Of a stretch of DNA of 64,000 nt, positions 1-64,000 are shown piece by piece. Both the position numbers and the translations under genes were made by a program. Each line of letters opens with the position of its first letter. Position 1 is the stretch's first letter. The stretch comes from Erythrobacteraceae bacterium. GTDB lineage: Bacteria; Pseudomonadota; Alphaproteobacteria; Sphingomonadales; Sphingomonadaceae. The notes beneath the pieces were generated by a model, which saw only the letters and a program-made list of their open reading frames with translations, was not told the origin of the DNA and did no database searches. The DNA lies in NCBI GenBank assembly GCA_947479055.1, contig CANJYE010000010.1, positions 1-64,000 of the forward strand, in the 5' to 3' direction.

Positions 1-70
1 CATGCGATCGCGGGAAAAATGGCTTGATCCGGCGCATCTGCACCTCGCTCAGCATAAACAGATCGTCCAC
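1..70 (-). CDS. IS5-family transposase, N-terminal fragment
   Basis: Read from a GTG at 70, the first residues include LFMLSEVQMRRIKPFFPRSH. This is the characteristic beginning of IS5-type (IS427-like) DDE transposases, whose start usually reads LSEAQMRRIEPYFPLSHG. A strong AGGAGG lies 8 bases ahead of the GTG and decides this start; an in-frame ATG at 55 is the alternative. Only about 23 codons are inside the window, so the DDE catalytic residues are not seen and it cannot be said whether the gene is intact. Confidence 0.65.
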   Translation of the reverse strand, partial: MDDLFMLSEVQMRRIKPFFPRSH

Positions 71-147
71 AAGCAGCACCTCCTGGTGCCACCATTGAAT
101 CAACCCTCAGCCCATCATGCAAGCAATTTAACAGGTCCTGACCCTAG
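1..147 (-). mobile_element. End of an IS5-family insertion sequence, cut by the window edge
   Basis: The minus strand starts a transposase that runs off the left edge. About 75 bases upstream of it, the minus strand reads GGGTCAGGACC near 134-144, which looks like an IS terminal repeat. It is next to CTAG (144-147), which fits the YTAR target typical of IS5 elements. Only one end is visible, so the repeat pair and the target duplication cannot be compared. The element lies directly downstream of wecB. The outer boundary is an inference. Confidence 0.55.
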
Positions 148-255
148 ACCGACAACACAAACTTCCGGAGCATCGCTGGCGCGCATGGAGGCATTTCCTT
201 GAACTGGAAGGGAAGGCCTTGCCGCAATCGGGTAAAAATACCGGTAACGACGCGG

Positions 256-1389
256 TTATTTCGCCGAATTTATGGCCAGCAGATCGCAGATCCTTTGCGC
301 GCTGTGGCCATCGCCGAAGGGATTGTGGGCGCGGGCCATGGCGGCATAGGCGGCGGGATCATCGAGCAGGCGGATCGCCTCGGCCACGATCCGGTCGGCG
401 TCCGTCCCGACCAGCCTTGCGGTCCCGGCTTCGACCCCTTCGGGCCGCTCGGTCGTCTCGCGCATCACCAGCACCGGCTTACCCAGCGCGGGCGCTTCTT
501 CCTGCACCCCGCCACTGTCGGTCAGCATCAGGCAGCAGATATCGAGCAGCCGGGCGAAATGCGGATAGTCGAGCGGTTCGAGCAGCGCGACATTCGGCAG
601 GCCCGACAGCGCCCCTTCCATCACCTTGCGGACATTGGGATTGGGATGGACCGGGAAGATCAGCGCCAGATCGTCACGCGCGGCGAGGCGGCGGATTGCT
701 TCGGCAATCGCTTCCAGCCCCCCGCCGAAATTCTCGCGCCGGTGGCTGGTCACGCCGACGATCCGCTTGCCCGCGAACCGCGCTTCCAGCCCGGCCAGCC
801 CTTCGGCCAGTTCCGGCTGTTCGCCGATCCGCCGGGTAATCCAGCGCAGCGCATCGATCACCGTGTTGCCGGTGACATGGACCGTCTCGGGCGCGACATT
901 TTCGCGCAGCAGCGCGGCGGCGGCGGTTTCGGTCGGGGCGAAATGGAGCGCGGCAAAGCTGCCGATCACCTTGCGGTTCACTTCTTCCGGCCAGGGATGG
1001 TGGATATTGCCGCTGCGCAGCCCGGCTTCGACATGGGCGACCGGAATCTTGCGGTAATAAGCCGCCAGCGCCCCGCACATGGCGGTGGCGGTATCGCCCT
1101 GCACCACCACCCAGTCGGGCTGCTCCTCGTCCATCACCTTGCCCAGCCCGGTCAGCAGGCGGGCGGTGAGCATGTCCAGCGTCTGGTCGGGCAGCATGAC
1201 ATCGAGATCATGGTCCGGGCTCAGCCCGGCAATTTCCAGCACCTGGTCCAGCATGTCGCGATGCTGGCCGGAGGCGCAGACCCGCGAGACAAAACGAGGG
1301 TCCGCCTCCAGCGCATGGACGAGCGGGAACAGCTTGATCGCTTCGGGCCTGGTGCCGAAGACGGTGAGGATACGGGTCGGGCCAGTCAT
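256..1389 (-). CDS. wecB: UDP-N-acetylglucosamine 2-epimerase (non-hydrolysing)
   Basis: This cytoplasmic enzyme interconverts UDP-GlcNAc and UDP-ManNAc, supplying ManNAc-type sugars for surface polysaccharide. At 377 residues it has the normal family length. The N-terminal nucleotide-sugar motif GTRPEAIKL is at residues 12-20, and the C-terminal DSGGVQEEA motif that contacts the UDP-sugar is near residue 291. The start at 1389 (MTGPTRIL) is preferred over the longer start at 1410 because family members begin just before the first strand. No other polysaccharide gene is visible; the neighbour on the left is an insertion sequence, which may have cut the locus. Confidence 0.9.
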   Translation of the reverse strand: MTGPTRILTVFGTRPEAIKLFPLVHALEADPRFVSRVCASGQHRDMLDQVLEIAGLSPDHDLDVMLPDQTLDMLTARLLTGLGKVMDEEQPDWVVVQGDTATAMCGALAAYYRKIPVAHVEAGLRSGNIHHPWPEEVNRKVIGSFAALHFAPTETAAAALLRENVAPETVHVTGNTVIDALRWITRRIGEQPELAEGLAGLEARFAGKRIVGVTSHRRENFGGGLEAIAEAIRRLAARDDLALIFPVHPNPNVRKVMEGALSGLPNVALLEPLDYPHFARLLDICCLMLTDSGGVQEEAPALGKPVLVMRETTERPEGVEAGTARLVGTDADRIVAEAIRLLDDPAAYAAMARAHNPFGDGHSAQRICDLLAINSAK

Positions 1390-1435
1390 GCGGCTCGGCT
1401 TAACAGCCAATGGTTAAGGCTGCCTTGGCCGGGTG

Positions 1436-2017
1436 TTACTTGCCCGCCCCATCGACCGGCGGCAGTTCGGCCTGGCCAGCGGGGTCGCTGCCATCGCCTG
1501 CCGCCCGCTCGGCGGCGGCGCGCTCGTCATATTCCTGCTCGAGCTGCTCGACCCGCGCCTGCTCCGCGGCTGCGTCGCTGTCAATGGTGGACAGCCGCTC
1601 GGACCGCGCCTTGGCAATCAGCTGGCCGAAACGCACGTCGGACGACTGCTCGCGTTCCGCATAGGCGGCCTTGATCAGCTTCTGGGTGCAGCCATATTCC
1701 CCGCCCGCGCCGACCGGCGAACAGGATTGGGTGCCGTTCCGCCCAACCGTTTCATAGGCTTCTACGCGATTGGTCCAGGACTGGTTTTCCGGGCCGGTGT
1801 TGTTGTCCCGCAGCACTTCGGGAATGCGATAGCGCTCTTCCTCGGCCTTGCGGGCGCAGACAGTGATTTCATCGGGCGAGGACTGCGGGCAGGGATCATC
1901 GCCATAGATGATCAGCTGATTGACCTTGTCGCCCGCATCGTCCTGCGCGGCGGCGGGCATGGCCAGCCCCGCAATGGACAGAAACAAGGCAATTGCAGCG
2001 GCAAACAGGCGTGACAT
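1436..2017 (-). CDS. Secreted hypothetical protein with C-terminal coiled coil
   Basis: The protein has about 193 residues. The start at 2017 (MSRLFAAAIALF) is chosen because GGAG lies 8 bases upstream and it opens directly into a signal peptide ending near AAAQ/DD at residue 25. The mature part has four cysteines (PCPQSS, TVCARK, QSCSPV and YGCTQK), suggesting two disulphides in the periplasm. The last 70 residues are rich in Glu, Ala and Arg and look helical, possibly coiled-coil, ending in a Pro/Gly-rich tail. I do not recognise a named family. It stands between wecB and coq7 and is probably transcribed alone. Confidence 0.75.
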   Translation of the reverse strand: MSRLFAAAIALFLSIAGLAMPAAAQDDAGDKVNQLIIYGDDPCPQSSPDEITVCARKAEEERYRIPEVLRDNNTGPENQSWTNRVEAYETVGRNGTQSCSPVGAGGEYGCTQKLIKAAYAEREQSSDVRFGQLIAKARSERLSTIDSDAAAEQARVEQLEQEYDERAAAERAAGDGSDPAGQAELPPVDGAGK

Positions 2018-2095
2018 CACTCGTTCTCCTGAAGCGATTTCGAGCCGGATGAATTCATCTGGCAATTGGGAAATCACGATAATCCGAAACCAAAT

Positions 2096-2629
2096 TCAAA
2101 TCCGCTCCGACAGCCGGATGGCCAGACGGCAACCCAGCCGGATCGCGCCCGACAGCAGCGGATAGGCAGGCGCGCGTTCCGCCCCCGCCGCCAGCGCCGC
2201 GTCGCGATGGGCGCGCTCATCCTCGCGGAACTCCTCCACCATGCCCGCCAGCTCGGGATCGGCACCATCGGCCAGATCGTCAAGCTGGGCAGTGTAATGG
2301 CGGTCGATTTCCTGCTCGATCGCGGCGGTGCAGGCCATCGCCGCTTCCGGCCCGATCAGCGCCGTGGCCGCGCCCAGCGCAAAGCCCGCCACCGACCACA
2401 GCGGTTGCAGCGCGGTCGGCCGCACCCCCCGCGCCGCCATCAGCGCATCGAATTTTTCGCGATGGGCCTGCTCCTGCCCGGCCATGGTGCGGATTTCGGT
2501 GGCATGCGGACCGCGGCTGCCCAGCACCGCCAGCTGCCCGGCATAGATCCGGGTCGCGCCATATTCGCCCGCCTGATCGACCCGCAACATCCGCGCTTCG
2601 CGGCGGGCGGTGAAGCGTGGCTCAACCAT
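2096..2629 (-). CDS. coq7: Demethoxyubiquinone hydroxylase, COQ7 family
   Basis: This di-iron monooxygenase hydroxylates demethoxyubiquinone late in ubiquinone biosynthesis at the inner membrane. The ligand pattern is visible: a Glu in DQAGEYGATR (about residue 18), EQAH, and a second ERAH late in the protein, giving two EXXH motifs as in COQ7. The length of 177 residues fits the short bacterial form. The start MVEPRFT at 2629 is preferred over 2647; it overlaps the end of the DsbB-like gene by 8 bases, suggesting translational coupling. Confidence 0.88.
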   Translation of the reverse strand: MVEPRFTARREARMLRVDQAGEYGATRIYAGQLAVLGSRGPHATEIRTMAGQEQAHREKFDALMAARGVRPTALQPLWSVAGFALGAATALIGPEAAMACTAAIEQEIDRHYTAQLDDLADGADPELAGMVEEFREDERAHRDAALAAGAERAPAYPLLSGAIRLGCRLAIRLSERI

Positions 2630-3104
2630 TGCGCCCGCCTTTTGCAACCAGCCCGAGCACTGCCAGCCCCGCAGCGGTGGAAATCAGGAAATTAAACCCG
2701 GCAAGCGATATGCCCATGAGGCTCCACTGCACTTCGTCGCAGCGGATCAGCGGCGCATCCATGATTGCCCGGAGCGGATCGCCGGCACCATCGCCAACCG
2801 GATTGGAACAGGTGGTCAGCCCTTCCCACCAGCCATATTCAACCCCGGCATGAAAGCCGCCAATCAGGCCCGAGGCAAGAATGGCAAGTGCGGCCAACGC
2901 CAGCCACAACCGCGGCGGCGGGACAACGAAGGCCAGTGCGGCCAGCGGCACGGCGGCGAAATGGGCGTAACGCTGCCACCAGCACATCTCGCAAGGAAAG
3001 AGCCCGAAGCCATATTGCGAAAGATAGGCACCCGCCAGCAACAGCACCGGCACGCCCAGCGCCAGACGGCGCGCAGGCAACAGCGGGTCCTGTGCGGCGG
3101 CCAC
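2622..3104 (-). CDS. DsbB-family disulphide bond formation protein
   Basis: This inner-membrane protein of 160 residues has four predicted membrane segments. The first periplasmic loop has the CEMC pair (near residue 37), and the second has a Cys in TTCSNP and one in LIRCDE, so all four redox cysteines of DsbB are present. DsbB passes electrons from a periplasmic thiol oxidase to quinone. It overlaps coq7, a quinone-synthesis gene, and follows ctpA by 4 bases, so the three probably form an operon. Whether it is classic DsbB or a DsbI-like variant cannot be told. Confidence 0.85.
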   Translation of the reverse strand: MAAAQDPLLPARRLALGVPVLLLAGAYLSQYGFGLFPCEMCWWQRYAHFAAVPLAALAFVVPPPRLWLALAALAILASGLIGGFHAGVEYGWWEGLTTCSNPVGDGAGDPLRAIMDAPLIRCDEVQWSLMGISLAGFNFLISTAAGLAVLGLVAKGGRNG

Positions 3105-3108
3105 CAGC

Positions 3109-4449
3109 CTAATCCTTCTGCATTGCCATCACGCCGCCGCCGACCCGGCGCAGCGTTTCCAGCGCATAGTTGAGCTGGAAGTCCTTGATGCCCTTGGCCG
3201 CCAGCTCTTCCGGCGTGGCCGAGAAGCGCGGATCCTGGCGCATGTCGTCTTCCAGATCCTTGTCCTTCAGCGCCGCTTCGTTGACGAGGTGCTTGCGCAG
3301 GTCGGATTCGCGCCAGCTCAGCTTCTCGCGCTTGGCCCGGTCGGGATCGGACAGCTGCGGCACGGTGATATCGGGCTCAATCCCGCCTTCCTGCACCGAA
3401 CGGCCAGACGGGGCGTAATAGCGCGCGGTGGTCAGCTTCAGGGCGCTGTCGCGGGTCAGCGGGATTAGCGTCTGGACGCTTCCCTTGCCGAAGCTGCGCT
3501 CTCCCATGATCAGCGCGCGGTGCTGGTCCTGCAGGGCACCGGCCACGATTTCCGAAGCGGAAGCCGAGCCGACATCGATCAGCACGATGATCGGCAAGCC
3601 CTTGGCGGCATCGCCGCGATAGACGGTTTCGGCGTTGTAATAGACATTCTCGCGCTTGATCCGGCCGCGCTGCGACACGATCTGGCCATTGTCGAGGAAC
3701 AGGTCGGACAGCGCCACCGCCTCGTCCAGCGAACCGCCGGGGTTGGAGCGCAGGTCGAGTACCAGCCCGTTGAGCTTGCCATCGGCCTTGCGCCGCAGCG
3801 ATTGCAGCGCATCGCGCACATATTTGCCGACCTTGGCCGAAAATTCGTTGACGGTGATGAGGCCGATCCCGCCGTCCTTCAGTTCAAAGGTCACCGGCTC
3901 CAGCTCGATCACGCCGCGCGTCACGGTGACGTCGAAAGGTTCGTCGCGGCCCTGACGGAAGATCGTCAGGCGGATATTGGTGCCAGCCGGGCCGCGCATC
4001 TGCGCCACCGCTTCGTCCAGTTCCATCCCGTAGATCAGCTTGCCGTCGAGATGTGTAACGAAATCGCCGGCCTTGACCCCAGCCTTCTCGGCCGGGCTGC
4101 CGCGCATCGGTGAAATCACCTTCACCGCACCGTCTTCCATCGTCACCGACAGGCCGAGCCCCTGGTAATTGCCGTCGATCATGGTCTCGAGCCGTTTCAG
4201 ATCGGACCCTTCGAGATAGGCCGAATGCGGATCGAGCGCAGCCAGCATCCCGTTGATCGCGCCTTTCACCAGCACATCGTCATCGACTTCATCGACATAG
4301 ACCGCCTTGATCCGCTGATACGTGGCGAACAGCTTGCCGAACTGCGGCGCACTGTTGCCATCCACCGCGGCGAGCCCGGCGGTTGCGGTCGGCAGCAGGG
4401 CGACGGCGGTGACCAACGCGGTGGCGCGAACGAGGGGTGCAAGCTTCAT
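3109..4449 (-). CDS. ctpA: Carboxy-terminal processing protease, S41 family (CtpA)
   Basis: This is a periplasmic serine protease of 446 residues. It has an N-terminal signal segment, a PDZ domain (about residues 85-165) and an S41 catalytic domain. The nucleophile Ser lies in GSASASEIV (near residue 297) and the general-base Lys in ERSFGKGSVQ, both intact. Family members trim C-terminal tails of envelope proteins, including peptidoglycan hydrolases. It follows the degenerate LytM/EnvC-like gene on the same strand, an order common in alphaproteobacteria and consistent with a role in cell-wall remodelling. Confidence 0.92.
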   Translation of the reverse strand: MKLAPLVRATALVTAVALLPTATAGLAAVDGNSAPQFGKLFATYQRIKAVYVDEVDDDVLVKGAINGMLAALDPHSAYLEGSDLKRLETMIDGNYQGLGLSVTMEDGAVKVISPMRGSPAEKAGVKAGDFVTHLDGKLIYGMELDEAVAQMRGPAGTNIRLTIFRQGRDEPFDVTVTRGVIELEPVTFELKDGGIGLITVNEFSAKVGKYVRDALQSLRRKADGKLNGLVLDLRSNPGGSLDEAVALSDLFLDNGQIVSQRGRIKRENVYYNAETVYRGDAAKGLPIIVLIDVGSASASEIVAGALQDQHRALIMGERSFGKGSVQTLIPLTRDSALKLTTARYYAPSGRSVQEGGIEPDITVPQLSDPDRAKREKLSWRESDLRKHLVNEAALKDKDLEDDMRQDPRFSATPEELAAKGIKDFQLNYALETLRRVGGGVMAMQKD

Positions 4450-4546
4450 GGCCCGGTCTCTATCGCTTGCGCGCGATGAACGCCAGATTTAGCTGCGAAT
4501 TATGGGCCGGTGGCGGACAGGTGCCAATCAATCGCACCCAGGCCCC

Positions 4547-5764
4547 TTACCGCACGTAATCGGCTGGATTCACCGGCACCCCGTCTCGGCGCAATTCGAC
4601 CATGATGGCGGGCCGTTCGATCGGGGCAATGCCGAGCGGCGCGCCACCAAGCAGCTGCTCGCCGGTGTCGACATCGACCCGAACCAGTCCGGTGACGAGG
4701 CTGGTCCAGCCGCCCTGGTGCTCGATGATCACGATCTGGCCATAGCCGCGATAGGGCCCGGCAAATGCCACCCGGCCCATCGCCGGGGCGACCACCAGCG
4801 CGCGGGCGCGCGGCATGATGGTCAACCCCTGGTTGCGGTTGCCGCCCTCGGTCGGTGCGCCAAAGCCGATGATCGCGCGGCCTGTGACCGGCAGCTGGTA
4901 ACTTGCGGGTGGGGCAATGTCCGCCGCGCTTTGCCGCAAGGGCTCTGCAATCACTTCCGACTGGTCCGGGCGCGGCGGACGGATGATCGGCCCCGGCAGC
5001 ATGGCGAGCTGCTGGCGCAGGCTCCCGGCGGCATCGAGCTGGCCGACCAGCCCGTCGAGATCGCGCGCTTCTTCCGCCAGCGCCAGCGCGCGATCGGCTT
5101 CGCGCGCGGCGATCCCGCTCTTGGCGCGCGAGGCCAGCCGCTGGCGCGATTCGATCGTGGCCAGCTGCACCCTTCGCGTTTCCAGTTCGGTCTGGGTCCG
5201 GCGCAGTTCGCGCGCCGCCTGCCCCGCATCGCGCCGCAGCGCCTGCAGGCGGGCCATCTCGGCACGCAGCGCGGCGGTGCGGGCCGAAACCTGCGGCACG
5301 GTCGAGGCGAGCACGGCGCGCAGATAGACCATGTCGCGCACCGAGCCGGGCCGCAGCAAGGACAGCGCCATCGGTCGGCGCGAGATGTTCTGCAATGCAG
5401 CGGTAAGCCGTACCACCGGGCGCTGGCGTTCGGCCAGCCGGGAGCGCAGGGTGGCGCGCGCGCGGTTGATCAACCGCAGCCGCGCCTCGGTGGCGGCAAG
5501 ACCCGCTTCGGACTGCTGGATGCGGGCGGCAACGGCGGCGGCCTGGCGAGCGGTCCGGTCGGCGGCCTCGGTCGCCTGAGCCGCTTCCAGTTCCAGCCGC
5601 TGGCCGCGCTGCGCCGCCGCTTTCTGTTCGCCCAATGCGCGGGCCAGCGCGGCGCGGGTATCGCGCGCGCTTTCGAAATAGGCCGGTGTCCGCGCCGATG
5701 CGCCTGCCGGCAGCATGACGGCAAGCGCGGCAGCAAAGAGGATTGAGCGGAACAATGGCGTCAT
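4547..5764 (-). CDS. EnvC-like murein hydrolase activator with degenerate LytM domain
   Basis: This protein of about 405 residues has a signal peptide ending at GASA. A long Ala/Arg/Gln/Leu-rich helical part (about residues 25-260) is typical of the EnvC/NlpD coiled coil, and an M23/LytM-like domain follows (about residues 285-405). The zinc motifs are gone: where active M23 enzymes have HxGxD there is GGNRNQGLTI, and where they have HLHFE there is AIMVELRR. Such proteins activate amidases rather than cut peptidoglycan. The start at 5764 (MTPLFRS) is used; the longer ORF would overlap rlmH. Activation of an amidase is inferred from the family. Confidence 0.85.
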   Translation of the reverse strand: MTPLFRSILFAAALAVMLPAGASARTPAYFESARDTRAALARALGEQKAAAQRGQRLELEAAQATEAADRTARQAAAVAARIQQSEAGLAATEARLRLINRARATLRSRLAERQRPVVRLTAALQNISRRPMALSLLRPGSVRDMVYLRAVLASTVPQVSARTAALRAEMARLQALRRDAGQAARELRRTQTELETRRVQLATIESRQRLASRAKSGIAAREADRALALAEEARDLDGLVGQLDAAGSLRQQLAMLPGPIIRPPRPDQSEVIAEPLRQSAADIAPPASYQLPVTGRAIIGFGAPTEGGNRNQGLTIMPRARALVVAPAMGRVAFAGPYRGYGQIVIIEHQGGWTSLVTGLVRVDVDTGEQLLGGAPLGIAPIERPAIMVELRRDGVPVNPADYVR

Positions 5765-5771
5765 TGCAGCC

Positions 5772-6194
5772 CTACCCTGCCCGATGATAGGGATGCCCGG
5801 CAAGGATGCTGGTCGCCCGATAGAGCTGTTCCATCAGCATGGCCCGGGCCAGCAGATGCGGCCAGGTGGCCTTTCCGAAGGCGAGCAGGAGGTCGGCCTC
5901 GCCACGCGCGTCCTCGCCATGGCCGTCGGCTGCGCCGATCAGGAAACGCGCCTCGCGCATGCCATCATCGCGCCACTTGCCCAGCAGGGTTGCCAGCTCG
6001 TCCGAAGACAGGTCCCTGCCGCGCTCGTCCAGCAGGACCGTGCGGCACGGGGTCGGTGCGGGCGGGATGGAACCACTGCTGTCGGGCAGCTCGGTCAGGG
6101 TGAGCGGCCATGCGATCCGCTTCGCATAGCGCGCGACCAGCTCCGCCTCGGGCGAGCGGGCGATCTTTCCGCGGGCAATGACGTGCAGGCGCAT
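5772..6194 (-). CDS. rlmH: 23S rRNA (pseudouridine1915-N3)-methyltransferase RlmH
   Basis: This SPOUT-fold methyltransferase of 140 residues uses S-adenosylmethionine to methylate pseudouridine 1915 in helix 69 of 23S rRNA. The conserved core reads FLIGAADGHG (family: IGGADG). The C-terminal knot segment ends LYRATSILAGHPYHR, which is the RlmH signature. It lies 34 bases after rsfS and 7 bases before the EnvC-like gene, all on the minus strand, in the conserved proA-nadD-rsfS-rlmH order. Confidence 0.93.
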   Translation of the reverse strand: MRLHVIARGKIARSPEAELVARYAKRIAWPLTLTELPDSSGSIPPAPTPCRTVLLDERGRDLSSDELATLLGKWRDDGMREARFLIGAADGHGEDARGEADLLLAFGKATWPHLLARAMLMEQLYRATSILAGHPYHRAG

Positions 6195-6228
6195 GGAAGT
6201 GCGCTATGCCTGCTTGCTGCGTGGTTGT

Positions 6229-6690
6229 CTAAGCCTGTCCGGCAACCGCCGGGGCGGGCGCATCACCAAAGGCCCACATCCGTTCGAGATTATAGAAGCT
6301 GCGCACTTCGGGGCGGAACAGGTGGACGATCACGTCGCCCGCGTCGATCAGCACCCAGTCGGCGGCCGGCAGCCCTTCGATCCGGGAATGGCCGAAACCG
6401 GCATGCTTGATCCGCTCGGCCAGCTTCTGCGCCATGGTGGCGACTTGCCGGGTCGAACGCCCGGAAGCGATCACCATGAAATCGGCGATGCTCGACTTGC
6501 CCTGCAAGGGTATCGAAATCACTTCCTGCGCCTGGTCATCTTCCAGCGACTGAAGGACGAGCGCATGCAGTGAGCCCGGTTCGGGGGCAACGCCGTTGGC
6601 GGCCTCATCCATGGGATGGGCCTTGTCCGCAGATTGGGACGGTGCGGTGGCATTGCCGGCCGTGGCCGGCGTGGTCTGCGCCTGGTTCAT
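6229..6690 (-). CDS. rsfS: Ribosomal silencing factor RsfS
   Basis: RsfS binds ribosomal protein L14 and blocks joining of the subunits when nutrients are short. The 153 residues contain the whole RsfS domain from about residue 40: SSIADFMVIASG, a helix, then ADWVLIDAGDVIVHLF and the FYNLERMW ending. The first 38 residues are a low-complexity Ala/Thr/Pro stretch not needed for the fold, so the true start could be at the internal Met near residue 27. Its gene sits between nadD and rlmH as in most bacteria. Confidence 0.92.
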   Translation of the reverse strand: MNQAQTTPATAGNATAPSQSADKAHPMDEAANGVAPEPGSLHALVLQSLEDDQAQEVISIPLQGKSSIADFMVIASGRSTRQVATMAQKLAERIKHAGFGHSRIEGLPAADWVLIDAGDVIVHLFRPEVRSFYNLERMWAFGDAPAPAVAGQA

Positions 6691-6747
6691 CGCGAAAAAA
6701 TAAGCTCCTGCTGGCGGAAATATGCTGCGTCGCTGGCGAAAGGCGCC

Positions 6748-7407
6748 TCATGCGCGCTCCGCCTGAATAGGTGTGGTGATCGGATCATGCGTCAATTGAT
6801 CCCGTGGCGGCACGCTGGAAAAGCGGTCGGCCCAGTGCGGATCGGCGCGGCGAATTTGCGTCGCCGAGCGCGGATCAGGATCAAAGCGCAGTTCTATCAG
6901 CGCCGGTGCGCTCCATTCACCCCGTTCGGGAAAACCGGCGGCATCGACACGATATCGCCGCAGCCAGGCCCTCGCAGGGCTGGCGAGGACAGCGCCACCA
7001 TAGCCCGGACGGGCAATAACCGCAATCGGCATCGTCCGGGCGATCTGGCGCCAGTGCTTCCAGCGGTGGAACTGGGCAAGATTGTCAGAACCCATCAGCC
7101 AGACGAACCGCCGCGCAGGCCAGCGCCGGGTAAGCGCGCGCAGCGTATCGAAGGTGTAGGTAGAGCCCAGTTTCCGCTCGATCGCCGTCACCCGGATCGG
7201 CGCGCGGCGCGCCTGCGCCAGGGCGGAGCGATACCGCGCCGCCAGAGGAGCCATCCCCGCGCTGTCCTTGAGTGGATTGCCGGGCGAAACCAGCCACCAG
7301 ACCTCGTCCAGCCCCAGCGCCGCCATGGCGAACAGCGAAATCCGCCGATGCCCGCCATGCGCCGGGTTGAAGCTGCCGCCGAGCAGCCCGATAAGTGGCC
7401 CGGGCAT
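6748..7407 (-). CDS. nadD: Nicotinate-nucleotide adenylyltransferase
   Basis: NadD transfers AMP from ATP to nicotinate mononucleotide in NAD synthesis. The protein of 219 residues has the nucleotidyltransferase motif GGSFNPAHGGH at residues 10-20 and the late SATQIR motif (family: ISSTxIR). WLMGSDNLAQFHRW matches the conserved GxDN centre. It starts 13 bases after proA, and the C-terminal tail is a little longer than usual. It is part of the proA-nadD-rsfS-rlmH run. Confidence 0.93.
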   Translation of the reverse strand: MPGPLIGLLGGSFNPAHGGHRRISLFAMAALGLDEVWWLVSPGNPLKDSAGMAPLAARYRSALAQARRAPIRVTAIERKLGSTYTFDTLRALTRRWPARRFVWLMGSDNLAQFHRWKHWRQIARTMPIAVIARPGYGGAVLASPARAWLRRYRVDAAGFPERGEWSAPALIELRFDPDPRSATQIRRADPHWADRFSSVPPRDQLTHDPITTPIQAERA

Positions 7408-7420
7408 CAGGGCCGCGGCA

Positions 7421-8701
7421 TCATGGACGGGTCTGGCCCGTTCCGCGCACCAGCCATTTGTATGTGGTCAGCCCTTCCAGTGCCACCGGCCCGCGCGCAT
7501 GCAGCCGCCCGGTGGCGATGCCGATCTCCGCGCCAAGGCCGAATTCCCCGCCATCGGCGAACTGGCTGGAGGCATTGACCATCACGATCGCGCTATCGAC
7601 TTCGGCCAGGAACCGCTCTGCCGCGTCGGCATCCGCCGTGATGATCGCATCGGTATGGCTGGAGCTGTGGCGGGCGATATGTTCCAGCGCCGCGTCCAGC
7701 CCATCGACGACCGCGACCGACAGTTCCGCATCGAGATATTCGGTGTCCCAGTCATTGGCGCTGGCGATGCCGATGCGGGGATCGAGCGCCTGCGCGCGCG
7801 CATCGCCACGCAAGGCGCAGCCCGCGTCGATCAGCGCGTTGACTACCTCGCCCGAGGCGGGGAAACAGGCGTCGAGCAGCAGCGTCTCCATCGCCCCGCA
7901 AATGCCGGTGCGGCGCATCTTGGCGTTGAGCGCGACGCTTTTCGCCATGGCAGGATCGGCAGCGGAATGGACATAGGTGTGGCAGATGCCATCGAGATGG
8001 GCGAGAACGGGAACCCGCGCATCGGCCTGCACCCGCGCAACCAGGCTCTTGCCGCCGCGCGGCACGATCATGTCGATCAGCCCGGCGGCCTGCAGCATCG
8101 CCCCCACTGCCGCGCGGTCCTGCGTCGGCATCAGCTGGACCGCATCGGCGGGCACCCCGCCAGCGGCGAGGCCACTAGCCAGCGCGGCATGGATCGCACG
8201 GTTGGAATGGACCGCCTCGCTCCCGCCGCGCAGCAGCACGGCGTTGCCCGCCCGCACGCACAACGCAGCGGCATCGGCAGTCACATTGGGGCGGCTCTCA
8301 TAGATGATCCCGATCAGACCGATCGGCACACGCACGCGGGAGAGGTGCAGGCCGTTGGGCCGCTCGGTCCGATCGATCACCTTGCCGATCGGATCGGGCA
8401 GGTCGGCCACGGCATCGACCGCATCCGCGATTCCGGCCAGCCGGGCGGGATCGAGCCGCAGCCGGTCGAGCATCGCGCCGGTAAGGCCATTCGCCTCGCC
8501 GGCGGCAAGGTCCGTGGCATTCGCGGCCAGGACTTCGACCTCCGCCGCGCGCAGGGCCATGGCGGCCTGGTGGAGGGCAGCGGACTTGGCTGCGTCGCTC
8601 ATCCGGGCGAGCTGGCGCTGGGCCGCGCGGCCGACGGTGGCGAGCCCGGCGACAAGCGCGACGGGGTCCTTCTCGGACAGGGTGGCAGGTTTGGTAGACA
8701 T
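7421..8701 (-). CDS. proA: Gamma-glutamyl phosphate reductase
   Basis: ProA reduces glutamyl 5-phosphate to glutamate semialdehyde with NADPH in proline synthesis. At 426 residues it has the usual length and an aldehyde-dehydrogenase fold. The catalytic Cys is in RRTGICGAMETLL (about residue 265), and the conserved YESRPNVT and ALEGLTTYK segments are present. The partner proB is not in the window; in related genomes it would lie upstream, but here a GANTC-rich gap and a divergent M23 gene stand there. Confidence 0.93.
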   Translation of the reverse strand: MSTKPATLSEKDPVALVAGLATVGRAAQRQLARMSDAAKSAALHQAAMALRAAEVEVLAANATDLAAGEANGLTGAMLDRLRLDPARLAGIADAVDAVADLPDPIGKVIDRTERPNGLHLSRVRVPIGLIGIIYESRPNVTADAAALCVRAGNAVLLRGGSEAVHSNRAIHAALASGLAAGGVPADAVQLMPTQDRAAVGAMLQAAGLIDMIVPRGGKSLVARVQADARVPVLAHLDGICHTYVHSAADPAMAKSVALNAKMRRTGICGAMETLLLDACFPASGEVVNALIDAGCALRGDARAQALDPRIGIASANDWDTEYLDAELSVAVVDGLDAALEHIARHSSSHTDAIITADADAAERFLAEVDSAIVMVNASSQFADGGEFGLGAEIGIATGRLHARGPVALEGLTTYKWLVRGTGQTRP

Positions 8702-8753
8702 GGCGCCGAGCTAGCACCGTGCAGGCCATTTGTCAGTCCGGGAATTGTGGCAG

Positions 8754-8889
8754 CGAATCGCCTGCGCGAATCGCATAACGCCAACGTTGACGATTCGTCT
8801 GCCATGAGAAATCGAATCGCAAGCAACCGAAACGATTCATCGCGCAAGTGTCTCGATTCAACTCACACCCGGGAGAGTCGGTTGGATTC
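8754..8889. promoter_or_regulatory. Cluster of eight GANTC sites in the proA/M23 divergent gap
   Basis: GANTC begins at 8755, 8768, 8792, 8814, 8834, 8855, 8875 and 8885. Four of the sites extend to the 7-base palindrome CGANTCG (8754, 8767, 8791 and 8813). Five successive sites (8792 to 8875) are spaced 20-22 bases apart, about two helical turns. GANTC is the CcrM methylation site of alphaproteobacteria, expected about once per 256 bases by chance. The gap contains the promoters of proA (left) and of the M23-bactofilin pair (right). A regulatory role is inferred. Confidence 0.6.
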
Positions 8890-8941
8890 ATCCCGGGGAA
8901 CGGTTAGCGCGCCGCAAACCAATCAGGGGTAGGGTCCACTT

Positions 8942-10090
8942 TTGCCGCATCGCAAACTCGAAGCCGCATGGCGCTGGCTGCGAGAACTGTTTCCCGATCG
9001 CGAATTCTTCATGCGCTCGCAGGGACAGGTCCGCTTTGTCAGATTGTCGTCGCGCGTCCAGGCGTTTACCGCGCTTGGGGTGGTTTCGGCTGTGCTGGTC
9101 TATGTCGTGTCGATGGCCGGCATGGCGATCAGCCGTTATAGCGAGCGGGCCGATTATCTCGCCCTGCTGGAACGCGAAGCCAAGGTCGCCACGGCCGAAA
9201 GCCGCGTCTCGGCCTATCGCAAGGATATCGATGGGGTCGCCGACGATCTGGCCCGCCGCCAGAACTTCATCGAGGAAATGGTCGAAGGCCTGCCTTCGGA
9301 CGTCAAGAAGGGCGAAACCGTCTCCGACAGCAGCGGCGAAGCGGACAAGACAGTCGCCAAGGTCAGCGCCGCCCTGCCCGAAGCCGGCCAGCTCGCCCGG
9401 ATAGAAGCACGCCAGCTGGCCTTTGTCGAAAAGCTCACCCGCTATGCCGACCGCCGTTCGCAGCGCGCCGCCGAAGCAATCCAGAAGCTCGGGCTGGACC
9501 CGCGCCGGATGCTGGTCAATTCGCGCGAAAGCGTGGGCGGTCCGCTGTTGCGGCTCAGCACCAGCCGCGACGGATCGATCGATCCCCGGTTTGAGCGGCT
9601 CGGCCTCAGTCTCGCCCGGATGGAAGCGCTGGAACGCGGCCTCACGGCGATCCCGCAAGTGATGCCGGCCAATTACGACTTCATCTCTTCCGGCTTCGGT
9701 TATCGCCGCGATCCTTTCACCGGCGCTGGCGCAATGCATGCCGGGCTCGATTTCCGCGGCCCGATCGGGTCACCGATCCACGCCGCCGCCAAGGGCGTGA
9801 TCAGCTTTGTCGGGCAGAAGTCCGGCTATGGCAATTGCATCGAAGTCAGCCACGGCAGCGGGCTGATGACCCGCTATGCCCATATGTCCGCCTTCCACGC
9901 CCGGTTGGGCCAGGAGGTTGCCGCCGGCGACGTGATCGGTGCGATCGGCAGCACGGGCCGCTCGACCGGACCGCACCTCCATTTCGAGGTGCGGATCAAC
10001 GACCGTGCGGTCAATCCGCGCCCTTTCCTGGAGTCTGCTCCCCATGTTCTCGAAGAAGCCCGCGCAGCAGGAGCGCAGCCTCGTGGCTAG
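8942..10090 (+). CDS. Membrane-anchored M23 peptidoglycan endopeptidase (LmdC-like)
   Basis: The protein has about 382 residues: a short cytoplasmic N-terminus with FPDREFFMRSQGQVRF, one membrane helix (about residues 38-62), a periplasmic coiled coil, and a C-terminal M23 domain (about residues 245-355). Zinc motifs HAGLDF and HLHFEVR are intact, so it should cut peptide cross-links. The start is a TTG at 8942 with AGGG about 8 bases upstream. A later ATG at 9011 would drop the cytoplasmic tail that relatives keep. It overlaps the bactofilin gene by 47 bases, and in stalk-forming alphaproteobacteria such a tail is known to bind bactofilin. Confidence 0.85.
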   Translation: MPHRKLEAAWRWLRELFPDREFFMRSQGQVRFVRLSSRVQAFTALGVVSAVLVYVVSMAGMAISRYSERADYLALLEREAKVATAESRVSAYRKDIDGVADDLARRQNFIEEMVEGLPSDVKKGETVSDSSGEADKTVAKVSAALPEAGQLARIEARQLAFVEKLTRYADRRSQRAAEAIQKLGLDPRRMLVNSRESVGGPLLRLSTSRDGSIDPRFERLGLSLARMEALERGLTAIPQVMPANYDFISSGFGYRRDPFTGAGAMHAGLDFRGPIGSPIHAAAKGVISFVGQKSGYGNCIEVSHGSGLMTRYAHMSAFHARLGQEVAAGDVIGAIGSTGRSTGPHLHFEVRINDRAVNPRPFLESAPHVLEEARAAGAQPRG

Positions 10091-10466
10091 GGCATCGACC
10101 TTTTCCGTGATCGGCCCCGACGTGACGATCAAGGGCGATATCACCGCCTCGGCTGACCTGCATGTCGATGGCCGGATCGAAGGCGATATCGCCTGTTCCT
10201 CGCTCGTCCAGGGCGAGGGCAGCGTGGTGGTGGGCGCGATCGAAGCGGAAAGCGCCCGGCTGGCCGGACAGGTCAGGGGCACGATCACCGCGCGCGATCT
10301 GGTGGTGCTGAAATCCGCCCGAATCGAAGGCGATGTCCATTATGATGCGCTGACGATCGAACAGGGCGCACAGGTCGAAGGCCGCTTCGCCCATCGCGTG
10401 CGAGGCAAGCACGCCGAAGGCACCCCCGGCGAGGATGGCGAGCCAAGGTTGACGCTGGCCAGCTAA
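10044..10466 (+). CDS. Bactofilin (polymer-forming cytoskeletal protein)
   Basis: The protein has about 140 residues. After a short basic leader (MFSKKPAQQER) it is a right-handed beta-helix built of short turns rich in Gly, Asp and Val: FSVIGPDVTIKGDI, LHVDGRIEGDI, and so on. This is the DUF583/bactofilin pattern. Bactofilins self-assemble without nucleotide and recruit cell-wall enzymes. The start at 10044 has GGAG about 10 bases upstream and lies inside the M23 gene, implying coupled translation and a working partnership with that enzyme. Confidence 0.9.
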   Translation: MFSKKPAQQERSLVARASTFSVIGPDVTIKGDITASADLHVDGRIEGDIACSSLVQGEGSVVVGAIEAESARLAGQVRGTITARDLVVLKSARIEGDVHYDALTIEQGAQVEGRFAHRVRGKHAEGTPGEDGEPRLTLAS

Positions 10467-10501
10467 CCTTGCCGGGTTGACGTTGGCGAACTGCCCGGGC
10501 G

Positions 10502-12190
10502 TCAGCCCAGCACTTCCGCCCTCAACGCCTTGCGATCGAGCTTGCCGATCATGGTCTTGGGCAAAGCGGCGCGGATCACCACTTCGTCCAGCCGTTCGTG
10601 CTTGCCGACATGCGGCGCCAGCCATGCGAGCAATTGTGCACCGGTGACCACTTCGGCCCCGTCTTTCAGGCTGACATAGCCCCTCGGCCGCTCGCCCAGA
10701 TAGGCATCGGGCACACCGATCACCAGCGCTTCCTTGACCGAGGGATGATCGAGCAGCATCGCCTCGATCCGGCTGGGGAAGACCTTGAAGCCGCCGACCG
10801 TGATCATGTCCTTGCTGCGATCGACGATGCGGATGAACCCGTCGGGATCGAACATCGCGATATCGCCGGTGCGTAGCCAGCCGTCGGCAGTAAAGGCGCT
10901 GGCCGCCGCTTCGGGCCGGTTCCAGTAGCCGCACATTACCTGCGGGCCGCGCACCACCAGTTCACCCGGTTCGCCCTCCGCCGCATCGCGGGTTGGGTCG
11001 TCCTTGTCGATCAGCCGGACTTCGGTGCCCGGCAGCGGCTGGCCGATGCTGCCGGCGCGGTTCTCGCCTTGCAACGGATTGACCGACACCACGCCGCTGC
11101 TTTCAGTCAGGCCATAGCCTTCGATCACCTTGACCCCGGTGACAGCCTCGAACCGCGCCTTCAGCGGCAGTGCGAGCGGTGCCCCGCCCGAGATCGATTC
11201 CCGCACCGAGGAGAAGTCGGTTGTCTCCACCGCAGGATGGTCCAGCAGCGCCTGATACATCGTCGGCACGGCGAACAGCGAAGTCGGACGGACCCGCGCG
11301 ATCGTGGCCAGCGCCTGTCCCGCCTCGAAGCGCGGCAGCATGGCGATGCAGCCGCGATTGGCTACGGTGCGGTTGAGCACGCAAGTGTTGGCGAAGACAT
11401 GGAACAGCGGCAGCACGCCCAGCACCATGTCGCGGCTGTCGCGGTCGGGATCGATCGCGCGGACCTGCCGGGCGTTGGCGGTGAGGTTCTGGTGGCTGAG
11501 CATCGCCCCCTTGGGCGTGCCGGTGGTGCCGCCGGTATATTGCAGCAGGGCAAGATCGCGCACGGGGTCGATCGCCACCGGCTGCGGCTGCCCATCGGCC
11601 AGGCAGTCGCTCCAGTCGAGCACCTCCACCCGGCGCGGCAGGTGGCTCAATTGCCCGCGCCCAAGCAGGCGCAGCGCCAGCCCCTTCAGCCATGGCAATT
11701 GCCGCGCCAGCCGGGCGACGACCAGCCGCTCCAGTGAGGAATGCTCCAGCACTTCCACCGCCGTTGGCAGCAAGGCCGGGACATCCAGCGTCACCAGCAT
11801 GCGGGTGCCCGAATCCTCGACCTGCTGCTCCAGCTCCTCCGCGCTGTAGAGCGGGGAGAAATTGACCAGTGTCGCCCCGGCGATCATCGCCCCAAAGTAG
11901 GCGACCGGATAAATCGGGACATTGGGCAGGAACAGACCGACCCGGTCGCCCCGGGCAATGCCGAGGGCCTGCAGCCCGGCGGCGAAGCGATGCGCCTCCC
12001 GTTCGATCTGGCGATAGGAATAGCGGCGGCCAAGGAAATCGACCAGCGGCGCATCGGGCGCAGCAGCCGCGCTTTCGGCCAGCAATTGCGGCAGGCTCAA
12101 CGGCGGGAGTTCGAGGTCCCAGGCCACCGGGTGGGCATAATGCGCTGCGGCCAGCCCGCCGCGCGCATCCGTTTCAGCGTCATTCTCCAC
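10502..12190 (-). CDS. Long-chain acyl-CoA ligase (AMP-binding family)
   Basis: This enzyme of about 562 residues activates fatty acids with ATP and CoA. The AMP-binding signature YTGGTTGTPKGAMLSH is near residue 198. GYGLTESSG, the conserved TGD in WLRTGDIAMFD, and the C-terminal KTMIGKLDRKALR lysine region follow. No ATG lies near the N-terminus; GTG at 12190 (VENDAETD) is taken because the longer TTG start at 12226 would overlap a perfect palindrome. The exact substrate length is unknown. It converges with the bactofilin gene. Confidence 0.88.
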   Translation of the reverse strand: MENDAETDARGGLAAAHYAHPVAWDLELPPLSLPQLLAESAAAAPDAPLVDFLGRRYSYRQIEREAHRFAAGLQALGIARGDRVGLFLPNVPIYPVAYFGAMIAGATLVNFSPLYSAEELEQQVEDSGTRMLVTLDVPALLPTAVEVLEHSSLERLVVARLARQLPWLKGLALRLLGRGQLSHLPRRVEVLDWSDCLADGQPQPVAIDPVRDLALLQYTGGTTGTPKGAMLSHQNLTANARQVRAIDPDRDSRDMVLGVLPLFHVFANTCVLNRTVANRGCIAMLPRFEAGQALATIARVRPTSLFAVPTMYQALLDHPAVETTDFSSVRESISGGAPLALPLKARFEAVTGVKVIEGYGLTESSGVVSVNPLQGENRAGSIGQPLPGTEVRLIDKDDPTRDAAEGEPGELVVRGPQVMCGYWNRPEAAASAFTADGWLRTGDIAMFDPDGFIRIVDRSKDMITVGGFKVFPSRIEAMLLDHPSVKEALVIGVPDAYLGERPRGYVSLKDGAEVVTGAQLLAWLAPHVGKHERLDEVVIRAALPKTMIGKLDRKALRAEVLG

Positions 12191-12225
12191 AAACACCAAG
12201 GTGGAGCCGACACCGCCGCGCGGCA

Positions 12226-12242
12226 AGCGCTAAATTAGCGCT
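12226..12242. promoter_or_regulatory. Perfect 17-base palindrome upstream of the acyl-CoA ligase
   Basis: AGCGCTAA-A-TTAGCGCT is an exact inverted repeat between the trcR stop and the ligase start. Size and symmetry resemble operators of TetR-type fatty-acid regulators. There is no T-tract, so a terminator is less likely. The function is inferred. Confidence 0.45.
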
Positions 12243-12943
12243 CAGGCCTCGTCGCTGGCTTCGGCGGCGCGCTTGGCTTCGAGCCAGGCGGCGGCTTCGG
12301 CTTCCTGCGCCGCTTCGATCGCCAGCTTACCGGCTGCCACGCGTTCGGCCCGCAGTTCGTCGATCAGCGCCTGACGGTTGTCGCCAAGGTCCGAATCGAC
12401 CACCGCGCCTTCTGTGATCCCGGCCTTCTTGGCGGCCTTGGCCACCACCGCATCGAGTTCGCGCTGCGAACACAGGCCCAGCGTCACCGGGTCCTTCGGC
12501 TGGATGTTCTGGATGTTCCAGTGGCTGCGCTCGCGCACGGCGGCGATGGTGTTGCGGGTGGTGCCGATCAGCTTGCCGATCTGCGCGTCCGAAATCTCGG
12601 GATGGTTGCGCACGATCCAGGCGATGCCGTCCGGCTTGTCCTGGCGCTTGGATACCGGGGTATAGCGCGGGCCCTTGGTCCGGCTGACCGAAACCGGCGC
12701 CTTCTGCATCCTGAGCTTGTAGGCAGGATCAGCCTGGCCACGTTCGATTTCCTCGTGGTTCAGCTCGCCCGAATGAACCGGATCGCGACCGGTGTACTTG
12801 CTGCTGGCCAGATCGTCGGCCATCGCCTGCACTTCGAGGATATGCAGGCCGCAAAACTCGCTGATCTGCTCGAAAGTCAGGGCGGTGTTGTCGACAAGCC
12901 ACGATGCCGTCGCATGGGGCATCAGCGGAGCGGGTTGGGTCAC
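12242..12943 (-). CDS. trcR: Cell-cycle transcriptional regulator TrcR (DUF1013)
   Basis: This protein of 233 residues matches the alphaproteobacterial DUF1013/TrcR family almost end to end. It has a helix-turn-helix-like part with TFEQISEFCGLHILEVQAM at about residue 23, a middle ISDAQIGKLIGTTRNTIAAV segment that looks like a second HTH (about residues 115-135), and a C-terminal Ala/Glu-rich tail. In Caulobacter and Brucella it is linked to cell-cycle control. The leader upstream (12944-13200) contains an intrinsic terminator facing this gene, so attenuation or a separate small RNA is possible. Confidence 0.85.
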   Translation of the reverse strand: MTQPAPLMPHATASWLVDNTALTFEQISEFCGLHILEVQAMADDLASSKYTGRDPVHSGELNHEEIERGQADPAYKLRMQKAPVSVSRTKGPRYTPVSKRQDKPDGIAWIVRNHPEISDAQIGKLIGTTRNTIAAVRERSHWNIQNIQPKDPVTLGLCSQRELDAVVAKAAKKAGITEGAVVDSDLGDNRQALIDELRAERVAAGKLAIEAAQEAEAAAWLEAKRAAEASDEA

Positions 12944-12979
12944 GGGATTTCTCCGTCAGGAAGCCGCGCACAATGGCGC

Positions 12980-13014
12980 AAAAAACATAAAGGGCCGCCC
13001 CTCGCGGAGCGGCC
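12980..13014 (-). terminator. Intrinsic terminator upstream of trcR (leader attenuator or sRNA end)
   Basis: On the minus strand a GGCCGC/GCGGCC stem (12993-12998 with 13009-13014, inner GC-rich loop) is followed by TTTATGTTTTTT. It ends transcripts coming from the right, yet the only gene to the right is on the other strand. It therefore lies in the 5' leader of trcR or ends a small RNA. Confidence 0.6.
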
Positions 13015-13201
13015 GTCTTGGCAGCGATTTAGGCGATGTCGCCCGGTTCGGCAAGCGCGATGGCGCAATTGGGCAAGAATGCGCTCTGGCGACACCATCG
13101 GGACTCCGTGTCTCGACCGATCCCGGCCATAAGAGGGGCGGCCAGGGCGAAGGATGCAAGACGGGCAAGCGGCCCGCCGCCGTGGCGCAGGAGAGCATGC
13201 C

Positions 13202-14779
13202 ATGTCCATGTCCGACACGGAGATCGTTACGCTGCTGGCGCAAACGCTGGGGGCCGATCGGGTCGATGCCTCCAACCAGGCGCGCGAAATCGCGGCTGGC
13301 GATTTCTTCCGCGTGACCGAACCTCCCGCCTGCGTCGTCCGCCCGCGCGACAAGGGTGAGGTGGCCCGCGCCGTCGCCTGTGCTGCAAGGGCCGGCTACA
13401 AGGTCCACCCGCGAGGGGGCGGCATGTCGTTCAGCGGCGGTTATGCTCCGCGCTCGCCGCGCTCGATTACGCTTGACCTGACGGCGATGGACGCGGTGGT
13501 CGAGATCAACGCGCAGGACCTCTATGTCATCGTCCAGCCGGGCTGCACCTGGCTGAAGCTATATGAGGAGCTCAAGGCGCAGGGCCTGCGCGTGCCGGCC
13601 TATGGCACCCGCTCGGGCCGGCAGGCGACCGTCGGTGGCAGCCTGTCGCAGACGGGCGTGATGTTGGGATCGAGCCGCTATGGCACCACCACCGAGCAGG
13701 TGATGGGGCTGGAAGTGGTGCTGGCGGACGGCACGATGGTGCGCACTGGCCATTGGGCGTTCGGGCCGCGCAGGCCCTATTACCGCTATGGAAGCCCGGA
13801 TCTGGTCGGCCCGTTCCTCGGCGATTTCGGCGCGATGGGAGTAAAGGTAGAGATCGCGCTCAAGCTGATCGAATGGCCCGCTCATGAAGCGGCTGCATCC
13901 TTTTCCTTCACCAGTTTTGAGGCGCTGCACCAGACCGAGACGACCATCCAGCGGCTGGGTCTGGCCACCGAGATGATCGGCCTTGACGAATCGATGCAGC
14001 GGCTGAGCATGGAAGGCACGACGCTTGGCGATGGCGTGCGCGCGATCGCCAAGGCGCTGAAGGGCAAAAACCTTGTCGAAAGCGTGATCAGCGCGGCGAA
14101 GATCGCGACGGCGGGTCGACGCTTCCTTGATGAGGCCGCCTATTCGCTCCATGTCGTCACCGACGGGCGGCACAAACCGGCGGTCACCGCGCAGATGGAG
14201 GAAATCCATCAGATCGCGCTGGGTGCCGGGGGCAAGATCATTGCCGACACGGTTGCGCGGATGATCCGGATCGATCCCTATCCCGACATGGACCAGGTGC
14301 TTGGCCCGAAGGGCGAACGCTGGGTGCCGATGCCTTTCATGTTTCCCGCCTCCGCCGCGCTGGCGGCGATGGAGCGGATCCGTGCCGTGCTGGAAGGGCA
14401 TCGCGAGACGATCGAGCGGCTGGGAATCGAGATCGGGCTGCTGGTCGGCTCCTATGCGCCCGCGCTCAGTAATCTCGACCTGATGATCTACTGGCCGGAT
14501 CGCCCGACTGCCCTCCACCGCGCCACGGCCTCGAAGGAAAAAGTCGCGCAGGGCGAGCGGCTGGCCGACAACCCCGAAGCGCGCCAGTTCCTGTCCGGCC
14601 TGTGGTCCGAACTGATCGATGCCACGGCGGAATTCGGTGCCAATTACATCGGCATCGGCGGGCCGGAACTGAAATTCCGGCAAGGCCGCGATCCCGCCAG
14701 CTTCGAGCTGCTGCGCACCTTCAAGCGGGCGATCGATCCTGATTGCGTGCTGAGCCCCGGTGCCTTCGACCTCGATTGA
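13202..14779 (+). CDS. FAD-binding oxidoreductase (PCMH-type)
   Basis: The protein has about 525 residues. The N-terminal half is a PCMH FAD-binding domain: VVRPRDKGEVARAVACA (about residue 45), HPRGGGMSFSGGY (about 72-84, the FAD-contacting loop), and GTRSGRQATVGGSLSQTG. The C-terminal half resembles FAD-linked oxidase C-terminal domains. No Fe-S cysteine motif is seen, so it is closer to the D-lactate/glycolate-oxidase GlcD group than to GlcF. The start MSMSDTE at 13202 has GGAG upstream. The substrate is unknown and no pathway neighbour helps. Confidence 0.75.
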   Translation: MSMSDTEIVTLLAQTLGADRVDASNQAREIAAGDFFRVTEPPACVVRPRDKGEVARAVACAARAGYKVHPRGGGMSFSGGYAPRSPRSITLDLTAMDAVVEINAQDLYVIVQPGCTWLKLYEELKAQGLRVPAYGTRSGRQATVGGSLSQTGVMLGSSRYGTTTEQVMGLEVVLADGTMVRTGHWAFGPRRPYYRYGSPDLVGPFLGDFGAMGVKVEIALKLIEWPAHEAAASFSFTSFEALHQTETTIQRLGLATEMIGLDESMQRLSMEGTTLGDGVRAIAKALKGKNLVESVISAAKIATAGRRFLDEAAYSLHVVTDGRHKPAVTAQMEEIHQIALGAGGKIIADTVARMIRIDPYPDMDQVLGPKGERWVPMPFMFPASAALAAMERIRAVLEGHRETIERLGIEIGLLVGSYAPALSNLDLMIYWPDRPTALHRATASKEKVAQGERLADNPEARQFLSGLWSELIDATAEFGANYIGIGGPELKFRQGRDPASFELLRTFKRAIDPDCVLSPGAFDLD

Positions 14780-14862
14780 GGAGAATTCCCCGCAGGTCGG
14801 CTGTGGCCAACCTGCGCATCGCCTGTTGACAGGCCGACACACAATTGAAATGCTGCACTGCA

Positions 14863-15069
14863 ATGGACGATGATGATCGCCCCCGGCCCCGCGGCGACGC
14901 GGCCACGAAACTCTCCGGCGAAAGCCTGGACAGCTATTCGCGCGCCGAACTGGACGAGCGCGTCCTTCTGCTGGAAACGGAAATCGCCCGGGTGAAGGCC
15001 CATCGCGACAAATCCCAGGCGCACATGGCTGCGGCTGAGGCATTGTTCCGAACGCGAGAAAACGGTTGA
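14863..15069 (+). CDS. DUF1192 family small protein
   Basis: This small acidic protein of 68 residues has a disordered N-terminus (MDDDDRPRPRG) and a conserved helical core, LSGESLDSYSRAELDERV, followed by LETEIARVKAH. The core matches DUF1192, widespread in alphaproteobacteria with unknown role. It lies 83 bases after the FAD oxidase and 128 bases before clpA. Confidence 0.8.
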   Translation: MDDDDRPRPRGDAATKLSGESLDSYSRAELDERVLLLETEIARVKAHRDKSQAHMAAAEALFRTRENG

Positions 15070-15197
15070 TAGGCGTCGCCCCTCCTTTCGCGGCGATCGC
15101 TTCCCATATGACATCTTGCCATATAGACTTCTGCATTCCTGTTCCCGCATGCTTGCCCGCAAGGGGAAGGATGTCTCCTCTGGCGAAAGGCCCCTAA

Positions 15198-17564
15198 ATG
15201 CCCAGTTTCGCGCAAAACCTGGAAAAGACGCTCCACAACGCGCTTACCAACGCTTCGGAACGGAGCCACGAATATGCGACGCTGGAACATCTTCTGCTGG
15301 CGCTGATCGACGATCCCGAGGCAGCCGAGGTGATGACCGCCTGCGGGGTGGATCTGGGCGACCTGGGCGATGTGGTGCGCCAGTATCTCGATCAGGAATA
15401 CCAGTCGCTCAAGACCGAGGGCGGTTCCGATCCGCAACCGACCGCCGGGTTCCAGCGGGTGATCCAGCGCGCGATCCTGCATGTCCAGTCTTCGGGCAAG
15501 GACACGGTGACTGGTGCAAATGTGCTGGTCGCGCTGTTTTCCGAGCGTGACAGCTACGCGGTCTATTTCCTGCAGCAACAGGACATGTCGCGGCTTGATG
15601 CGGTCAGCTTCATAAGCCACGGCATCGGCAAGGGCGGCCGCCAGCTGGAAAGCCGCCCGCCCGCTGGTGCGGAGCCACATGCCGACAAGGAAGAAAAGGC
15701 GGAAGCCAAGCCCAGCGGCAAGGAAAGCGCGCTCGACCAGTTCTGCGTCAACCTCAACCAGAAGGCGTTGACCGGCAAGATCGATCCGCTCATCGGACGC
15801 GGCCCGGAAGTGGACCGGACTATCCAGATCCTCTGCCGCCGCTCCAAGAACAACCCGCTCTATGTCGGCGAACCGGGCGTTGGCAAGACCGCGATTGCCG
15901 AAGGCCTCGCCCGCAAGATCGTCGAAGGCGACGTGCCCGAAGTGCTGAACGATGCGGTGATCTATTCGCTCGACATGGGCAGCCTGCTTGCGGGCACGCG
16001 CTATCGCGGCGATTTCGAGGAACGGCTCAAGCAGGTCGTCAATGAGCTCGAAAAGATGCCCGACGCGATCCTGTTCATCGACGAGATCCATACGGTGATC
16101 GGGGCCGGCGCAACCAGCGGCGGGGCGATGGATGCATCCAACCTGCTCAAGCCCGCGCTGTCTTCAGGCGCGATCCGCTGCATCGGTTCGACCACTTACA
16201 AGGAATTCCGCAACCACTTCGAGAAAGACCGCGCGCTCCTGCGCCGGTTCCAGAAGATCGATGTCAACGAACCGACGATCGAAGATACGATCAAAATCCT
16301 CAAAGGCCTGCGCTCTGCCTTCGAGGAGCATCACAAGGTCAAGTACACCCCTGACGCGATCAAGACCGCGGTGGAACTGTCGGCCCGATACATCAACGAC
16401 CGCAAGCTGCCCGACAAGGCGATCGACGTGATCGACGAGGTCGGCGCGATGCAGATGCTGGTGCCGCCGTCGAAGCGCAAAAAGACCATCACCGCCAAGG
16501 AAATCGAGGCAGTGATCGCCACCATGGCGCGCATCCCGCCCAAGTCGGTCAGCAAGGACGACAAGAAGACGCTGGAGCATCTCGACCGCGACCTCAAGCG
16601 GGTGGTTTTCGGGCAGGACAAGGCAATCGAGGTGCTGGCGAGCGCGATGAAGCTCAGCCGCGCGGGTCTGCGCGATCCCGACAAGCCGATCGGCAGCTTC
16701 CTGTTCTCCGGCCCGACCGGGGTCGGCAAGACCGAAGTCGCGCGCCAGCTGGCCAGCATCATGGGCATCCCGCTGCAACGGTTCGACATGTCGGAATATA
16801 TGGAGCGCCATTCGGTATCTCGCCTGATTGGCGCGCCTCCGGGCTATGTCGGCTTCGACCAGGGCGGGCTGCTGACCGACGCGATCGACCAGCAACCACA
16901 TTGCGTGCTGCTGCTCGACGAGATCGAGAAGGCCCATCCCGACCTGTTCAACATCCTGTTGCAGGTGATGGACCATGGCCGCCTGACCGACCATCACGGC
17001 AAGACGGTCGATTTCCGCAATGTCGTGCTGGTGATGACCACCAATGCCGGCGCATCCGACATGGCGCGGCAAGGCATCGGCTTTGGCGACGTCAGCAAGG
17101 AGGATGCGGGCGACGAGGCGGTCAAGAAGATGTTCAGCCCGGAATTCCGCAACCGGCTGGATGCGATCGTGCCGTTCTCCTACCTGCCGACCGAAGTGAT
17201 CAGCCGGGTGGTGGACAAGTTTATCCTCCAGCTGGAACTGCAACTGGCCGAACAGAACGTCCACATCCAGTTTGACGGCGATGCGCGCGAATGGCTGTCC
17301 AAGCGCGGCTATGACAAGCTCTACGGCGCACGGCCGATGGCCCGCCTGATCCAGGAGAAGGTCAAGCAGCCGCTGGCTGAAGAGCTGCTGTTCGGCAAGC
17401 TCGCCCAGGGCGGCGAAGTGCATGTCAACGTCAAGGACGACAAGCTGGCCTTCGAGCTCACCCCGGCCCCGCCGAAAGTGATCAAGAAGAAGGCCGCCAA
17501 GAAGGTCCCGGCCAAGCGCAAGGCCAACAAAGCGCAATCCGAGAGCAGCGGAGAAGTGGATTGA
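15198..17564 (+). CDS. clpA: ATP-dependent Clp protease ATP-binding subunit ClpA
   Basis: ClpA unfolds proteins and feeds them to ClpP. The 788 residues show the N-terminal adaptor-binding Clp_N repeats (1-150), AAA+ domain D1 with Walker A GEPGVGKT (about residue 224) and Walker B LFIDEIH, and D2 with GPTGVGKT (about 505) and [12 protein letters not shown]. After the normal end comes a Lys/Ala-rich tail of about 30 residues ([17 protein letters not shown]). The adaptor gene clpS, often next to clpA in related genomes, is not here. A hairpin follows the stop. Confidence 0.95.
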
Positions 17565-17570
17565 ATATTA

Positions 17571-17602
17571 CCCGTGGCCCGGCATGATTTCCGGGCCACG
17601 GG
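17571..17602 (+). terminator. Terminator-like hairpin after clpA
   Basis: A perfect 12-base inverted repeat (17571-17582 with 17591-17602, 8-base loop) starts 7 bases after the clpA stop. It has no T-run, so it may act as a 3' stabiliser or Rho-assisted stop rather than a strong intrinsic terminator. Confidence 0.6.
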
Positions 17603-17653
17603 GACGATGCTGTCGTGACGTCATCCATTTTGGCGTAATATATTGATAAATAA

Positions 17654-17667
17654 CCAATTATTATTGG
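17654..17667 (+). promoter_or_regulatory. CCAAT-N4-ATTGG inverted repeat upstream of the truncated haemoglobin
   Basis: The AT-rich stretch 17636-17667 is the likely promoter zone of the globin gene. It contains CCAAT-TATT-ATTGG, which has the 5-4-5 geometry of FNR/Dnr-type operators (TTGAT-N4-ATCAA) but not the same bases. A TTGAT word lies just before it (17643). An oxygen- or NO-responsive role is a guess from geometry and the neighbouring gene. Confidence 0.3.
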
Positions 17668-17764
17668 GCTGTGATCCGCGCGAGCAATTTGCGCTGGATC
17701 AAGGAACTGGTCGGCCGGATCGGCCAGTGAAAGCCCAGGCTCATTCCGACGGGAGCATTTCAAC

Positions 17765-18166
17765 ATGGCCACGCAAGCGGCAGAAGCACCGCCCACCCCC
17801 TATGATCTGCTGGGCGGCTATGCTGTAATCGAACGGATCGTCAACCGCTTCTACGATCTGATGGACAGCGACCCGGCCTATGCCGAACTGCGTGCGCTGC
17901 ACGCCCCCGATCTCGCACCGATGCGTTCCTCGCTCGCCAGCTTCCTTGCCGGATGGTCGGGCGGCCCGCGCGACTGGTTCGAGAACAATCAGGGCAAGTG
18001 CATGAACAGCGCGCACAAGGGCGTGACGATCAATCGCGACACCGCCGACCAGTGGGCCGATGCGATGGGTCGGGCGATTGCCGATTGCGGGCCGGAGAAC
18101 ACCCAGCTGGGCGAAGCCATGGCCGAGATGCTCGGTCGCCTCGCCACCAGCATGGCGCGTGGCTGA
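17765..18166 (+). CDS. Truncated haemoglobin, group II
   Basis: This short 2-on-2 globin of 133 residues has YDLLGGYAVIERIVNRFYDLM, typical of group II. SFLAGWSGGPRDWFENNQG contains the conserved Trp and aromatic positions, and the proximal His is probably the one in MNSAHKGVTI. Group II globins bind O2 and NO and are associated with detoxification. It is preceded by an AT-rich promoter region and followed by a phosphotransferase gene on the same strand. Confidence 0.85.
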   Translation: MATQAAEAPPTPYDLLGGYAVIERIVNRFYDLMDSDPAYAELRALHAPDLAPMRSSLASFLAGWSGGPRDWFENNQGKCMNSAHKGVTINRDTADQWADAMGRAIADCGPENTQLGEAMAEMLGRLATSMARG

Positions 18167-18325
18167 AACGCCAGAGCCGCGCTGGCAGCGCGGTTCCCTG
18201 CCTCCAGACGCCCCCCGTGCGCGCATGACTCTGCCCGTCATCCGTGCCATGCACTGCATCGCGCGGCAGCGATTCCATCGCGCCGACCAAACAACAAACA
18301 CAGCCCAATGGGAGGGGCCATCACG

Positions 18326-19495
18326 ATGTCCGACGCGCTGATCAAGGAAATCACCGAAGCCTACAATTACGATCAGGCGCATAATGCGCACCCGGTCACC
18401 AGCACCGACGAACTTCCTATCGCGTTCGAATATCTCACCGCCGAATGGCTGACCGATGCATTATGCCGCGATGTGCCGGGCGCCAAAGTAACCGGCTTCG
18501 ACCTTGGCGGGGTGGACAATGGCTCCTCCAACCGCCGCCGGATCGCGCTGACCTATAACGATGCGGGTGCCGCGTCTTCAGTCCTGCCGCACAGCATCTT
18601 CTGCAAGGCGGCGCATAATCTCGCCAACCGGATCGTGCTCGGCGTCGGCTCCTCGTCCGAGAGCGAGAGCAATTACTACAGCAAGATCCGCCCATGGCTC
18701 GATATCGAATCGCCCGTGCCCTATTTCGTGAAGCTCGACACGAAGACATGGAACGCGATGATCATCCTGGGCGACATCTCCGACAGCGTCACCGAATTCT
18801 GCAACCATCACACGGTGATGACGAAGGCGCGGGCCGAAAGCCAGATGCGGCTGCTCGCCCGGCTGCACGGCAAATGCTATTCCGATCAACGGCTGGTCGC
18901 GGCCACTCGGGACAATTTCCTCACCTGGCCCGACTATTTCGACCGCACCAAGATCTTCGGCATGCGCGAAGGCTCCGAAGGCGGCTTCCAGAAATCGGAA
19001 GGCCTGCTGCCGGATTCGGTTTTCGCCCGCGCCAGCGAGATCTGGCCCGGCACGCTGAAGTCGGTCGATTTCCACAGCCACGGCATGCAAACGCTGGCCC
19101 ACCACGATGTCCATCTCAAGAACTGGTACGTCGCCAGCGATGGCGAAATGGGACTGAGCGACTGGCAATGCGCGGTGCGCGGCCACTGGAGCCGCGATGT
19201 CGCCTATACCCTCGCCACCGCCCTCACGATTGACGATCGCCGCGCCTGGGAAGACGAGCTGTTGCGCTATTATTTCGACCATCTCGAAGCGGAAGGTGGC
19301 CCGAAGGTCGATTTCGCGGAGGGCAAGCTGAACTACGCCCAGCAGATGATCACCGCGCTGACCTGGTGGACCATCACAATCAACCCCGCGCCGGGCATGC
19401 CCGACATGCAACCGCTGGACATCACCCAGGAATTCATCCGCCGAATCGGCGCGGCAATGGAAGACCTCGGCACGATGGATGCGCTGAAAGACTGA
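18326..19495 (+). CDS. Phosphotransferase (EcKinase/CHK-like, APH fold)
   Basis: The protein has about 389 residues. The kinase-like catalytic loop reads AHHDVHLKNWYV (about residue 255), with catalytic Asp and Asn, and the metal-binding segment reads LSDWQCAVRG. This matches the aminoglycoside-phosphotransferase-like fold, in the branch related to ecdysteroid and CHK kinases. The substrate is unknown. The start MSDALIKE at 18326 is preferred because GGGAGG lies about 11 bases upstream. A role in antibiotic resistance is not implied. Confidence 0.75.
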   Translation: MSDALIKEITEAYNYDQAHNAHPVTSTDELPIAFEYLTAEWLTDALCRDVPGAKVTGFDLGGVDNGSSNRRRIALTYNDAGAASSVLPHSIFCKAAHNLANRIVLGVGSSSESESNYYSKIRPWLDIESPVPYFVKLDTKTWNAMIILGDISDSVTEFCNHHTVMTKARAESQMRLLARLHGKCYSDQRLVAATRDNFLTWPDYFDRTKIFGMREGSEGGFQKSEGLLPDSVFARASEIWPGTLKSVDFHSHGMQTLAHHDVHLKNWYVASDGEMGLSDWQCAVRGHWSRDVAYTLATALTIDDRRAWEDELLRYYFDHLEAEGGPKVDFAEGKLNYAQQMITALTWWTITINPAPGMPDMQPLDITQEFIRRIGAAMEDLGTMDALKD

Positions 19496-19562
19496 CGCGG
19501 GAAGAACTGCCAAGCTATTATCCCGGCTTGTCGCGAGGCCGCCGGGATATTATCCCCCCCTG

Positions 19563-20825
19563 ATGAAACCGAAACTGCTCACGACCCTCAAGGGTTATAC
19601 GCCGACGCTGTTTGGAGCCGACGTGATCGCCGGCGTTACCGTCGCCATGGTGGCTATCCCGCTCAGCATCGCGATTGCGATCGCATCCGGTGCAGCCCCT
19701 GCGGTTGGGCTGGTCACGGCCATCGTCGCGGGTTTCCTGATCTCGCTGCTGGGTGGCAGCCGCGTCCAGATCGGCGGGCCAACCGGGGCCTTCATCGTTG
19801 TCGTGTTTGGCGTGATCGCCGCCCATGGCTATGACGGGCTTGTTCTGGCCACGCTGATGGCCGGCGTGATCCTGTTGGCGGCCGGATTGCTCCGGGCCGG
19901 CAATCTGATTGCCTATGTGCCCGAAGCTGTCATCAACGGCTTCACCATCGGCATCGCCATCATTATCGGCACAAGCCAGCTGAAGGATTTCTTCGGCCTG
20001 ACAACCGGCAAGGTACCGGCCGATTTCATCGAGAAGATACCCGTGCTGTGGGGCGCGCGAGCCTCATTCAACTGGTCTGCTTTCGGCATAGGCATAGCAG
20101 CAGTGGCGATGATCCTGATCCTGCGTCGACTGTTTCCGAAATTGCCGGGCCTGATCGTCGCGGTCGCGGTCGCGTCATTGGCGGTGGCCGCGCTTGGCCT
20201 GCCGGTTGACACTATCGCTTCCCGCTATGGAGAGCTTCCCCGCTATCTGCCCGTGCCCGGATTGCCTGAGATATCGGTTGGGCGCCTGCAGGAACTCCTT
20301 CCCTCCGCGCTGGTCATTGCCTTCCTCGCAGGGATTGAATCGCTACTTTCGGCGATGGTGGCAGACCGGATGATCGGCGGCAATCATCGGCCCAATGCCG
20401 AGATACTGGCGCAAGGCTGGGCGAACATTGCTTCCTCGTTGTTTGGCGGCCTGCCCGCCACGGGCGCAATTGCCCGCACGGCCACCAACGTCCGGGCTGG
20501 CGGCAAGACCCCGGTGGCGGGCGTTGTCCATGCCGCGACCATCCTCCTTGTTATGCTGGTCGCGGCTCCGCTGGCTGGCTTCATGGCCATGCCGGCGCTG
20601 GCGGGATTGCTGCTGGTCACCGCCTGGAACATGAGCGAGCCGCACAAGTGGGCGGGCTACTGGTCGGCCCCGGTATCGGACCGCATCCTGCTGCTGCTCA
20701 CACTGAGCCTTACCGTGCTGGCCGACCTGACGGTTGCCATCGGCACCGGCGTGATGCTCGGCCTTGCGCTGCGGCTAAGAGACAGCCGGGCCAAGGAAGA
20801 AGATTGGCACACGCCTGACGCCTGA
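19563..20825 (+). CDS. SulP-family anion transporter lacking a STAS domain
   Basis: This inner-membrane transporter of 420 residues is nearly all hydrophobic helices. SulP hallmarks are LFGADVIAGVTVAMVAIPLS near the N-terminus and the RVQIGGPTGAF loop. Typical SulP proteins continue with a cytoplasmic STAS domain of about 110 residues; this one stops after LALRLRDSRAKEEDWHTPDA. The substrate may be sulphate or bicarbonate. The nearby convergent gamma-carbonic anhydrase is suggestive but not proof. Confidence 0.85.
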   Translation: MKPKLLTTLKGYTPTLFGADVIAGVTVAMVAIPLSIAIAIASGAAPAVGLVTAIVAGFLISLLGGSRVQIGGPTGAFIVVVFGVIAAHGYDGLVLATLMAGVILLAAGLLRAGNLIAYVPEAVINGFTIGIAIIIGTSQLKDFFGLTTGKVPADFIEKIPVLWGARASFNWSAFGIGIAAVAMILILRRLFPKLPGLIVAVAVASLAVAALGLPVDTIASRYGELPRYLPVPGLPEISVGRLQELLPSALVIAFLAGIESLLSAMVADRMIGGNHRPNAEILAQGWANIASSLFGGLPATGAIARTATNVRAGGKTPVAGVVHAATILLVMLVAAPLAGFMAMPALAGLLLVTAWNMSEPHKWAGYWSAPVSDRILLLLTLSLTVLADLTVAIGTGVMLGLALRLRDSRAKEEDWHTPDA

Positions 20826-20826
20826 A

Positions 20827-21105
20827 TCAGGCAAGCTGGACAAGCTTGTCGCGCCCAGTTGCCCCGCGCAACAGGCGAAGGTTCGATCGCGCCATTTCGA
20901 GAGCTTCGGCCAGCAGTTCGAGGACGGCCTCGTTGGCCTTGCCGCCTTCCGGCCTCGGCCGGATCTTCACCAGCAGCCTGCCTTCGACAATCTCGATCGT
21001 TTCAACCCGCGAGCCGGGCGTCACGCGCAATGCCAGGCGACCTTCGCTGTCAGCGAGCGAGCGGATGGCGTCCGCTGACGGGAAATCAGGCCTTGGCCGC
21101 GCCAT
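20827..21105 (-). CDS. DUF167 (YggU-like) protein
   Basis: This small protein of about 92 residues has the DUF167 core: GRLALRVTPGSRVETI, LLVKIRPRPEGGKANEAVLELL, and the final RLLRGATGRDKLVQL. The function of the family is not established. The start at 21105 (MARPRPDF) overlaps the gamma-carbonic anhydrase stop by 20 bases, suggesting coupling. It converges on the SulP gene with a one-base gap. Confidence 0.85.
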   Translation of the reverse strand: MARPRPDFPSADAIRSLADSEGRLALRVTPGSRVETIEIVEGRLLVKIRPRPEGGKANEAVLELLAEALEMARSNLRLLRGATGRDKLVQLA

Positions 21106-21691
21106 GAAGTGCCGCGCCATCCAGAGCGGCACGATGGAGGCGGCCATTCTCCACATATCCGGCCACGCCCATCTGCATCTCGGCCAGCGCCTCGTCCGTC
21201 AGTTCTCGGACATATTTGGCTGGCCGCCCGGCCCAGAGCTGGCGCGAGGGGATGATCTTGCCGGGCGTGAGCATGGCGCCCGCCGCCAGCATCCCGTCGG
21301 ATTCGATCCGGCACTTGTCCATCACGATCGCACCCAAACCGACGAAGGACCGGTCTTCCAGGATCGTGCCATGGACCATCGCCATATGGCCGATCAGCAC
21401 ATCATCGCCGATGATCGTCGGCGATCCAGGGCCACCATTACCGGAATTGGCGCTGCCGGGCCTGGCGCTGTCGCAATGGACCACCGTGCCGTCCTGGATA
21501 TTCGTGCGCGCGCCGATCACGATGCGGTTCACATCGCCGCGCAGCACGCAATTGTACCAGATGCTTGCATCCGGACCGATCTCGACATCGCCCATGATCC
21601 GGCAACCCGGCGCGATGAAGGCGCTGTCGTGAATGCGCGGGGCCTTGCCGTTGAGCGCGATGATCGTGATGTCAGGGCGGTGGGCAGGCAT
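21086..21691 (-). CDS. Gamma-class carbonic anhydrase family protein
   Basis: This is a left-handed beta-helix protein of 201 residues. Hexapeptide-like turns and the metal-ligand histidines can be seen: GTVVHCDSA, then DDVLIGHMAMVHGTIL, where two His sit in the conserved GH-x4-H pattern. It resembles the YrdA/CaiE-type gamma-carbonic anhydrases, many of which bind zinc but show weak or no activity. It lies between hemB and the DUF167 gene. Confidence 0.88.
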   Translation of the reverse strand: MPAHRPDITIIALNGKAPRIHDSAFIAPGCRIMGDVEIGPDASIWYNCVLRGDVNRIVIGARTNIQDGTVVHCDSARPGSANSGNGGPGSPTIIGDDVLIGHMAMVHGTILEDRSFVGLGAIVMDKCRIESDGMLAAGAMLTPGKIIPSRQLWAGRPAKYVRELTDEALAEMQMGVAGYVENGRLHRAALDGAALHGAAKA

Positions 21692-21694
21692 GGC

Positions 21695-24395
<2,701 letters not shown>

Positions 24396-24572
24396 CGCGT
24401 CCTGCCCGAAACTGGTGGCCCCGATTGCCGCGGCCTGCGTGGCGAAACTCCTAGGCGCATCAAAGTTAACATGGCGTCAATTCGCGCCTTATCGGCTCAA
24501 CTGCGTGGCCAACTGTTGAGACTCTCGCAGCAGCGGTTGCGGCAGGGCATGGGCGATGCCAAATAGGACGGC

Positions 24573-27098
24573 GTGAAAGCCAATCACGCCGCCAACCAAG
24601 GCGAAAGCCGCATCCGGGCTGTGCTGGGCCCGACCAATACCGGCAAGACGCATCTCGCGATCGAGCGGTTGTGCGCCCATGCGAGCGGGGCGATCGGCTT
24701 CCCGCTCCGCCTGCTGGCGCGCGAGGTCTATGACAAGGTCCGCGCAATCAAGGGAGACAAGGAAGTTGCCCTGATCACCGGCGAGGAACGGATCGAACCG
24801 CCCGGCGCGCGCTGGTTGCTGTGCACGGCAGAGGCCATGCCGATGGACCGCGAACTGGCCTTCATGGCGCTGGACGAGGCGCAACTCGCCGCCGATCCCG
24901 AACGCGGCCATATCTTCACTGACCGGCTGCTCCATGCGCGCGGGTGGGACGAGACCATGCTGCTCGGCTCGGCCACGCTGGAACCGATGGTCAAGGCACT
25001 GTTGCCCAGAGCCGAGATCGTCAGTCGCCCACGTTTTTCCAAGCTTAGCCATGCCGGTTCGGCCAAGCTTTCGCGGCTACCCCCGCGCAGCGCGATCGTC
25101 GCCTTCTCGGTCGAGCAGGTCTATGCCGTGGCGGAAATGCTGCGCCGCTTCCGGGGCGGGGCGGCGGTGGTAATGGGTGCGCTCAGCCCGGAAACGCGCA
25201 ACCGGCAGGTGGAATTGTTCCAATCGGGCGAGGTTGATTACATCGTTGCCACCGATGCGATCGGGATGGGGCTGAACCTTGACGTCAACCATGTCGCCTT
25301 TGCCGGGCTGTCCAAGTTCGACGGAGTGCGGCAGCGGCGGCTGACGCCCTCCGAAATCGCCCAGATCGCCGGACGCGCCGGACGCCACCAGAAGGATGGC
25401 ACCTTCGGCACGCTGTCGGGCGGGCCGGACGGTCGGTCTCTGGCGCTGACCGATGAGGAAATCTACGCGGTGGAGGAACATCGCTTTGCTCCGCTGACCC
25501 GGCTCTACTGGCGCGATGCGCAGCCGCGCTTCGATTCGCTCGCCACGCTGATCGAGGATTTGGAACGCAAGCCCGACGACCCGGCGCTCGCACCCGCCCC
25601 CGAAGCGATCGACCTTACCGTGCTCAAGCGGCTTGCCGACGAACCAGCGGGCGATGGCGTCAAGGGGCCAGCGCTGGTTCGAAGGTTCTGGGAGACCTGT
25701 TCGCTTCCCGATTTCCGCCAGCAGGGCGCGGAAACCCATTCCCGCTTTGTTGCGCGGCTGTGGCAGGATCTGCGGCAGGGCTGGCTCTGCGCCGATTTCA
25801 CCGCCGCGCGCATCGCCGAGCTCGACAATGCCCAGGGCGATATCGACACGCTGCAAGGCCGAATCGCGGCCATCCGCAGCTGGTCCTACATCACCCAGCG
25901 ACCCGACTGGGTGATGGCCAAGGACGAGATGGCCGCTCGCGCCAAGGCGGTCGAAACCCGCCTGTCCGACGCGCTGCACGCCCGGCTGACCGAGCGCTTC
26001 GTCAATCGCCGCACCGCCGTGCTGATGAAGACCCTGGCCAAGGACCCGGCGCTGCTCAGGGTCGAACTGGAGGAAGACGGCGCGGTCTGCGTGGAAGGCC
26101 ATGCGATCGGCCATCTCGAAGGCTTCCGCTTTGTCGCCGACAAGGGCGCCAGCCATGCCGACCGTAAGCTGTTGCTGGCAGCGGCCGAACGGCACTTGCC
26201 GCGCCTGTTGGCCGCCCGCGCCCATTTGCTGGTTGCAAGCGAACTGGGGGAACTGGAACTGGCCGATGGCGCCATCCGGCGCGGCGGGCAGGTGTTGGCC
26301 AACCTCCGCCCCGGCAAGACGCCGGCTCGCCCGCGGATCGAACTGGCCCGCGAAATGGCGCTGCTGGCACCAGCGCAGCGCAACCACTTTGCCGAGGCGC
26401 TCGCGCTCTGGCTGGAGGGCGAACTGGCCCCGCTCGAGCCGCTGCGCAATCTGGAGGAGGCCAGTCGCGATCCCGCCATGGGCAGCGAAGTGCGCGCCCT
26501 GCTGCTGGCGCTGGCCCACGGCGGCGGGCTGGTCAGGCGCGAAGAGGCGGGTCTGGCTCATGTTCCGCCCGACCGGCGCAAGCTGCTGCGGCGGATTGGC
26601 GTCACTATCGGCACGCTCGACATTTTCGTGGCCGCGCTGCTCAAGCCCGGACCGCGCCGGTTGTTGCAGGCGATCGACCTCGACCAGCGGCCGCTACAGC
26701 GAGGCATGGCCCCGGTGATAACGCCCGCCAGGGCGCTCCCCGCCGGTTACCGCCGCGCCGGCAACCAGGCGATCAGGGTCGATATGGCCGAAAAGATCTT
26801 CCGCACCGCGCATGACCAGCGCACCGCCGCCGGAGCCCGCCGCTTCACGATCGACCCGGCGCTGGCAACCTCAATGGGCCTTGCGCCCGCCAACGCCGCC
26901 CGGCTGCTGCACGAAGCCGGGTTCTGCCTTGCACCGGCCCGCAAGCTGGCCCACGAAGCGCATGGTCCGCCCGCGCCGGACCATTGGGGCTGGCGCGCCC
27001 CGCGCAGCGACCGGCAACACCGGCGCGATGACGCGCTGCCTCCCCGCCCCGCGCGTGAAGGCAGCGCCTTTGCCGCATTGGCAGCCCTCGTCCGGTAG
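24573..27098 (+). CDS. SUV3-like superfamily 2 RNA helicase
   Basis: The protein has about 841 residues. Walker A is GPTNTGKTH at residues 19-27, motif II is DEAQ, and motif VI reads QIAGRAGRHQKDG. These are the marks of SUV3/mitochondrial-degradosome-type helicases, found in many alphaproteobacteria. The C-terminal half is Arg/Ala-rich and conserved only in the group. The start is the GTG at 24573. The S4-domain gene follows 12 bases later; together with the ferredoxin and CarD genes this is a common neighbourhood. Confidence 0.85.
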   Translation: MKANHAANQGESRIRAVLGPTNTGKTHLAIERLCAHASGAIGFPLRLLAREVYDKVRAIKGDKEVALITGEERIEPPGARWLLCTAEAMPMDRELAFMALDEAQLAADPERGHIFTDRLLHARGWDETMLLGSATLEPMVKALLPRAEIVSRPRFSKLSHAGSAKLSRLPPRSAIVAFSVEQVYAVAEMLRRFRGGAAVVMGALSPETRNRQVELFQSGEVDYIVATDAIGMGLNLDVNHVAFAGLSKFDGVRQRRLTPSEIAQIAGRAGRHQKDGTFGTLSGGPDGRSLALTDEEIYAVEEHRFAPLTRLYWRDAQPRFDSLATLIEDLERKPDDPALAPAPEAIDLTVLKRLADEPAGDGVKGPALVRRFWETCSLPDFRQQGAETHSRFVARLWQDLRQGWLCADFTAARIAELDNAQGDIDTLQGRIAAIRSWSYITQRPDWVMAKDEMAARAKAVETRLSDALHARLTERFVNRRTAVLMKTLAKDPALLRVELEEDGAVCVEGHAIGHLEGFRFVADKGASHADRKLLLAAAERHLPRLLAARAHLLVASELGELELADGAIRRGGQVLANLRPGKTPARPRIELAREMALLAPAQRNHFAEALALWLEGELAPLEPLRNLEEASRDPAMGSEVRALLLALAHGGGLVRREEAGLAHVPPDRRKLLRRIGVTIGTLDIFVAALLKPGPRRLLQAIDLDQRPLQRGMAPVITPARALPAGYRRAGNQAIRVDMAEKIFRTAHDQRTAAGARRFTIDPALATSMGLAPANAARLLHEAGFCLAPARKLAHEAHGPPAPDHWGWRAPRSDRQHRRDDALPPRPAREGSAFAALAALVR

Positions 27099-27110
27099 CG
27101 CCCGACCTCC

Positions 27111-27422
27111 ATGCGGATCGACAAGCTACTCTGGTTCCTGCGCCTGACCGCGAGTCGCAGTTTTGCCCAGGAATGGGCCAGCGCCGGCCATATCCGCCTC
27201 AACGGCAGGCGGATCGAACGGGCCAGCGCCATGGTCAAACCCGGCGACGTGCTGGTGTTGCCGACGCGGAGGCAGGTGAAGGTTATCGAGATTCTCGCCC
27301 TGCCTGCGCGGCGAGGCCCTGCCCCGGAAGCGCAAAGCTGCTATCGGGTGCTTGACGCTGGCGTGAAGTTGGACCTATCAGCGGGCGGAATGAGACTGCC
27401 GGAAGGGGAAGACCTGCAATGA
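27111..27422 (+). CDS. S4-domain RNA-binding protein (Hsp15-like)
   Basis: The protein of 103 residues starts with [12 protein letters not shown] and continues [23 protein letters not shown], the S4 RNA-binding fold at residues 1-65. Hsp15 binds stalled 50S subunits carrying nascent chains. The stop overlaps the ferredoxin start (ATGA), and the helicase gene is 12 bases upstream, so it belongs to one transcript with an RNA theme. Confidence 0.87.
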
Positions 27423-27757
27423 CCTATGTTGTCACCGATGCATGCATCAAATGCAAATATATGGATTGCGTCGAGGTCTGCCCGGTCGATTGCTTCTATG
27501 AGGGCGAGAACATGCTCGTCATCAACCCCAGCGAATGCATCGATTGCGGCGTTTGCGAGCCGGAATGCCCGGCCGAAGCGATTTTGCCCGACACCGAGAA
27601 CGGGCTGGAACAGTGGATGGAACTGAACGCCAAATATTCGGCGGAATGGCCCAACATTACCTCCAAGAAGGAAACGCCCGCCGACGCCGACGAGCACAAG
27701 GGCGAAGACGGCAAGTTCGACAAATATTTCTCGGCCGAGCCCGGCGAAGGCGACTGA
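27419..27757 (+). CDS. fdxA: 7Fe ferredoxin (3Fe-4S plus 4Fe-4S)
   Basis: The protein has 112 residues. [18 protein letters not shown] and [13 protein letters not shown] carry the cysteines for one 3Fe-4S and one 4Fe-4S cluster, the standard FdxA pattern. It transfers electrons in the cytoplasm. The C-terminus is an acidic tail. Two hairpins follow the stop. Confidence 0.95.
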
Positions 27758-27807
27758 TCCAGACCCGCGCCGGAGCGGTCGCGGATCATCTCCATGTAAT
27801 TTTGCTA

Positions 27808-27838
27808 TCGCGCCGCAAGCAGGTTGCGGCGCGATTTC
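27808..27838 (+). terminator. Intrinsic terminator after fdxA
   Basis: An 11-base perfect stem (27808-27818 with 27824-27834, loop GCAGG) is followed by TTTC. It ends the helicase-S4-fdxA transcript. A weaker GATCC/GGATC hairpin (about 27757-27788) precedes it. Confidence 0.7.
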
Positions 27839-28057
27839 ATGCGCGCGCAACAATCGCGCAGTCTGGGGCTGGCTTTTTATGCGGATTTCCGCTATGTGGT
27901 GCCGCACTGCCGCGGGTCGCTTTGCGGCTGCGTGGTACCGAGAAAGGCAGGCCTCCCGCGAATCAGTCAAGCCAGGCAAGCCGACCGCGTCGTGACGCGG
28001 CCGTTTCCCTTGTTTCACTGTGCCTTGGGGCAGCCTGTCGGAGCGAAAGGATATTCC
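27839..28057 (+). other. Leader region of carD, no gene seen
   Basis: This 219-base stretch between the fdxA terminator and carD has no convincing reading frame. It must hold the carD promoter and a probably long leader. An ACCGCGTC/GACGCGGC hairpin lies near 27982-28000. GCGAAAGG before the ATG serves as the ribosome site. Confidence 0.4.
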
Positions 28058-28591
28058 ATGGCTGTTAAGGCCCCCGCCTTCGACGTTGGTGACTATGTTG
28101 TTTATCCCAAACACGGCGTTGGCCGTGTGATCGAGCTGCAGAACGAAGAAATCGCCGGCATGCAGCTCGAACTCTACGTCCTCCGGTTCGAGAAGGAGCG
28201 GATGACGCTCCGCGTTCCCGTGAACAAGGTCGAAGCGATCGGGATGCGCAAGCTCTCGTCCGACAAGACCCTGCGCGAGGCACTCGACACTCTGAAGGGC
28301 AAGCCCCGCGTCAAGCGCACCATGTGGTCGCGCCGCGCCCAGGAATACGAAGCCAAGATCAATTCGGGTGACCTCGTGTCGATCGCCGAAGTGACGCGCG
28401 ACCTGTTCCGTGCCGACGACCAGCCCGAACAGAGCTATTCCGAGCGCCAGATCTTCGAAGCCGCTTCCAGCCGCCTCGCGCGCGAACTGGCCGCGATGGA
28501 AAAGACCGATGAGCCGACCGCGCTCAAGAAGATCCTCGCGATCCTCAACGAGCATGCGCCGAAATATTACGAGAATGCCGAAACCGCCTGA
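28058..28591 (+). CDS. carD: CarD family transcriptional regulator
   Basis: CarD proteins bind RNA polymerase beta and stabilise open promoter complexes. The protein has about 178 residues. The N-terminal Tudor-like RNA-polymerase interaction domain has FDVGDYVVYPKHGVGRVI (residues 8-25). The C-terminal helical DNA-binding domain contains the conserved Trp in KRTMWSRRAQEYE, followed by SGDLVSIAEVTRDLF. The start MAVKAPAF at 28058 is preferred over longer upstream readings. It is followed by a clear terminator. Confidence 0.93.
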   Translation: MAVKAPAFDVGDYVVYPKHGVGRVIELQNEEIAGMQLELYVLRFEKERMTLRVPVNKVEAIGMRKLSSDKTLREALDTLKGKPRVKRTMWSRRAQEYEAKINSGDLVSIAEVTRDLFRADDQPEQSYSERQIFEAASSRLARELAAMEKTDEPTALKKILAILNEHAPKYYENAETA

Positions 28592-28618
28592 GCTCCATTA
28601 CTCGCCGCAGGCATAAGG

Positions 28619-28647
28619 AAAGGCCGCCCCAGTCAGGGCGGCCTTTT
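28619..28647 (+). terminator. Intrinsic terminator after carD
   Basis: AAAGGCCGCCC pairs with GGGCGGCCTTT across a 6-base loop (stem 28622-28629 with 28636-28643) and is followed by TTTT. Confidence 0.85.
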
Positions 28648-28719
28648 CATTTTGCGGCGCCCCGTTCGGGCCGGGTTCAGTTTTGCAATGGGAATATGCT
28701 CTCTAAAGAGGTGACGACG

Positions 28720-29043
28720 ATGCGCAGGACCATACCCCTTCTGCTGGCGCTGGCAGCCACCCCGCTCCTCGCCGGGTGCCTCGCTAAAACCGCGCTGGAT
28801 GTCGCCACCGCCCCGGTCAAGGTTGCCAGCAAGGCGGCCGACATGGCCACCACCAGCCAGTCCGAAGCCGACGAGAAGCGCGGTCGCGCCCTGCGCAAGC
28901 GCGAGGAACGGCTGGGTCAGCTCGAGCGGCGCTACTGGAAGTTGGACGGACCTTGCCGCTCGGGCGACAGCGCCGCCTGTGCCGAACAGGATGCGATCGG
29001 TGATGAGATGGCTGCGCTGCGCCCGACGGTGCCCGCCGAATAG
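28720..29043 (+). CDS. Small lipoprotein, hypothetical
   Basis: The protein has 107 residues. From MRRTIPLL the signal peptide ends in the lipobox LLAGC (Cys near 20), so it should be acylated and anchored. The mature part is helical and charged (SEADEKRGRALRKREERLGQLERR), then has two cysteines, GPCRSGDSAACAEQ, which may form a disulphide. No named family is recognised; similar small lipoproteins occur in sphingomonads. Confidence 0.8.
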   Translation: MRRTIPLLLALAATPLLAGCLAKTALDVATAPVKVASKAADMATTSQSEADEKRGRALRKREERLGQLERRYWKLDGPCRSGDSAACAEQDAIGDEMAALRPTVPAE

Positions 29044-29049
29044 TTCCGC

Positions 29050-29994
29050 TCAGGCCGCGGCCCGGCGCAAGCGATCGTTGATCGCAGTCCCGATGCCCTC
29101 GTCCGGGATCGGCGCAACCGCAATCCGCGCTGCCGGGGCCGCCGCCGCTTCATGCAGGCAGGCATAAAGCCGCGCAGCAGCTTCGGACGGGTCGCCACTG
29201 GCCGACAGCGTGCAATCGCCTGCCACTGCGCCGAAGCCGATCAGGAATTCGTCCGCTTCGGCCAGCGGGGCATCGAGCCGCAAGGGCTTGCCCGGGGCAT
29301 AATGGCTGGCCAGTTGTCCCGGCGCCTCGATCCGAGACGTCACGGCGTCTTCCGCCGCTCCAAGAATGGCGGTAATCCGCGCCTCCTCGATCGGGCCGGG
29401 CCGCAGCAATTGCCAACTGCCATCGGCCCGCAGCGCGACAATGGTCGATTCGATCCCGCGCGCGCAGGCACCGCCATCAAGTATGAGGCCCGCCCGCTCG
29501 CCCAGCGAGGCGGCGACATGCGCGGCATCCGTCGGGCTGACCCCGCCGCTGCGGTTGGCCGAAGGAGCGGCAAGCGGCAGCCCGCCCGCTTCCAGCAATG
29601 CCCGCATCGCCGGATGGGCCGGCATGCGGATCGCCAGCGTCGACAGGCCCGCTGTCACCGCCGGGGTAACCGGCGCGCCTTCCCGCAGCGGCAGGACCAT
29701 CGTCAGCGGGCCGGGCCAGAACGCGTTGGCGAGCGCAAGCGCCCGATCATCCAGCTCGACCAGCCGCCCGGCCTGCTCGAGATTGACGACATGCACGATC
29801 AGCGGATTGAAATCCGGCCTGCCCTTGGCGCGATAGATTGCGGCCACCGCCTCGGCGCTGTCGGCGCGCGCGGCAAGGCCATAGACCGTCTCGGTCGGCA
29901 CGGCGACCAGCCCGCCCGCGCGCAGCCGTTCGGCCGCTTGGGCTATGCCGCTGGCATCGGCGGGCAGGATCAGGGGCTTCTGTTTGCCGGTCAT
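29050..29994 (-). CDS. L-threonylcarbamoyladenylate synthase, Sua5/YciO/YrdC type
   Basis: This enzyme makes threonylcarbamoyl-AMP for the t6A modification of ANN-decoding tRNAs. The protein has 314 residues. The YrdC domain shows GGLVAVPTETVYGLA (about residue 27), KGRPDFNPLIVHV and a TRSG-equivalent SANRSGGVSPT. The extra C-terminal domain of about 100 residues makes it the long Sua5 form rather than TsaC. The start MTGKQKPL at 29994 is preferred; it diverges from the acyl-CoA dehydrogenase with a 49-base gap. Confidence 0.9.
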   Translation of the reverse strand: MTGKQKPLILPADASGIAQAAERLRAGGLVAVPTETVYGLAARADSAEAVAAIYRAKGRPDFNPLIVHVVNLEQAGRLVELDDRALALANAFWPGPLTMVLPLREGAPVTPAVTAGLSTLAIRMPAHPAMRALLEAGGLPLAAPSANRSGGVSPTDAAHVAASLGERAGLILDGGACARGIESTIVALRADGSWQLLRPGPIEEARITAILGAAEDAVTSRIEAPGQLASHYAPGKPLRLDAPLAEADEFLIGFGAVAGDCTLSASGDPSEAAARLYACLHEAAAAPAARIAVAPIPDEGIGTAINDRLRRAAA

Positions 29995-30043
29995 CGCGCT
30001 CCCGCTATAGGTGCCTCTCTGCCCAAGCCAAGGAAAACTGCCC

Positions 30044-31789
30044 GTGACTCCATTCAGCCCACCCACGCAGGACCAGTTGCTGGCGCTGCGGGTCTGCGCC
30101 GGCATCGCAGAACTGGCACAGAGCGAGCGCTTTGCCGCCGCCAGCCCGGATCTGGTCGAAGCGATCGTCGAAGGGATCGGTGACTTCGCGGCAGGCAAAT
30201 GGGCCCCGCTCAACCGCATTGGCGACCAGCTGGGCGCGCATTTGGCGGAAGGCCGCGTCAGCCTGCCTCCGGGCTTTGCCGAGGCCTATGCATCCTATGT
30301 CGCGCAGGGCTGGAACGCAGTTGCCGCGCCACCCGAATTCGGCGGACAGGGCCTGCCCTTCGCGCTTGCCTGCAATGTACTGGAAAACCTCGGCGCGGCT
30401 GACATGGCCTTCGCCCTGCTGCCGACACTGACCGTCGGCGCGATTGAGGCACTGTTGCACCATGGCGACGACGCGCAACGAGCAACCTATCTGCCAAAGC
30501 TGGTCAGCGGAGAATGGTCGGGCACCATGAACCTGACCGAATCGCAGGCCGGCAGCGATGTTGGCGCGCTGAAGACTGTGGCAACACCGATTCGCGAAGG
30601 CGAACATCAAGGCAAATACCTGATCTCCGGCCAGAAAATCTTCATCACCTGGGGCGAGCACGATCTGGCCGGAAACATCGTTCATCTGGTGCTGGCCCGC
30701 ACGCTCGGCGCGCCGGAAGGTAGCCGGGGGATTTCTCTGTTCATCGTCCCCAAATTCCATGTTCGCGCGGACGGAAGCCTCGGGCCACGCAACGACCTTG
30801 CCTGCATCCGGCTGGAGGAAAAGCTCGGCCTCCACGCCTCCCCGACCTGCGTCATGAGCTTTGGCGAGAACGGGCGCTGCATCGGCGAGCTTGTCGGCCG
30901 CGAGAACGAAGGGCTGCGCGCTATGTTCACCATGATGAACTCGGCGCGAATCAATGTCGGCAACCAGGGCGTGCAAGTGGCGGAGCGGGCGCTCCAGCAA
31001 GCAGGGTCTTATGCCCGCGAACGGGTCCAGTCGGCACGGGCGGGCGCGGCCGACAAATCGCCGGTAGCGATCATCGAGCATCCCGACGTGCGGCGCATGC
31101 TGCTGCGGATGCGGGCGCTGACCGAAGGAGCGCGGGCGCTGCTCTATTACACCGCCGGGCAGGTCGATCGTGCCGCGTTGGGCGATGACAGGGCCCGGGC
31201 CCGCGCGGACCTGCTGGTCCCGCTGATCAAGGCCTGGGGCACCGATATCGGCACGGAAGTGGCCAGCCTCGGCATCCAGGTCCACGGCGGGATGGGCTAT
31301 ATCGAGGAGACCGGCGCGGCCCAGCACCTGCGCGATGTGCGGATCGCCGCGATCTATGAAGGAACCAACGGTATCCAGGCCGCCGATTTCGTCACGCGCA
31401 AGCTGGCGATGGAGAATGGCGCGGTCTTGCCAGGCCTGATGGAGGACATCGCCCGGGAAGCCGGAACGGAAGCGCCGGAATTGGCCGCGCTCGCCCGCGA
31501 TTGTGCAAGCATCGGCGCATGGATGCTGCGCGATGCCAGCCTCGATGACCGGCTGGCGGGCAGCGTCCCCTTCTGCGCCATGTGCGCAGTGGCGGCGGCA
31601 GGCTGGCAGCTGCTGCGGCAATCCCGCGCGGTGGGCGCGGGCGAAGCTCCGGCACTCGCCGCGACAAAACCCGTGGTCGCGCGCTACTTCCTCACCCGGA
31701 TCGTGCCGGAAATGACCGGGCTGAAAGCATCCGCCACTGCCGGTGCCGAACTTCTCTATACACTCGACGCAGGACAACTTGCCGGATGA
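30044..31789 (+). CDS. Acyl-CoA dehydrogenase
   Basis: This flavoenzyme of about 581 residues oxidises acyl-CoA to enoyl-CoA in fatty-acid beta-oxidation. The central FAD region reads MNLTESQAGSDVGALKT (about residue 160) and WGEHDLAGNIVHLVLAR. QVHGGMGYIEETGAAQHLRDVRI contains the conserved Gly and Glu and ends with the family signature IAAIYEGTNGIQAADF. The start is a GTG at 30044 with AAGGA upstream. Acyl-chain preference is unknown. It overlaps the following ATPase gene by ATGA. Confidence 0.9.
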   Translation: MTPFSPPTQDQLLALRVCAGIAELAQSERFAAASPDLVEAIVEGIGDFAAGKWAPLNRIGDQLGAHLAEGRVSLPPGFAEAYASYVAQGWNAVAAPPEFGGQGLPFALACNVLENLGAADMAFALLPTLTVGAIEALLHHGDDAQRATYLPKLVSGEWSGTMNLTESQAGSDVGALKTVATPIREGEHQGKYLISGQKIFITWGEHDLAGNIVHLVLARTLGAPEGSRGISLFIVPKFHVRADGSLGPRNDLACIRLEEKLGLHASPTCVMSFGENGRCIGELVGRENEGLRAMFTMMNSARINVGNQGVQVAERALQQAGSYARERVQSARAGAADKSPVAIIEHPDVRRMLLRMRALTEGARALLYYTAGQVDRAALGDDRARARADLLVPLIKAWGTDIGTEVASLGIQVHGGMGYIEETGAAQHLRDVRIAAIYEGTNGIQAADFVTRKLAMENGAVLPGLMEDIAREAGTEAPELAALARDCASIGAWMLRDASLDDRLAGSVPFCAMCAVAAAGWQLLRQSRAVGAGEAPALAATKPVVARYFLTRIVPEMTGLKASATAGAELLYTLDAGQLAG

Positions 31790-32610
31790 ACGAAGCCGAA
31801 GCCCACCTCGCCCGCATCGCCGACGCGCTCGAACGCCTCTCTCCGCCAACACAGAAGGCGGACTGGCGCGCCAGCCCTGCCTACGTCTGGGATGGACGCA
31901 ATCCCCGCGCCGTTGCTGCGCTGGAAGCGCCAGCGCTTGCCCTGCTGCGCGGGATCGAGCCGCAAAAAGCGCTCGTCACCGCCAATGTCGCCCGGCTCGC
32001 GGCGGGTCATGCCGCCCATGACATGCTGCTGTGGGGCTCGCGCGGGATGGGCAAGTCCGCGCTACTGCGGGCCAGCGTGAAGGCCGCGCAGACCGTCAAT
32101 CCGGGCGCAGTTGCGCTGGTGCAGGTCGCGCCGGACGCGCTGGAAGGCCTCGCTGCGCTGTTTGGCGAACTCGGCGCGGTTGCCCGCAATTTTCTTGTCT
32201 TCATCGACGATCTCGGTTTTGCCGAGGGCGATTCAACCGGTCCGCGCCATTTGCGCAGCTGGTTGGAAGGCGGAGTCGAAGCGCGCCCCGGCAATGTCCG
32301 TTTGGCAGTGACATCCAACCGTCGCGTGATCGTGCCGCGACAGGCGAGTGAGCAGGATGATCCGATCAATCCGCGTGACGCGGTGGATGACAAGCTGGCG
32401 CTGGCTGACCGCTTCGGCCTGTCGATCGGCTTCCACAATTGCAACCAGGACGATTATCTGGCGATCATCGCCGGCTATGCCGAGGCCTACGGTCTTGCCT
32501 TTGAGGAGGGTGACGCACTGGAATGGTCGAAGCGGCGCGGTGCCCGCTCCGGCCGGACCGCCTGGCAATTCGTAACCGAACTGGCCGGGCGGGCCGGGAA
32601 GATTCTATAG
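31786..32610 (+). CDS. DUF815-family ATPase (AAA+-like)
   Basis: The protein has 274 residues. Walker A is WGSRGMGKSALL (about residue 82) and Walker B is FLVFIDDLGFA. The late segment GRTAWQFVTELAGR is conserved in DUF815, an AAA+ group of uncertain function, often annotated simply as ATP-binding protein. It overlaps the acyl-CoA dehydrogenase stop (ATGA), so translation is coupled, but a functional link is not established. Confidence 0.85.
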   Translation: MNEAEAHLARIADALERLSPPTQKADWRASPAYVWDGRNPRAVAALEAPALALLRGIEPQKALVTANVARLAAGHAAHDMLLWGSRGMGKSALLRASVKAAQTVNPGAVALVQVAPDALEGLAALFGELGAVARNFLVFIDDLGFAEGDSTGPRHLRSWLEGGVEARPGNVRLAVTSNRRVIVPRQASEQDDPINPRDAVDDKLALADRFGLSIGFHNCNQDDYLAIIAGYAEAYGLAFEEGDALEWSKRRGARSGRTAWQFVTELAGRAGKIL

Positions 32611-32614
32611 ACCG

Positions 32615-34063
32615 CTATTGTTCGATGAAATCCTTGCCAAATTTTATTGTCCCGTCACCCTTCAGCTCGCGACGCGGGGGAATCGGTGCCACCTTTACAA
32701 CTTTGGGCGCAGGCGCGGGCTTCGCCCCGGGAGCCTCAACCCGCCAAATGATGCCGGCGGTGTCATCGCTCACCAGAAGTGCCCCCGTCTTGTCCCAGGC
32801 GACCCAGGTCGGGCGGCCATGGGTTGTGCCCTTACCGGTGAGGAAGCCGCTCAAGACTTGCTGCGGCGGACCAGAGGGATTGCCGTTTTCGTCGAACGGC
32901 ACGAAGATCACATCATAGCCCGACAGCGGGCGACGGTTCCAGGAACCGTGCCGGGCGATGAAGGCGCCCCGGCCGAAGGCCGCACCCATCCTGTGGCCTT
33001 CGCGCGTGAAAGTGAGGCCCAGCGCAGCAACATGGGGGCCGAGAGCATATTCCGGTCTGCGAGTGTATTCGGTGAAATATTCGGGCACCGGCTCCTGAAC
33101 CCGAATGTCCATCTTGTCCTTCCAATAAGCCCAGGGCCAGCCATATTGTGCGCCAATCGGGACATTTGTGAGATAGTCGGGAACGAGGTCGGAACCTAGC
33201 ATGTCGCGTTCATTGACCGTGGCCCACAACTCGCCAGTGGCGGGATTGAAGTCCAGCCCGTTGGGATTGCGCATGCCCCCGGCGTATTGGCGCGGCTTGC
33301 GGCTGGTGAAATCATACTCCCAGATCGCCGCCCGGCCCTTTTCCTCGGCCATACCGTTCTCGCCGATATTCGAGGCGGAACCGACCGCGACGAACACCGA
33401 TTTGCCGTCCGGACTCACCGCGAGGTTGCGCATCCAGTGATAGCCGCCGGCCGGCAGATCCATCAGCTTGTAGGGTTTCGCGGTAATGCTGGTCGCCCCT
33501 AGCTGATAGGGAAAGGACAGCAGCATGTCGTTATCGGCCACGAGCAGGCGTCCGTCGCGATATCCAAGGCCAGAGGGCGAATTCAGGCCATCCTTCAGGA
33601 CATAGCGGGACTCCGCCTTGCCATCGCCATCGGCATCGCGAAGCAGCACAATCTTGTCGGGCGAAGGCACAAGGGCGCCGGCCCGATCCATCAGCCACAT
33701 CATCACCCTGCCGGTAATGCCGCTCGGCTTATCGCCTGGAGGGGCATTGGTGAGCGCGACCACCACATCGCCATTGGGGAGGGTCAGCATCGTGCGCGGA
33801 TGCACCAGCCCTTCGGCAAAGCGGGTAACCTTGAAGCCCTTGGGCGCTACTGGCGCCTCGCCCGCTTCCCAGCCAACCGGCCTTGCGATCACGATCGTCG
33901 GGAAGGTTTCCGGAGAAGCCTCCTCCTCGATCACCGGATCTGAACCGGTAACCTTGGCCATATCGAGATCGGCCACATCCCCGCGCCAGAGCCAGGTGAC
34001 TAAGCCGCCCAGCACAAGGACGATGGTGGCGGTGGTGGTGATGGTTGCGCGTCTGCTGGTCAT
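32615..34063 (-). CDS. PQQ-dependent sugar dehydrogenase (sorbosone dehydrogenase type)
   Basis: The protein has about 482 residues. One N-terminal membrane helix (ATIVLVLGGLVTWLW) anchors it in the inner membrane with the rest in the periplasm. It is a six-bladed beta-propeller: RNLAVSPDGKSVFVAVGSA, GMRNPNGLDFNPATGELWATVNERD and WNRRPLSGYDVIFVPF match L-sorbosone/aldose dehydrogenases. PQQ biosynthesis genes are absent from the window. The start at 34063 (MTSRRATI) is chosen because the longer ORF reads through unlikely sequence. Confidence 0.85.
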   Translation of the reverse strand: MTSRRATITTTATIVLVLGGLVTWLWRGDVADLDMAKVTGSDPVIEEEASPETFPTIVIARPVGWEAGEAPVAPKGFKVTRFAEGLVHPRTMLTLPNGDVVVALTNAPPGDKPSGITGRVMMWLMDRAGALVPSPDKIVLLRDADGDGKAESRYVLKDGLNSPSGLGYRDGRLLVADNDMLLSFPYQLGATSITAKPYKLMDLPAGGYHWMRNLAVSPDGKSVFVAVGSASNIGENGMAEEKGRAAIWEYDFTSRKPRQYAGGMRNPNGLDFNPATGELWATVNERDMLGSDLVPDYLTNVPIGAQYGWPWAYWKDKMDIRVQEPVPEYFTEYTRRPEYALGPHVAALGLTFTREGHRMGAAFGRGAFIARHGSWNRRPLSGYDVIFVPFDENGNPSGPPQQVLSGFLTGKGTTHGRPTWVAWDKTGALLVSDDTAGIIWRVEAPGAKPAPAPKVVKVAPIPPRRELKGDGTIKFGKDFIEQ

Positions 34064-34232
34064 GGGGTTCCAGATAGTAGGCCAAGGCCGAAGCGGCAAT
34101 GGGGCACGAGCCGACCCGATTCGGGACACCACCCGAATTGGTTTCCCCAAATCCTTAGTTTCTCCGGCAAGGCGATGCTAAATTTCGCGTTAACGCCGGG
34201 AATCGACCGGCCCGTTACATGAGGTACTCGCC

Positions 34233-35027
34233 ATGAATGCCCGCCTGATCCCGCTTTGCATCGCTGCCGGCGCATTGTTCGCCGCCTCTCCGGCCCTGGC
34301 CGAAGGTCCCGATCCGGCGGATTCTGCCGGTGAGGCCGCCGCCGCTGCGCTGCCGCCGCTGCCGGGCAATCCGCAGACGATGGCGATGCCGGCGATGCCA
34401 CCGCTGCCGGGGGCAGGCGCTCCGGGCTATCCTATGGCCACCGGCTATCCGCAGGGATATGGCGCCCCCGCATCCTATCCGCCCGAATACCAGCGGGCCC
34501 GCGAGAACTGGATTGCCGATTGCGTCGGCCGTTATCGCGGCGAAGACCGGCGCGACGGCCATGGCGGCGTGATCGGGGGCGTGGTTGGCGCAGTGGTCGG
34601 CGGAGTGGTCGGCAATCGCATCGACAACAAGGGCAGCAGGCTGGCCGGCACTCTGATCGGCGCGGGGGCGGGCGGCGTTGCTGGGGCCGTGATCGGCAGC
34701 GCGATCGACCGCAACAACAGCCGCAAGGACGAGGATGAAGCGGTGAGCTGGTGCGAAGACTATCTCGCCCGCAACACGGCGCAGATGGGCTATGGCCAGC
34801 CCGGCTATGGCTATGGCTATCCCGCCTATGGCTATGCGATGCCGATGGCCTATGCCGTGCCGATGATGCCGGTGATGATCCCGGTCCAGCGCTGCCATAC
34901 CCACGAAGTGGTTGAGAAGATTGTAGAACGCCCGGTCTATCGCCAGATCATCGTCCACGACAAGCGGGTACGGATGCAGCCGACAAAGACGGTCAAATAC
35001 GCCAAGACCGGAAAATATGTGAAGTAG
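34233..35027 (+). CDS. Glycine-zipper 2TM domain protein
   Basis: This exported protein of 264 residues has a signal peptide ending after ALA (about residue 20). A Pro/Ala/Gly-rich linker follows, then a glycine-zipper segment GGVIGGVVGAVVGGVVGNRI (about 110-130) and a second GTLIGAGAGGVAGAVIG. Beyond it are Tyr/Gly repeats (GYGYGYPAYGYAMPM) and a basic tail. It is probably outer-membrane or surface-associated; the function is unknown. A strong hairpin shared with parB follows. Confidence 0.85.
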   Translation: MNARLIPLCIAAGALFAASPALAEGPDPADSAGEAAAAALPPLPGNPQTMAMPAMPPLPGAGAPGYPMATGYPQGYGAPASYPPEYQRARENWIADCVGRYRGEDRRDGHGGVIGGVVGAVVGGVVGNRIDNKGSRLAGTLIGAGAGGVAGAVIGSAIDRNNSRKDEDEAVSWCEDYLARNTAQMGYGQPGYGYGYPAYGYAMPMAYAVPMMPVMIPVQRCHTHEVVEKIVERPVYRQIIVHDKRVRMQPTKTVKYAKTGKYVK

Positions 35028-35036
35028 CTTCGCTGA

Positions 35037-35065
35037 AACGGAAGTTGCGCTGCGCAACTTCCGTT
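35037..35065. terminator. Bidirectional hairpin between glycine-zipper gene and parB
   Basis: AACGGAAGTTGCGC and its reverse complement flank a single T (35037-35050 and 35052-35065), a perfect 14-base inverted repeat placed between two convergent genes. Confidence 0.7.
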
Positions 35066-35082
35066 GTGCCGGGCGGCACCGG

Positions 35083-36050
<968 letters not shown>

Positions 36051-36054
<4 letters not shown>

Positions 36055-36827
36055 GCGGCTTTCCTCTTTTCGGGCAGGCGGCCAATCAGCTCGCGCGCGA
36101 GCGCCATATAGGCAAGGCTCCCGGCGCAACTGTGATCATAGACCAGCGCCGGCAATCCGTGGCTCGGTGCCTCGGACAGGCGGACATTGCGCGGGATGAC
36201 CGCTTCGAACACCAGCGGGCCAAGGCAGGCGCGAACGTCGTCAGCCACCTGATCGGTCAGGCGGTTGCGACGGTCAAACATGGTAAGAACCACGCCGAGA
36301 ATGCCCAGATCTGGGTTGAAGCGCTGCTGAACGCGCTCGACCGTCTGGAGAAGCTGGCTCAAACCTTCCAGCGCGAAGAATTCGCATTGCAACGGCACCA
36401 GCAATGTGTCGGCAGCGCCGAGCGCATTGAGCGTCAGCAACCCGAGTGAAGGCGGGCAATCGATGAAGCAGATGTCATGGCCGGCATCGCCCGCCAGCGC
36501 GGCGCGCAGCCGGTCTGTGCGGTTCTCCACGCCGACCAGCTCCACTTCGGCACCGCTGAGATCGACCGTCGCCGGGACGATGTCGAGGCCGGGAATGGCG
36601 GTGGGTTGGAAACATTCGGTCAGCGGAGCCTGGTCAATCAACAGGTCGTAGCTTGAACTGACGCGATCAGCCGTGGCGATGCCGATGCCGGTCGAGGCAT
36701 TGCCCTGCGGATCGAGGTCGATCAGTAGCGTGCGCCAGCCGGTTGCAGCCATGGCCGTGGCGATGTTGATGGCGGTTGTGGTCTTGCCCACCCCGCCTTT
36801 CTGGTTGGCGATCGCGATCGTGATCAT
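36051..36827 (-). CDS. parA: Chromosome partitioning ATPase ParA
   Basis: ParA is a deviant Walker ATPase that segregates origins with ParB. The protein has 258 residues. QKGGVGKTTT at residues 8-17 is the deviant P-loop with the signature Lys, DLDPQGNAS is the A' motif, and CPPSLGLLTLNAL is the B motif. The start at 36827 (MITIAIANQ) is chosen over the long upstream reading, which lies inside rsmG. It overlaps rsmG by 4 bases. Confidence 0.96.
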
Positions 36828-37462
36828 GGTGCCTGTTTGGCCTCCTGCGCCAGCCTGCCGGTGATGATGCCCGCCTCCGGATCGGTCAGCGATTGTTCCA
36901 CGTGAAACATCGCCTGCCGCCGTTTTGGCAGTTGCCCCAGTTCTAGCGCCGCGCTCCGCCCCTTGGGCAACAGCCACTGGGTGTCGGCAGTGGAAAATCG
37001 TGCGGATAAGTCGAGCAGCAGGGGCAACGGCGCAAAGGCCCGTGCCGAAATGACACTGGCCGGGAAGCTTGCGACATGTTCGAGCCGTTCGCCCACCACC
37101 TCGCAATGAGCGAGGCCCAACTCCGCAGAACAGTGATGCAGCCACTCGAACCGCCTGCGCCGCGACTCGACCAAGCGAATCGACCAATCCGGGCGCATCG
37201 CTGCAATCACCAGCCCGGGAAAGCCCGCGCCGGTACCGAGATCCAGCCAGGTTCCTGTTTCATGGGAAACAAGCCGGAGCAGCTGCGCGCTGTCGGCGAT
37301 ATGGCGCTGCCAAATGGCCGGGATCGTCGCCCGGGCCACGAGGTTCTGACGTTCGTTCTCCTCGCGGAGCAATTCAGCCAGCCGTTCCAGTCGGGCCAAG
37401 GCGGCATCATCGCACAGCCCGGAAGTATAGGCGCGGGCACTCTCCTCGCTGTGCAGAGTCAT
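36824..37462 (-). CDS. rsmG: 16S rRNA (guanine527-N7)-methyltransferase RsmG
   Basis: RsmG methylates G527 of 16S rRNA. The protein has 212 residues. The S-adenosylmethionine motif is [17 protein letters not shown] (about residue 68) and the N-terminal part contains [19 protein letters not shown]. It lies between mnmG and parA with ATGA overlaps at both ends, an arrangement conserved near replication origins. It contains a near-consensus parS inside its coding sequence. Confidence 0.95.
36894..36909. other. parS site (one mismatch), inside rsmG
   Basis: TGTTCCACGTGAAACA differs from the consensus TGTTTCACGTGAAACA at one base. It lies 67 bases upstream of the parA start, within the rsmG coding sequence. 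Confidence 0.8.
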
Positions 37463-39318
37463 GCTGGGGCCACCGCGCGACGGCGGGCGTGGACCAGCAG
37501 GGCCGCCAGCGCGGCCGGGGTAATCCCGGCCACCCGCCCTGCCGCCGCCAGCGTCGCGGGCTGCGCCTTGTCAAGCCGCTCGATCATTTCGCGGGAAAGG
37601 CCGGGGATTGCATCATAGGGAAATCCGGCCCCCAGCGGCACGGCGTCGCTGGCGCGCAGGTCGCGCAATTCGCGCTCCTGCCGATCGAGATAGGGCGCAT
37701 AGGCCGCGTCTTCCGCCAGTTCGAGCGCCACCTCGCTCGCCGGATCGCAGGCCTCCGGGAGCAATCTGGCCAGCGCGGTCAGATCGATCCCATCGAAACG
37801 GAGCCATTCGCGCAGGCTGCGCCGCGCGCCATCCTCGCGGACCGTCACCCCTGTCGCAGCGGCGATTTCCTGCGCGGCAAAGGGGTGGTCGAGCGCCTCG
37901 TCCCAGCCCGCCCGATCCGCCTCGCGTTGCTGGTACCACGCCAGCCGCTCGCTGCCGACAGATCCCGCCACGATCGCCAATGGAGTGAGCCGGGTTGAGG
38001 CGTTGTTCGCGCGCAGGCGCAGGCGATATTCCGCCCGGGCAGTGAGCATGCGGTAAGGCTCGCTCACCCCGTGCAGGGTCAGATCGTCGATCATCACCGC
38101 CATGTAGCTGTTGGCCCGGTCAAGCGCGGCCGGAGCCCGGCCAAGAACGGCTGCCGCCGCCTGCATTCCGGCGACCAGCCCCTGCGCCGCCGCCTCCTCA
38201 TATCCGGTGGTGCCGTTGATCTGGCCCGCGCAATAAAGTCCGGGGATCGCCTGCAATTGCAGGCCGCCATCGAGCCCGCGCGGATCGACATGGTCATATT
38301 CGACCGCGTACCCCGGCACGGCCATGCCGACCTGCTCCAGTCCCTCCATCGTCCGGAGCATCGCCAGTTGGACATCGGCCGGCAGAGAAGTGCTGATCCC
38401 ATTAGGATAGACCAGATGATTGTCGAGTCCTTCTGGCTCTAGGAATATCTGGTGGCCATCACGATCGGCAAAGCGGTGGATCTTGTCCTCGATCGAGGGG
38501 CAATAGCGCGGGCCGCGCGCATCGATCGTGCCGGTGAACAGGGGCGAACGGTGGAGACTCGCCCGGATCAACTCATGCGTTGAGGGATTGGTGCGGGTGA
38601 TGGCGCAGAACACCTGCGGGTTCACCCTGCCGCAGGTGAGCACCGACATGGTCCAGGGCTGATCGTCGGAGGCCTGTTCCTCCAGCTGCGCCCAGTCGAT
38701 TGTCCGCCCGTCCAGCCGCGGCGGAGTGCCCGTCTTGAGCCGGGCCATCGGCAGGCAGGCCTCGCGCATCTGCGCCGCGAGCCGCTGGGCCGAAGCCTCA
38801 CCGATCCGCCCGCCGGTCAGTCGTTCTTCACCCCGGAACAACGTGCCGCCAAGGAAAGTGCCGGTGCAGAGGACCGCTGCCCGGGCGAGGAGTGCAGTCC
38901 CGTCCGCCAGCGCGAGACCCTTGATCCGTCCACCTGCAAGCAGCAGTTCCGCCGCCTCGCCCTCGATCAGGGCCAAATCGCCCTGCTGCGGCAACAGGTG
39001 CTGGATCGCGGCCTTGAACAACCTGCGATCGGCCTGAACGCGCGGCCCCCACACCGCGCTGCCCTTGGAGCGGTTGAGCATGCGATAATGGATCGCGGCC
39101 GCATCCGCAGCGCGGGCGATCAACCCGTCAAAGGCATCGACCTCGCGCACCAGATGGCCCTTGCCCAGCCCGCCGATTGCCGGGTTGCAACTCATCGCCC
39201 CGATGGCGTTCAGATCGAAGCTGACAAGGCCCACGCGCGCGCCCATCCGCGCGGCTACCGCCGCAGCCTCACAACCGGCATGGCCTCCGCCGACCACAAG
39301 GATATCGAATTCGCGCAT
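37459..39318 (-). CDS. mnmG: tRNA uridine-5-carboxymethylaminomethyl modification enzyme MnmG (GidA)
   Basis: MnmG with MnmE modifies the wobble uridine of tRNAs. The protein has 619 residues. The FAD-binding [10 protein letters not shown] is at residues 10-19. [20 protein letters not shown] is the family signature with a conserved Cys nearby ([18 protein letters not shown]). The C-terminal domain binds tRNA and MnmE. It is followed directly by rsmG (overlap) and preceded by mnmE, separated by a parS site. Confidence 0.96.
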
Positions 39319-39359
39319 GGGAAGGCGATAGAGCGTTCGGGCTCCCCGATCAAACGCGG

Positions 39360-39375
39360 TGTTTCACGTGGAACA
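39360..39375. other. parS site (one mismatch) between mnmE and mnmG
   Basis: TGTTTCACGTGGAACA has one mismatch to the parS consensus. It abuts the mnmE stop codon (39376) and lies 42 bases upstream of the mnmG start. Confidence 0.85.
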
Positions 39376-40653
39376 TCATTTGCCGATGCAGAAGCGTCCA
39401 AACAGTACGTCGAGCATTTCCTCCGTCCCGGCACGCCCGGTCAGCTGGTCGAACGCTACCCGCGCTAACCGGAGCTGTTCCGCCACAAGCAGCGGGTCTG
39501 CCTCACACGCCGCCGCGTGCAGAGCGAGCTCAGCCTCCGCAATCAGACCATGCTGGCGCGCGTTCAGCGCGGCGTCACCCGGAGCAGGCATGGCTTGGCG
39601 GGCCTGGGAAACCAGCGCGCGCTTGAGATCCTCAATCCCCTCACCGGTCACGGCCGAAATGCGGTGATGGAGATGGTGCTTGGCCACGTGACCGGGACGA
39701 TCGCATTGCGCCTCGATTTCCCAACTCCCTTGCGGTCCCTGCCCTTCCGGCCCCAGCCACAGGACAAGGTCGGCCCGCTCCACCTCGCTCCACGCCCGGC
39801 CAATGCCGATGGCCTCGACCGGATCGGCACTGTCGTCGCGCAGGCCAGCGGTATCGACAAAAGAAAAGGGCACTCCTTCGATGGCTACCGGACGCACGAT
39901 CGCATCCCGCGTCGTCCCGGCCGTGGGCGCAGTGATGGCCGCCTCGCTTTCAACCAGCGCATTGAACAGGGTGGACTTGCCCGCGTTCGGCGGGCCGGCG
40001 AGGACAACCCGGTAGCCCTCGCGCAAGCTCTCCGCGCGCGGCCGGGTGAGCCAGTGGGCAAGTTCTGCCGCCTTTGCAGCCAACGCATTCGCAAAACCGG
40101 TGGGCAGCCCGACAACGTCACCCTCGTCGCTGAATTCGAGCACCGCCTCGACCGAGGCGCCCAATGACAGAACATCATTACGCCACAGACCAACTTGCCG
40201 CGACAGCGCGCCGCCCGCCAGCGCCAGAGATGTGCGTCTCTGCAATTCAGTTTCGGCGGTCAGCAGATCGGCCAGCCCTTCGGCCTCAGCCAGATCGATC
40301 CGGCCGTGGGAAAATGCGCGGCGAGTGAATTCACCCGGCTCAGCCTCGCGCAGCCCCGGCATCAGGGCAAGCGCAGTCTTGACCGCTGCCACCACCGCCC
40401 GGCCACCATGAAGATGCAGTTCGGCCATATCCTCGCCGGTTGCTGTGCCTGGGCCGGGAAACCACAGCGCCAATGCCTGATCGAGCTCTTCGCCATCGGC
40501 ATCGCGGAGCTGCCGCAGACTGGCCCGTCGCGGCGGTGGCAATCCGCCCGCGAGTTGCTCCAGCGCCCCACCCGCGCCCGGGCCACTGATCCGGATCACT
40601 GCGATACCTGCGGGCGGCTGGCCGCTCGACAAGGCGAAGATCGTATCCATCAT
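39376..40653 (-). CDS. mnmE: tRNA modification GTPase MnmE (TrmE)
   Basis: MnmE forms a complex with MnmG for cmnm5U34 modification. The protein has about 426 residues. The N-terminal tetrahydrofolate-binding domain starts DTIFALSSGQPPAGIAVIRISG, the G domain has GPPNAGKSTLFNAL (P-loop), and the protein ends FCIGK, matching the catalytic CxGK C-terminus. The start ATG is at 40653 (alternative at 40650). A perfect parS lies 3 bases upstream of the start, so ParB binding could affect its expression. Confidence 0.95.
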   Translation of the reverse strand: MMDTIFALSSGQPPAGIAVIRISGPGAGGALEQLAGGLPPPRRASLRQLRDADGEELDQALALWFPGPGTATGEDMAELHLHGGRAVVAAVKTALALMPGLREAEPGEFTRRAFSHGRIDLAEAEGLADLLTAETELQRRTSLALAGGALSRQVGLWRNDVLSLGASVEAVLEFSDEGDVVGLPTGFANALAAKAAELAHWLTRPRAESLREGYRVVLAGPPNAGKSTLFNALVESEAAITAPTAGTTRDAIVRPVAIEGVPFSFVDTAGLRDDSADPVEAIGIGRAWSEVERADLVLWLGPEGQGPQGSWEIEAQCDRPGHVAKHHLHHRISAVTGEGIEDLKRALVSQARQAMPAPGDAALNARQHGLIAEAELALHAAACEADPLLVAEQLRLARVAFDQLTGRAGTEEMLDVLFGRFCIGK

Positions 40654-40656
40654 GAT

Positions 40657-40672
40657 TGTTTCACGTGAAACA
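40657..40672. other. parS site (perfect consensus) upstream of mnmE
   Basis: TGTTTCACGTGAAACA is an exact 16-base palindrome, identical to the widely conserved parS. It sits between the DUF6489 stop side and the mnmE start, about 5.3 kb from the proposed origin. Confidence 0.95.
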
Positions 40673-40687
40673 CGGGCTGACAGATTG

Positions 40688-40948
40688 CTACTTGCCTGCG
40701 TCCTTCTTCGCAGTCCCCCCGGCAAAGGCCGCGCCGCTTTCCATCAGACCCTGGAAAAGTTTCAACCCCATCTGGCCCATCGGTGCAAGTTGCTGGGCCA
40801 GGCCCTGCAACTGCTCGACGCTGGTCGCACCGCTCATCGCCTTGGTCAGATTGTCCATGTAGATGCGGTTGGCCTGTTCCACATCGGGCAGGCCCATGAA
40901 GCGGCGCGCTTCCTCGGGGGTGCAGTCGATCGTGACATTTATCTGCAT
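40688..40948 (-). CDS. DUF6489-like small protein
   Basis: The protein has 86 residues. The beginning, MQINVTIDCTPEEARRFMGLPDV, is typical of a small sphingomonad family annotated as DUF6489. The remainder is helical, with MG-rich LAPMGQMGLKLFQG, then a short basic tail. The function is unknown. It is transcribed toward mnmE with a parS in between, so it could share its transcript. Confidence 0.75.
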   Translation of the reverse strand: MQINVTIDCTPEEARRFMGLPDVEQANRIYMDNLTKAMSGATSVEQLQGLAQQLAPMGQMGLKLFQGLMESGAAFAGGTAKKDAGK

Positions 40949-41075
40949 AATGGAGCCATCCGGTGAAGTATTTGCCCTGCTACCGTGTCACACGGCCTTG
41001 GCAAAGTCCATCGCCCGCCGATAGTGTCCGTTCCGGCGAGCATTCGTTCATCGCGCAATTCAGGCAGGTTCTCCC

Positions 41076-42662
41076 ATGACCATGGCACCGCGCTATCTCG
41101 TTCCCCTGCTGCTGGCACTGGCCAGTCTGCTGTGCCTTCTTGTTCATCCGCTGCGCTGGTGGCTGGTGCTGGCACTGCCATTGCTTGGGTTGGCGCTCTT
41201 TGACGTGCTCCAGTCTCGCCATTCGCTGCGCAGGCTGTATCCGCTGATTGCCCGTTTCCGCTGGTTCTCCGAGGACCTCCGCCCATTCGTGCGCGCCTAT
41301 TTCGTTGAGGGTGACCTTGAAGGCTATCCCTTCAACCATGATGAGCGGGCGCTGGTCTATGCCCGTGCCAAAGGCGATCTCGATACCCATCCGATGGGTA
41401 CGGAGCTGAATGTCTATGCGCCCGATTATCAGTGGCTGGGCCATTCAATCGTCCCCAATGCCAATGCTCCGGCGGAATGGCGCCTGCCCATCGGCGGGCC
41501 TGAATGCCGCCAACCCTATGCCTCTGCCCTGCTCAACATTTCGGCGATGAGCTTCGGTTCGCTGTCGGCCCGTGCGATCGAAGCGCTCAACAAGGGTGCG
41601 AAGATGGGCGGCTTTGCCCATGATACCGGCGAAGGATCGATCAGCCCCTACCATCGCATCCATGGCGGCGACCTGATCTGGGAAGTGGGCAGCGGCTATT
41701 TCGGCTGCCGCGATGCCAATGGCCGGTTCGATCCCGCCCGCTTCGCCGATCAGGCGCAGGCCGACCAGGTCAGGATGATCGAGATCAAGCTCAGCCAGGG
41801 GGCGAAACCGGGCCACGGAGGGGTGCTGCCCGCTGCCAAAGTGACGCGCGAGATTGCCGAAACGCGCGGCGTGCCGATGGGGCAGGACGTGGTTTCGCCC
41901 GCTGCCCATCCGGAATTTTCCACTCCACTGGAACTGATTGAATTTGCGTCCAGACTTCGCGATCTGTCTGGTGGCAAGCCGGTCGGCATCAAGCTGTGTG
42001 TCGGCCAGCCGCACGAAGTCCTGGCGATTGCCAAGGCGATGCTCGCCACCGGCATCACGCTCGATTTCATCGTTGTCGATGGTGGCGAGGGCGGCACCGG
42101 AGCGGCTCCGCTGGAATTGAGCAATTCCGTCGGCATGCCGCTGCGCGAAGGGCTGGTATGGGTACGCAATGCGCTGGTTGGCACGGGCCTGAAGGATGGG
42201 GTCCGGATCGGCGCATCGGGCAAGATCCATTCGGGCGCGGGAATGGCCGAAGCGTTCGGGTTGGGAGCGGACTGGTGCAATGCCGCACGCGGCTTCATGT
42301 TCGCACTGGGCTGCATCCAGTCGATGAAATGCCATACCGACATGTGCCCGACCGGTATCGCCACCCAATCACCTCTGCGCCAGAGCGCGCTGGTGGTGGG
42401 CGACAAGGCCGAGCGCGTCGCCCGCTTCCAGCGCCGCACGCTGTATGCCTTGCGTGAAATCGTGGTGGCAATGGGACTCGACAGCCCCTGGGCAATCACG
42501 CCGATGGACATGCGTGAACGGATCAATTCGGCCGAAACCGCCGCCGTTGACCGCATTCACGATTTCCTCGCCCCCGGGGCACTGCTCGAAGCGCCGGAAA
42601 GCACCCACGCGGCCCGCCAATGGGCGATGGCGCGGGCAGAGAGCTTCAGGCGGGTGAGCTGA
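41076..42662 (+). CDS. FMN-binding glutamate synthase family protein, membrane-anchored
   Basis: The protein has about 528 residues. The N-terminus has two hydrophobic helices (about 5-47). The rest is the GltS large-subunit FMN/TIM-barrel domain: ISAMSFGSLSARAIEALNKGA, GSISPYHRIHGGDLIWEVGSG, SGGKPVGIKLCVGQPHEVLA. Cysteines in LGCIQSMKCHTDMCPTGIA form the 3Fe-4S cluster site. It lacks the amidotransferase domain of glutamate synthase, so the true substrate is unknown. The start at 41076 or 41082 is equally possible. Confidence 0.85.
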   Translation: MTMAPRYLVPLLLALASLLCLLVHPLRWWLVLALPLLGLALFDVLQSRHSLRRLYPLIARFRWFSEDLRPFVRAYFVEGDLEGYPFNHDERALVYARAKGDLDTHPMGTELNVYAPDYQWLGHSIVPNANAPAEWRLPIGGPECRQPYASALLNISAMSFGSLSARAIEALNKGAKMGGFAHDTGEGSISPYHRIHGGDLIWEVGSGYFGCRDANGRFDPARFADQAQADQVRMIEIKLSQGAKPGHGGVLPAAKVTREIAETRGVPMGQDVVSPAAHPEFSTPLELIEFASRLRDLSGGKPVGIKLCVGQPHEVLAIAKAMLATGITLDFIVVDGGEGGTGAAPLELSNSVGMPLREGLVWVRNALVGTGLKDGVRIGASGKIHSGAGMAEAFGLGADWCNAARGFMFALGCIQSMKCHTDMCPTGIATQSPLRQSALVVGDKAERVARFQRRTLYALREIVVAMGLDSPWAITPMDMRERINSAETAAVDRIHDFLAPGALLEAPESTHAARQWAMARAESFRRVS

Positions 42663-42666
42663 ACCT

Positions 42667-43926
42667 TTACTGGTTCATCGTCGCGAAGAAATCCTCGTTG
42701 GTCTTGGAATCCTTCATCTTGTCGAGCAGGAATTCCATCGCATCGATCGTGCCCATCTGCATCAGGATTCGGCGCAGCACCCACATCTTGGAGAGCTTGT
42801 CCTTCTCCACCAGCAGCTCTTCCTTGCGGGTGCCGGACTTGCCGACATCCAGCGCCGGGAAGATGCGCTTGTCCGCGACCTTGCGGTCGAGCACGATTTC
42901 CGAGTTGCCGGTGCCCTTGAATTCTTCGAAAATCACTTCGTCCATGCGGCTGCCGGTATCGATAAGCGCGGTGGCGATGATAGAAAGCGAGCCGCCTTCC
43001 TCGATGTTGCGAGCGGCGCCGAAGAAGCGCTTGGGGCGCTGAAGCGCGTTGGCGTCAACACCGCCGGTCAGCACCTTTCCCGAGCTCGGCACGACCGTGT
43101 TGTAGGCCCGGCCAAGGCGGGTGATCGAATCGAGCAGGATCACCACGTCGCGCTTGTGTTCGACCAGCCGCTTGGCCTTCTCGATCACCATTTCAGCCAC
43201 TTGCACGTGGCGGCTGGCCGGCTCGTCGAAGGTCGAGGAGATGACCTCGCCCTTCACCGAACGCTGCATGTCAGTGACTTCCTCCGGCCGTTCATCGACG
43301 AGCAGCACCAGCAGGAACACTTCGGGGTGATTGTCGGTGATGGCCTTGGCGATGTTCTGCAACAGCACGGTCTTGCCGGTGCGTGGCGGAGCGACGATCA
43401 GTGCGCGCTGGCCCTTGCCCTGCGGCGCGATAATGTCGATCACCCGGGCCGACTTGTCCTTCACCGTGGGATCGACCGTGTCGAGAATCAGCTTCTCGTC
43501 TGGATAGAGCGGGGTGAGATTGTCGAAATTGGTGCGATGGCGGACCGCGTCGGGATCGTCGAAATTGACGGAAAGCAGCTTGGTCAGCGCGAAATAGCGT
43601 TCGCCGTCACGCGGTGCGCGAATCTCGCCTTCCACCGTGTCGCCGGTGCGCAGGCCCCATTTACGAACCTGGTTGGGGGAGACATAGATATCGTCCGGTC
43701 CGGCTAGGTAATTGGCTTCCGGGCTGCGCAGGAAGCCGAAACCGTCCTGCAACACCTCGATCGTGCCAATGCCGAGGATTTCCTCGCCATCGTCCGCCAC
43801 TTCTTTGAGGATGGCGAACATCAGGTCCTGCCGACGCATGGTCGATGCGCCTTCGACATCGAATTCCTCGGCCATTTCGACCAGTTCGGCCGGGGTTTTC
43901 TTCTTGAGTTCTTTGAGATGCATCAC
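42667..43926 (-). CDS. rho: Transcription termination factor Rho
   Basis: Rho is a hexameric RNA helicase that terminates transcripts. The protein has 419 residues. The N-terminal domain begins [20 protein letters not shown], the RNA-binding OB fold includes [23 protein letters not shown], and the ATPase core has [12 protein letters not shown] (Walker A) and [17 protein letters not shown]. Like many rho genes of the group it lies between mnmE and hemE near the origin. It converges on the glutamate-synthase-like gene with a 4-base gap. Confidence 0.97.
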
Positions 43927-44098
43927 TTGTATCCGAATATGGAGCGTTTGGCCGGAAGGTCTATGGGCTTGGGGAAAGCGGACCTGTCACCATGAACGGC
44001 GACTTCAACCGGAAAGTGGGGCGGCGATAGGGCGACTGCGAAGGCGCGTCAATTTGAAAAGCAATGCCGCATCTGCGTCTCGTCGTGAAAATACCGGG

Positions 44099-44542
44099 TC
44101 AGAACGGGCGGACGACAACCAGCACAACAATCAGCGCCGCGGCCAGACCTGGAACCTCGTTGAGCAAGCGCAAGGCCTTGCCTTCGAGCTTGCGTTCACC
44201 CCGGGACAATGCCCTGGCGTATTGGACCAGCCATCCATGATAGCCACTGAGGCCCAGCACCAGCAGGAATTTCAGCACGAACCAGCCATGGGTAAAGGCC
44301 CCGGTTACATGAGCCAGAGCCAGCCCTAGAATCCACACGACGATGATTGAAGGGGTCAGGATAATCCGGCGCAACCGGGTCTCCCGCTCAACCCATTTGG
44401 CATTCTCGGAGCTCTCGGGAGGCAATTCCTGATGATAAATGAAAAAGCGCGGCAGCATGAACAGCCCCGCCATCCAGAAAATCACGAAGATGATATGGCC
44501 GGCCTTGAGCCAGAGATAGATCATGCCAAGCATCCCGAGCAT
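44099..44542 (-). CDS. hemJ: Protoporphyrinogen IX oxidase HemJ (CopD/UPF0093 family)
   Basis: HemJ oxidises protoporphyrinogen IX to protoporphyrin IX in the membrane. The protein has about 147 residues with four membrane helices. WLKAGHIIFVIFWMAGLFMLPRFF carries the conserved His and the RFF end, and later LSGYHGWLVQYAR and RLLNEVPGLAAALIVILV-like segments fit. The start at 44542 (MLGMLGMIYLW) is inferred: the longer start at 44563 lies in the phage-like fragment that abuts the gene. No good ribosome site is seen. hemE is close by, giving a haem pair. Confidence 0.85.
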   Translation of the reverse strand: MLGMLGMIYLWLKAGHIIFVIFWMAGLFMLPRFFIYHQELPPESSENAKWVERETRLRRIILTPSIIVVWILGLALAHVTGAFTHGWFVLKFLLVLGLSGYHGWLVQYARALSRGERKLEGKALRLLNEVPGLAAALIVVLVVVRPF

Positions 44543-44547
44543 GGGGT

Positions 44548-44777
44548 GGATAGCCGATGACATCCACCACGCTGTCGACGTGCCCGGGATCGTAGGCGAG
44601 CCGGGTCAGCTTGAGGTCGATCATGCACAGCGCGACCTGTGCCGGGGACACCGGCATACCGAGCGTGATCGACCAGCGAGCAGCGATCGATTTGAACTGG
44701 TCGGCCGGGTCGCCGTAATCGTCGCGGCGTTCTTCGAGCACCTTGGCGGTGTGACCGAGAATGGACCAGCTGGTCAT
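44548..44777 (-). pseudogene. DUF6378-like phage gene, truncated at hemJ
   Basis: From ATG at 44777 the first 76 codons read like the phage-type DUF6378 family: ILGHTAKVLEERRDDYGDP, FKSIAARWS, PVSPAQVALCMIDLKLTRLA and DPGHVDSVVDVIGY. At the point where the family continues (usually with AAC...) the reading frame runs into hemJ in another frame and continues as an unrelated tail to 44388. The 3' end of the gene is therefore lost. It overlaps the preceding RuvC-like tail by ATGA, as phage genes do. Family assignment is from memory of the pattern. Confidence 0.55.
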
Positions 44778-44872
44778 CGCACACCTCCATGGGTCTCAAT
44801 GGCCCAGAGCAGAATGGCGATGGCATCCGCCTCATTGTCGTCGGCGGGCGTATAATATGCTGAACGGCCTGC
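44774..44872 (-). pseudogene. Tail of a RuvC-like phage nuclease gene
   Basis: Directly after the hemE stop a third reading frame gives about 32 codons ending YYTPADDNEADAIAILLWA...GVR then TGA. The D-x-NEADA pattern is the C-terminal acidic motif of RuvC-type/RNase H-like resolvases of phages. The N-terminal part is missing; hemE occupies its place. Together with the next fragment it looks like a cut-out piece of phage DNA. Confidence 0.45.
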
Positions 44873-44873
44873 G

Positions 44874-45899
44874 TCACCCCTGCCAGCCTCTTACCGTAGC
44901 AAGCAACCGCTCGACATGGGCAATCGGCGTGTGCTGGCCGATACCATGGCCCAGATTGAATACATGCGGCCGACCCGCGAAAATATCGAGCAAACGCCTG
45001 GCCTGCTCCTCCAGCCCGGGGCTGCCAGCCTCCAGCAGCAGGGGATCGAGATTGCCCTGCACCGGCATTCCCTCGGGCAATGCTCCAGCCGCCCAAAGCG
45101 GATCGATCGTCTCGTCGATGCCAACCGCATCGACCCCGGTTTCGCGGGCATAGGCCGGCAATTTCTCGCCCACACCTTTGGGAAAACCGATCACTGGACA
45201 ATCGGGGAACTGCACTTTTAGCGCCGCGACAATCCGGGCGTTCGGCGCGATCACCCAGCGTTCGAATTCGGCCGGCGCCAGGCTGCCCGCCCAGCTGTCG
45301 AACAATTGCACCACTTCCGCCCCGGCGCGGATCTGTCCGGCAAGGTAATCGACTGTCACCGCCACAATGGCATCGATGATCGCCTGGAAGACAGCGGGAT
45401 CGCGATAGGCCATCAGCCTGGTGACATGCTGGTCGCGGCTGCCCTCGCCTGCCACCATGTAGGTCGCAACCGTCCAGGGGCTGCCGGCAAAGCCCAGCAG
45501 GGTCGTCTCAGGGCCGAGCGCAGCCTTGACCCCGGCGACGGTAGCGTAAATCGGCGCAAGGCGCTCAGGCACGGCTTCCAGGCCATCCAGGGCATGATCC
45601 ACGAGGCGAGGCGAGAGCCTTGGTCCTTCCCCGACGAGGAATTCCAGATTCTGGCCCATCGCATAGGGCACGATCAGGATGTCGGAGAACAGGATCGCCC
45701 CGTCGAAGCCGAACCGGCGAACTGGCTGAAGCGTGATCTCAGTCGCGGCCTCGCTGTCATAGACCAGTTCGAGAAATCCGCCCTTTTCGGTGCGAAGGGC
45801 GCGGTATTCGGGCAGGTAACGCCCGGCCTGACGCATCAGCCAGATCGGGCGCGCAGGCGTGTTCGCGCCGCGCAAAGTGTCGAGCAAAAGGCCGGGCAT
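44874..45899 (-). CDS. hemE: Uroporphyrinogen decarboxylase
   Basis: HemE decarboxylates uroporphyrinogen III to coproporphyrinogen III. The protein has 341 residues. The N-terminal signature RPIWLMRQAGRYLPEYRALR (about residue 18) and GFAGSPWTVATYMVAGE in the middle match the family; FNLGHGIGQHTP is the C-terminal motif. It starts at 45899, next to the proposed origin, and is transcribed away from it. In Caulobacter-type chromosomes hemE borders oriC. Confidence 0.96.
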   Translation of the reverse strand: MPGLLLDTLRGANTPARPIWLMRQAGRYLPEYRALRTEKGGFLELVYDSEAATEITLQPVRRFGFDGAILFSDILIVPYAMGQNLEFLVGEGPRLSPRLVDHALDGLEAVPERLAPIYATVAGVKAALGPETTLLGFAGSPWTVATYMVAGEGSRDQHVTRLMAYRDPAVFQAIIDAIVAVTVDYLAGQIRAGAEVVQLFDSWAGSLAPAEFERWVIAPNARIVAALKVQFPDCPVIGFPKGVGEKLPAYARETGVDAVGIDETIDPLWAAGALPEGMPVQGNLDPLLLEAGSPGLEEQARRLLDIFAGRPHVFNLGHGIGQHTPIAHVERLLATVRGWQG

Positions 45900-46230
45900 C
45901 TCTTCGCCTTATTACAAATATAGAGTCTTAAGACAGGGTTGTTGGAGTCAGTTGACCCTGTGGAAAGCGGGGATTGCGCGCCATTGCCCGATTTCTCCCG
46001 GATTGAACAGGGGGAGACGCGGTCCGACTCATGGCTGCGGCGCGTCAAGCAAAGCTTATCCCCCTTGTCCCCAGCCTGTGGGAATCCCTCTCACCATGTC
46101 CACAACTGACAAGGCGGATTGCCGGCAGTGGGTATGGAAATCGCGCCCAAGCTTGTCCCTGCGCCTGTCCCATGGTTTATGCGGCGCTCTGTCCACAGAC
46201 TGGCGATGCCTTTCAGCTCATGATCCTGCG
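45900..46230. other. Proposed replication origin (oriC) between hemE and the dikinase regulator
   Basis: This 331-base non-coding gap has hemE and the DUF299 gene pointing outward. An AT-rich patch (45907-45931) could be the unwinding element. DnaA-box-like words: ATGTCCACA (46096-46104), CTGTCCACA (46190-46198), CTTATCCCC (46054-46062) and CTGTGGAAA on the other strand (45959-45967), each two or so mismatches from TTATCCACA. GANTC occurs at 45923, 45945, 46026 and 46082. Boundary genes hemE and RP001/CC0001-type genes define oriC in Caulobacter and Rickettsia; function here is inferred by synteny. Confidence 0.65.
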
Positions 46231-47085
46231 ATGACCCGGCGCCACCTTCACCTCCTGTCCGATTCGACCGGCGAGACGCTGGAGATGATCGCCAATGCAG
46301 CCCTCGCGCAATTCGAGGATGGCGATGTCGTCCGGCATTTCTGGCCGATGGTCCGTTCGCAGCAGCATCTCGACCGGATCATCGGCCAGCTGGCGAGCGA
46401 ACCGGGGCTGGTGATGTTCACGCTGGTCAATCCCGAGATTCGCGCCCGGCTGGAAGAGAAATGCCGGGCGCTTGGCCTGCCGGTGGTGCCGGCGCTGGAC
46501 GCGGTGACTGCCGCGCTGGAAAACCACCTTGGCCAGCAGGCCAGGGGTCGACCCGGACGTCAGCACATGCTGGACGATGCCTATTTCGCCCGGGTCGATG
46601 CGATCCACTTTACCATTGCCCATGATGACGGGATCGCGTGGGAGGACTGGGAGGAAGCCGATATCGTGCTGGCGGGCGTTTCCCGCACCTCCAAGACCCC
46701 GACCAGCATCTATCTCGCCAATCGCGGATACAAGATCGCCAATATCCCGCTGGTGGTGGAAAGCCCGCCGCCGCCAGCGCTGTTCGGGCTGCGCCATCCA
46801 TTAGTGGTGGGGCTGGTGACCGCTCCCGAGCGGCTGATCCAGGTTCGCCGCAACCGCCTGATCGCGATGAACGAACAGACCGAGACCACCTATGTCGACG
46901 CGGAAAAGGTCAAGGCCGAAGTGCAGTTCGCCCGCCGGATGTTCGCAGACAATGGCTGGCCGGTTATCGATGTCACCCGCCGCTCAATCGAAGAGACGGC
47001 CGCCGCGATCATCCGGCTCTACAACGAATTTATCGAGCGCCGCGCTGCTGGCCTCTCGTTTGGCGAGGAGGCCGGACCGGCATGA
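46231..47085 (+). CDS. Pyruvate, phosphate/water dikinase regulatory protein (kinase-phosphorylase, DUF299)
   Basis: This bifunctional protein phosphorylates and dephosphorylates a threonine of the dikinase (PPDK or PpsA). The protein has 284 residues. [20 protein letters not shown] is the N-terminal signature, and [28 protein letters not shown] contains the P-loop-like GVSRTSKT (about residue 150). The start at 46231 is preferred. It is the RP001/CC0001-type gene next to oriC. Target enzyme (PPDK or PpsA) is not in the window. Confidence 0.9.
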
Positions 47086-47666
47086 TTGTCCTTGCGTCGC
47101 AAAGCGCCTCGCGCCGGGCCATGCTGGGGGCGGCGGGAATCCATTTCGAGGCTCTGCCTGCCTATATCGATGAGCGGGCGCTGGAATTGCAGCTCGGCGA
47201 TGCGTCGCCCGCGATTGTTGCACTGACCCTGGCCGAGGCGAAGGCGCAGGCGATCTCTCCCGAAGCGCCAGGGCGGCTGGTGCTGGGCAGCGATTCGCTG
47301 GTGGTCGTGGAAGGCCGCCGCTTCGACAAGCCGCAGAGCCGCGACGAAGCGGCGGAGCACCTGCGGTTCTTTTCGGGCAGGCAGATGGAACTGCACAGCG
47401 CCGCCGCGCTGGTGCGTGACAGCGAACTGGTCTGGCGTCATGCGGACATGGCTGGATTGCAGGTGCGCGCGCTGTCTGATGGTTTCATCGAACATTATTT
47501 GTCGTGCGAATGGCCGACCGTCTCCGGCTGTGTCGGGGTGTTCCGGATCGAAGCGATGGGCGTTCAATTGTTCGAACAGATCACGGGCGACCAGTTCACC
47601 GTGCTCGGCATGCCACTACTGCCGTTGCTGGGCGCGTTGCGCGATGCCGGGGAGTTGATGTCATGA
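47082..47666 (+). CDS. Maf family nucleotide pyrophosphatase
   Basis: The protein has 194 residues. It starts [19 protein letters not shown] (family: LASxSPRRxxLL), with [13 protein letters not shown] for the catalytic Asp region and [14 protein letters not shown]. Maf proteins hydrolyse non-canonical or modified NTPs. It overlaps the upstream regulator by ATGA and aroE downstream, part of the regulator-maf-aroE-coaE-dnaQ run known from alphaproteobacterial origins. Confidence 0.9.
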
Positions 47667-48523
47667 CGTCAGCCTATGCAGAGGTGATCGGCGATCCGAT
47701 CGCCCAGTCGAAATCGCCCGCGATCCACAATTACTGGCTGGAAAAGCTTGGGATCGATGCGGGCTACCGCGCCTCCCATGTGAAGGCGGAGGAACTGCCG
47801 GGCTATCTCGCCGGTCGCAGGGCCGATCCCGCCTGGCGTGGCTGCAATGTCACCATGCCCCACAAGCAGGCGGTAATCCCGCTGATCGACCGGCTCGATC
47901 CGCTGGCTGCAAGGATCGGCGCGGTGAACACCATCGTGCGCGAGGGCGATGGGGCGCTTTGCGGCTATAACACCGACGTGGGCGGGTTTCTCGAACCGCT
48001 GCGGCCCTTGCTGGCGCAGCAGCACCTGTTCCGCATGGCCCGCGTGCTGGGGACGGGTGGCGCGGCGCGCGCGATCATCGCGGCGCTGGCGGGCGAGCAT
48101 GTCACCATCGTGCTGGCCGGGCGCAACCCGGACAAGGCTCGCGCTTTGCTCGACGAGCTCGATCCGGGCGGCGAGCACCATGTCGCCCCGCTCGATCATT
48201 TTGCCGATGCCACCGACTTCGCCTTCGACGATCGCGCAGGCTGCTTCGACCTGATCGTCAACGCCAGCCCGCTCGGCATGGCCGGTCAGCCACCGCTGGC
48301 GTTCGATTTCAGCCATGCTCCTCCCGGCAGCGTGGTCTACGACATCGTCACTCATCCGCTCGACACCGCCTTCCTCCAGGCGGCCCGAGCGGCGGGTTTC
48401 ACGACGCTCGACGGATTGCACATGCTGATCGGGCAGGCTGCCGAGGCATTCACCCGCTTTTTCGGCCAACCTCCTCCGCGTGATGATCATGATGCGGAAC
48501 TGCGAAAGGTGCTGACAGCATGA
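47663..48523 (+). CDS. aroE: Shikimate dehydrogenase
   Basis: AroE reduces 3-dehydroshikimate to shikimate with NADPH. The protein has 286 residues. [17 protein letters not shown] binds shikimate, [16 protein letters not shown] carries the catalytic Lys, and the NADP part [14 protein letters not shown] and INASPLGM-like [10 protein letters not shown] follow. Start and stop overlap maf and coaE (ATGA). Confidence 0.94.
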
Positions 48524-49110
48524 CCCGTCCGCTGATCCTTGGTCTCACCGGCTCGATCGGCATGGGCAAGTCCACCGTCGCCGCAATGTTCCGCGCATGC
48601 GGCGTGCCGGTGTTCGATGCCGATGCGGCGGTGCATGTCCTGCAGGGACCGGGCGGCAGGCTGCTGTCCGCGATCGAGGATGCTTTTCCCGGCACCACCG
48701 GCCAGCAGGGCGTCGACCGGGCGGCGCTGGGCGCGCAGGTGTTCGGCAATGATGCCGCATTGAAGCGACTCGAGGCGATCGTTCACCCGGCGGTGCACGC
48801 CATGCGCGAGACCTTCCTGCTGGAAAATGCCGGGCTGCCGCTGGTGGTGTTCGATATCCCGCTGCTGTTCGAGAAGGGCGGGTTCCGCCAGGTCGACAAG
48901 ATCGTGGTGGTCTCCGCCCCGGCCGATGTGCAGCGTCATCGCGTGCTGGCCCGGCCGGACATGACGCCGGAGAAATTCGCCCATATCCTCGATCTCCAGA
49001 CCCCCGATGCGGAGAAGCGGGAAAGGGCCGATTTCGTTATCGACACAGGCACTTCCGAGGCAGAAACACGTGCCGAAGTCGAAAAGCTGATCGCCAGCCT
49101 GCTCGGTTGA
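48520..49110 (+). CDS. coaE: Dephospho-CoA kinase
   Basis: CoaE phosphorylates dephospho-CoA in the last step of CoA synthesis. The protein has 196 residues. The P-loop [17 protein letters not shown] is at residues 7-22, and [28 protein letters not shown] and the RADFVIDTG motif follow. Coupled to aroE by ATGA, in the origin-proximal operon. Confidence 0.95.
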
Positions 49111-49149
49111 CCGCTTTTCCTTGCCAGCGCCCTTATCGGGGTGAATAAT

Positions 49150-49842
49150 ATGGCAACGATGCGTGAAATCATCTTCGATACCGAAACCACAGGCCTTGAT
49201 CCCAGGACGGGCGATCGCATGGTGGAAATCGGTTGCATCGAAATGGTCAACCGGGTTTTGACCGGCCACACCTTCCACGCCTATTTCAACCCGGACCGGA
49301 CGATGCCGGCCGAAGCCGAGGCCGTCCACGGACTGTCGGACGCGTTCCTTGCCGACAAGCCGCGCTTTCATGAGCGTGCGGGCGATCTGCTCGAATTCCT
49401 TGCCGATTCGCCGCTGGTTGCCCACAATGCCGGTTTCGACTTCGGCTTCCTCAATGCCGAGCTCGATATCTGCGGGCTGGAGCGGGTCAGCGAAGCGCGC
49501 AAGATCGATACGGTGTCGCTTGCCAGGGTGCGACACCCGGGTGCCAAGCTCTCGCTTGACGCGCTGTGCACCCGCTACGGGATCGATCGCAGCCATCGTA
49601 CGCGACATGGCGCGCTGCTCGATGCCGAATTGCTGGCGCAGGTCTATGTCGAGTTGACCGGCGGCCGCCAGATCGGCCTGGGCCTTGCCGCCGAAGTGCG
49701 CGAAGAAATCGTTGTCACAGCAAGCATGGCGGTGCGCGAGCGGGTCTTCCGCACCCCCCGGTCCCATGCCGAAAGTGAGGAGGAGCGCGCCCGGCATGCG
49801 GCGTTCCTCGACAAGATGGAGAAGCCGCTGTGGTCGCGCTGA
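49150..49842 (+). CDS. dnaQ: DNA polymerase III epsilon subunit
   Basis: DnaQ is the 3'-5' proofreading exonuclease of the replicative polymerase. The protein has about 230 residues. Exonuclease motifs are [11 protein letters not shown] (I), [13 protein letters not shown] (II) and [14 protein letters not shown] (III, with His and Asp). These complete the DEDDh pattern. Starts at 49150 (MATMREII) and 49159 are both possible. It ends the coaE run; hpf follows after 41 bases. Confidence 0.94.
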
Positions 49843-49883
49843 GCGCCTTGGCGGAGCAGGGTTCACAAAAGGGAGTAAGCAAC

Positions 49884-50450
49884 ATGGATATTCGCGTCTC
49901 AGGCCACCAGATGGATACCGGCGAAGCGCTGCAGCTGCATGTTGCCGATCGTTTGAACGGGATTATCACCAAATATTTCAGCAAGGCGCTGTCTTCCAAC
50001 GTCACTTTTGGCAAGGCACCGGCCGGCGCCTTCAACTGCGATATCATCACCCACGTGACTCAGGGCCTGATCCTGAAGGGCCATGGGGCGGCACAGGACG
50101 CGCATCTCGCACTCGATCAGGCAGCCGAGAAGATCGACAAGCAACTGCGGCGCTACAAGCGGCGGCTGAAGGACCGGCATGAGCAGTCCAGCTACGCCCT
50201 GAAGGAGGAAGAGGCCGCTTATACGGTGTTCGTGGTGGAAGAGCCCGAAGCCGAGGTGATGGACGACACCGCCCCGCTGATCATCGCCGAGACCCGGGTT
50301 GATATTCCGGAAGCCAGTGTCTCCGACGCGGTGATGATGCTCGATCTGCGTAACACCAATGCACTGTTCTTCAAGAACGCGGGCACAGGCCGCCACAACA
50401 TGGTCTACCGGCGCGGCGATGGCTCGATCGGCTGGGTCGAGCCCTCCTGA
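49884..50450 (+). CDS. hpf: Ribosome hibernation promoting factor, long form
   Basis: The protein has 188 residues. The N-terminal ribosome-binding domain (1-100) begins MDIRVSGHQMDTGEALQLHV and has KIDKQLRRYKRRLKD. The C-terminal part (about 125-188), VSDAVMMLDLRNTNALFFKNAGTGRHNMVYRRGDGSIG, is the dimerising domain of long HPF, which makes 100S ribosome pairs in resting cells. It is followed by ptsN, a conserved pairing. Confidence 0.93.
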   Translation: MDIRVSGHQMDTGEALQLHVADRLNGIITKYFSKALSSNVTFGKAPAGAFNCDIITHVTQGLILKGHGAAQDAHLALDQAAEKIDKQLRRYKRRLKDRHEQSSYALKEEEAAYTVFVVEEPEAEVMDDTAPLIIAETRVDIPEASVSDAVMMLDLRNTNALFFKNAGTGRHNMVYRRGDGSIGWVEPS

Positions 50451-50689
50451 CACGCTCGGGCGTCGTGGGTCGGGGCTGTGCGCCTTGCATGAACCGGCCC
50501 ACTGCGCTACTGGCGCGCATCGCCGTGACTTGGATCGGGACGGGTTCGGAACAGGTGCGGCTTCCGGCATGAATGATCTGCCTGCAAGCCCTGTTCTCTG
50601 CCCATGCCGTAAGTACTTGCGATGAAAGCGTGGTGCCCCTGCGCCATCCCGGCAGATACCGGTCTGGCACTGTTCACTTGATCGATGGA

Positions 50690-51151
50690 ATGACGCCTCA
50701 GTTCACACTCTCTCCCGATGCGGTCGCGATTATCGATTCCGACAACAAGCAGGCGATTCTCCAGGAACTCGCCGGCCGCTTTGCTTCGGCCTACGGTCTC
50801 GTGCGCGATGACGTGCTGGAGCGGATAGAGGAGCGGGAGCGGCTCGGCAGCACTGGTTTCGGTCGGGGCGTGGCCATTCCCCATGCGCGCGTCGCCGGGT
50901 TGACCGGCCCGGTCGCCGCGCTGCTGCGGTTGAAGAACCCGGTCGATTTCGCGGCGGCGGATGGCATGCCGGTCGATCTTGTCATCGGCCTGCTTTCGCC
51001 CGAGAATGCCGGGGTGAACCACCTCCATGCCCTCGCCTCGATTTCCCGGCTCGTGCGCGATGAACGCATTCGCGCGGCCCTGGCTGCCGCGCCCACTGTC
51101 GAGGTCCTGTGCGGACTGCTGACGAATGTCTCAGACCGCGACGCCGCCTGA
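50690..51151 (+). CDS. ptsN: PTS IIA-like nitrogen regulatory protein PtsN
   Basis: The protein has 153 residues. The active-site His is in GFGRGVAIPHARV (about residue 65). INHLHALASISRL-like NHLHALASISRLVRDE follows. PtsN (EIIANtr) receives phosphate from PtsP/NPr and regulates potassium and nitrogen responses. The start at 50690 (MTPQFTLS) is chosen. The 239 bases between hpf and this gene show no convincing gene. Its end overlaps the thioesterase gene by 26 bases. Confidence 0.92.
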   Translation: MTPQFTLSPDAVAIIDSDNKQAILQELAGRFASAYGLVRDDVLERIEERERLGSTGFGRGVAIPHARVAGLTGPVAALLRLKNPVDFAAADGMPVDLVIGLLSPENAGVNHLHALASISRLVRDERIRAALAAAPTVEVLCGLLTNVSDRDAA

Positions 51152-51611
51152 CGCAGCCGCCAGTGGCGCTGCCACGCATTGGCGGGCGCTGGAAAGCCTC
51201 TATGCTTCCGCTCCCGTCAACCGGCTGTTCGATTCCACGCTGACCGTCACCGGTGAAGGTCGTGCCCGGATCTCCTTCGTGATCGACGAGCATCATCATC
51301 ACGCCGCCGGGGCTGCCCATGGCACGATCTATTTCAAGATGCTGGATGATGCAGCATTCTATGCTGCCAACACGCTGATCACCGATCGCTTCCTGCTGAC
51401 CACCTCGTTCAACCTCCATTTCACCCGCCCGATCAAGCGCGGGCCGGTGGTGGCGGAAGGCCAGTGGATCAGCGGCCGGCGCCGGGTGCTGGTGGCTGAA
51501 GCCCGGCTGGTCGATGCCGAGGGCGAGGAGATCGGGCGCGGGACCGGCACTTTCATGCGTTCGCATATCGCGCTGTCCGGCCTGCCCGGCTATCGCCTGC
51601 CCTCCGCCTGA
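51126..51611 (+). CDS. PaaI family hotdog thioesterase
   Basis: The protein has 161 residues. The hotdog core reads HHHAAGAAHGTIYFKMLDDAAFYAANTL (the His-Gly and Asp positions of the active site) and LLTTSFNLHFTRPIKRGPVVAEG. It probably hydrolyses acyl-CoA or acyl-ACP; the exact substrate is not clear. It overlaps ptsN and is immediately followed by the DUF1491 gene. Confidence 0.85.
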   Translation: MSQTATPPDAAASGAATHWRALESLYASAPVNRLFDSTLTVTGEGRARISFVIDEHHHHAAGAAHGTIYFKMLDDAAFYAANTLITDRFLLTTSFNLHFTRPIKRGPVVAEGQWISGRRRVLVAEARLVDAEGEEIGRGTGTFMRSHIALSGLPGYRLPSA

Positions 51612-51952
51612 TGGACGATCGGCTGCCCGCTCATCTCGAGGTTTCAGGCTTGATCAGGGCGGTCGATGGTGCCGGCGGCTTTGCCACCGTGATCGCAAGA
51701 GGTGAACGCAACGGCGGGACAATCCTTGTTGTTTGTTGCGCGAGGGGGGACAATTCGAAACTTTTCGAACGGATGCCCCGACCGGACGGAACCCGCCAAT
51801 GGACCCTGTCCAGAAGCCAGGACGTTGAAAATCCAGTTGAATTTTCAGAATATCTGCAACGGCGACAGCGCCAGGACCCTGATTTGTGGATCGTGGAGCT
51901 GGATATCGTGCATGCGGAACGGTTCATCGGAATTAACCCTTCCGAAAGTTGA
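51611..51952 (+). CDS. DUF1491 family protein
   Basis: The protein has 113 residues. LPAHLEVSGLIRAVDGAGGFATVIARGE, then GGTILVVCCARG, and RQRQDPDLWIVELDI match DUF1491, an alphaproteobacterial family without known function. It shares a base with the stop of the thioesterase gene, so both are translated together. The following 195 bases are non-coding. Confidence 0.85.
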   Translation: MDDRLPAHLEVSGLIRAVDGAGGFATVIARGERNGGTILVVCCARGDNSKLFERMPRPDGTRQWTLSRSQDVENPVEFSEYLQRRQRQDPDLWIVELDIVHAERFIGINPSES

Positions 51953-52147
51953 CTTTGCTGCACCTGCGAATAGTGCGCCCCAACCTCTGAGGTGCGAGGG
52001 CAGTCACGGCCACAATACGGTTGTCGTGACCAGCACGCAGACGGGGGGCGGCCGGCAGGCCCTGGTTGACCCGAAGGCTCGCGGCTGGTCCGCAAGCGGG
52101 ATCGCCAGCCTGCGACAGGCTCGTCCACCGCCCAAATCGAATGATTG

Positions 52148-52792
52148 ATGAGTCGCAAGACCGAAATTTCCAGCGCGGTGGCCGCCACCGCGATGTTCCT
52201 GACTTTCCTTGGCGCCACGGATTCAGGCGCTTCCGCCCAGGAATTGGCCCCGGGCCCGGTTGAAGCTGCAACGGCGGCAGCCAACTCTCTCTTCCCCGAC
52301 CTGGCAGGCACCGACCTGTCGACTGCCGACAAGATGGCCATTGTCGCGGGTGAGGCAACCCAGTCCATGCCCGGCGGTGCGACATCCCTGACCGAGCTGG
52401 TCCGGGCGATACCCCAGCCTGGCGCGCTATCGCGTGAGATGGAATGCCTCGCCGGCGCGATCTATTTCGAAGCACGGGGCGAACCGCTGTCTGGCCAGCT
52501 CGCGGTTGGTCGGGTGATTGTCGATCGCACCCAGTCGCGCCGCTTTCCCACCAGCTATTGCGGCGTGGTTTACCAGCCATCCCAGTTCAGCTTCGTGCGG
52601 GGCGGGCGGATGCCGGTGATCAACCAGACCTCGCGCGCCTGGCAGGATGCCCGTGCCATCGCCATGATCGCCGATCGCGATTTGTGGGAAAGCCCGGCCA
52701 AGGGCGCGCTGTTCTTCCATTCGGCGCGTGTGAAGCCGGGCTGGAAATTGCAGCGGGTGGCACAGGTCAGCACCCACGTGTTCTATCGTTAA
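52148..52792 (+). CDS. SleB-type cell wall hydrolase
   Basis: The protein has about 214 residues. A signal peptide ends near SASA/QE (about residue 33). The C-terminal Hydrolase_2 domain (about 95-214) starts ECLAGAIYFEARGEPLSGQ with the catalytic Glu in the YFEARGE motif, and includes FPTSYCGVVYQPSQFSF. SleB-like enzymes cut peptidoglycan glycan strands. It is convergent with exonuclease III. Confidence 0.88.
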   Translation: MSRKTEISSAVAATAMFLTFLGATDSGASAQELAPGPVEAATAAANSLFPDLAGTDLSTADKMAIVAGEATQSMPGGATSLTELVRAIPQPGALSREMECLAGAIYFEARGEPLSGQLAVGRVIVDRTQSRRFPTSYCGVVYQPSQFSFVRGGRMPVINQTSRAWQDARAIAMIADRDLWESPAKGALFFHSARVKPGWKLQRVAQVSTHVFYR

Positions 52793-52807
52793 GAACGCCC
52801 GCGCGGG

Positions 52808-53581
52808 TCAGGCCCGCAGTTCGATCCAGACCGGTGCATGGTCGCTGGCCTTTTCCCGGCCGCGATAGGGCTTGTCGACTCCGGCTGACACCAGCCGGTC
52901 GGCCAGTTCCGGCGAGAGCAGCGCGTGATCAATGCGAAAGCCGTGATCGCGCTGCCATGCGCCGGCCTGATAGTCCCAATAGGTCCAAACCTGCCCTTGC
53001 GGATTGAGCGTGCCGATCGCATCGGTCCAGCCATCGTGCAGCAGGCGGGCATAGGCATCGCGCGAGCCGGGCTGCATCAGCGCGTCATCGGCCATCGCAC
53101 GGGGCGACCAGACGTCCTTGTCCTCGGGAATGACATTGTAGTCGCCCAGCACCACGGCGGGCAGTTCCTGCGCTGTCAGGGCGCGCATGTGGCTGCGCAG
53201 CCGCTCCATCCAGGCCAGCTTGTAGTCGAACTTGGGGCCGGGCTGCGGGTTGCCGTTGGGCAGGTAGATGCAGGCGATCCGCACGCCGTTGACGTCGGCC
53301 TCGAGATAGCGGGATTGTTCATCCTCCTGATCGCCGGGCAGGCCTCGCTGCGTTTGCACCGGTGCGGTGCCGTCGGCCAGGATCGCCACCCCGTTGAAGC
53401 CTTTCTGGCCATGCCAGATCGCCTGGTAGCCGATCGCTGCGAACTCATCGGCAGGGAAACCTTCGTCCTGGGTCTTGATCTCCTGCAGGCAGGCGACCGC
53501 CGGGCGGGTTTCGACCAGCCATTCCAGAAGGCGCGGCAAGCGCGCCTTGATGCCATTGATGTTGAAGCTGGCTATGCGCAC
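52808..53581 (-). CDS. xth: Exodeoxyribonuclease III / AP endonuclease
   Basis: Xth repairs abasic sites. The protein has 257 residues. It starts MRIASFNINGIKARLPRLLEW, CLQEIKTQDEGFP has the metal-binding Glu, VVLGDYNVIPEDKDVW contains the Asp-Asn active-site pair, and ASDHAPVWIELR at the end holds the catalytic His. The erpA-like gene lies 8 bases upstream. Confidence 0.94.
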   Translation of the reverse strand: MRIASFNINGIKARLPRLLEWLVETRPAVACLQEIKTQDEGFPADEFAAIGYQAIWHGQKGFNGVAILADGTAPVQTQRGLPGDQEDEQSRYLEADVNGVRIACIYLPNGNPQPGPKFDYKLAWMERLRSHMRALTAQELPAVVLGDYNVIPEDKDVWSPRAMADDALMQPGSRDAYARLLHDGWTDAIGTLNPQGQVWTYWDYQAGAWQRDHGFRIDHALLSPELADRLVSAGVDKPYRGREKASDHAPVWIELRA

Positions 53582-53589
53582 GCGCGCGC

Positions 53590-53922
53590 TCAGATCCCGA
53601 AGCTGGAACCGCAGCCGCAGCCGGACGCGGCATTGGGATTGCTGACCTGAAAGGCGGCACCCCCCAGTGATTCGACGAAATCGACCACGCTGCCGGACAG
53701 AAGATCGAGGCTGACCGGATCGACCAGCAGCTTCACCCCGTCGGTTTCCGAGACCGTGTCATCCGCTTCGGGCGTGTCGGCCAGATCGAACTTGTACTGG
53801 AAGCCGGAACAACCGCCGCCTTCCACCGAAAGGCGCAGCATCGCCGGTTTGGCCTGCTTGCTGGCGATGGCGGCCACGCGCGCGGCGGCGGATGGGGTCA
53901 GGGTGAGTGCGGTTGCGGACAT
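53590..53922 (-). CDS. A-type iron-sulfur carrier protein (ErpA/IscA family)
   Basis: The protein has 110 residues. The three cysteines of the family are present: GGGCSGFQYKF (about residue 38) and GCGCGSSF near the C-terminus. A-type carriers deliver Fe-S clusters to apo-enzymes. The class (ErpA, IscA or SufA) cannot be decided. The 2Fe-2S ferredoxin lies 1 kb to the right. Confidence 0.92.
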   Translation of the reverse strand: MSATALTLTPSAAARVAAIASKQAKPAMLRLSVEGGGCSGFQYKFDLADTPEADDTVSETDGVKLLVDPVSLDLLSGSVVDFVESLGGAAFQVSNPNAASGCGCGSSFGI

Positions 53923-53959
53923 GACCCCAATGTAGGGCTTGCTGGCCGCACCGGCAAGT

Positions 53960-54388
53960 TCACGCAGTCTGGATATATTCGCGCATCGCCTCGGCTTCCG
54001 CCTCGGCCGCTTCGACCCGCAGTTTGACCAGATCGCCGATCGAGACGAAACCGATCATCCGCTCACCCTCCACCACCGGCAGATGGCGGACCCGGCGGCG
54101 GGTCATCAGCCCCAGCGCTTCCAGCGCATCGGTTTCCTGGTGCACGGTAATGGCTGGCGCGGTCATCACTTCGCCGACCGTCCGGTTCAGTGCGTCGGCT
54201 CCGTCCTGGGCGATCGAATAGAGCAGGTCGCGTTCGGAAAAGATGCCGACAACCCGATCTCCCTCGAGCACGGGCAGCGCGCCGATTCGCTGCTCGGCCA
54301 GCAAACGCGCGGCCTCGGTCACGCCGGTGGAGGTTGTGCAGCTGTGGATCGGCCCCTGGCGATTCTGAATCAGCCTGATGATAGCCAT
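53960..54388 (-). CDS. CBS domain protein
   Basis: The protein has 142 residues made of two CBS repeats: STGVTEAARLLAEQRIGALPVLEGDRVVGIFSERDLL and TDALEALGLMTRRRVRHLPVVEGERMIGFVSIGDLV. CBS pairs bind adenosine nucleotides such as AMP or ATP and act as sensors. No enzymatic domain is attached, so the partner is unknown. Confidence 0.9.
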   Translation of the reverse strand: MAIIRLIQNRQGPIHSCTTSTGVTEAARLLAEQRIGALPVLEGDRVVGIFSERDLLYSIAQDGADALNRTVGEVMTAPAITVHQETDALEALGLMTRRRVRHLPVVEGERMIGFVSIGDLVKLRVEAAEAEAEAMREYIQTA

Positions 54389-54486
54389 GCCTGTTCCCCT
54401 TTATGTCGTGTTCTGCTGGGACGGCGAATTATGCCATGGACCGGGATCGTTTGCCAGCACTGCCGCAACAGGGCAAAGCCGGAACC

Positions 54487-54777
54487 ATGATACCCAGATC
54501 CCCACTCGACGATCCCGCCAAGGCCGCCTTCGCATGGGCGCGCTACAAGCGGCTGATGCGCGCGATGGGGCTATTGTCGCTGGTGGTGATCGTGCTGGCG
54601 CTCGGACTGCTCTATCGCCACAACGGCTTCGTTTCGATCCACTATTACATCGCGACCGCGCTGGGCATTGGCTTTACCATGCTGCTGACCTCGGCGCTGA
54701 TGGGCCTGCTCTTCCTGTCGAGCGGGACCGGCCATGACGAGTCGATCGCCGATCCGCTCAATGATACGAAGGAATAG
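54487..54777 (+). CDS. Small two-helix membrane protein, hypothetical
   Basis: The protein has 96 residues from MIPRSPLDDP. Two membrane helices are visible (LLSLVVIVLALGLLYRH and ATALGIGFTMLLTSALMGLLFL), with short charged ends. A start at 54436 is possible. Similar small proteins with the same LDDPAKAAFAWARYK start are common in sphingomonads; the function is unknown. It converges on the ferredoxin-like gene. Confidence 0.75.
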   Translation: MIPRSPLDDPAKAAFAWARYKRLMRAMGLLSLVVIVLALGLLYRHNGFVSIHYYIATALGIGFTMLLTSALMGLLFLSSGTGHDESIADPLNDTKE

Positions 54778-54780
54778 CCG

Positions 54781-55146
54781 TCAGGCCTCTGGCCGCAGTC
54801 GGAAATCCTCTACCGGCTGGCCGCCGATCAGGTGCTCCTGGATGATCCGTTCGAGCACCGCTTCGTTGCAGCTGTGGTACCAGACCCCTTCCGGCCATAC
54901 GACCGCGACCGGACCGGCGGCACAGATTCGCAGGCAATCCGCCTTGCTGCGCGCCACTCCGCCCCGGTCGGCGAGGCCGAGCTGCTTGAGCCGCTTCTTG
55001 AGATAGGCCCAGGCCGCCTTGCCCTTGTCGGGGGGGCAGCACTTTCCCTTTTCCGAGGTGGCGCACAGAAAGACATGGCGGCTGATCGCATCACCGCCGG
55101 CCACGCCCAGCGCCTTGCGGGCGTCGTCAAGGCCTGTTGTGGGCAC
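54781..55146 (-). CDS. 2Fe-2S thioredoxin-like ferredoxin domain protein
   Basis: The protein has about 122 residues from GTG at 55146. Cysteines in [16 protein letters not shown] and [13 protein letters not shown] fit the thioredoxin-like 2Fe-2S ferredoxin family, and [15 protein letters not shown] is the conserved tail. Such proteins accompany cobalamin or other redox systems. It follows the DUF2497 gene by 10 bases, so both may share a transcript. Confidence 0.82.
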
Positions 55147-55156
55147 CAGATGCGGC

Positions 55157-55603
55157 CTAGCCGCGCTTGCCGACGATCCGGGAAATTTCGGCGGCGACCA
55201 GTTTTTCGACCATGGCGGGCAGGTTCTGCTCGAGCCAGATGGCAAGCATCGGGCGCAGCATCTCACGCACCATGCCTTCGAGCGAGGTTTCGCCGGAACG
55301 GACGATCTGCGGGCGGGCGCCGGGTTCGGAGATCATCGCCAGCGCATCGAGCGATTCGCGCATCGAGGCGCTGATCGTGTCGCTGATCAGCGGGGCATCC
55401 TGCTCGGCATCGTCAGCCCCATCGTCAAGGCAGCGGCCAGCTTGGCCAAGATCGAGCACTTCGCTGTCAGATCGCGCCGGTGAAACACCCTTTTCCGAGC
55501 GTGTGCGGCGCAGTTCCGCCGCGCCTTCGCGATTGTCGCGGGCGATCACTTTCTTGATCGAGGCGAGGATTTCCTCGACCGAAGGTTCACTGTCCTGACG
55601 CAT
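55157..55603 (-). CDS. DUF2497 protein (PopZ-like polar organiser)
   Basis: The protein has 148 residues. The N-terminal helix reads [19 protein letters not shown] (residues 3-21), the PopZ-type client-binding motif, then a Pro/Glu/Asp-containing linker, and the C-terminal [33 protein letters not shown] helix used for oligomerisation. In Caulobacter PopZ anchors the ParB/parS origin at the pole. The ParABS cluster lies 15-20 kb away. Start MRQDSEP at 55603 rather than 55624. Confidence 0.85.
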
Positions 55604-55630
55604 GGAAATGAAAGCCCCCTGCAACCTTGC

Positions 55631-57085
55631 TTATTGAGCGTTGGGAATTGTGCCCTCTTGGGCTGGCGTGTCAACCGTGTGGGTCGACTTCGCGACCGGG
55701 GCAGGATCGGTATCCCAGTCCGACAGCTTGCCGCGCACGCGTTCGTAATTGGCGACCGGGTCATACAGCGGCCCACCCGGATCAAGCGCGAGATCGCGCG
55801 CTTCGGCCCGGCCCATCGCAGCCAGCAGCGAGAAGCCCGCGACATAGGCATTGCGCCGTGCGGTCACCAGTTGGACCCGCGCCCGCAGCAGTTCCTGTTC
55901 GGCATCGAGGATGTCGAGAATGGTGCGGTTGCCGACCGTGTTCTCGGCCCGCACGCCCTCCAGGCTCAGTTCGGCTGCGTCGATCGCGCTCTGGGACGTC
56001 TCGATGATGGCATTGGCGGCGCGCCAGCTGGAATAGGCGGCGCGGGCCTGGGCGATCACTTCGCGCTCTGCCGCGATCTCGCGTTCCAGCGTGGCAGAAG
56101 CCTGTGCCTGTGCCTGTCGTTCGCGCGCGGCCGGAAGGCCGCCCTGGTAGATCGGGATGGTCGCCCGCACCCCGGCGGTGGCCTGAGTGCTGGAACTGGG
56201 GAAGATCGCGCCCAGCGCGGTCGTTCCGTTGCGCTCGGTATGGCTATAGTCCGCCCCGGTGAACAGTTCGATCCGGGGCATGCGCGAGGAGCCCGCGACC
56301 TTGATGTCGTAACCGGCCGCTTCCGAGCGTTCGCGCGCGGCGATCAGGTCGGGATTGTTTTCCAGCGCCACAGATACAGCGACCGCCGGGTCTTCCGGCA
56401 GGTTGGGAAGCGGCGGCGGCGGTTCCAGCGTGCCCGGCTCCCGGCCGACCAGCTCGATATAGCGTTCGCGCGCGGCGACGAGGTTGGCCCGGGCTGAACG
56501 CAGATCGCCGCGCGCCAGTTCCAGCCGCGAGCGGGACTGGGCGACATCGGTGCGGGTCAGGTCACCGATCTCGAACCGGTCAGTGGTTGCCTTGAGGTTG
56601 ACAGTCAGCACATCGACCAGATTGCCCGACAGGCCGACGATCGCTTCGCTCTGGATCACGTCCATATAGGCCGCGACCACCTGGCTGAACACGCCGCTTT
56701 CGGTCGCGCGCAGATCAGCCTGCCCGGCCTTGACCCGGGTTTTGGCCGCGCGCACGCCGTTCTTCACCGAGCCGCCCGAATAGACCGGAACGCCAAGCGA
56801 GACCGAGCCGCCGTACTGGTTGTCGGCGTTCAGCGGGCTGCTGTTGCTCTGGTAAATATAGTCGGTGTAATTGGCCGAGGCGCTGATCCCGGGTAGTCCG
56901 GCAGCACGTTCGATCGGGACGTTTTCATCCTCCGCGCGCTGGTCGGCCCGAGCGGCCTGCAGCGTCGGATTGGTGTTGTAGGCGTTCACCAGTGCGTCGC
57001 GCAGCGAATCGGCCTGCGCCGTGCCCGGGACCAGCGCACAGGCGACCAGCGCCCATTGTGCGGTTCCTGCCATCCATCTCGTCAT
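55631..57085 (-). CDS. TolC family outer membrane efflux protein
   Basis: The protein has 484 residues. A signal peptide ends near AQA (about residue 25). The two structural repeats of TolC are recognisable, with long coiled-coil helices: LRDALVNAYNTNPTLQAARAD (repeat 1) and VSVALENNPDLIAARERSEAAGYD (repeat 2). NLVDVLTVNLKATTDRFEIGDLTRTDVAQSRSRL includes the conserved GDLTRTDV. It forms the outer-membrane duct for efflux or type I export. It follows the Pcm-like gene by 3 bases, a common pairing. Confidence 0.92.
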   Translation of the reverse strand: MTRWMAGTAQWALVACALVPGTAQADSLRDALVNAYNTNPTLQAARADQRAEDENVPIERAAGLPGISASANYTDYIYQSNSSPLNADNQYGGSVSLGVPVYSGGSVKNGVRAAKTRVKAGQADLRATESGVFSQVVAAYMDVIQSEAIVGLSGNLVDVLTVNLKATTDRFEIGDLTRTDVAQSRSRLELARGDLRSARANLVAARERYIELVGREPGTLEPPPPLPNLPEDPAVAVSVALENNPDLIAARERSEAAGYDIKVAGSSRMPRIELFTGADYSHTERNGTTALGAIFPSSSTQATAGVRATIPIYQGGLPAARERQAQAQASATLEREIAAEREVIAQARAAYSSWRAANAIIETSQSAIDAAELSLEGVRAENTVGNRTILDILDAEQELLRARVQLVTARRNAYVAGFSLLAAMGRAEARDLALDPGGPLYDPVANYERVRGKLSDWDTDPAPVAKSTHTVDTPAQEGTIPNAQ

Positions 57086-57087
57086 GG

Positions 57088-57708
57088 TCAGAACCTCCAG
57101 CTCTTGGGCGTGGCAAATTCGGTCAGGCCCGGAATGCCGATCTCGGCCAGTTCCAGCAAGGCCACTTCGCCGCCCAGCTTCCTGCCGGTGGCGAGGCGGG
57201 CGACGCCGCGGCTGACCAGTCCCGTCACCACGCGGGCACCTTCGGCCAGGCGCGCTGCCAGGCTGTCGGGCAATTTTTCGATCGCGCCATCGATCATCAG
57301 CAGGGTGAAATCGCCCTGCTTGCGGCTCTTCGCGACGGCGGCTTGCGGGGTGATCACTTCGACCGAACCGGCCAGCGCCTTCACCAGCGTAGCCAGATAG
57401 CCGCTTCCGCCATCGACCAGCAGGACCCTGTCGGCAGCGGTCGGGGCCGCTTCGCTCAGCATCCGCCCATGAACCAGCGGCGAGGCGAGAAAACGGCCAT
57501 CGCCGAGCGGCACGGCCCGGTCGGTGTAGGCAACATCCCTGGCCGATTCCGGAACGAAATCCTCCCGCGCGACGGCAGCAAAAGCGGAAAGCACGAATTC
57601 CTCATTCACGCCGCTGACGCGCAATTGGCTGTCGATCATCGCCTTGCGGGCAGTGGCGAAACCGGTGTCGCTGCGCAGCGCAACCCCGGGCTCTGCAAAC
57701 GTGGTCAT
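57088..57708 (-). CDS. Protein-L-isoaspartate O-methyltransferase-like protein
   Basis: The protein has about 206 residues. MIDSQLRVSGVNEEFVLSAFAAVAREDFVPE is the Pcm-like N-terminus. The S-adenosylmethionine motif, normally VLEIGTGSGY, is VLLVDGGSGYLATL, with Asp-Gly in place of Glu-Ile-Gly, so activity is uncertain. Pcm-type genes before tolC are common in alphaproteobacteria. The start is 57708 (the ATG before it is also possible at 57711). Confidence 0.8.
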   Translation of the reverse strand: MTTFAEPGVALRSDTGFATARKAMIDSQLRVSGVNEEFVLSAFAAVAREDFVPESARDVAYTDRAVPLGDGRFLASPLVHGRMLSEAAPTAADRVLLVDGGSGYLATLVKALAGSVEVITPQAAVAKSRKQGDFTLLMIDGAIEKLPDSLAARLAEGARVVTGLVSRGVARLATGRKLGGEVALLELAEIGIPGLTEFATPKSWRF

Positions 57709-57846
57709 CAATCAAACCCTTCCTGCGGGAACCCCGCACGCACCTGTTCGCTTTAGGGGAGAGGTCCCTTCGCGCCAAGCGCTTTGACGCGAGGGTGCAG
57801 TGGCGACTATGGCGACCTCAGATTCTTCTGCAAGGAGCGTTCTGCC

Positions 57847-59373
57847 ATGGCCGATATGGTCACCATCCGCGAAGCCGACCTGATCGAAAGCGTTGCCGAC
57901 GCGCTGCAATATATCTCCTATTACCATCCGATGGACTACATCCGCGCGCTCGGCGAGGCCTATGAGGCGGAGCAGGGCCCGGCGGCCAAGGATGCGATTG
58001 CCCAGATTCTGACCAACAGCCGGATGTGCGCTGAAGGGCACCGGCCGATCTGCCAGGACACAGGCATCGTCAACGTCTTCATCAAATGGGGACAGGATTG
58101 TCGGCTCGAATCGAAGCTATGCTTGCAGGACGTGGTCGATGAAGGCGTGCGCCGGGCCTACAACCATCCGGAAAACAAGCTGCGCGCCTCGGTTCTGGCC
58201 GATCCCGCCTTCACCCGCCGCAACACCCGCGACAATACGCCCTGCGTGCTGTCGGTGGAAATGGTGCCGGGCAGCACGGTTTCGATCGATGTCGCGGCCA
58301 AAGGCGGCGGGAGCGAGAACAAATCCAAGTTCAAGATGATGAATCCGTCAGACAATATCGTCGACTGGGTGGTGGAGATGCTGCCGCAGATGGGCGCTGG
58401 CTGGTGTCCGCCGGGCATGCTCGGCATCGGCATCGGCGGCACGGCGGAACATTGCATGAAGCTGGCCAAGGAAGCGCTGATGGACCCGATCGACATGGGC
58501 CAACTCAAGGCGCGCGGGCCACAGAACGATCTGGAAGCGATGCGGATCGAGATTTTCGACAAGGTCAACGCGTTGGGCATCGGCGCGCAGGGTCTGGGCG
58601 GGCTGTCGACCATCCTTGACGTCAAGATCAAGGACTGGCCGTGCCATGCCGCCGGCAAGCCGGTGGCGATGATCCCCAATTGCGCCGCCACCCGCCATGC
58701 CCATTTCACGCTGGACGGATCCGGCCCCAGCTTCCTCGAACAGCCGAAGCTGGACCATTGGCCGCAGGTGCACTGGACGCCCGATGCCCAGTCGAAGCGG
58801 GTTAATCTCGACACATTGACGGCAGAGGAAGTGCGCAGCTGGAAGCAGGGCGACCGGCTGCTGCTGAATGGCCATATGCTGACCGGCCGCGATGCTGCGC
58901 ACAAGCGGATCCAGGACATGCTGGCGAAAGGTGAGGAACTGCCCGTCAACTTCAGGGGCCGCGCGATCTATTACGTCGGCCCGGTCGATCCGGTGATGGG
59001 CGAGGTGGTGGGCCCGGCCGGCCCGACCACAGCGACGCGGATGGACAAATTTACCGACACCATGCTCGAACTGGGCCTGCTGGCAATGATCGGCAAAGCC
59101 GAACGCGGGCAGGGCGCGGTGCAGGAAATCGCCAGGCACAAGGTCGCCTATCTGATGGCGGTGGGCGGCGCGGCCTATCTGGTGTCGCGGGCGATTCGCG
59201 AGGCGAGGGTCGTCGGCTTCGAGGATCTCGGCATGGAGGCGATCTATGAATTCAAGGTCGAAGACATGCCCGTAACGGTCGCGGTCGACAGCGAAGGCAA
59301 CAATGTCCACACGCTGGCTCCAGCCCACTGGAAGGAGAAGATTGCGCGCGAACACCTGCTGGCCGGCACCTGA
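57847..59373 (+). CDS. Fumarate hydratase, class I (iron-sulfur)
   Basis: This enzyme interconverts fumarate and malate in the citric-acid cycle. The protein has 508 residues. Cysteines in HRPICQDTGIVNVF and later in IPNCAATRHAHF and others bind the 4Fe-4S cluster; GAQGLGGLSTILDVKI and RAIYYVGPVDPVMGEVVGPAGPTTATRMD are class I signatures. The start MADMVTIR at 57847 has AAGGAG upstream. The preceding 130 bases are non-coding and hold the promoter. Confidence 0.93.
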   Translation: MADMVTIREADLIESVADALQYISYYHPMDYIRALGEAYEAEQGPAAKDAIAQILTNSRMCAEGHRPICQDTGIVNVFIKWGQDCRLESKLCLQDVVDEGVRRAYNHPENKLRASVLADPAFTRRNTRDNTPCVLSVEMVPGSTVSIDVAAKGGGSENKSKFKMMNPSDNIVDWVVEMLPQMGAGWCPPGMLGIGIGGTAEHCMKLAKEALMDPIDMGQLKARGPQNDLEAMRIEIFDKVNALGIGAQGLGGLSTILDVKIKDWPCHAAGKPVAMIPNCAATRHAHFTLDGSGPSFLEQPKLDHWPQVHWTPDAQSKRVNLDTLTAEEVRSWKQGDRLLLNGHMLTGRDAAHKRIQDMLAKGEELPVNFRGRAIYYVGPVDPVMGEVVGPAGPTTATRMDKFTDTMLELGLLAMIGKAERGQGAVQEIARHKVAYLMAVGGAAYLVSRAIREARVVGFEDLGMEAIYEFKVEDMPVTVAVDSEGNNVHTLAPAHWKEKIAREHLLAGT

Positions 59374-59444
59374 CAGCGCCGGCAATGGCGCGAATCACGC
59401 AAATCCATTTGGCATGACGCGCCATTGCCTCCACACTGGCGTCA

Positions 59445-59711
59445 ATGGCGCTGTTGTTCACCTTCCTGCTCGGCATCGGCAATTTTGCGATGCACAAGGC
59501 GGTTCTCGAGAGCCGTCACCCGTTGCTTGGGTATTTGCCATGGTTTGCGCACCTGCTCGGCCGACGGATCAGCCTGGCGAGCGAATTCCTGGTACTGTTC
59601 GCCGCGCTGCTGCTGGTGGTCCGTGGCAATGCGGCGTGGGGCTGGGGTTATTTGGGCTACAGCATGGTCAACGGGGTGGGTGCATGGCTGATTCTGGGGC
59701 GGCGGATTTGA
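59445..59711 (+). CDS. Small membrane protein, hypothetical
   Basis: The protein has 88 residues with three hydrophobic stretches (LLFTFLLGIGNFAM, SEFLVLFAALLLVV, GYLGYSMVNGVGAWLIL) and an HLLGRRIS loop. No family recognised. It is followed 44 bases later by the phosphoesterase on the same strand. Confidence 0.7.
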   Translation: MALLFTFLLGIGNFAMHKAVLESRHPLLGYLPWFAHLLGRRISLASEFLVLFAALLLVVRGNAAWGWGYLGYSMVNGVGAWLILGRRI

Positions 59712-59755
59712 ACTTTTGCCTTGCGCCGCCTGCGTAAGCGCTGTTTGCAGCGGCA

Positions 59756-60505
59756 ATGGCGCGAGCGACCACTCTTTTCCATGTAAGCGATGTCCATTTC
59801 GGAGTGGAGGACAAGGCGGCGCACCGCTGGTTCGCCGATGCGGTCGCGCGCGAGCGGCCCGATGCGGTGATCTGCACCGGCGACATCACGCAGCGGGCAA
59901 AGCATCGCGAATATGCTGCCGCACGCGCATGGTTCGCCGCGTTGGGCGCGCCGGTGCTGATCGAGCCGGGCAATCACGACATGCCCTATTACAATCTGCT
60001 GGAGCGGTTCCGCACGCCTTTCCGGCGTTATGAGGTGCTGGCAGGTTCGGTGGGTTCGGAGTTGGCGCTGGATGATATTGCGGTGGTTCCGCTGCGCACC
60101 ACGGTGCGCGCGCAGAGCCGCTTTCCCTGGTCCGACGGGGTGGTGAAAGCCGATGCGCTGGCCCGGACCGTGGCAGGGCTGGAACGGCTATCCGGCGATC
60201 CCCGCTGCAAGATCGTTTCCTGCCATCACCCACTGATGGAAGGCCCGCCGGGTTCACCCAACCCAACGATCAACGGGGACGCCGCGTTCCTTGCCCTGGC
60301 GCGGGCCGGGGCAGAGGTGGTGCTGTCGGGCCATGTGCATGTGCCCTTCGACATCACCCATGAGGTGGAGGGGCGTCCGCTCAGGATGATCGGGGCGGGC
60401 ACGTTGTCCACCCGCTTGCGCGGTGCGGTGCCATCCTACAATGTGCTGCGGCTGGACGGCGAACGGGGCCTTGAGCTGGAATTGAGGCAGCTCGAGGCGG
60501 GTTGA
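59756..60505 (+). CDS. Calcineurin-like metallophosphoesterase
   Basis: The protein has 249 residues. Metal-binding motifs are clear: FHVSDVHFG, CTGDITQRAKH, EPGNHDMPYY, SCHHPL and LSGHVHVPFD. These are all five blocks of the family. The substrate is unknown; cyclic-nucleotide-type phosphodiesterases are one possibility. It converges on the HPP gene with a 4-base gap. Confidence 0.9.
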   Translation: MARATTLFHVSDVHFGVEDKAAHRWFADAVARERPDAVICTGDITQRAKHREYAAARAWFAALGAPVLIEPGNHDMPYYNLLERFRTPFRRYEVLAGSVGSELALDDIAVVPLRTTVRAQSRFPWSDGVVKADALARTVAGLERLSGDPRCKIVSCHHPLMEGPPGSPNPTINGDAAFLALARAGAEVVLSGHVHVPFDITHEVEGRPLRMIGAGTLSTRLRGAVPSYNVLRLDGERGLELELRQLEAG

Positions 60506-60509
60506 GCGG

Positions 60510-61211
60510 TCAGCGCGTCCGGTTGTCGAGCCAGCGCCGCTGGGCGCGGCGTTCGACCGCGCGGAACAGCGCGTCGAGATCATCGCGGCTGACGTCGAGC
60601 ACTTCGTCCCATTCTTCCAGCACCGCGTCGAGATCGCCATCCTCGTAGCTTGCCGTCCAGCCTTCCTGCCCCAGCGGCGGCACGGGCGGAAGGTGATGCG
60701 GCCAGCTGTGTCCGGTGAGGTTGTTGTAGAGCCAGCCCATCGCGATCAGCGCCGCAAGGTTGAGGGCCAGCGGTAGCAGCAGCGCGTCCCACCCCTGGGT
60801 TGCGATCACCGGACTGCCAAGCGCGCCCAGCAGCGTGCAGGCACCACCGGGCGGATGGAGGCAGCGGCACAGGCTCATCAGACCGATCGCTGCCCCCACC
60901 GCCAGCGGAGCCGCGATCAGCGAAACTGGCGCGACATGGGCAATCGCGAGCCCGGTCAGGGCCGAAACCATGTTGCCGCCGAACACCGGCCATGGTTGCG
61001 CCAGCGGGCTGGCAGGGAGCATGAAGACCAGCACGGCAGAAGCGCCGACCGGCGCAACCAGCCAGGGCAGCAACGCGGCATGCGATCCCAGCGCCAGCCG
61101 CGTGACCGCGGCGGCGAGGGCAATCCCCAGCAGTCCTCCGGTCGCGCCGCGCAGCCAGCCGAGGCGGCCGGTGGCACGGCTCGCGGCGCGGATCAGCAGG
61201 CGATAGGGCAA
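60510..61211 (-). CDS. HPP family membrane protein
   Basis: The protein has about 233 residues from TTG at 61211. HPP proteins have four to five helices; here GATGGLLGIALAAAVTRLAL, LVAPVGASAVLVFMLPASPLAQPW (with the APxGA signature), and CRCLHPPGGACTLLGALG (the HPP motif) are seen. The C-terminal cytoplasmic part is acidic and helical. The TTG start has GGAG 8 bases upstream; a longer reading would overlap rpsI and its terminator. Confidence 0.82.
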   Translation of the reverse strand: MPYRLLIRAASRATGRLGWLRGATGGLLGIALAAAVTRLALGSHAALLPWLVAPVGASAVLVFMLPASPLAQPWPVFGGNMVSALTGLAIAHVAPVSLIAAPLAVGAAIGLMSLCRCLHPPGGACTLLGALGSPVIATQGWDALLLPLALNLAALIAMGWLYNNLTGHSWPHHLPPVPPLGQEGWTASYEDGDLDAVLEEWDEVLDVSRDDLDALFRAVERRAQRRWLDNRTR

Positions 61212-61256
61212 GGCGGATGCTCCGGTTGGTCGGGATGCAATCGGGCGCGAGGCATG

Positions 61257-61285
61257 AAAAAGGGCGGTCCGTTGCCGGACCGCCC
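61257..61285 (-). terminator. Intrinsic terminator of the rplM-rpsI operon
   Basis: A 10-base stem (61262-61271 with 61276-61285, loop TTGC) is followed on the minus strand by TTTTT (61257-61261), 24 bases after the rpsI stop. Confidence 0.9.
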
Positions 61286-61308
61286 CCTTCGCATGCGGAT
61301 CGTAGCGC

Positions 61309-61845
61309 TTAGCGCTTCGAGAACTGGAAGCTGCGGCGGGCCTTGGCGCGGCCATACTTCTTGCGTTCGACGACGCGCGGGTCGCGGGTGAGGAAGCCGG
61401 CGGCCTTCACTGCGCTGCGCAGCGCGGGCTCGAACTTGGCGAGCGCCTGGCTGATGCCGTGCTTGACCGCACCGGCCTGGCCCGACAGCCCGCCGCCCTT
61501 GACGGTGGCGATGACATCGTACTGGCCATCGCGGTCAGCGACCTGGAACGGCTGGTTGATGACGAGGCGCAGGGTCGGACGGGCGAAATAGACGTCCTGA
61601 TCGCGGCCGTTGACGGTGATCTTGCCGGTGCCCGGCTTGATCCATACGCGGGCCACGGCATCCTTGCGGCGGCCGGTGGCATAGGCGCGGCCATAGGCGT
61701 CCAGTTCCTGCTGGCGCAGCGGCGCAGGCGGGGCAGACGGAGCGACCGGCGCATCCACCGCTGCGGCAGTGTCCGCAGCGGGCGCGGCACCGGTGATGCT
61801 CTTCAGATCGGCGAGATCGGAAATGCTGTTCGATTCGGGGGCCAT
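61309..61845 (-). CDS. rpsI: 30S ribosomal protein S9
   Basis: The protein has 178 residues. The S9 core begins at [20 protein letters not shown] (about residue 55) and ends with the basic tail [19 protein letters not shown], whose last residues contact the P-site tRNA. The first 45 residues are an Ala/Pro-rich extension seen in other alphaproteobacteria. The start overlaps the rplM stop by one base (TAATG). Confidence 0.97.
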
Positions 61846-62324
61846 TACACGTTAGCCTTGTTCTTGCGGTTCAACGAAGCGACGTCGAGCGTCTCGGGCT
61901 GCTGCCCGGCATGGGGATGCTCGGTGCCTGCATAAAGGTGCAGCGCCTTCATCTGCGCACGGCCCAGCGGACCGCGCGGGATCATGCGTTCCACGGCTTT
62001 TTCCAGAACCCGCTCGGGGAAGCGGCCATCCAGAACCTTGGCGGCGGTGACCGCCTTGATCCCGCCGGCATAGCCAGTGTGCTTGTAATAGACCTTGTCA
62101 CCGCGCTTGTTGCCGGTGAAGCGGACCTTGTCGGCGTTGATCACGACGACATGATCGCCGCAATCGACATGCGGGGTAAAGCTGGGCTTGTGCTTGCCGC
62201 GCAGGATATTGGCGACGATCACGGCGAGCCGGCCGACCACCAGGCCATCGGCATCGATCAGATGCCAGTTCTTTTCCACCTCGGCCGGCTTGATCGACCG
62301 GGTGGTCTTGCTGAGCGCCTTCAT
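61845..62324 (-). CDS. rplM: 50S ribosomal protein L13
   Basis: The protein has 159 residues. [44 protein letters not shown] is the L13 N-terminal core, [19 protein letters not shown] follows, and [29 protein letters not shown] is the family signature. The gene heads the rplM-rpsI operon. The 159 bases upstream (62325-62483) hold the promoter and no gene. Confidence 0.97.
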
Positions 62325-62483
62325 GGGCTAGTTGTCCTCGATTGGTATAAACGCTGGATATAAACGCTGAGCGGCCCCGCAAGGAGCCGCAAAGAGCGCG
62401 CCCTTTGTCTGCGAATGGCCTTCAAGTCAAGCAAATCCGCGCCTCTGCGGAGAGGTATAATAATACCGCCATGCATTGGAAGG

Positions 62484-63238
62484 CTAGCGCGGGACTACCG
62501 CAGGCAGGGGTTCTAGCGACCATTGTTCGACCGAGCGGCGGCTCGATCCGCCGGCATCGGTGATCACCACCCGCTCGGCATATTGCAGCAGCCCGCCCGC
62601 GGGGATGGACCGCCCGGCGCAGGAGACTGTGACCCGCCCGGGCTTGCCGTCGGGCATGGTCAGGTCCTGCGCGCGTTCGACCGGTGTGGTTGCGCCGGTG
62701 AACAGGTCGGGCGGGAGCATCGCACTGATCCTTGCCGCCACGGTGGCAAGGCCGATGGTGAATTCGCGCGCCGCCGCCTGGGTCGTGGCGGGAAGGCGGT
62801 TCCTTGCCAGCCAGGCAAAGGCTTCGTCCACCACAGGCGCGAAGTCCGCCGGTGCTTGTCCCTGCGGCCCGGATACGATTCGTCCCGCGGGATCGAGCAC
62901 CATCGGAAACAGCGAGGTTTCCTGCCGCTGTTCCTCCAGCCTGGTGAAAGCGGCGAGCTTGGCGGGGGCCGACACTTTCGCGCTGGTCTGGCTCCCTTCA
63001 ACCCGGAAACCCCCGCAATCGGGACAAAGCGAATTTCGAACGTGCGGATGACCTCGATAGCCGCGCCATCGCCGAGATCGCGGACCAACCGGCGGGTGAA
63101 CCGCAAGGCGCCCTTGGGTGGGCGGAAGGCACCGCCGCCGGGCTGCGCAAGGAGCGGACTGGCGCTGAACAGCGCGGGCAGGATGGCGATGGCCGCGAGC
63201 CGGGCCAGCGCGTCGCGTCGCTGCATCCGCCGGTTCAT
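62484..63238 (-). pseudogene. Exported hypothetical protein, disrupted by a one-base frameshift
   Basis: Two reading frames must be joined to give one protein. Frame one from 63238 begins MNRRMQRRDALARLAAIAILPALF, a Tat-like signal peptide, and runs to the run of five C at 63010-63014. After that it becomes Arg/Pro-rich nonsense. Adding one base in that run gives a smooth continuation, IAGGFRVEGSQTSAKVSAPAK, into the frame that ends at 62484. The total would be about 252 residues. The frameshift is real decay or a sequencing error in the homopolymer. It lies 16 bases after ctaA. I recognise no named family. Confidence 0.7.
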
Positions 63239-63254
63239 GCGGCCCCTCGCTTCC

Positions 63255-64000
63255 TCACGCTCGCCTCCCCAGCACATGGACGCCCCAGACCGTCGTTGCC
63301 AGCAACAGCGCGCCGACCAGCTGGTGCAGCACCGCCAGCCACAGAGTAATACCCGACATCACCGTTGCGATGCCGAGCAGGATCTGGGTGCCGAAGGCCG
63401 AATGGATCGTGATGGAAGCGGCCCGGCTGCCCGAGCTGCGGATCCGCCGCGCCAGCACCACCAGCGCCATGACCACGGCCCATGCCCACCAGCGGTGGGT
63501 GAAGTGGGTGAGGTAGGGATCGTTGAGCAAGGCATGGAGCGCGCCGCCCGACCAGCCGATGCCTTCCGGAAAAAAGTGCCCCTGCATCAGTGGCCAGGCA
63601 TCCCAGCTGAACCAGCCCGCGCCCGAGACATGGCCGGCGCGCAGGCCCGCCACCAGCGCGCCTAGAAACAGCTGAACCGTCAACAACCCCAGCACCAGTG
63701 AGCCAAAGCGCGTCAAACGCGACCTGGCCTCGCCCCGCGCCAGCGCGCGCAGGTCGAGCGCGGTCCAGACCAGACCGCCAAGCGTGGCCAGCGCCAGCAG
63801 CAAATGGGTGGCCAAGCGGAAATGGCTGACTTTGGTGTCATACTGAATCCCGGACTGGACCATCCACCACCCGACCGCGCCTTGCAGGCCGACCAGGGCG
63901 ACAAGACTGAGCAGGCGCTGCTTGTAGCCCGGCGGGATACGTCCCTTTATCCAAAAGCCGACGGTCACCAGCGCCAGCACGGTGCCGATTGCGCGGGCCA
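63255..64000 (-). CDS. ctaA: Haem A synthase (CtaA/COX15 family), 5' end cut by the window
   Basis: CtaA oxidises a methyl group of haem O to make haem A for cytochrome oxidase. The visible 248 codons include several membrane helices, FRLATHLLLALATLGGLVW with a haem-ligand His, GHVSGAGWFSWDAWPLMQGHFFP, NDPYLTHFTHRWWAWAVVMAL with His ligands, and LHQLVGALLLATTVWGVHVLG. The upstream residues ARAIGTV continue to the edge, so the true start is outside the window. Confidence 0.92.
   Translation of the reverse strand, partial: ARAIGTVLALVTVGFWIKGRIPPGYKQRLLSLVALVGLQGAVGWWMVQSGIQYDTKVSHFRLATHLLLALATLGGLVWTALDLRALARGEARSRLTRFGSLVLGLLTVQLFLGALVAGLRAGHVSGAGWFSWDAWPLMQGHFFPEGIGWSGGALHALLNDPYLTHFTHRWWAWAVVMALVVLARRIRSSGSRAASITIHSAFGTQILLGIATVMSGITLWLAVLHQLVGALLLATTVWGVHVLGRRA

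Follow-up and report, generated by a model that had tools for sequence, protein, structure and literature searches.

A conserved GANTC cluster upstream of an lmdC-bacA-like operon: a candidate CcrM/GcrA-type promoter suggesting replication-timed cell-shape remodelling

Background

Modules made of a bactofilin, a cytoskeletal protein, and an M23 peptidase, which cuts the cell wall, shape many bacteria, and we found no account of how the synthesis of these proteins is timed. This question is raised by a locus of an Erythrobacteraceae bacterium (assembly GCA_947479055.1, contig CANJYE010000010.1, positions 1 to 64,000; this whole stretch of 64,000 nucleotides is referred to as the window), where copies of GANTC, the target of the cell-cycle methylase CcrM, are crowded in front of an M23 peptidase gene and a bactofilin gene. 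What does such a cluster serve, and is it kept in related organisms? With a conserved group of CcrM sites whose density equals that in front of ccrM, a direct link between the state of replication and the remodelling of the wall becomes testable.

In Caulobacter, a set of genes is activated by GcrA, which binds both methylated promoters and sigma-70 (PMC7403470, PMC3667746), and at the P1 promoter of C. crescentus ctrA it contacts the -35 element and the adjacent GANTC (PMC3667746). Caulobacter ccrM itself is most probably controlled by methylation (PMC3973325). The location of a site is important in this organism, as GANTC between -35 and -10 is associated with mid-cycle activation and GANTC outside this spacer with the opposite, and more than one GANTC within 50 bp is found at 11 of the 96 cell-cycle start sites that have GANTC (PMC4287350). 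GANTC-rich promoters of cell-cycle genes are already known, in Sphingomonadales for ctrA, whose promoters in this order and in Caulobacterales contain up to five or six GANTC in 300 bp (PMC8116508), and where GANTC is conserved in front of orthologous genes, regulation by GcrA has been considered possible (PMC7987155). We found no report that names lmdC-bacA among the targets of CcrM or GcrA in the open-licence literature, searched for bactofilin with GcrA or GANTC, and the literature examined held no description of cell-cycle control of this operon. The main text of the paper on lmdC-bacA does not mention GcrA; it describes lmdC as essential in Hyphomonas, with a level that appears to need precise control (PMC10945521).

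Methods

Thirty loci from relatives and 80 named loci, mostly from Erythrobacteraceae and Novosphingobium, were collected, and removal of duplicates and short ends left 98 distinct loci, the window included. Promoter blocks were read from the alignment of these 98 loci, and occurrences per block were counted on the 73 loci that remained after thinning to less than 70% identity. Chained GANTC sites (three sites with gaps of 5-30) were searched for in all 94 contigs of the genome to which the window belongs and in four relatives.

Results and discussion

The locus and its GANTC cluster

The features of the locus are listed in Table 1. The M23 peptidase gene (PF01551) overlaps the bactofilin gene (PF04519) by 47 bp, the arrangement by which an LmdC-BacA module is recognised and likewise that of the lmdC-bacA operon described in Hyphomonas neptunium and in Rhodospirillum rubrum (PMC10945521). 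The start of lmdC is an aligned TTG in 89 of the 98 loci. TTG is a weak start codon, and its retention suggests that low translation of the endopeptidase may be under selection.

Table 1. Coordinates of genes and putative control elements in the window
Feature	Position	Strand	Remarks
proA-like gene, divergent neighbour	7421..8701	-	Pfam Aldedh
GANTC (CcrM target) cluster, eight sites	8755..8889	.	Starts 8755, 8768, 8792, 8814, 8834, 8855, 8875, 8885
Extra copy of repeat unit, CGATTCGTC	8791..8799	+	Two 21-bp steps (42 bp) ahead of block A; read from sequence
Block A, operator-like, AACGATTCATCGC	8831..8843	+	Family consensus AACGNYTCRTCSC; alignment of 98 loci; overlaps GANTC 8834
Block B, operator-like, CGATTCAACT	8854..8863	+	Consensus CGAYTCRNCS; 21 bp past block A; overlaps GANTC 8855
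Two GANTC sites at predicted -35 region (block C)	8875..8889	+	Relatives mostly GATTCGAC; GANTC in 55/73
Predicted -35, TTGGAT	8882..8887	+	From family alignment; 17-bp spacer to -10
Predicted -10, GGTTAGC	8902..8908	+	Family consensus TGYTAGC, with the A kept in all 98 loci
Ribosome-binding region	8926..8937	+	GGGGTCG conserved in relatives
M23 peptidase, LmdC-like	8942..10090	+	Pfam PF01551, E 2.7e-34; start codon TTG
Bactofilin, BacA-like	10044..10466	+	Pfam PF04519, E 1e-25 on ORF 9939-10463; start set at ATG 10044

The original prediction, made from the window alone, described eight GANTC within 136 bp, with gaps of 22, 20, 21 and 20 bp between the sites from 8792 to 8875 and the long palindrome CGANTCG at four sites, and all of this is borne out, the palindromes being the first four of the eight sites. 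The chance rate of one per 256 bp on which it relied has to be replaced by a window background of about one per 610 bp. With 105 GANTC observed in the window against 271 +/- 16 expected from dinucleotide-preserving shuffles, GANTC is an avoided word, and the cluster is therefore more striking than had been supposed. Outside the cluster, the densest 136-bp stretch of the window contains three sites, and the Poisson probability of at least eight is 7e-11 per 136-bp stretch, or approximately 2e-4 over 3 Mb. Similar density in many unrelated gaps, which had been named as a point against the prediction, was not encountered: chained sites occur at about 20 other places in the genome, copies of one repeated element not counted, and more than four chained sites are found only at 8755-8889 across the 94 contigs.

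Conservation and ownership of the cluster

Comparison of the gap between proA and the peptidase gene across relatives establishes that the dense GANTC cluster upstream of the M23-bactofilin operon is evolutionarily conserved. The 200 bp before the start codon hold 413 GANTC over the 98 loci (21/kb), approximately 11-fold more than the 1.9/kb inside the gene, and a first-order Markov model of each upstream region yields a mean of 106 (sd 10). At least one GANTC is present upstream of lmdC in all 98 loci, and the 73 thinned loci have a mean of 4.2 and none lacks a site; since the loci share ancestry, these density figures demonstrate conservation and not independent events. No other palindromic pentamer is comparably enriched upstream of lmdC in the 98 loci, the high ratio of TANTA being based on 12 copies. 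Certain loci of the family carry merely one or two GANTC, and several more distant bactofilin-bearing members have lost the cluster. Five distant lmdC-like genes of another family have a single conserved GATTCGT at approximately -44 to -65 relative to the aligned start.

The two leftmost sites are 54-67 bp away from the start of proA, as would be expected if the cluster belonged to the proA side. Relatives in which the genes are apart decide against this: GANTC upstream of proA falls to the background of 1.7/kb where lmdC is not adjacent, and lmdC retains 15-16/kb with or without an adjacent proA. As proA alone is at background and lmdC keeps its density without proA, the cluster belongs to lmdC, and ownership of the core cluster by proA is refuted; the two leftmost sites could serve proA. 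An origin by chance or as an assembly artefact conflicts with the agreement among independent genomes, and we find it, like the assignment to proA, scarcely credible.

The helical ladder

The spacing of the sites fared differently from their density. Five of them had been proposed to form a phased array facing one side of the helix, and this array is not conserved, the window being the only one of 98 loci with four consecutive gaps of 19-23 bp. No general helical periodicity is seen in the GANTC positions of the 98 loci (vector length 0.09 at 10.5 bp), and the eight sites of the window, taken together, show no significant period near 10.5 bp (P 0.13). When eight sites are placed in 136 bp, a run of four gaps of 19-23 bp arises with a P of approximately 0.001; the pattern was chosen post hoc, and the statistical significance of the array is modest. 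Loss of both sites and spacing in relatives had been named as counter-evidence; the sites are kept in 98 loci and the five-site spacing is not. The ladder includes blocks A and B (Table 1), a GANTC at -20/-21 from block A that the window has in common with its two closest relatives, and sites at -42 and +41 from A that complete it in the window. The +41 site occurs in 11 loci, and of the 45 closest loci listed none but the window has GANTC at the 8791-8799 position. The four-gap ladder is unique to the window among the 98 loci, and the phased array is thus an elaboration of this lineage.

Promoter elements and a 21-bp direct repeat

Conservation in the alignment identifies a predicted -35 and -10 pair before lmdC, and relative to the start site that these elements predict, the GANTC at 8885 and 8875 lie at approximately -32 and -42; the -35 GANTC of most relatives lies at approximately -38 to -34. 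GANTC would overlap or adjoin the putative -35 box, and at this block C GANTC is found in 55 and YTCR in 56 of the 73 thinned loci. A generic consensus promoter and terminator scan, which needs a TATAAT-like hexamer, reported no sigma-70 promoter and no terminator, and Rfam gave no match. Motifs of CenR, ChvI, CtrA, LexA and DnaA were absent from 8702-8941 of the window and occurred upstream in 0 to 11 of the 98 loci, with no clear excess over the interior of the gene.

Farther upstream, at 8833 and 8854, lie the two units of a 21-bp direct repeat, CGNYTCRNCS, whose conservation is stricter than that of GANTC. In block A a C, a T and a C are invariant throughout the 98-locus alignment, and YTCR is present in 68 of the 73 thinned loci and GANTC in 28; the corresponding numbers for block B are 68 and 42. 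Because YTCR is kept at both blocks even where GANTC has been lost, we read them as a putatively protein-bound direct repeat with GANTC placed on and around it, and the arrangement looks like a putative operator with overlaid GANTC sites. Part of the GANTC density could accordingly stem from another motif.

The original prediction had allowed for operator sites of a protein as an alternative, and the repeat supports this in part. In the strict form of this reading, a putative transcription factor would bind CGNYTCRNCS units two helical turns apart, GANTC would arise largely by resemblance, and methylation would be incidental. The greater persistence of the repeat than of GANTC at A and B speaks for this, as do at least three relatives that keep the repeat without GANTC there and the further site at -20/-21 from block A in the window and its two closest relatives. 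However, such an operator leaves unexplained the GANTC between A and B (32/73, with YTCR in 9/73), the -35 GANTC and the sites farther upstream (10/kb), and none of the tested motifs fits it. We consider an operator of this kind, with methylation playing no part, rather unlikely. A search of 24 genomes for further genes with the 21-bp repeat returned mostly coding-looking matches and no common target, and no regulon was established. In two relatives, 21-bp repeats similar to TTCATCGC-N13-TTCATCGC, resembling lmdC blocks A and B, lie just upstream of a gloA-like gene, recognised by eye from its translation as glyoxalase I-like.

CcrM, GcrA and the proposed cell-cycle control

The genome encodes both proteins that methylation-dependent control would require. 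The absence of a ccrM gene had been named as decisive against a methylation-timed switch; CcrM is present with methylase and RAMA domains (N6_N4_Mtase, E 2.7e-63), and so is GcrA (PF07750, E 2.4e-36, over the cut-off). The regions upstream of ccrM in 30 relatives have 22 GANTC/kb (5.5 per 250 bp), as dense as lmdC, and those upstream of dnaA have 7.6/kb. The GANTC density of the family ccrM promoter is thus equal to that of lmdC and conserved across relatives, but, unlike lmdC, most ccrM promoters contain a DnaA-box-like TGTGGATAA, and inspection by eye shows no CGNYTCRNCS repeat in them.

Conservation of GANTC, the presence of GcrA and CcrM, the conserved -35 GANTC and the TGYTAGC -10 lead us to propose lmdC-bacA as a GcrA target. 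Our preferred reading, to which we assign a probability of roughly 0.62, is that the region serves the lmdC-bacA-like operon as a cell-cycle promoter of the CcrM/GcrA type; its methylation, its binding by GcrA and the timing are inferred. CcrM would methylate the GANTC sites of the promoter, replication of the locus would leave them hemimethylated until CcrM returns, and GcrA, acting with sigma-70 RNA polymerase, would sense how the sites near -35 are methylated. Endopeptidase and bactofilin would in this way be made at one fixed stage of the cell cycle. The upstream sites overlap the 21-bp direct repeat, which an inferred second protein would bind, and methylation may tune this binding. The variable central base of GANTC over all sites pooled counts in favour of CcrM/GcrA control. 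Against it stands the -35 GANTC of most relatives, which lies outside the -35/-10 spacer, and so do the negative promoter scan, the persistence of YTCR at A and B where GANTC is lost, and the loci with few sites or none. The original proposal of a methylation-timed switch is supported in part, by the encoded CcrM and GcrA, the conserved cluster before the operon and the small number of comparable places, and it is not supported for the helical array as such. These observations suggest a timing of cell-shape remodelling by DNA replication in this family of bacteria but do not prove it. The effect in Caulobacter depends on site position, and with the window sites at about -32 and -42 the sequence is compatible with activation and with repression by methylation, and with more than one timing.

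The known class of GANTC-containing promoters under CcrM/GcrA control, with those of Caulobacter ctrA (P1), ftsZ, mipZ, dnaA and ccrM, resembles the proposed one in having several CcrM sites before a growth or division gene, at or near a -35 element that here is a predicted one, in a genome that likewise has CcrM and GcrA. The lmdC-bacA promoter region differs from them in being denser (eight sites in 136 bp), in the overlap with a conserved 21-bp direct repeat, and in its target, lmdC-bacA; methylation sites overlapping a direct-repeat operator are a possible new variant. Tentatively, the two elements may form a composite switch in which the repeat units are themselves CcrM sites, methylation and the putative regulator act on shared bases, either in competition or in cooperation, and the ladder is a lineage extension. 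If true, bactofilin-guided remodelling of the wall would be coupled to the passing replication fork in an undescribed way.

Some Caulobacter and Sinorhizobium promoters are hypomethylated through shielding by MucR and can have two to four GANTC (PMC5172544), and the region could in principle be of this type. A search for ROS_MUCR (PF05443) gave no match in the genome of the window, which is 94.5% complete, and the same search was positive in Caulobacter, so shielding by MucR is very improbable here. Another protein, for example the putative binder of A and B, could act as a shield.

Other GANTC clusters

Places of comparable GANTC density are few, ccrM and nrdA being among them. The other GANTC triplets of the genome include one upstream of ccrM and one approximately 430-470 bp upstream of dnaA, and further clusters occur in or near aconitase, TonB-receptor, transporter and other genes, so that not all lie before cell-cycle genes. 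The ccrM promoters of loci L206-L219 have five to six GANTC on average, most with a GANTC pair directly before a DnaA-box-like CCTGTGGATAA. Two relatives have GANTC clusters upstream of nrdA, which encodes the ribonucleotide reductase large subunit, and in two relatives such clusters lie upstream of a kinase/pyrophosphorylase gene and a uroporphyrinogen decarboxylase gene, with no DnaA boxes of the searched form at these latter clusters. This last neighbourhood lies near the replication origin in some Alphaproteobacteria. One 42-bp sequence containing three GANTC (GATTCAGACTTTCAGCCGACAGGGAATCCCCCCATGTGAGTC) recurs unchanged on 16 contigs of the genome of the window, mostly near contig ends, and probably belongs to an insertion sequence at which the assembly broke.

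Follow-up and report, generated by a model that had tools for sequence, protein, structure and literature searches.

What does a terminator-like hairpin do directly ahead of trcR, where no gene precedes it on the same strand? We addressed this question in the genome of an Erythrobacteraceae bacterium (GCA_947479055.1, contig CANJYE010000010.1), within a window of 64,000 nucleotides, by which we mean the whole stretch of DNA that was analysed. A preliminary description of this DNA had placed a GC-rich stem and a T-run on the minus strand upstream of trcR and had found no minus-strand gene to the right; the hairpin is borne out, with the stem at 13014-12993 and the tail ending 36 nt from the start codon, and the right-hand neighbour is a plus-strand FAD-binding oxidase. 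The same description had read the region as a small RNA or regulated leader of 220 bases. The comparison of related genomes reported here points to something more compact, a unit of promoter, hairpin and U-tract whose core anatomy we regard as very probable. We further think it reasonably likely that this unit works as a leaky promoter-proximal intrinsic terminator that limits trcR expression, in an architecture like that of E. coli greA/GraL.

The features of the locus are collected in Table 1. A GGAG can be seen by eye upstream of the GTG start of trcR, and the stem lies 49 nt from that start. The 39-nt predicted 5' end of the transcript folds with -20.6 kcal/mol (z -3.33), a value equalled by 1 of 200 shuffles. 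The element has the GC-rich stem-loop of an intrinsic terminator, complete with covariation (see below), and, where such terminators have a U-rich tract of 7-9 nt, a conserved mostly-T tract of ten positions directly after the stem; this tract has interruptions, however, and scores below those of the other sites found with our model of the hairpin. A consensus terminator scan of 3.5 kb returned 4 sites against 2.5 +/- 1.9 in shuffles, a count that is not convincing alone, and three of the four are versions of the trcR-leader hairpin; since this count is not significant, the case has to be made wholly by comparison and conservation.

Table 1. Features discussed in the text, in window coordinates.
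Feature	Position	Strand	Remarks
trcR (DUF1013, PF06242)	12242..12943	-	233 aa, GTG start; Pfam PF06242 TrcR 209.7 bits against a cut-off of 22.2
U-tract CTTTATGTTTTTT	12980..12992	-	interrupted; directly after the stem
Terminator-type hairpin GGCCGCTCC-GCGA-GGGGCGGCC	12993..13014	-	9-bp stem with 8 G-C pairs, 4-nt loop
Predicted transcription start (+1)	about 13019	-	precedes the stem by about 5 nt; placed from the -10 position
-10 box TAAATC, predicted trcR promoter	13026..13031	-	17-nt spacer to the -35 box
Long-range arm GGCGACATC	13043-13035	-	8 of 9 positions pair with GGTGTCGCC, plus a wobble
-35 box TTGCCG, predicted trcR promoter	13049..13054	-	TTG position kept among leaders
Long-range arm GGTGTCGCC	13096-13088	-	partner of GGCGACATC
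GANTC site (GAGTC)	13102..13106	-	possible CcrM methylation site; starts 92 nt before the hairpin; nearest in the window
FAD-binding oxidase	about 13202-14779	+	divergent neighbour to the right of the trcR leader
CarD-like frame (PF21095, PF02559)	27824..28591		ahead of the terminator at 28617-28655
Second-best R1 match of this genome	28617-28655	+	30.8 bits; ordinary gene-end terminator

Rfam 15 gave no match over the window at the gathering cut-off. Near the element, a RefA9 match of 24.2 bits (cut-off 49) lies on the plus, that is the opposite, strand, and a permissive Rfam search of 401 bases returned fragments of S4-Bacteroidia and SAM-SAH; all of these were taken as chance. Two candidates noticed by eye were also set aside: a minus-strand frame of 33 codons with its end near 13030, which was dropped as there is next to no conservation upstream of the -35 box, and the U-tract as the -10 box of a second promoter, for which no suitably spaced -35 box was seen.

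The hairpin accompanies trcR throughout the family. Using the TrcR protein, we assembled a first set of leaders from the window and from the best 80 (L002-L081) of at least 335 relatives. These 80 come from named records and belong to Novosphingobium, Erythrobacter, Qipengyuania, Croceicoccus, Blastomonas and others; MAGs are frequent among them, and there is kinship among the loci. The hairpin stands upstream of trcR in all 81 leaders of this set, at 25-101 nt from stem to gene start, as it does in 17 of 17 further family leaders picked by hand. From 78 of the same leaders, window included, we built a covariance model of the hairpin, R1. Even among genomes scoring poorer with R1, a hairpin with a T-rich tail is present in 26 of 27 readable leaders; the 30 genomes behind this number were hand-picked among the poorer scorers, are not strictly the 30 poorest, and include three in which no start motif was found (L204, L209 and L210). 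Two genomes entered the collection twice, L142 being the same as L182 and L081 apparently the same as L137. The leader of G218 (L189), whose trcR match contains an internal stop, has no hairpin.

Searches that start from the leader lead back to the same gene. A BLAST search of 298 family genomes with the window leader gave matches in 155, and every one of the 29 loci fetched from outside the window lies at trcR; at least one weaker match, in G226, sits away from trcR, after another gene. Among the matches listed for R1, the best one falls 11-91 nt upstream of trcR and on its strand in 105 of 106 genomes, the 106 being those of the 298 for which a trcR place and an R1 place are both among the matches listed, so that R1 matches with no trcR place listed, and trcR places with no R1 match listed (15 of 121, and others besides), are omitted from the count. 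The sole exception is G001, where the hairpin at trcR is a variant and R1 matches more strongly after another gene.

Beyond the family, a scan of 20 trcR leaders, hand-picked from 20 other alphaproteobacterial families, found a terminator-like hairpin in none (0/20), and on this sample of outside leaders the element appears to be confined to the family. In the outside leader L124 (G486), a GC-rich hairpin seen by eye closely follows a TATATA box but has no adequate T-run; it is perhaps an independent 5'-terminal hairpin. Within the family loci, a scan for the combination TTG-N20-TA, hairpin and T-run returned 80 hits at trcR, in 80 loci, and none in the remainder of those loci (1,015,212 bases over both strands, corresponding to about 0.5 Mb of flanks that are in many cases related, with criteria set after the trcR element was known). 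In the window it returned the trcR case only.

The pattern of substitutions indicates what is being conserved. Among the pair cells of an alignment of 48 diverse leaders, 97.9% are standard and 22 have both bases changed, a number reached by 0 of 500 shuffles, and structures slid along the same alignment yielded only 0-8 such cells; at two stem positions G-C and A-U pairs are exchanged. Two of five covariation measures were not above shuffles (pairs with a double change, equalled in 90 of 500; pair types, in 351 of 500), and the innermost pair is open in 9 of the 48 leaders. The close set (A1) offers a single covarying cell, which makes the test almost uninformative there. Judged by these comparisons, the stem is an RNA stem; as the 3' arm is nearly invariant, its conservation lies partly in the sequence and not in the pairing.

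A predicted promoter stands immediately ahead of this stem. In 123 of 124 leaders (81/81 close, 42/43 divergent) the hairpin is preceded by a TTG at a distance of 38-44 nt, against 7-13 of the 81 close and 0-7 of the 43 divergent leaders in control windows, and the spacer is exactly 17 nt in 119 of the 122 leaders that have both TTG and TA in place. (C/T)TA falls within the -10 window in 78 of 81 close leaders and in 31 of 43 divergent ones, where the -10 motif is accordingly less clear. When leaders were aligned on the stem (96 of 98 rows used), the strong signals were TTGC at about 40 nt, CCTAnAT at about 17 nt and the last three bases before the stem; smaller ones appeared at -46 to -44 (0.2-0.34 bits), at -34/-33 (about 0.36) and as a purine at +13 (0.7 bits). 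No position from -62 to -47 carries more than 0.11 bits of information in this 96-leader alignment, and conservation of the leader starts at about the -35 box.

The boxes are of a familiar type. The excerpt of PMC8144410 gives the Caulobacter RpoD consensus as TTGaCgS at -35 and GCtANAWC at -10, and CCTAAATC at the -10 position of the trcR promoter resembles the latter. The trcR -10 element has no T at -7, a base that is missing from many alphaproteobacterial promoters according to PMC8407463. With a TTG and a CTAnAWC-type box about 17 nt apart, the putative trcR promoter resembles the alphaproteobacterial RpoD (sigma-70) type. A conserved promoter immediately ahead of the hairpin means that the hairpin would be the 5' end of the trcR mRNA and not the end of a 220-nt RNA.

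GANTC is the target of CcrM in alphaproteobacteria, and the promoters of the relatives are rich in it. In 38 of 80 loci (the best 80 of at least 335 relatives) the 80 nt ahead of the hairpin hold such a site, compared with 3-15 per 77-80 in other 80-nt windows, and 300 shuffles that kept the base composition of the stretch gave 19.5 +/- 4.2 (maximum 33); kinship of the loci inflates this enrichment, and the window's own GANTC falls outside the 80-nt stretch. The sites cluster at -36/-35 (15 sites) and -52 (7), some of them overlapping the -35 region (TTGCCGAATC). This distribution suggests CcrM/GcrA control of the trcR promoter in relatives.

Is the hairpin a terminator? After the stem come about ten mostly-T positions (to +10), with T at +8 in 100% of the 96 leaders, and the first base of the tract is C in 90% of leaders. 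The same stem is found at gene ends, after cytochrome-c-like (G001, its best R1 match), rpoA-like (G039, the second R1 match listed) and permease-like (G226, a secondary BLAST match) genes, these being the three gene-end sites that were inspected closely and the genes being named from their translations. Hairpins of this type occur beyond trcR as well, most genomes holding further, weaker R1 matches: four closely searched genomes have 3-14 matches at E <=0.01, the trcR sites scoring 52.6-59.6 bits and the next best 40.1. Several gene-end terminators among L156-L181 share a similar stem (of the GGGCCGCTCC..GGGCGGCCC type), as if it were a house terminator. In the window, the second-best R1 match follows a CarD-like frame (Table 1); CarD has been proposed to aid promoters without T at -7 (PMC8407463), and the predicted trcR promoter is of that kind.

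At trcR the tail is comparatively weak. The U-tract score is 3.0 for the 81 trcR leaders and 4.49 for 26 other R1 sites taken from four genomes with stem ends assigned by a simple rule (p 8e-11), and the 43 divergent trcR leaders, at 3.19, differ from those sites likewise (p 1.5e-8). Skipping a leading non-T narrows the comparison to 3.97 for the 81 leaders and 4.6 for the other sites (p 5e-6). The trcR-leader element thus appears to be of the intrinsic-terminator kind, but weak, and with a U-tract weaker than at other sites termination may be slight.

Mechanistically, RNA polymerase would begin transcription about 5 nt ahead of the stem and would make the hairpin and interrupted U-tract almost on escape. 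A share of the complexes would terminate in the leader and release an RNA of about 35-40 nt, the hairpin element being the first about 40 nt of the transcript, while the remaining complexes would read through into trcR. With only about 5 nt predicted before the stem, there would be no room for an upstream sensor, an antiterminator or a riboswitch-style structure, so that read-through would be either fixed by the strength of hairpin and U-tract, giving a low and constant output, or set by proteins bound to the polymerase. We consider partial termination in vivo likely.

The same hairpin could serve a different purpose. Lying only about 5 nt inside the predicted transcript, the stem might guard the trcR mRNA from 5'-end-dependent decay, with termination negligible. 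The near-fixed distance between stem and promoter, which puts the stem a few nucleotides from the predicted start, fits such a stabiliser, as does a U-tract weaker than at other R1 sites. Protection of the 5' end would need neither the U-rich stretch conserved over about ten positions after the stem nor a stem that elsewhere serves as a gene-end terminator, and we judge this explanation unlikely.

The hairpin could also be the gene-end terminator of an upstream unit, the true trcR promoter lying downstream of it. Its sequence is like that of gene-end terminators, and a crude test for the best-supported upstream frame found it collinear with trcR in 66 of 81 loci and on the opposite strand in 6, and returned none in 9, one of which is the window; many of the collinear frames end just before the -35 box. 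These frames fall into different clusters, mainly ones with 30, 20 and 12 partner loci; the neighbour seen in the window itself is divergent. As the upstream neighbours vary and the unit is constant, the element belongs to trcR. A conserved promoter at a near-fixed distance ahead of the hairpin speaks against an upstream-unit terminator too, and a stem-to-start distance down to 25 nt would leave little room for another promoter plus leader; we therefore find this reading quite improbable.

Should the leader terminate as proposed, the terminated product, a tiny RNA of about 35-40 nt, might itself be functional in trans. Besides stem, loop and U-tract it would have about 5 nt, of which only the last three are conserved, which leaves little room for an unpaired seed and makes a trans-acting role very improbable.

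The pairing that the preliminary description had drawn between arms at 13040-13102 does exist in the window (Table 1). It recurs, scored as a complement of at least 7 nt to the spacer, in only 6 of 80 loci (the best 80 of at least 335), and it folds no better than shuffles, neither in the stretch that holds the arms (z -0.40, equalled by 66 of 200) nor in a 196-nt region (z -0.23, equalled by 75 of 200). A 220-nt regulated leader or small RNA with long-range pairing is scarcely credible, its arms being unconserved and of no excess stability, one of them (GGCGACATC) sitting in the promoter spacer between the -35 and -10 boxes, and the positions from -62 to -47 before the stem being next to unconserved. 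What stands of the earlier proposal is its outline, a leader attenuator of trcR in the form of a conserved terminator-type hairpin, without the 220-nt extent and the long-range structure; among other sphingomonads, where covariation had been suggested as a check, it is the terminator stem that covaries and the upstream pairing is not conserved.

If a promoter-proximal terminator limits trcR, what might set its read-through? TrcR is described as RNA-polymerase-associated in Caulobacter (passages of PMC12864828 and PMC10754441, after Delaby et al. 2021), which makes feedback through the leader terminator the most economical regulatory reading. TrcR on the polymerase would sense its own abundance via termination at its own leader hairpin, with no sensor RNA, and the process would possibly be timed by GANTC methylation at the promoter; this is an idea we put forward tentatively. 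Feedback by TrcR is plausible by analogy, and we hold it as a conjecture that may well prove wrong. The passages of PMC12864828 and PMC10754441 that name TrcR/DUF1013 say nothing about the leader or about how the amount of TrcR is set (DUF1013 is named in PMC7105596 as well); literature searches on promoter-proximal autoregulation and on sphingomonad sRNAs yielded nothing on trcR; and PMC2965389 does not mention Sphingo, Novosphingobium, Zymomonas or Erythrobacter. The terminator that the family keeps a few nucleotides behind the trcR promoter would be a ready single-locus reporter of the effect of TrcR on elongating polymerase.

How does this arrangement compare with known systems? Classical attenuators and riboswitches share with it an early decision between termination and read-through in the leader, but, taking the start from the -10 position, the trcR leader would have no room for a leader peptide, an aptamer or an antiterminator, and by its sequence it seems to carry no sensor or antiterminator upstream of the terminator. 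With ordinary intrinsic terminators it shares the GC-rich stem, the loop of about 4 nt, the U-tract and, in related genomes, the very stem that follows genes; those of Zymomonas mobilis are described with a stem of about 11 bp, a loop of about 4 nt and about -17 kcal/mol (excerpt of PMC7566282). The trcR element differs from them in following a promoter and not a gene, in its 9-bp stem, in its weaker, interrupted U-tract that mostly begins with C, and in being poorer in A over the last six bases ahead of the stem (2.0 vs 3.4).

The nearest likeness is to E. coli greA, which is autoregulated through the terminator of its leader, GraL, an effect seen in vivo and not in vitro (passages of PMC6829880, which also cover the GraL details below). 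In both cases the gene of an RNA-polymerase-associated factor stands behind a promoter-proximal intrinsic terminator, on the trcR side as predicted from sequence, and in both a short RNA precedes the stem, 19 nt in GraL and about 5 nt, predicted, in trcR. The sequence before the GraL stem matters for autoregulation, whereas in the trcR leader almost none exists: the stem follows the predicted start almost at once, and its sequence is nearly fixed in close relatives. As the trcR leader is predicted to lack a functional pre-stem sequence of about 19 nt, we would say that it works like GraL, not that it is GraL, and we claim no homology. What the trcR locus adds is a sphingomonad promoter followed at once by a conserved hairpin, at which many transcripts probably end early and through which this cell-cycle regulator might set its own level; if the feedback is true, trcR would join greA as a gene for a polymerase factor whose leader attenuates its expression.
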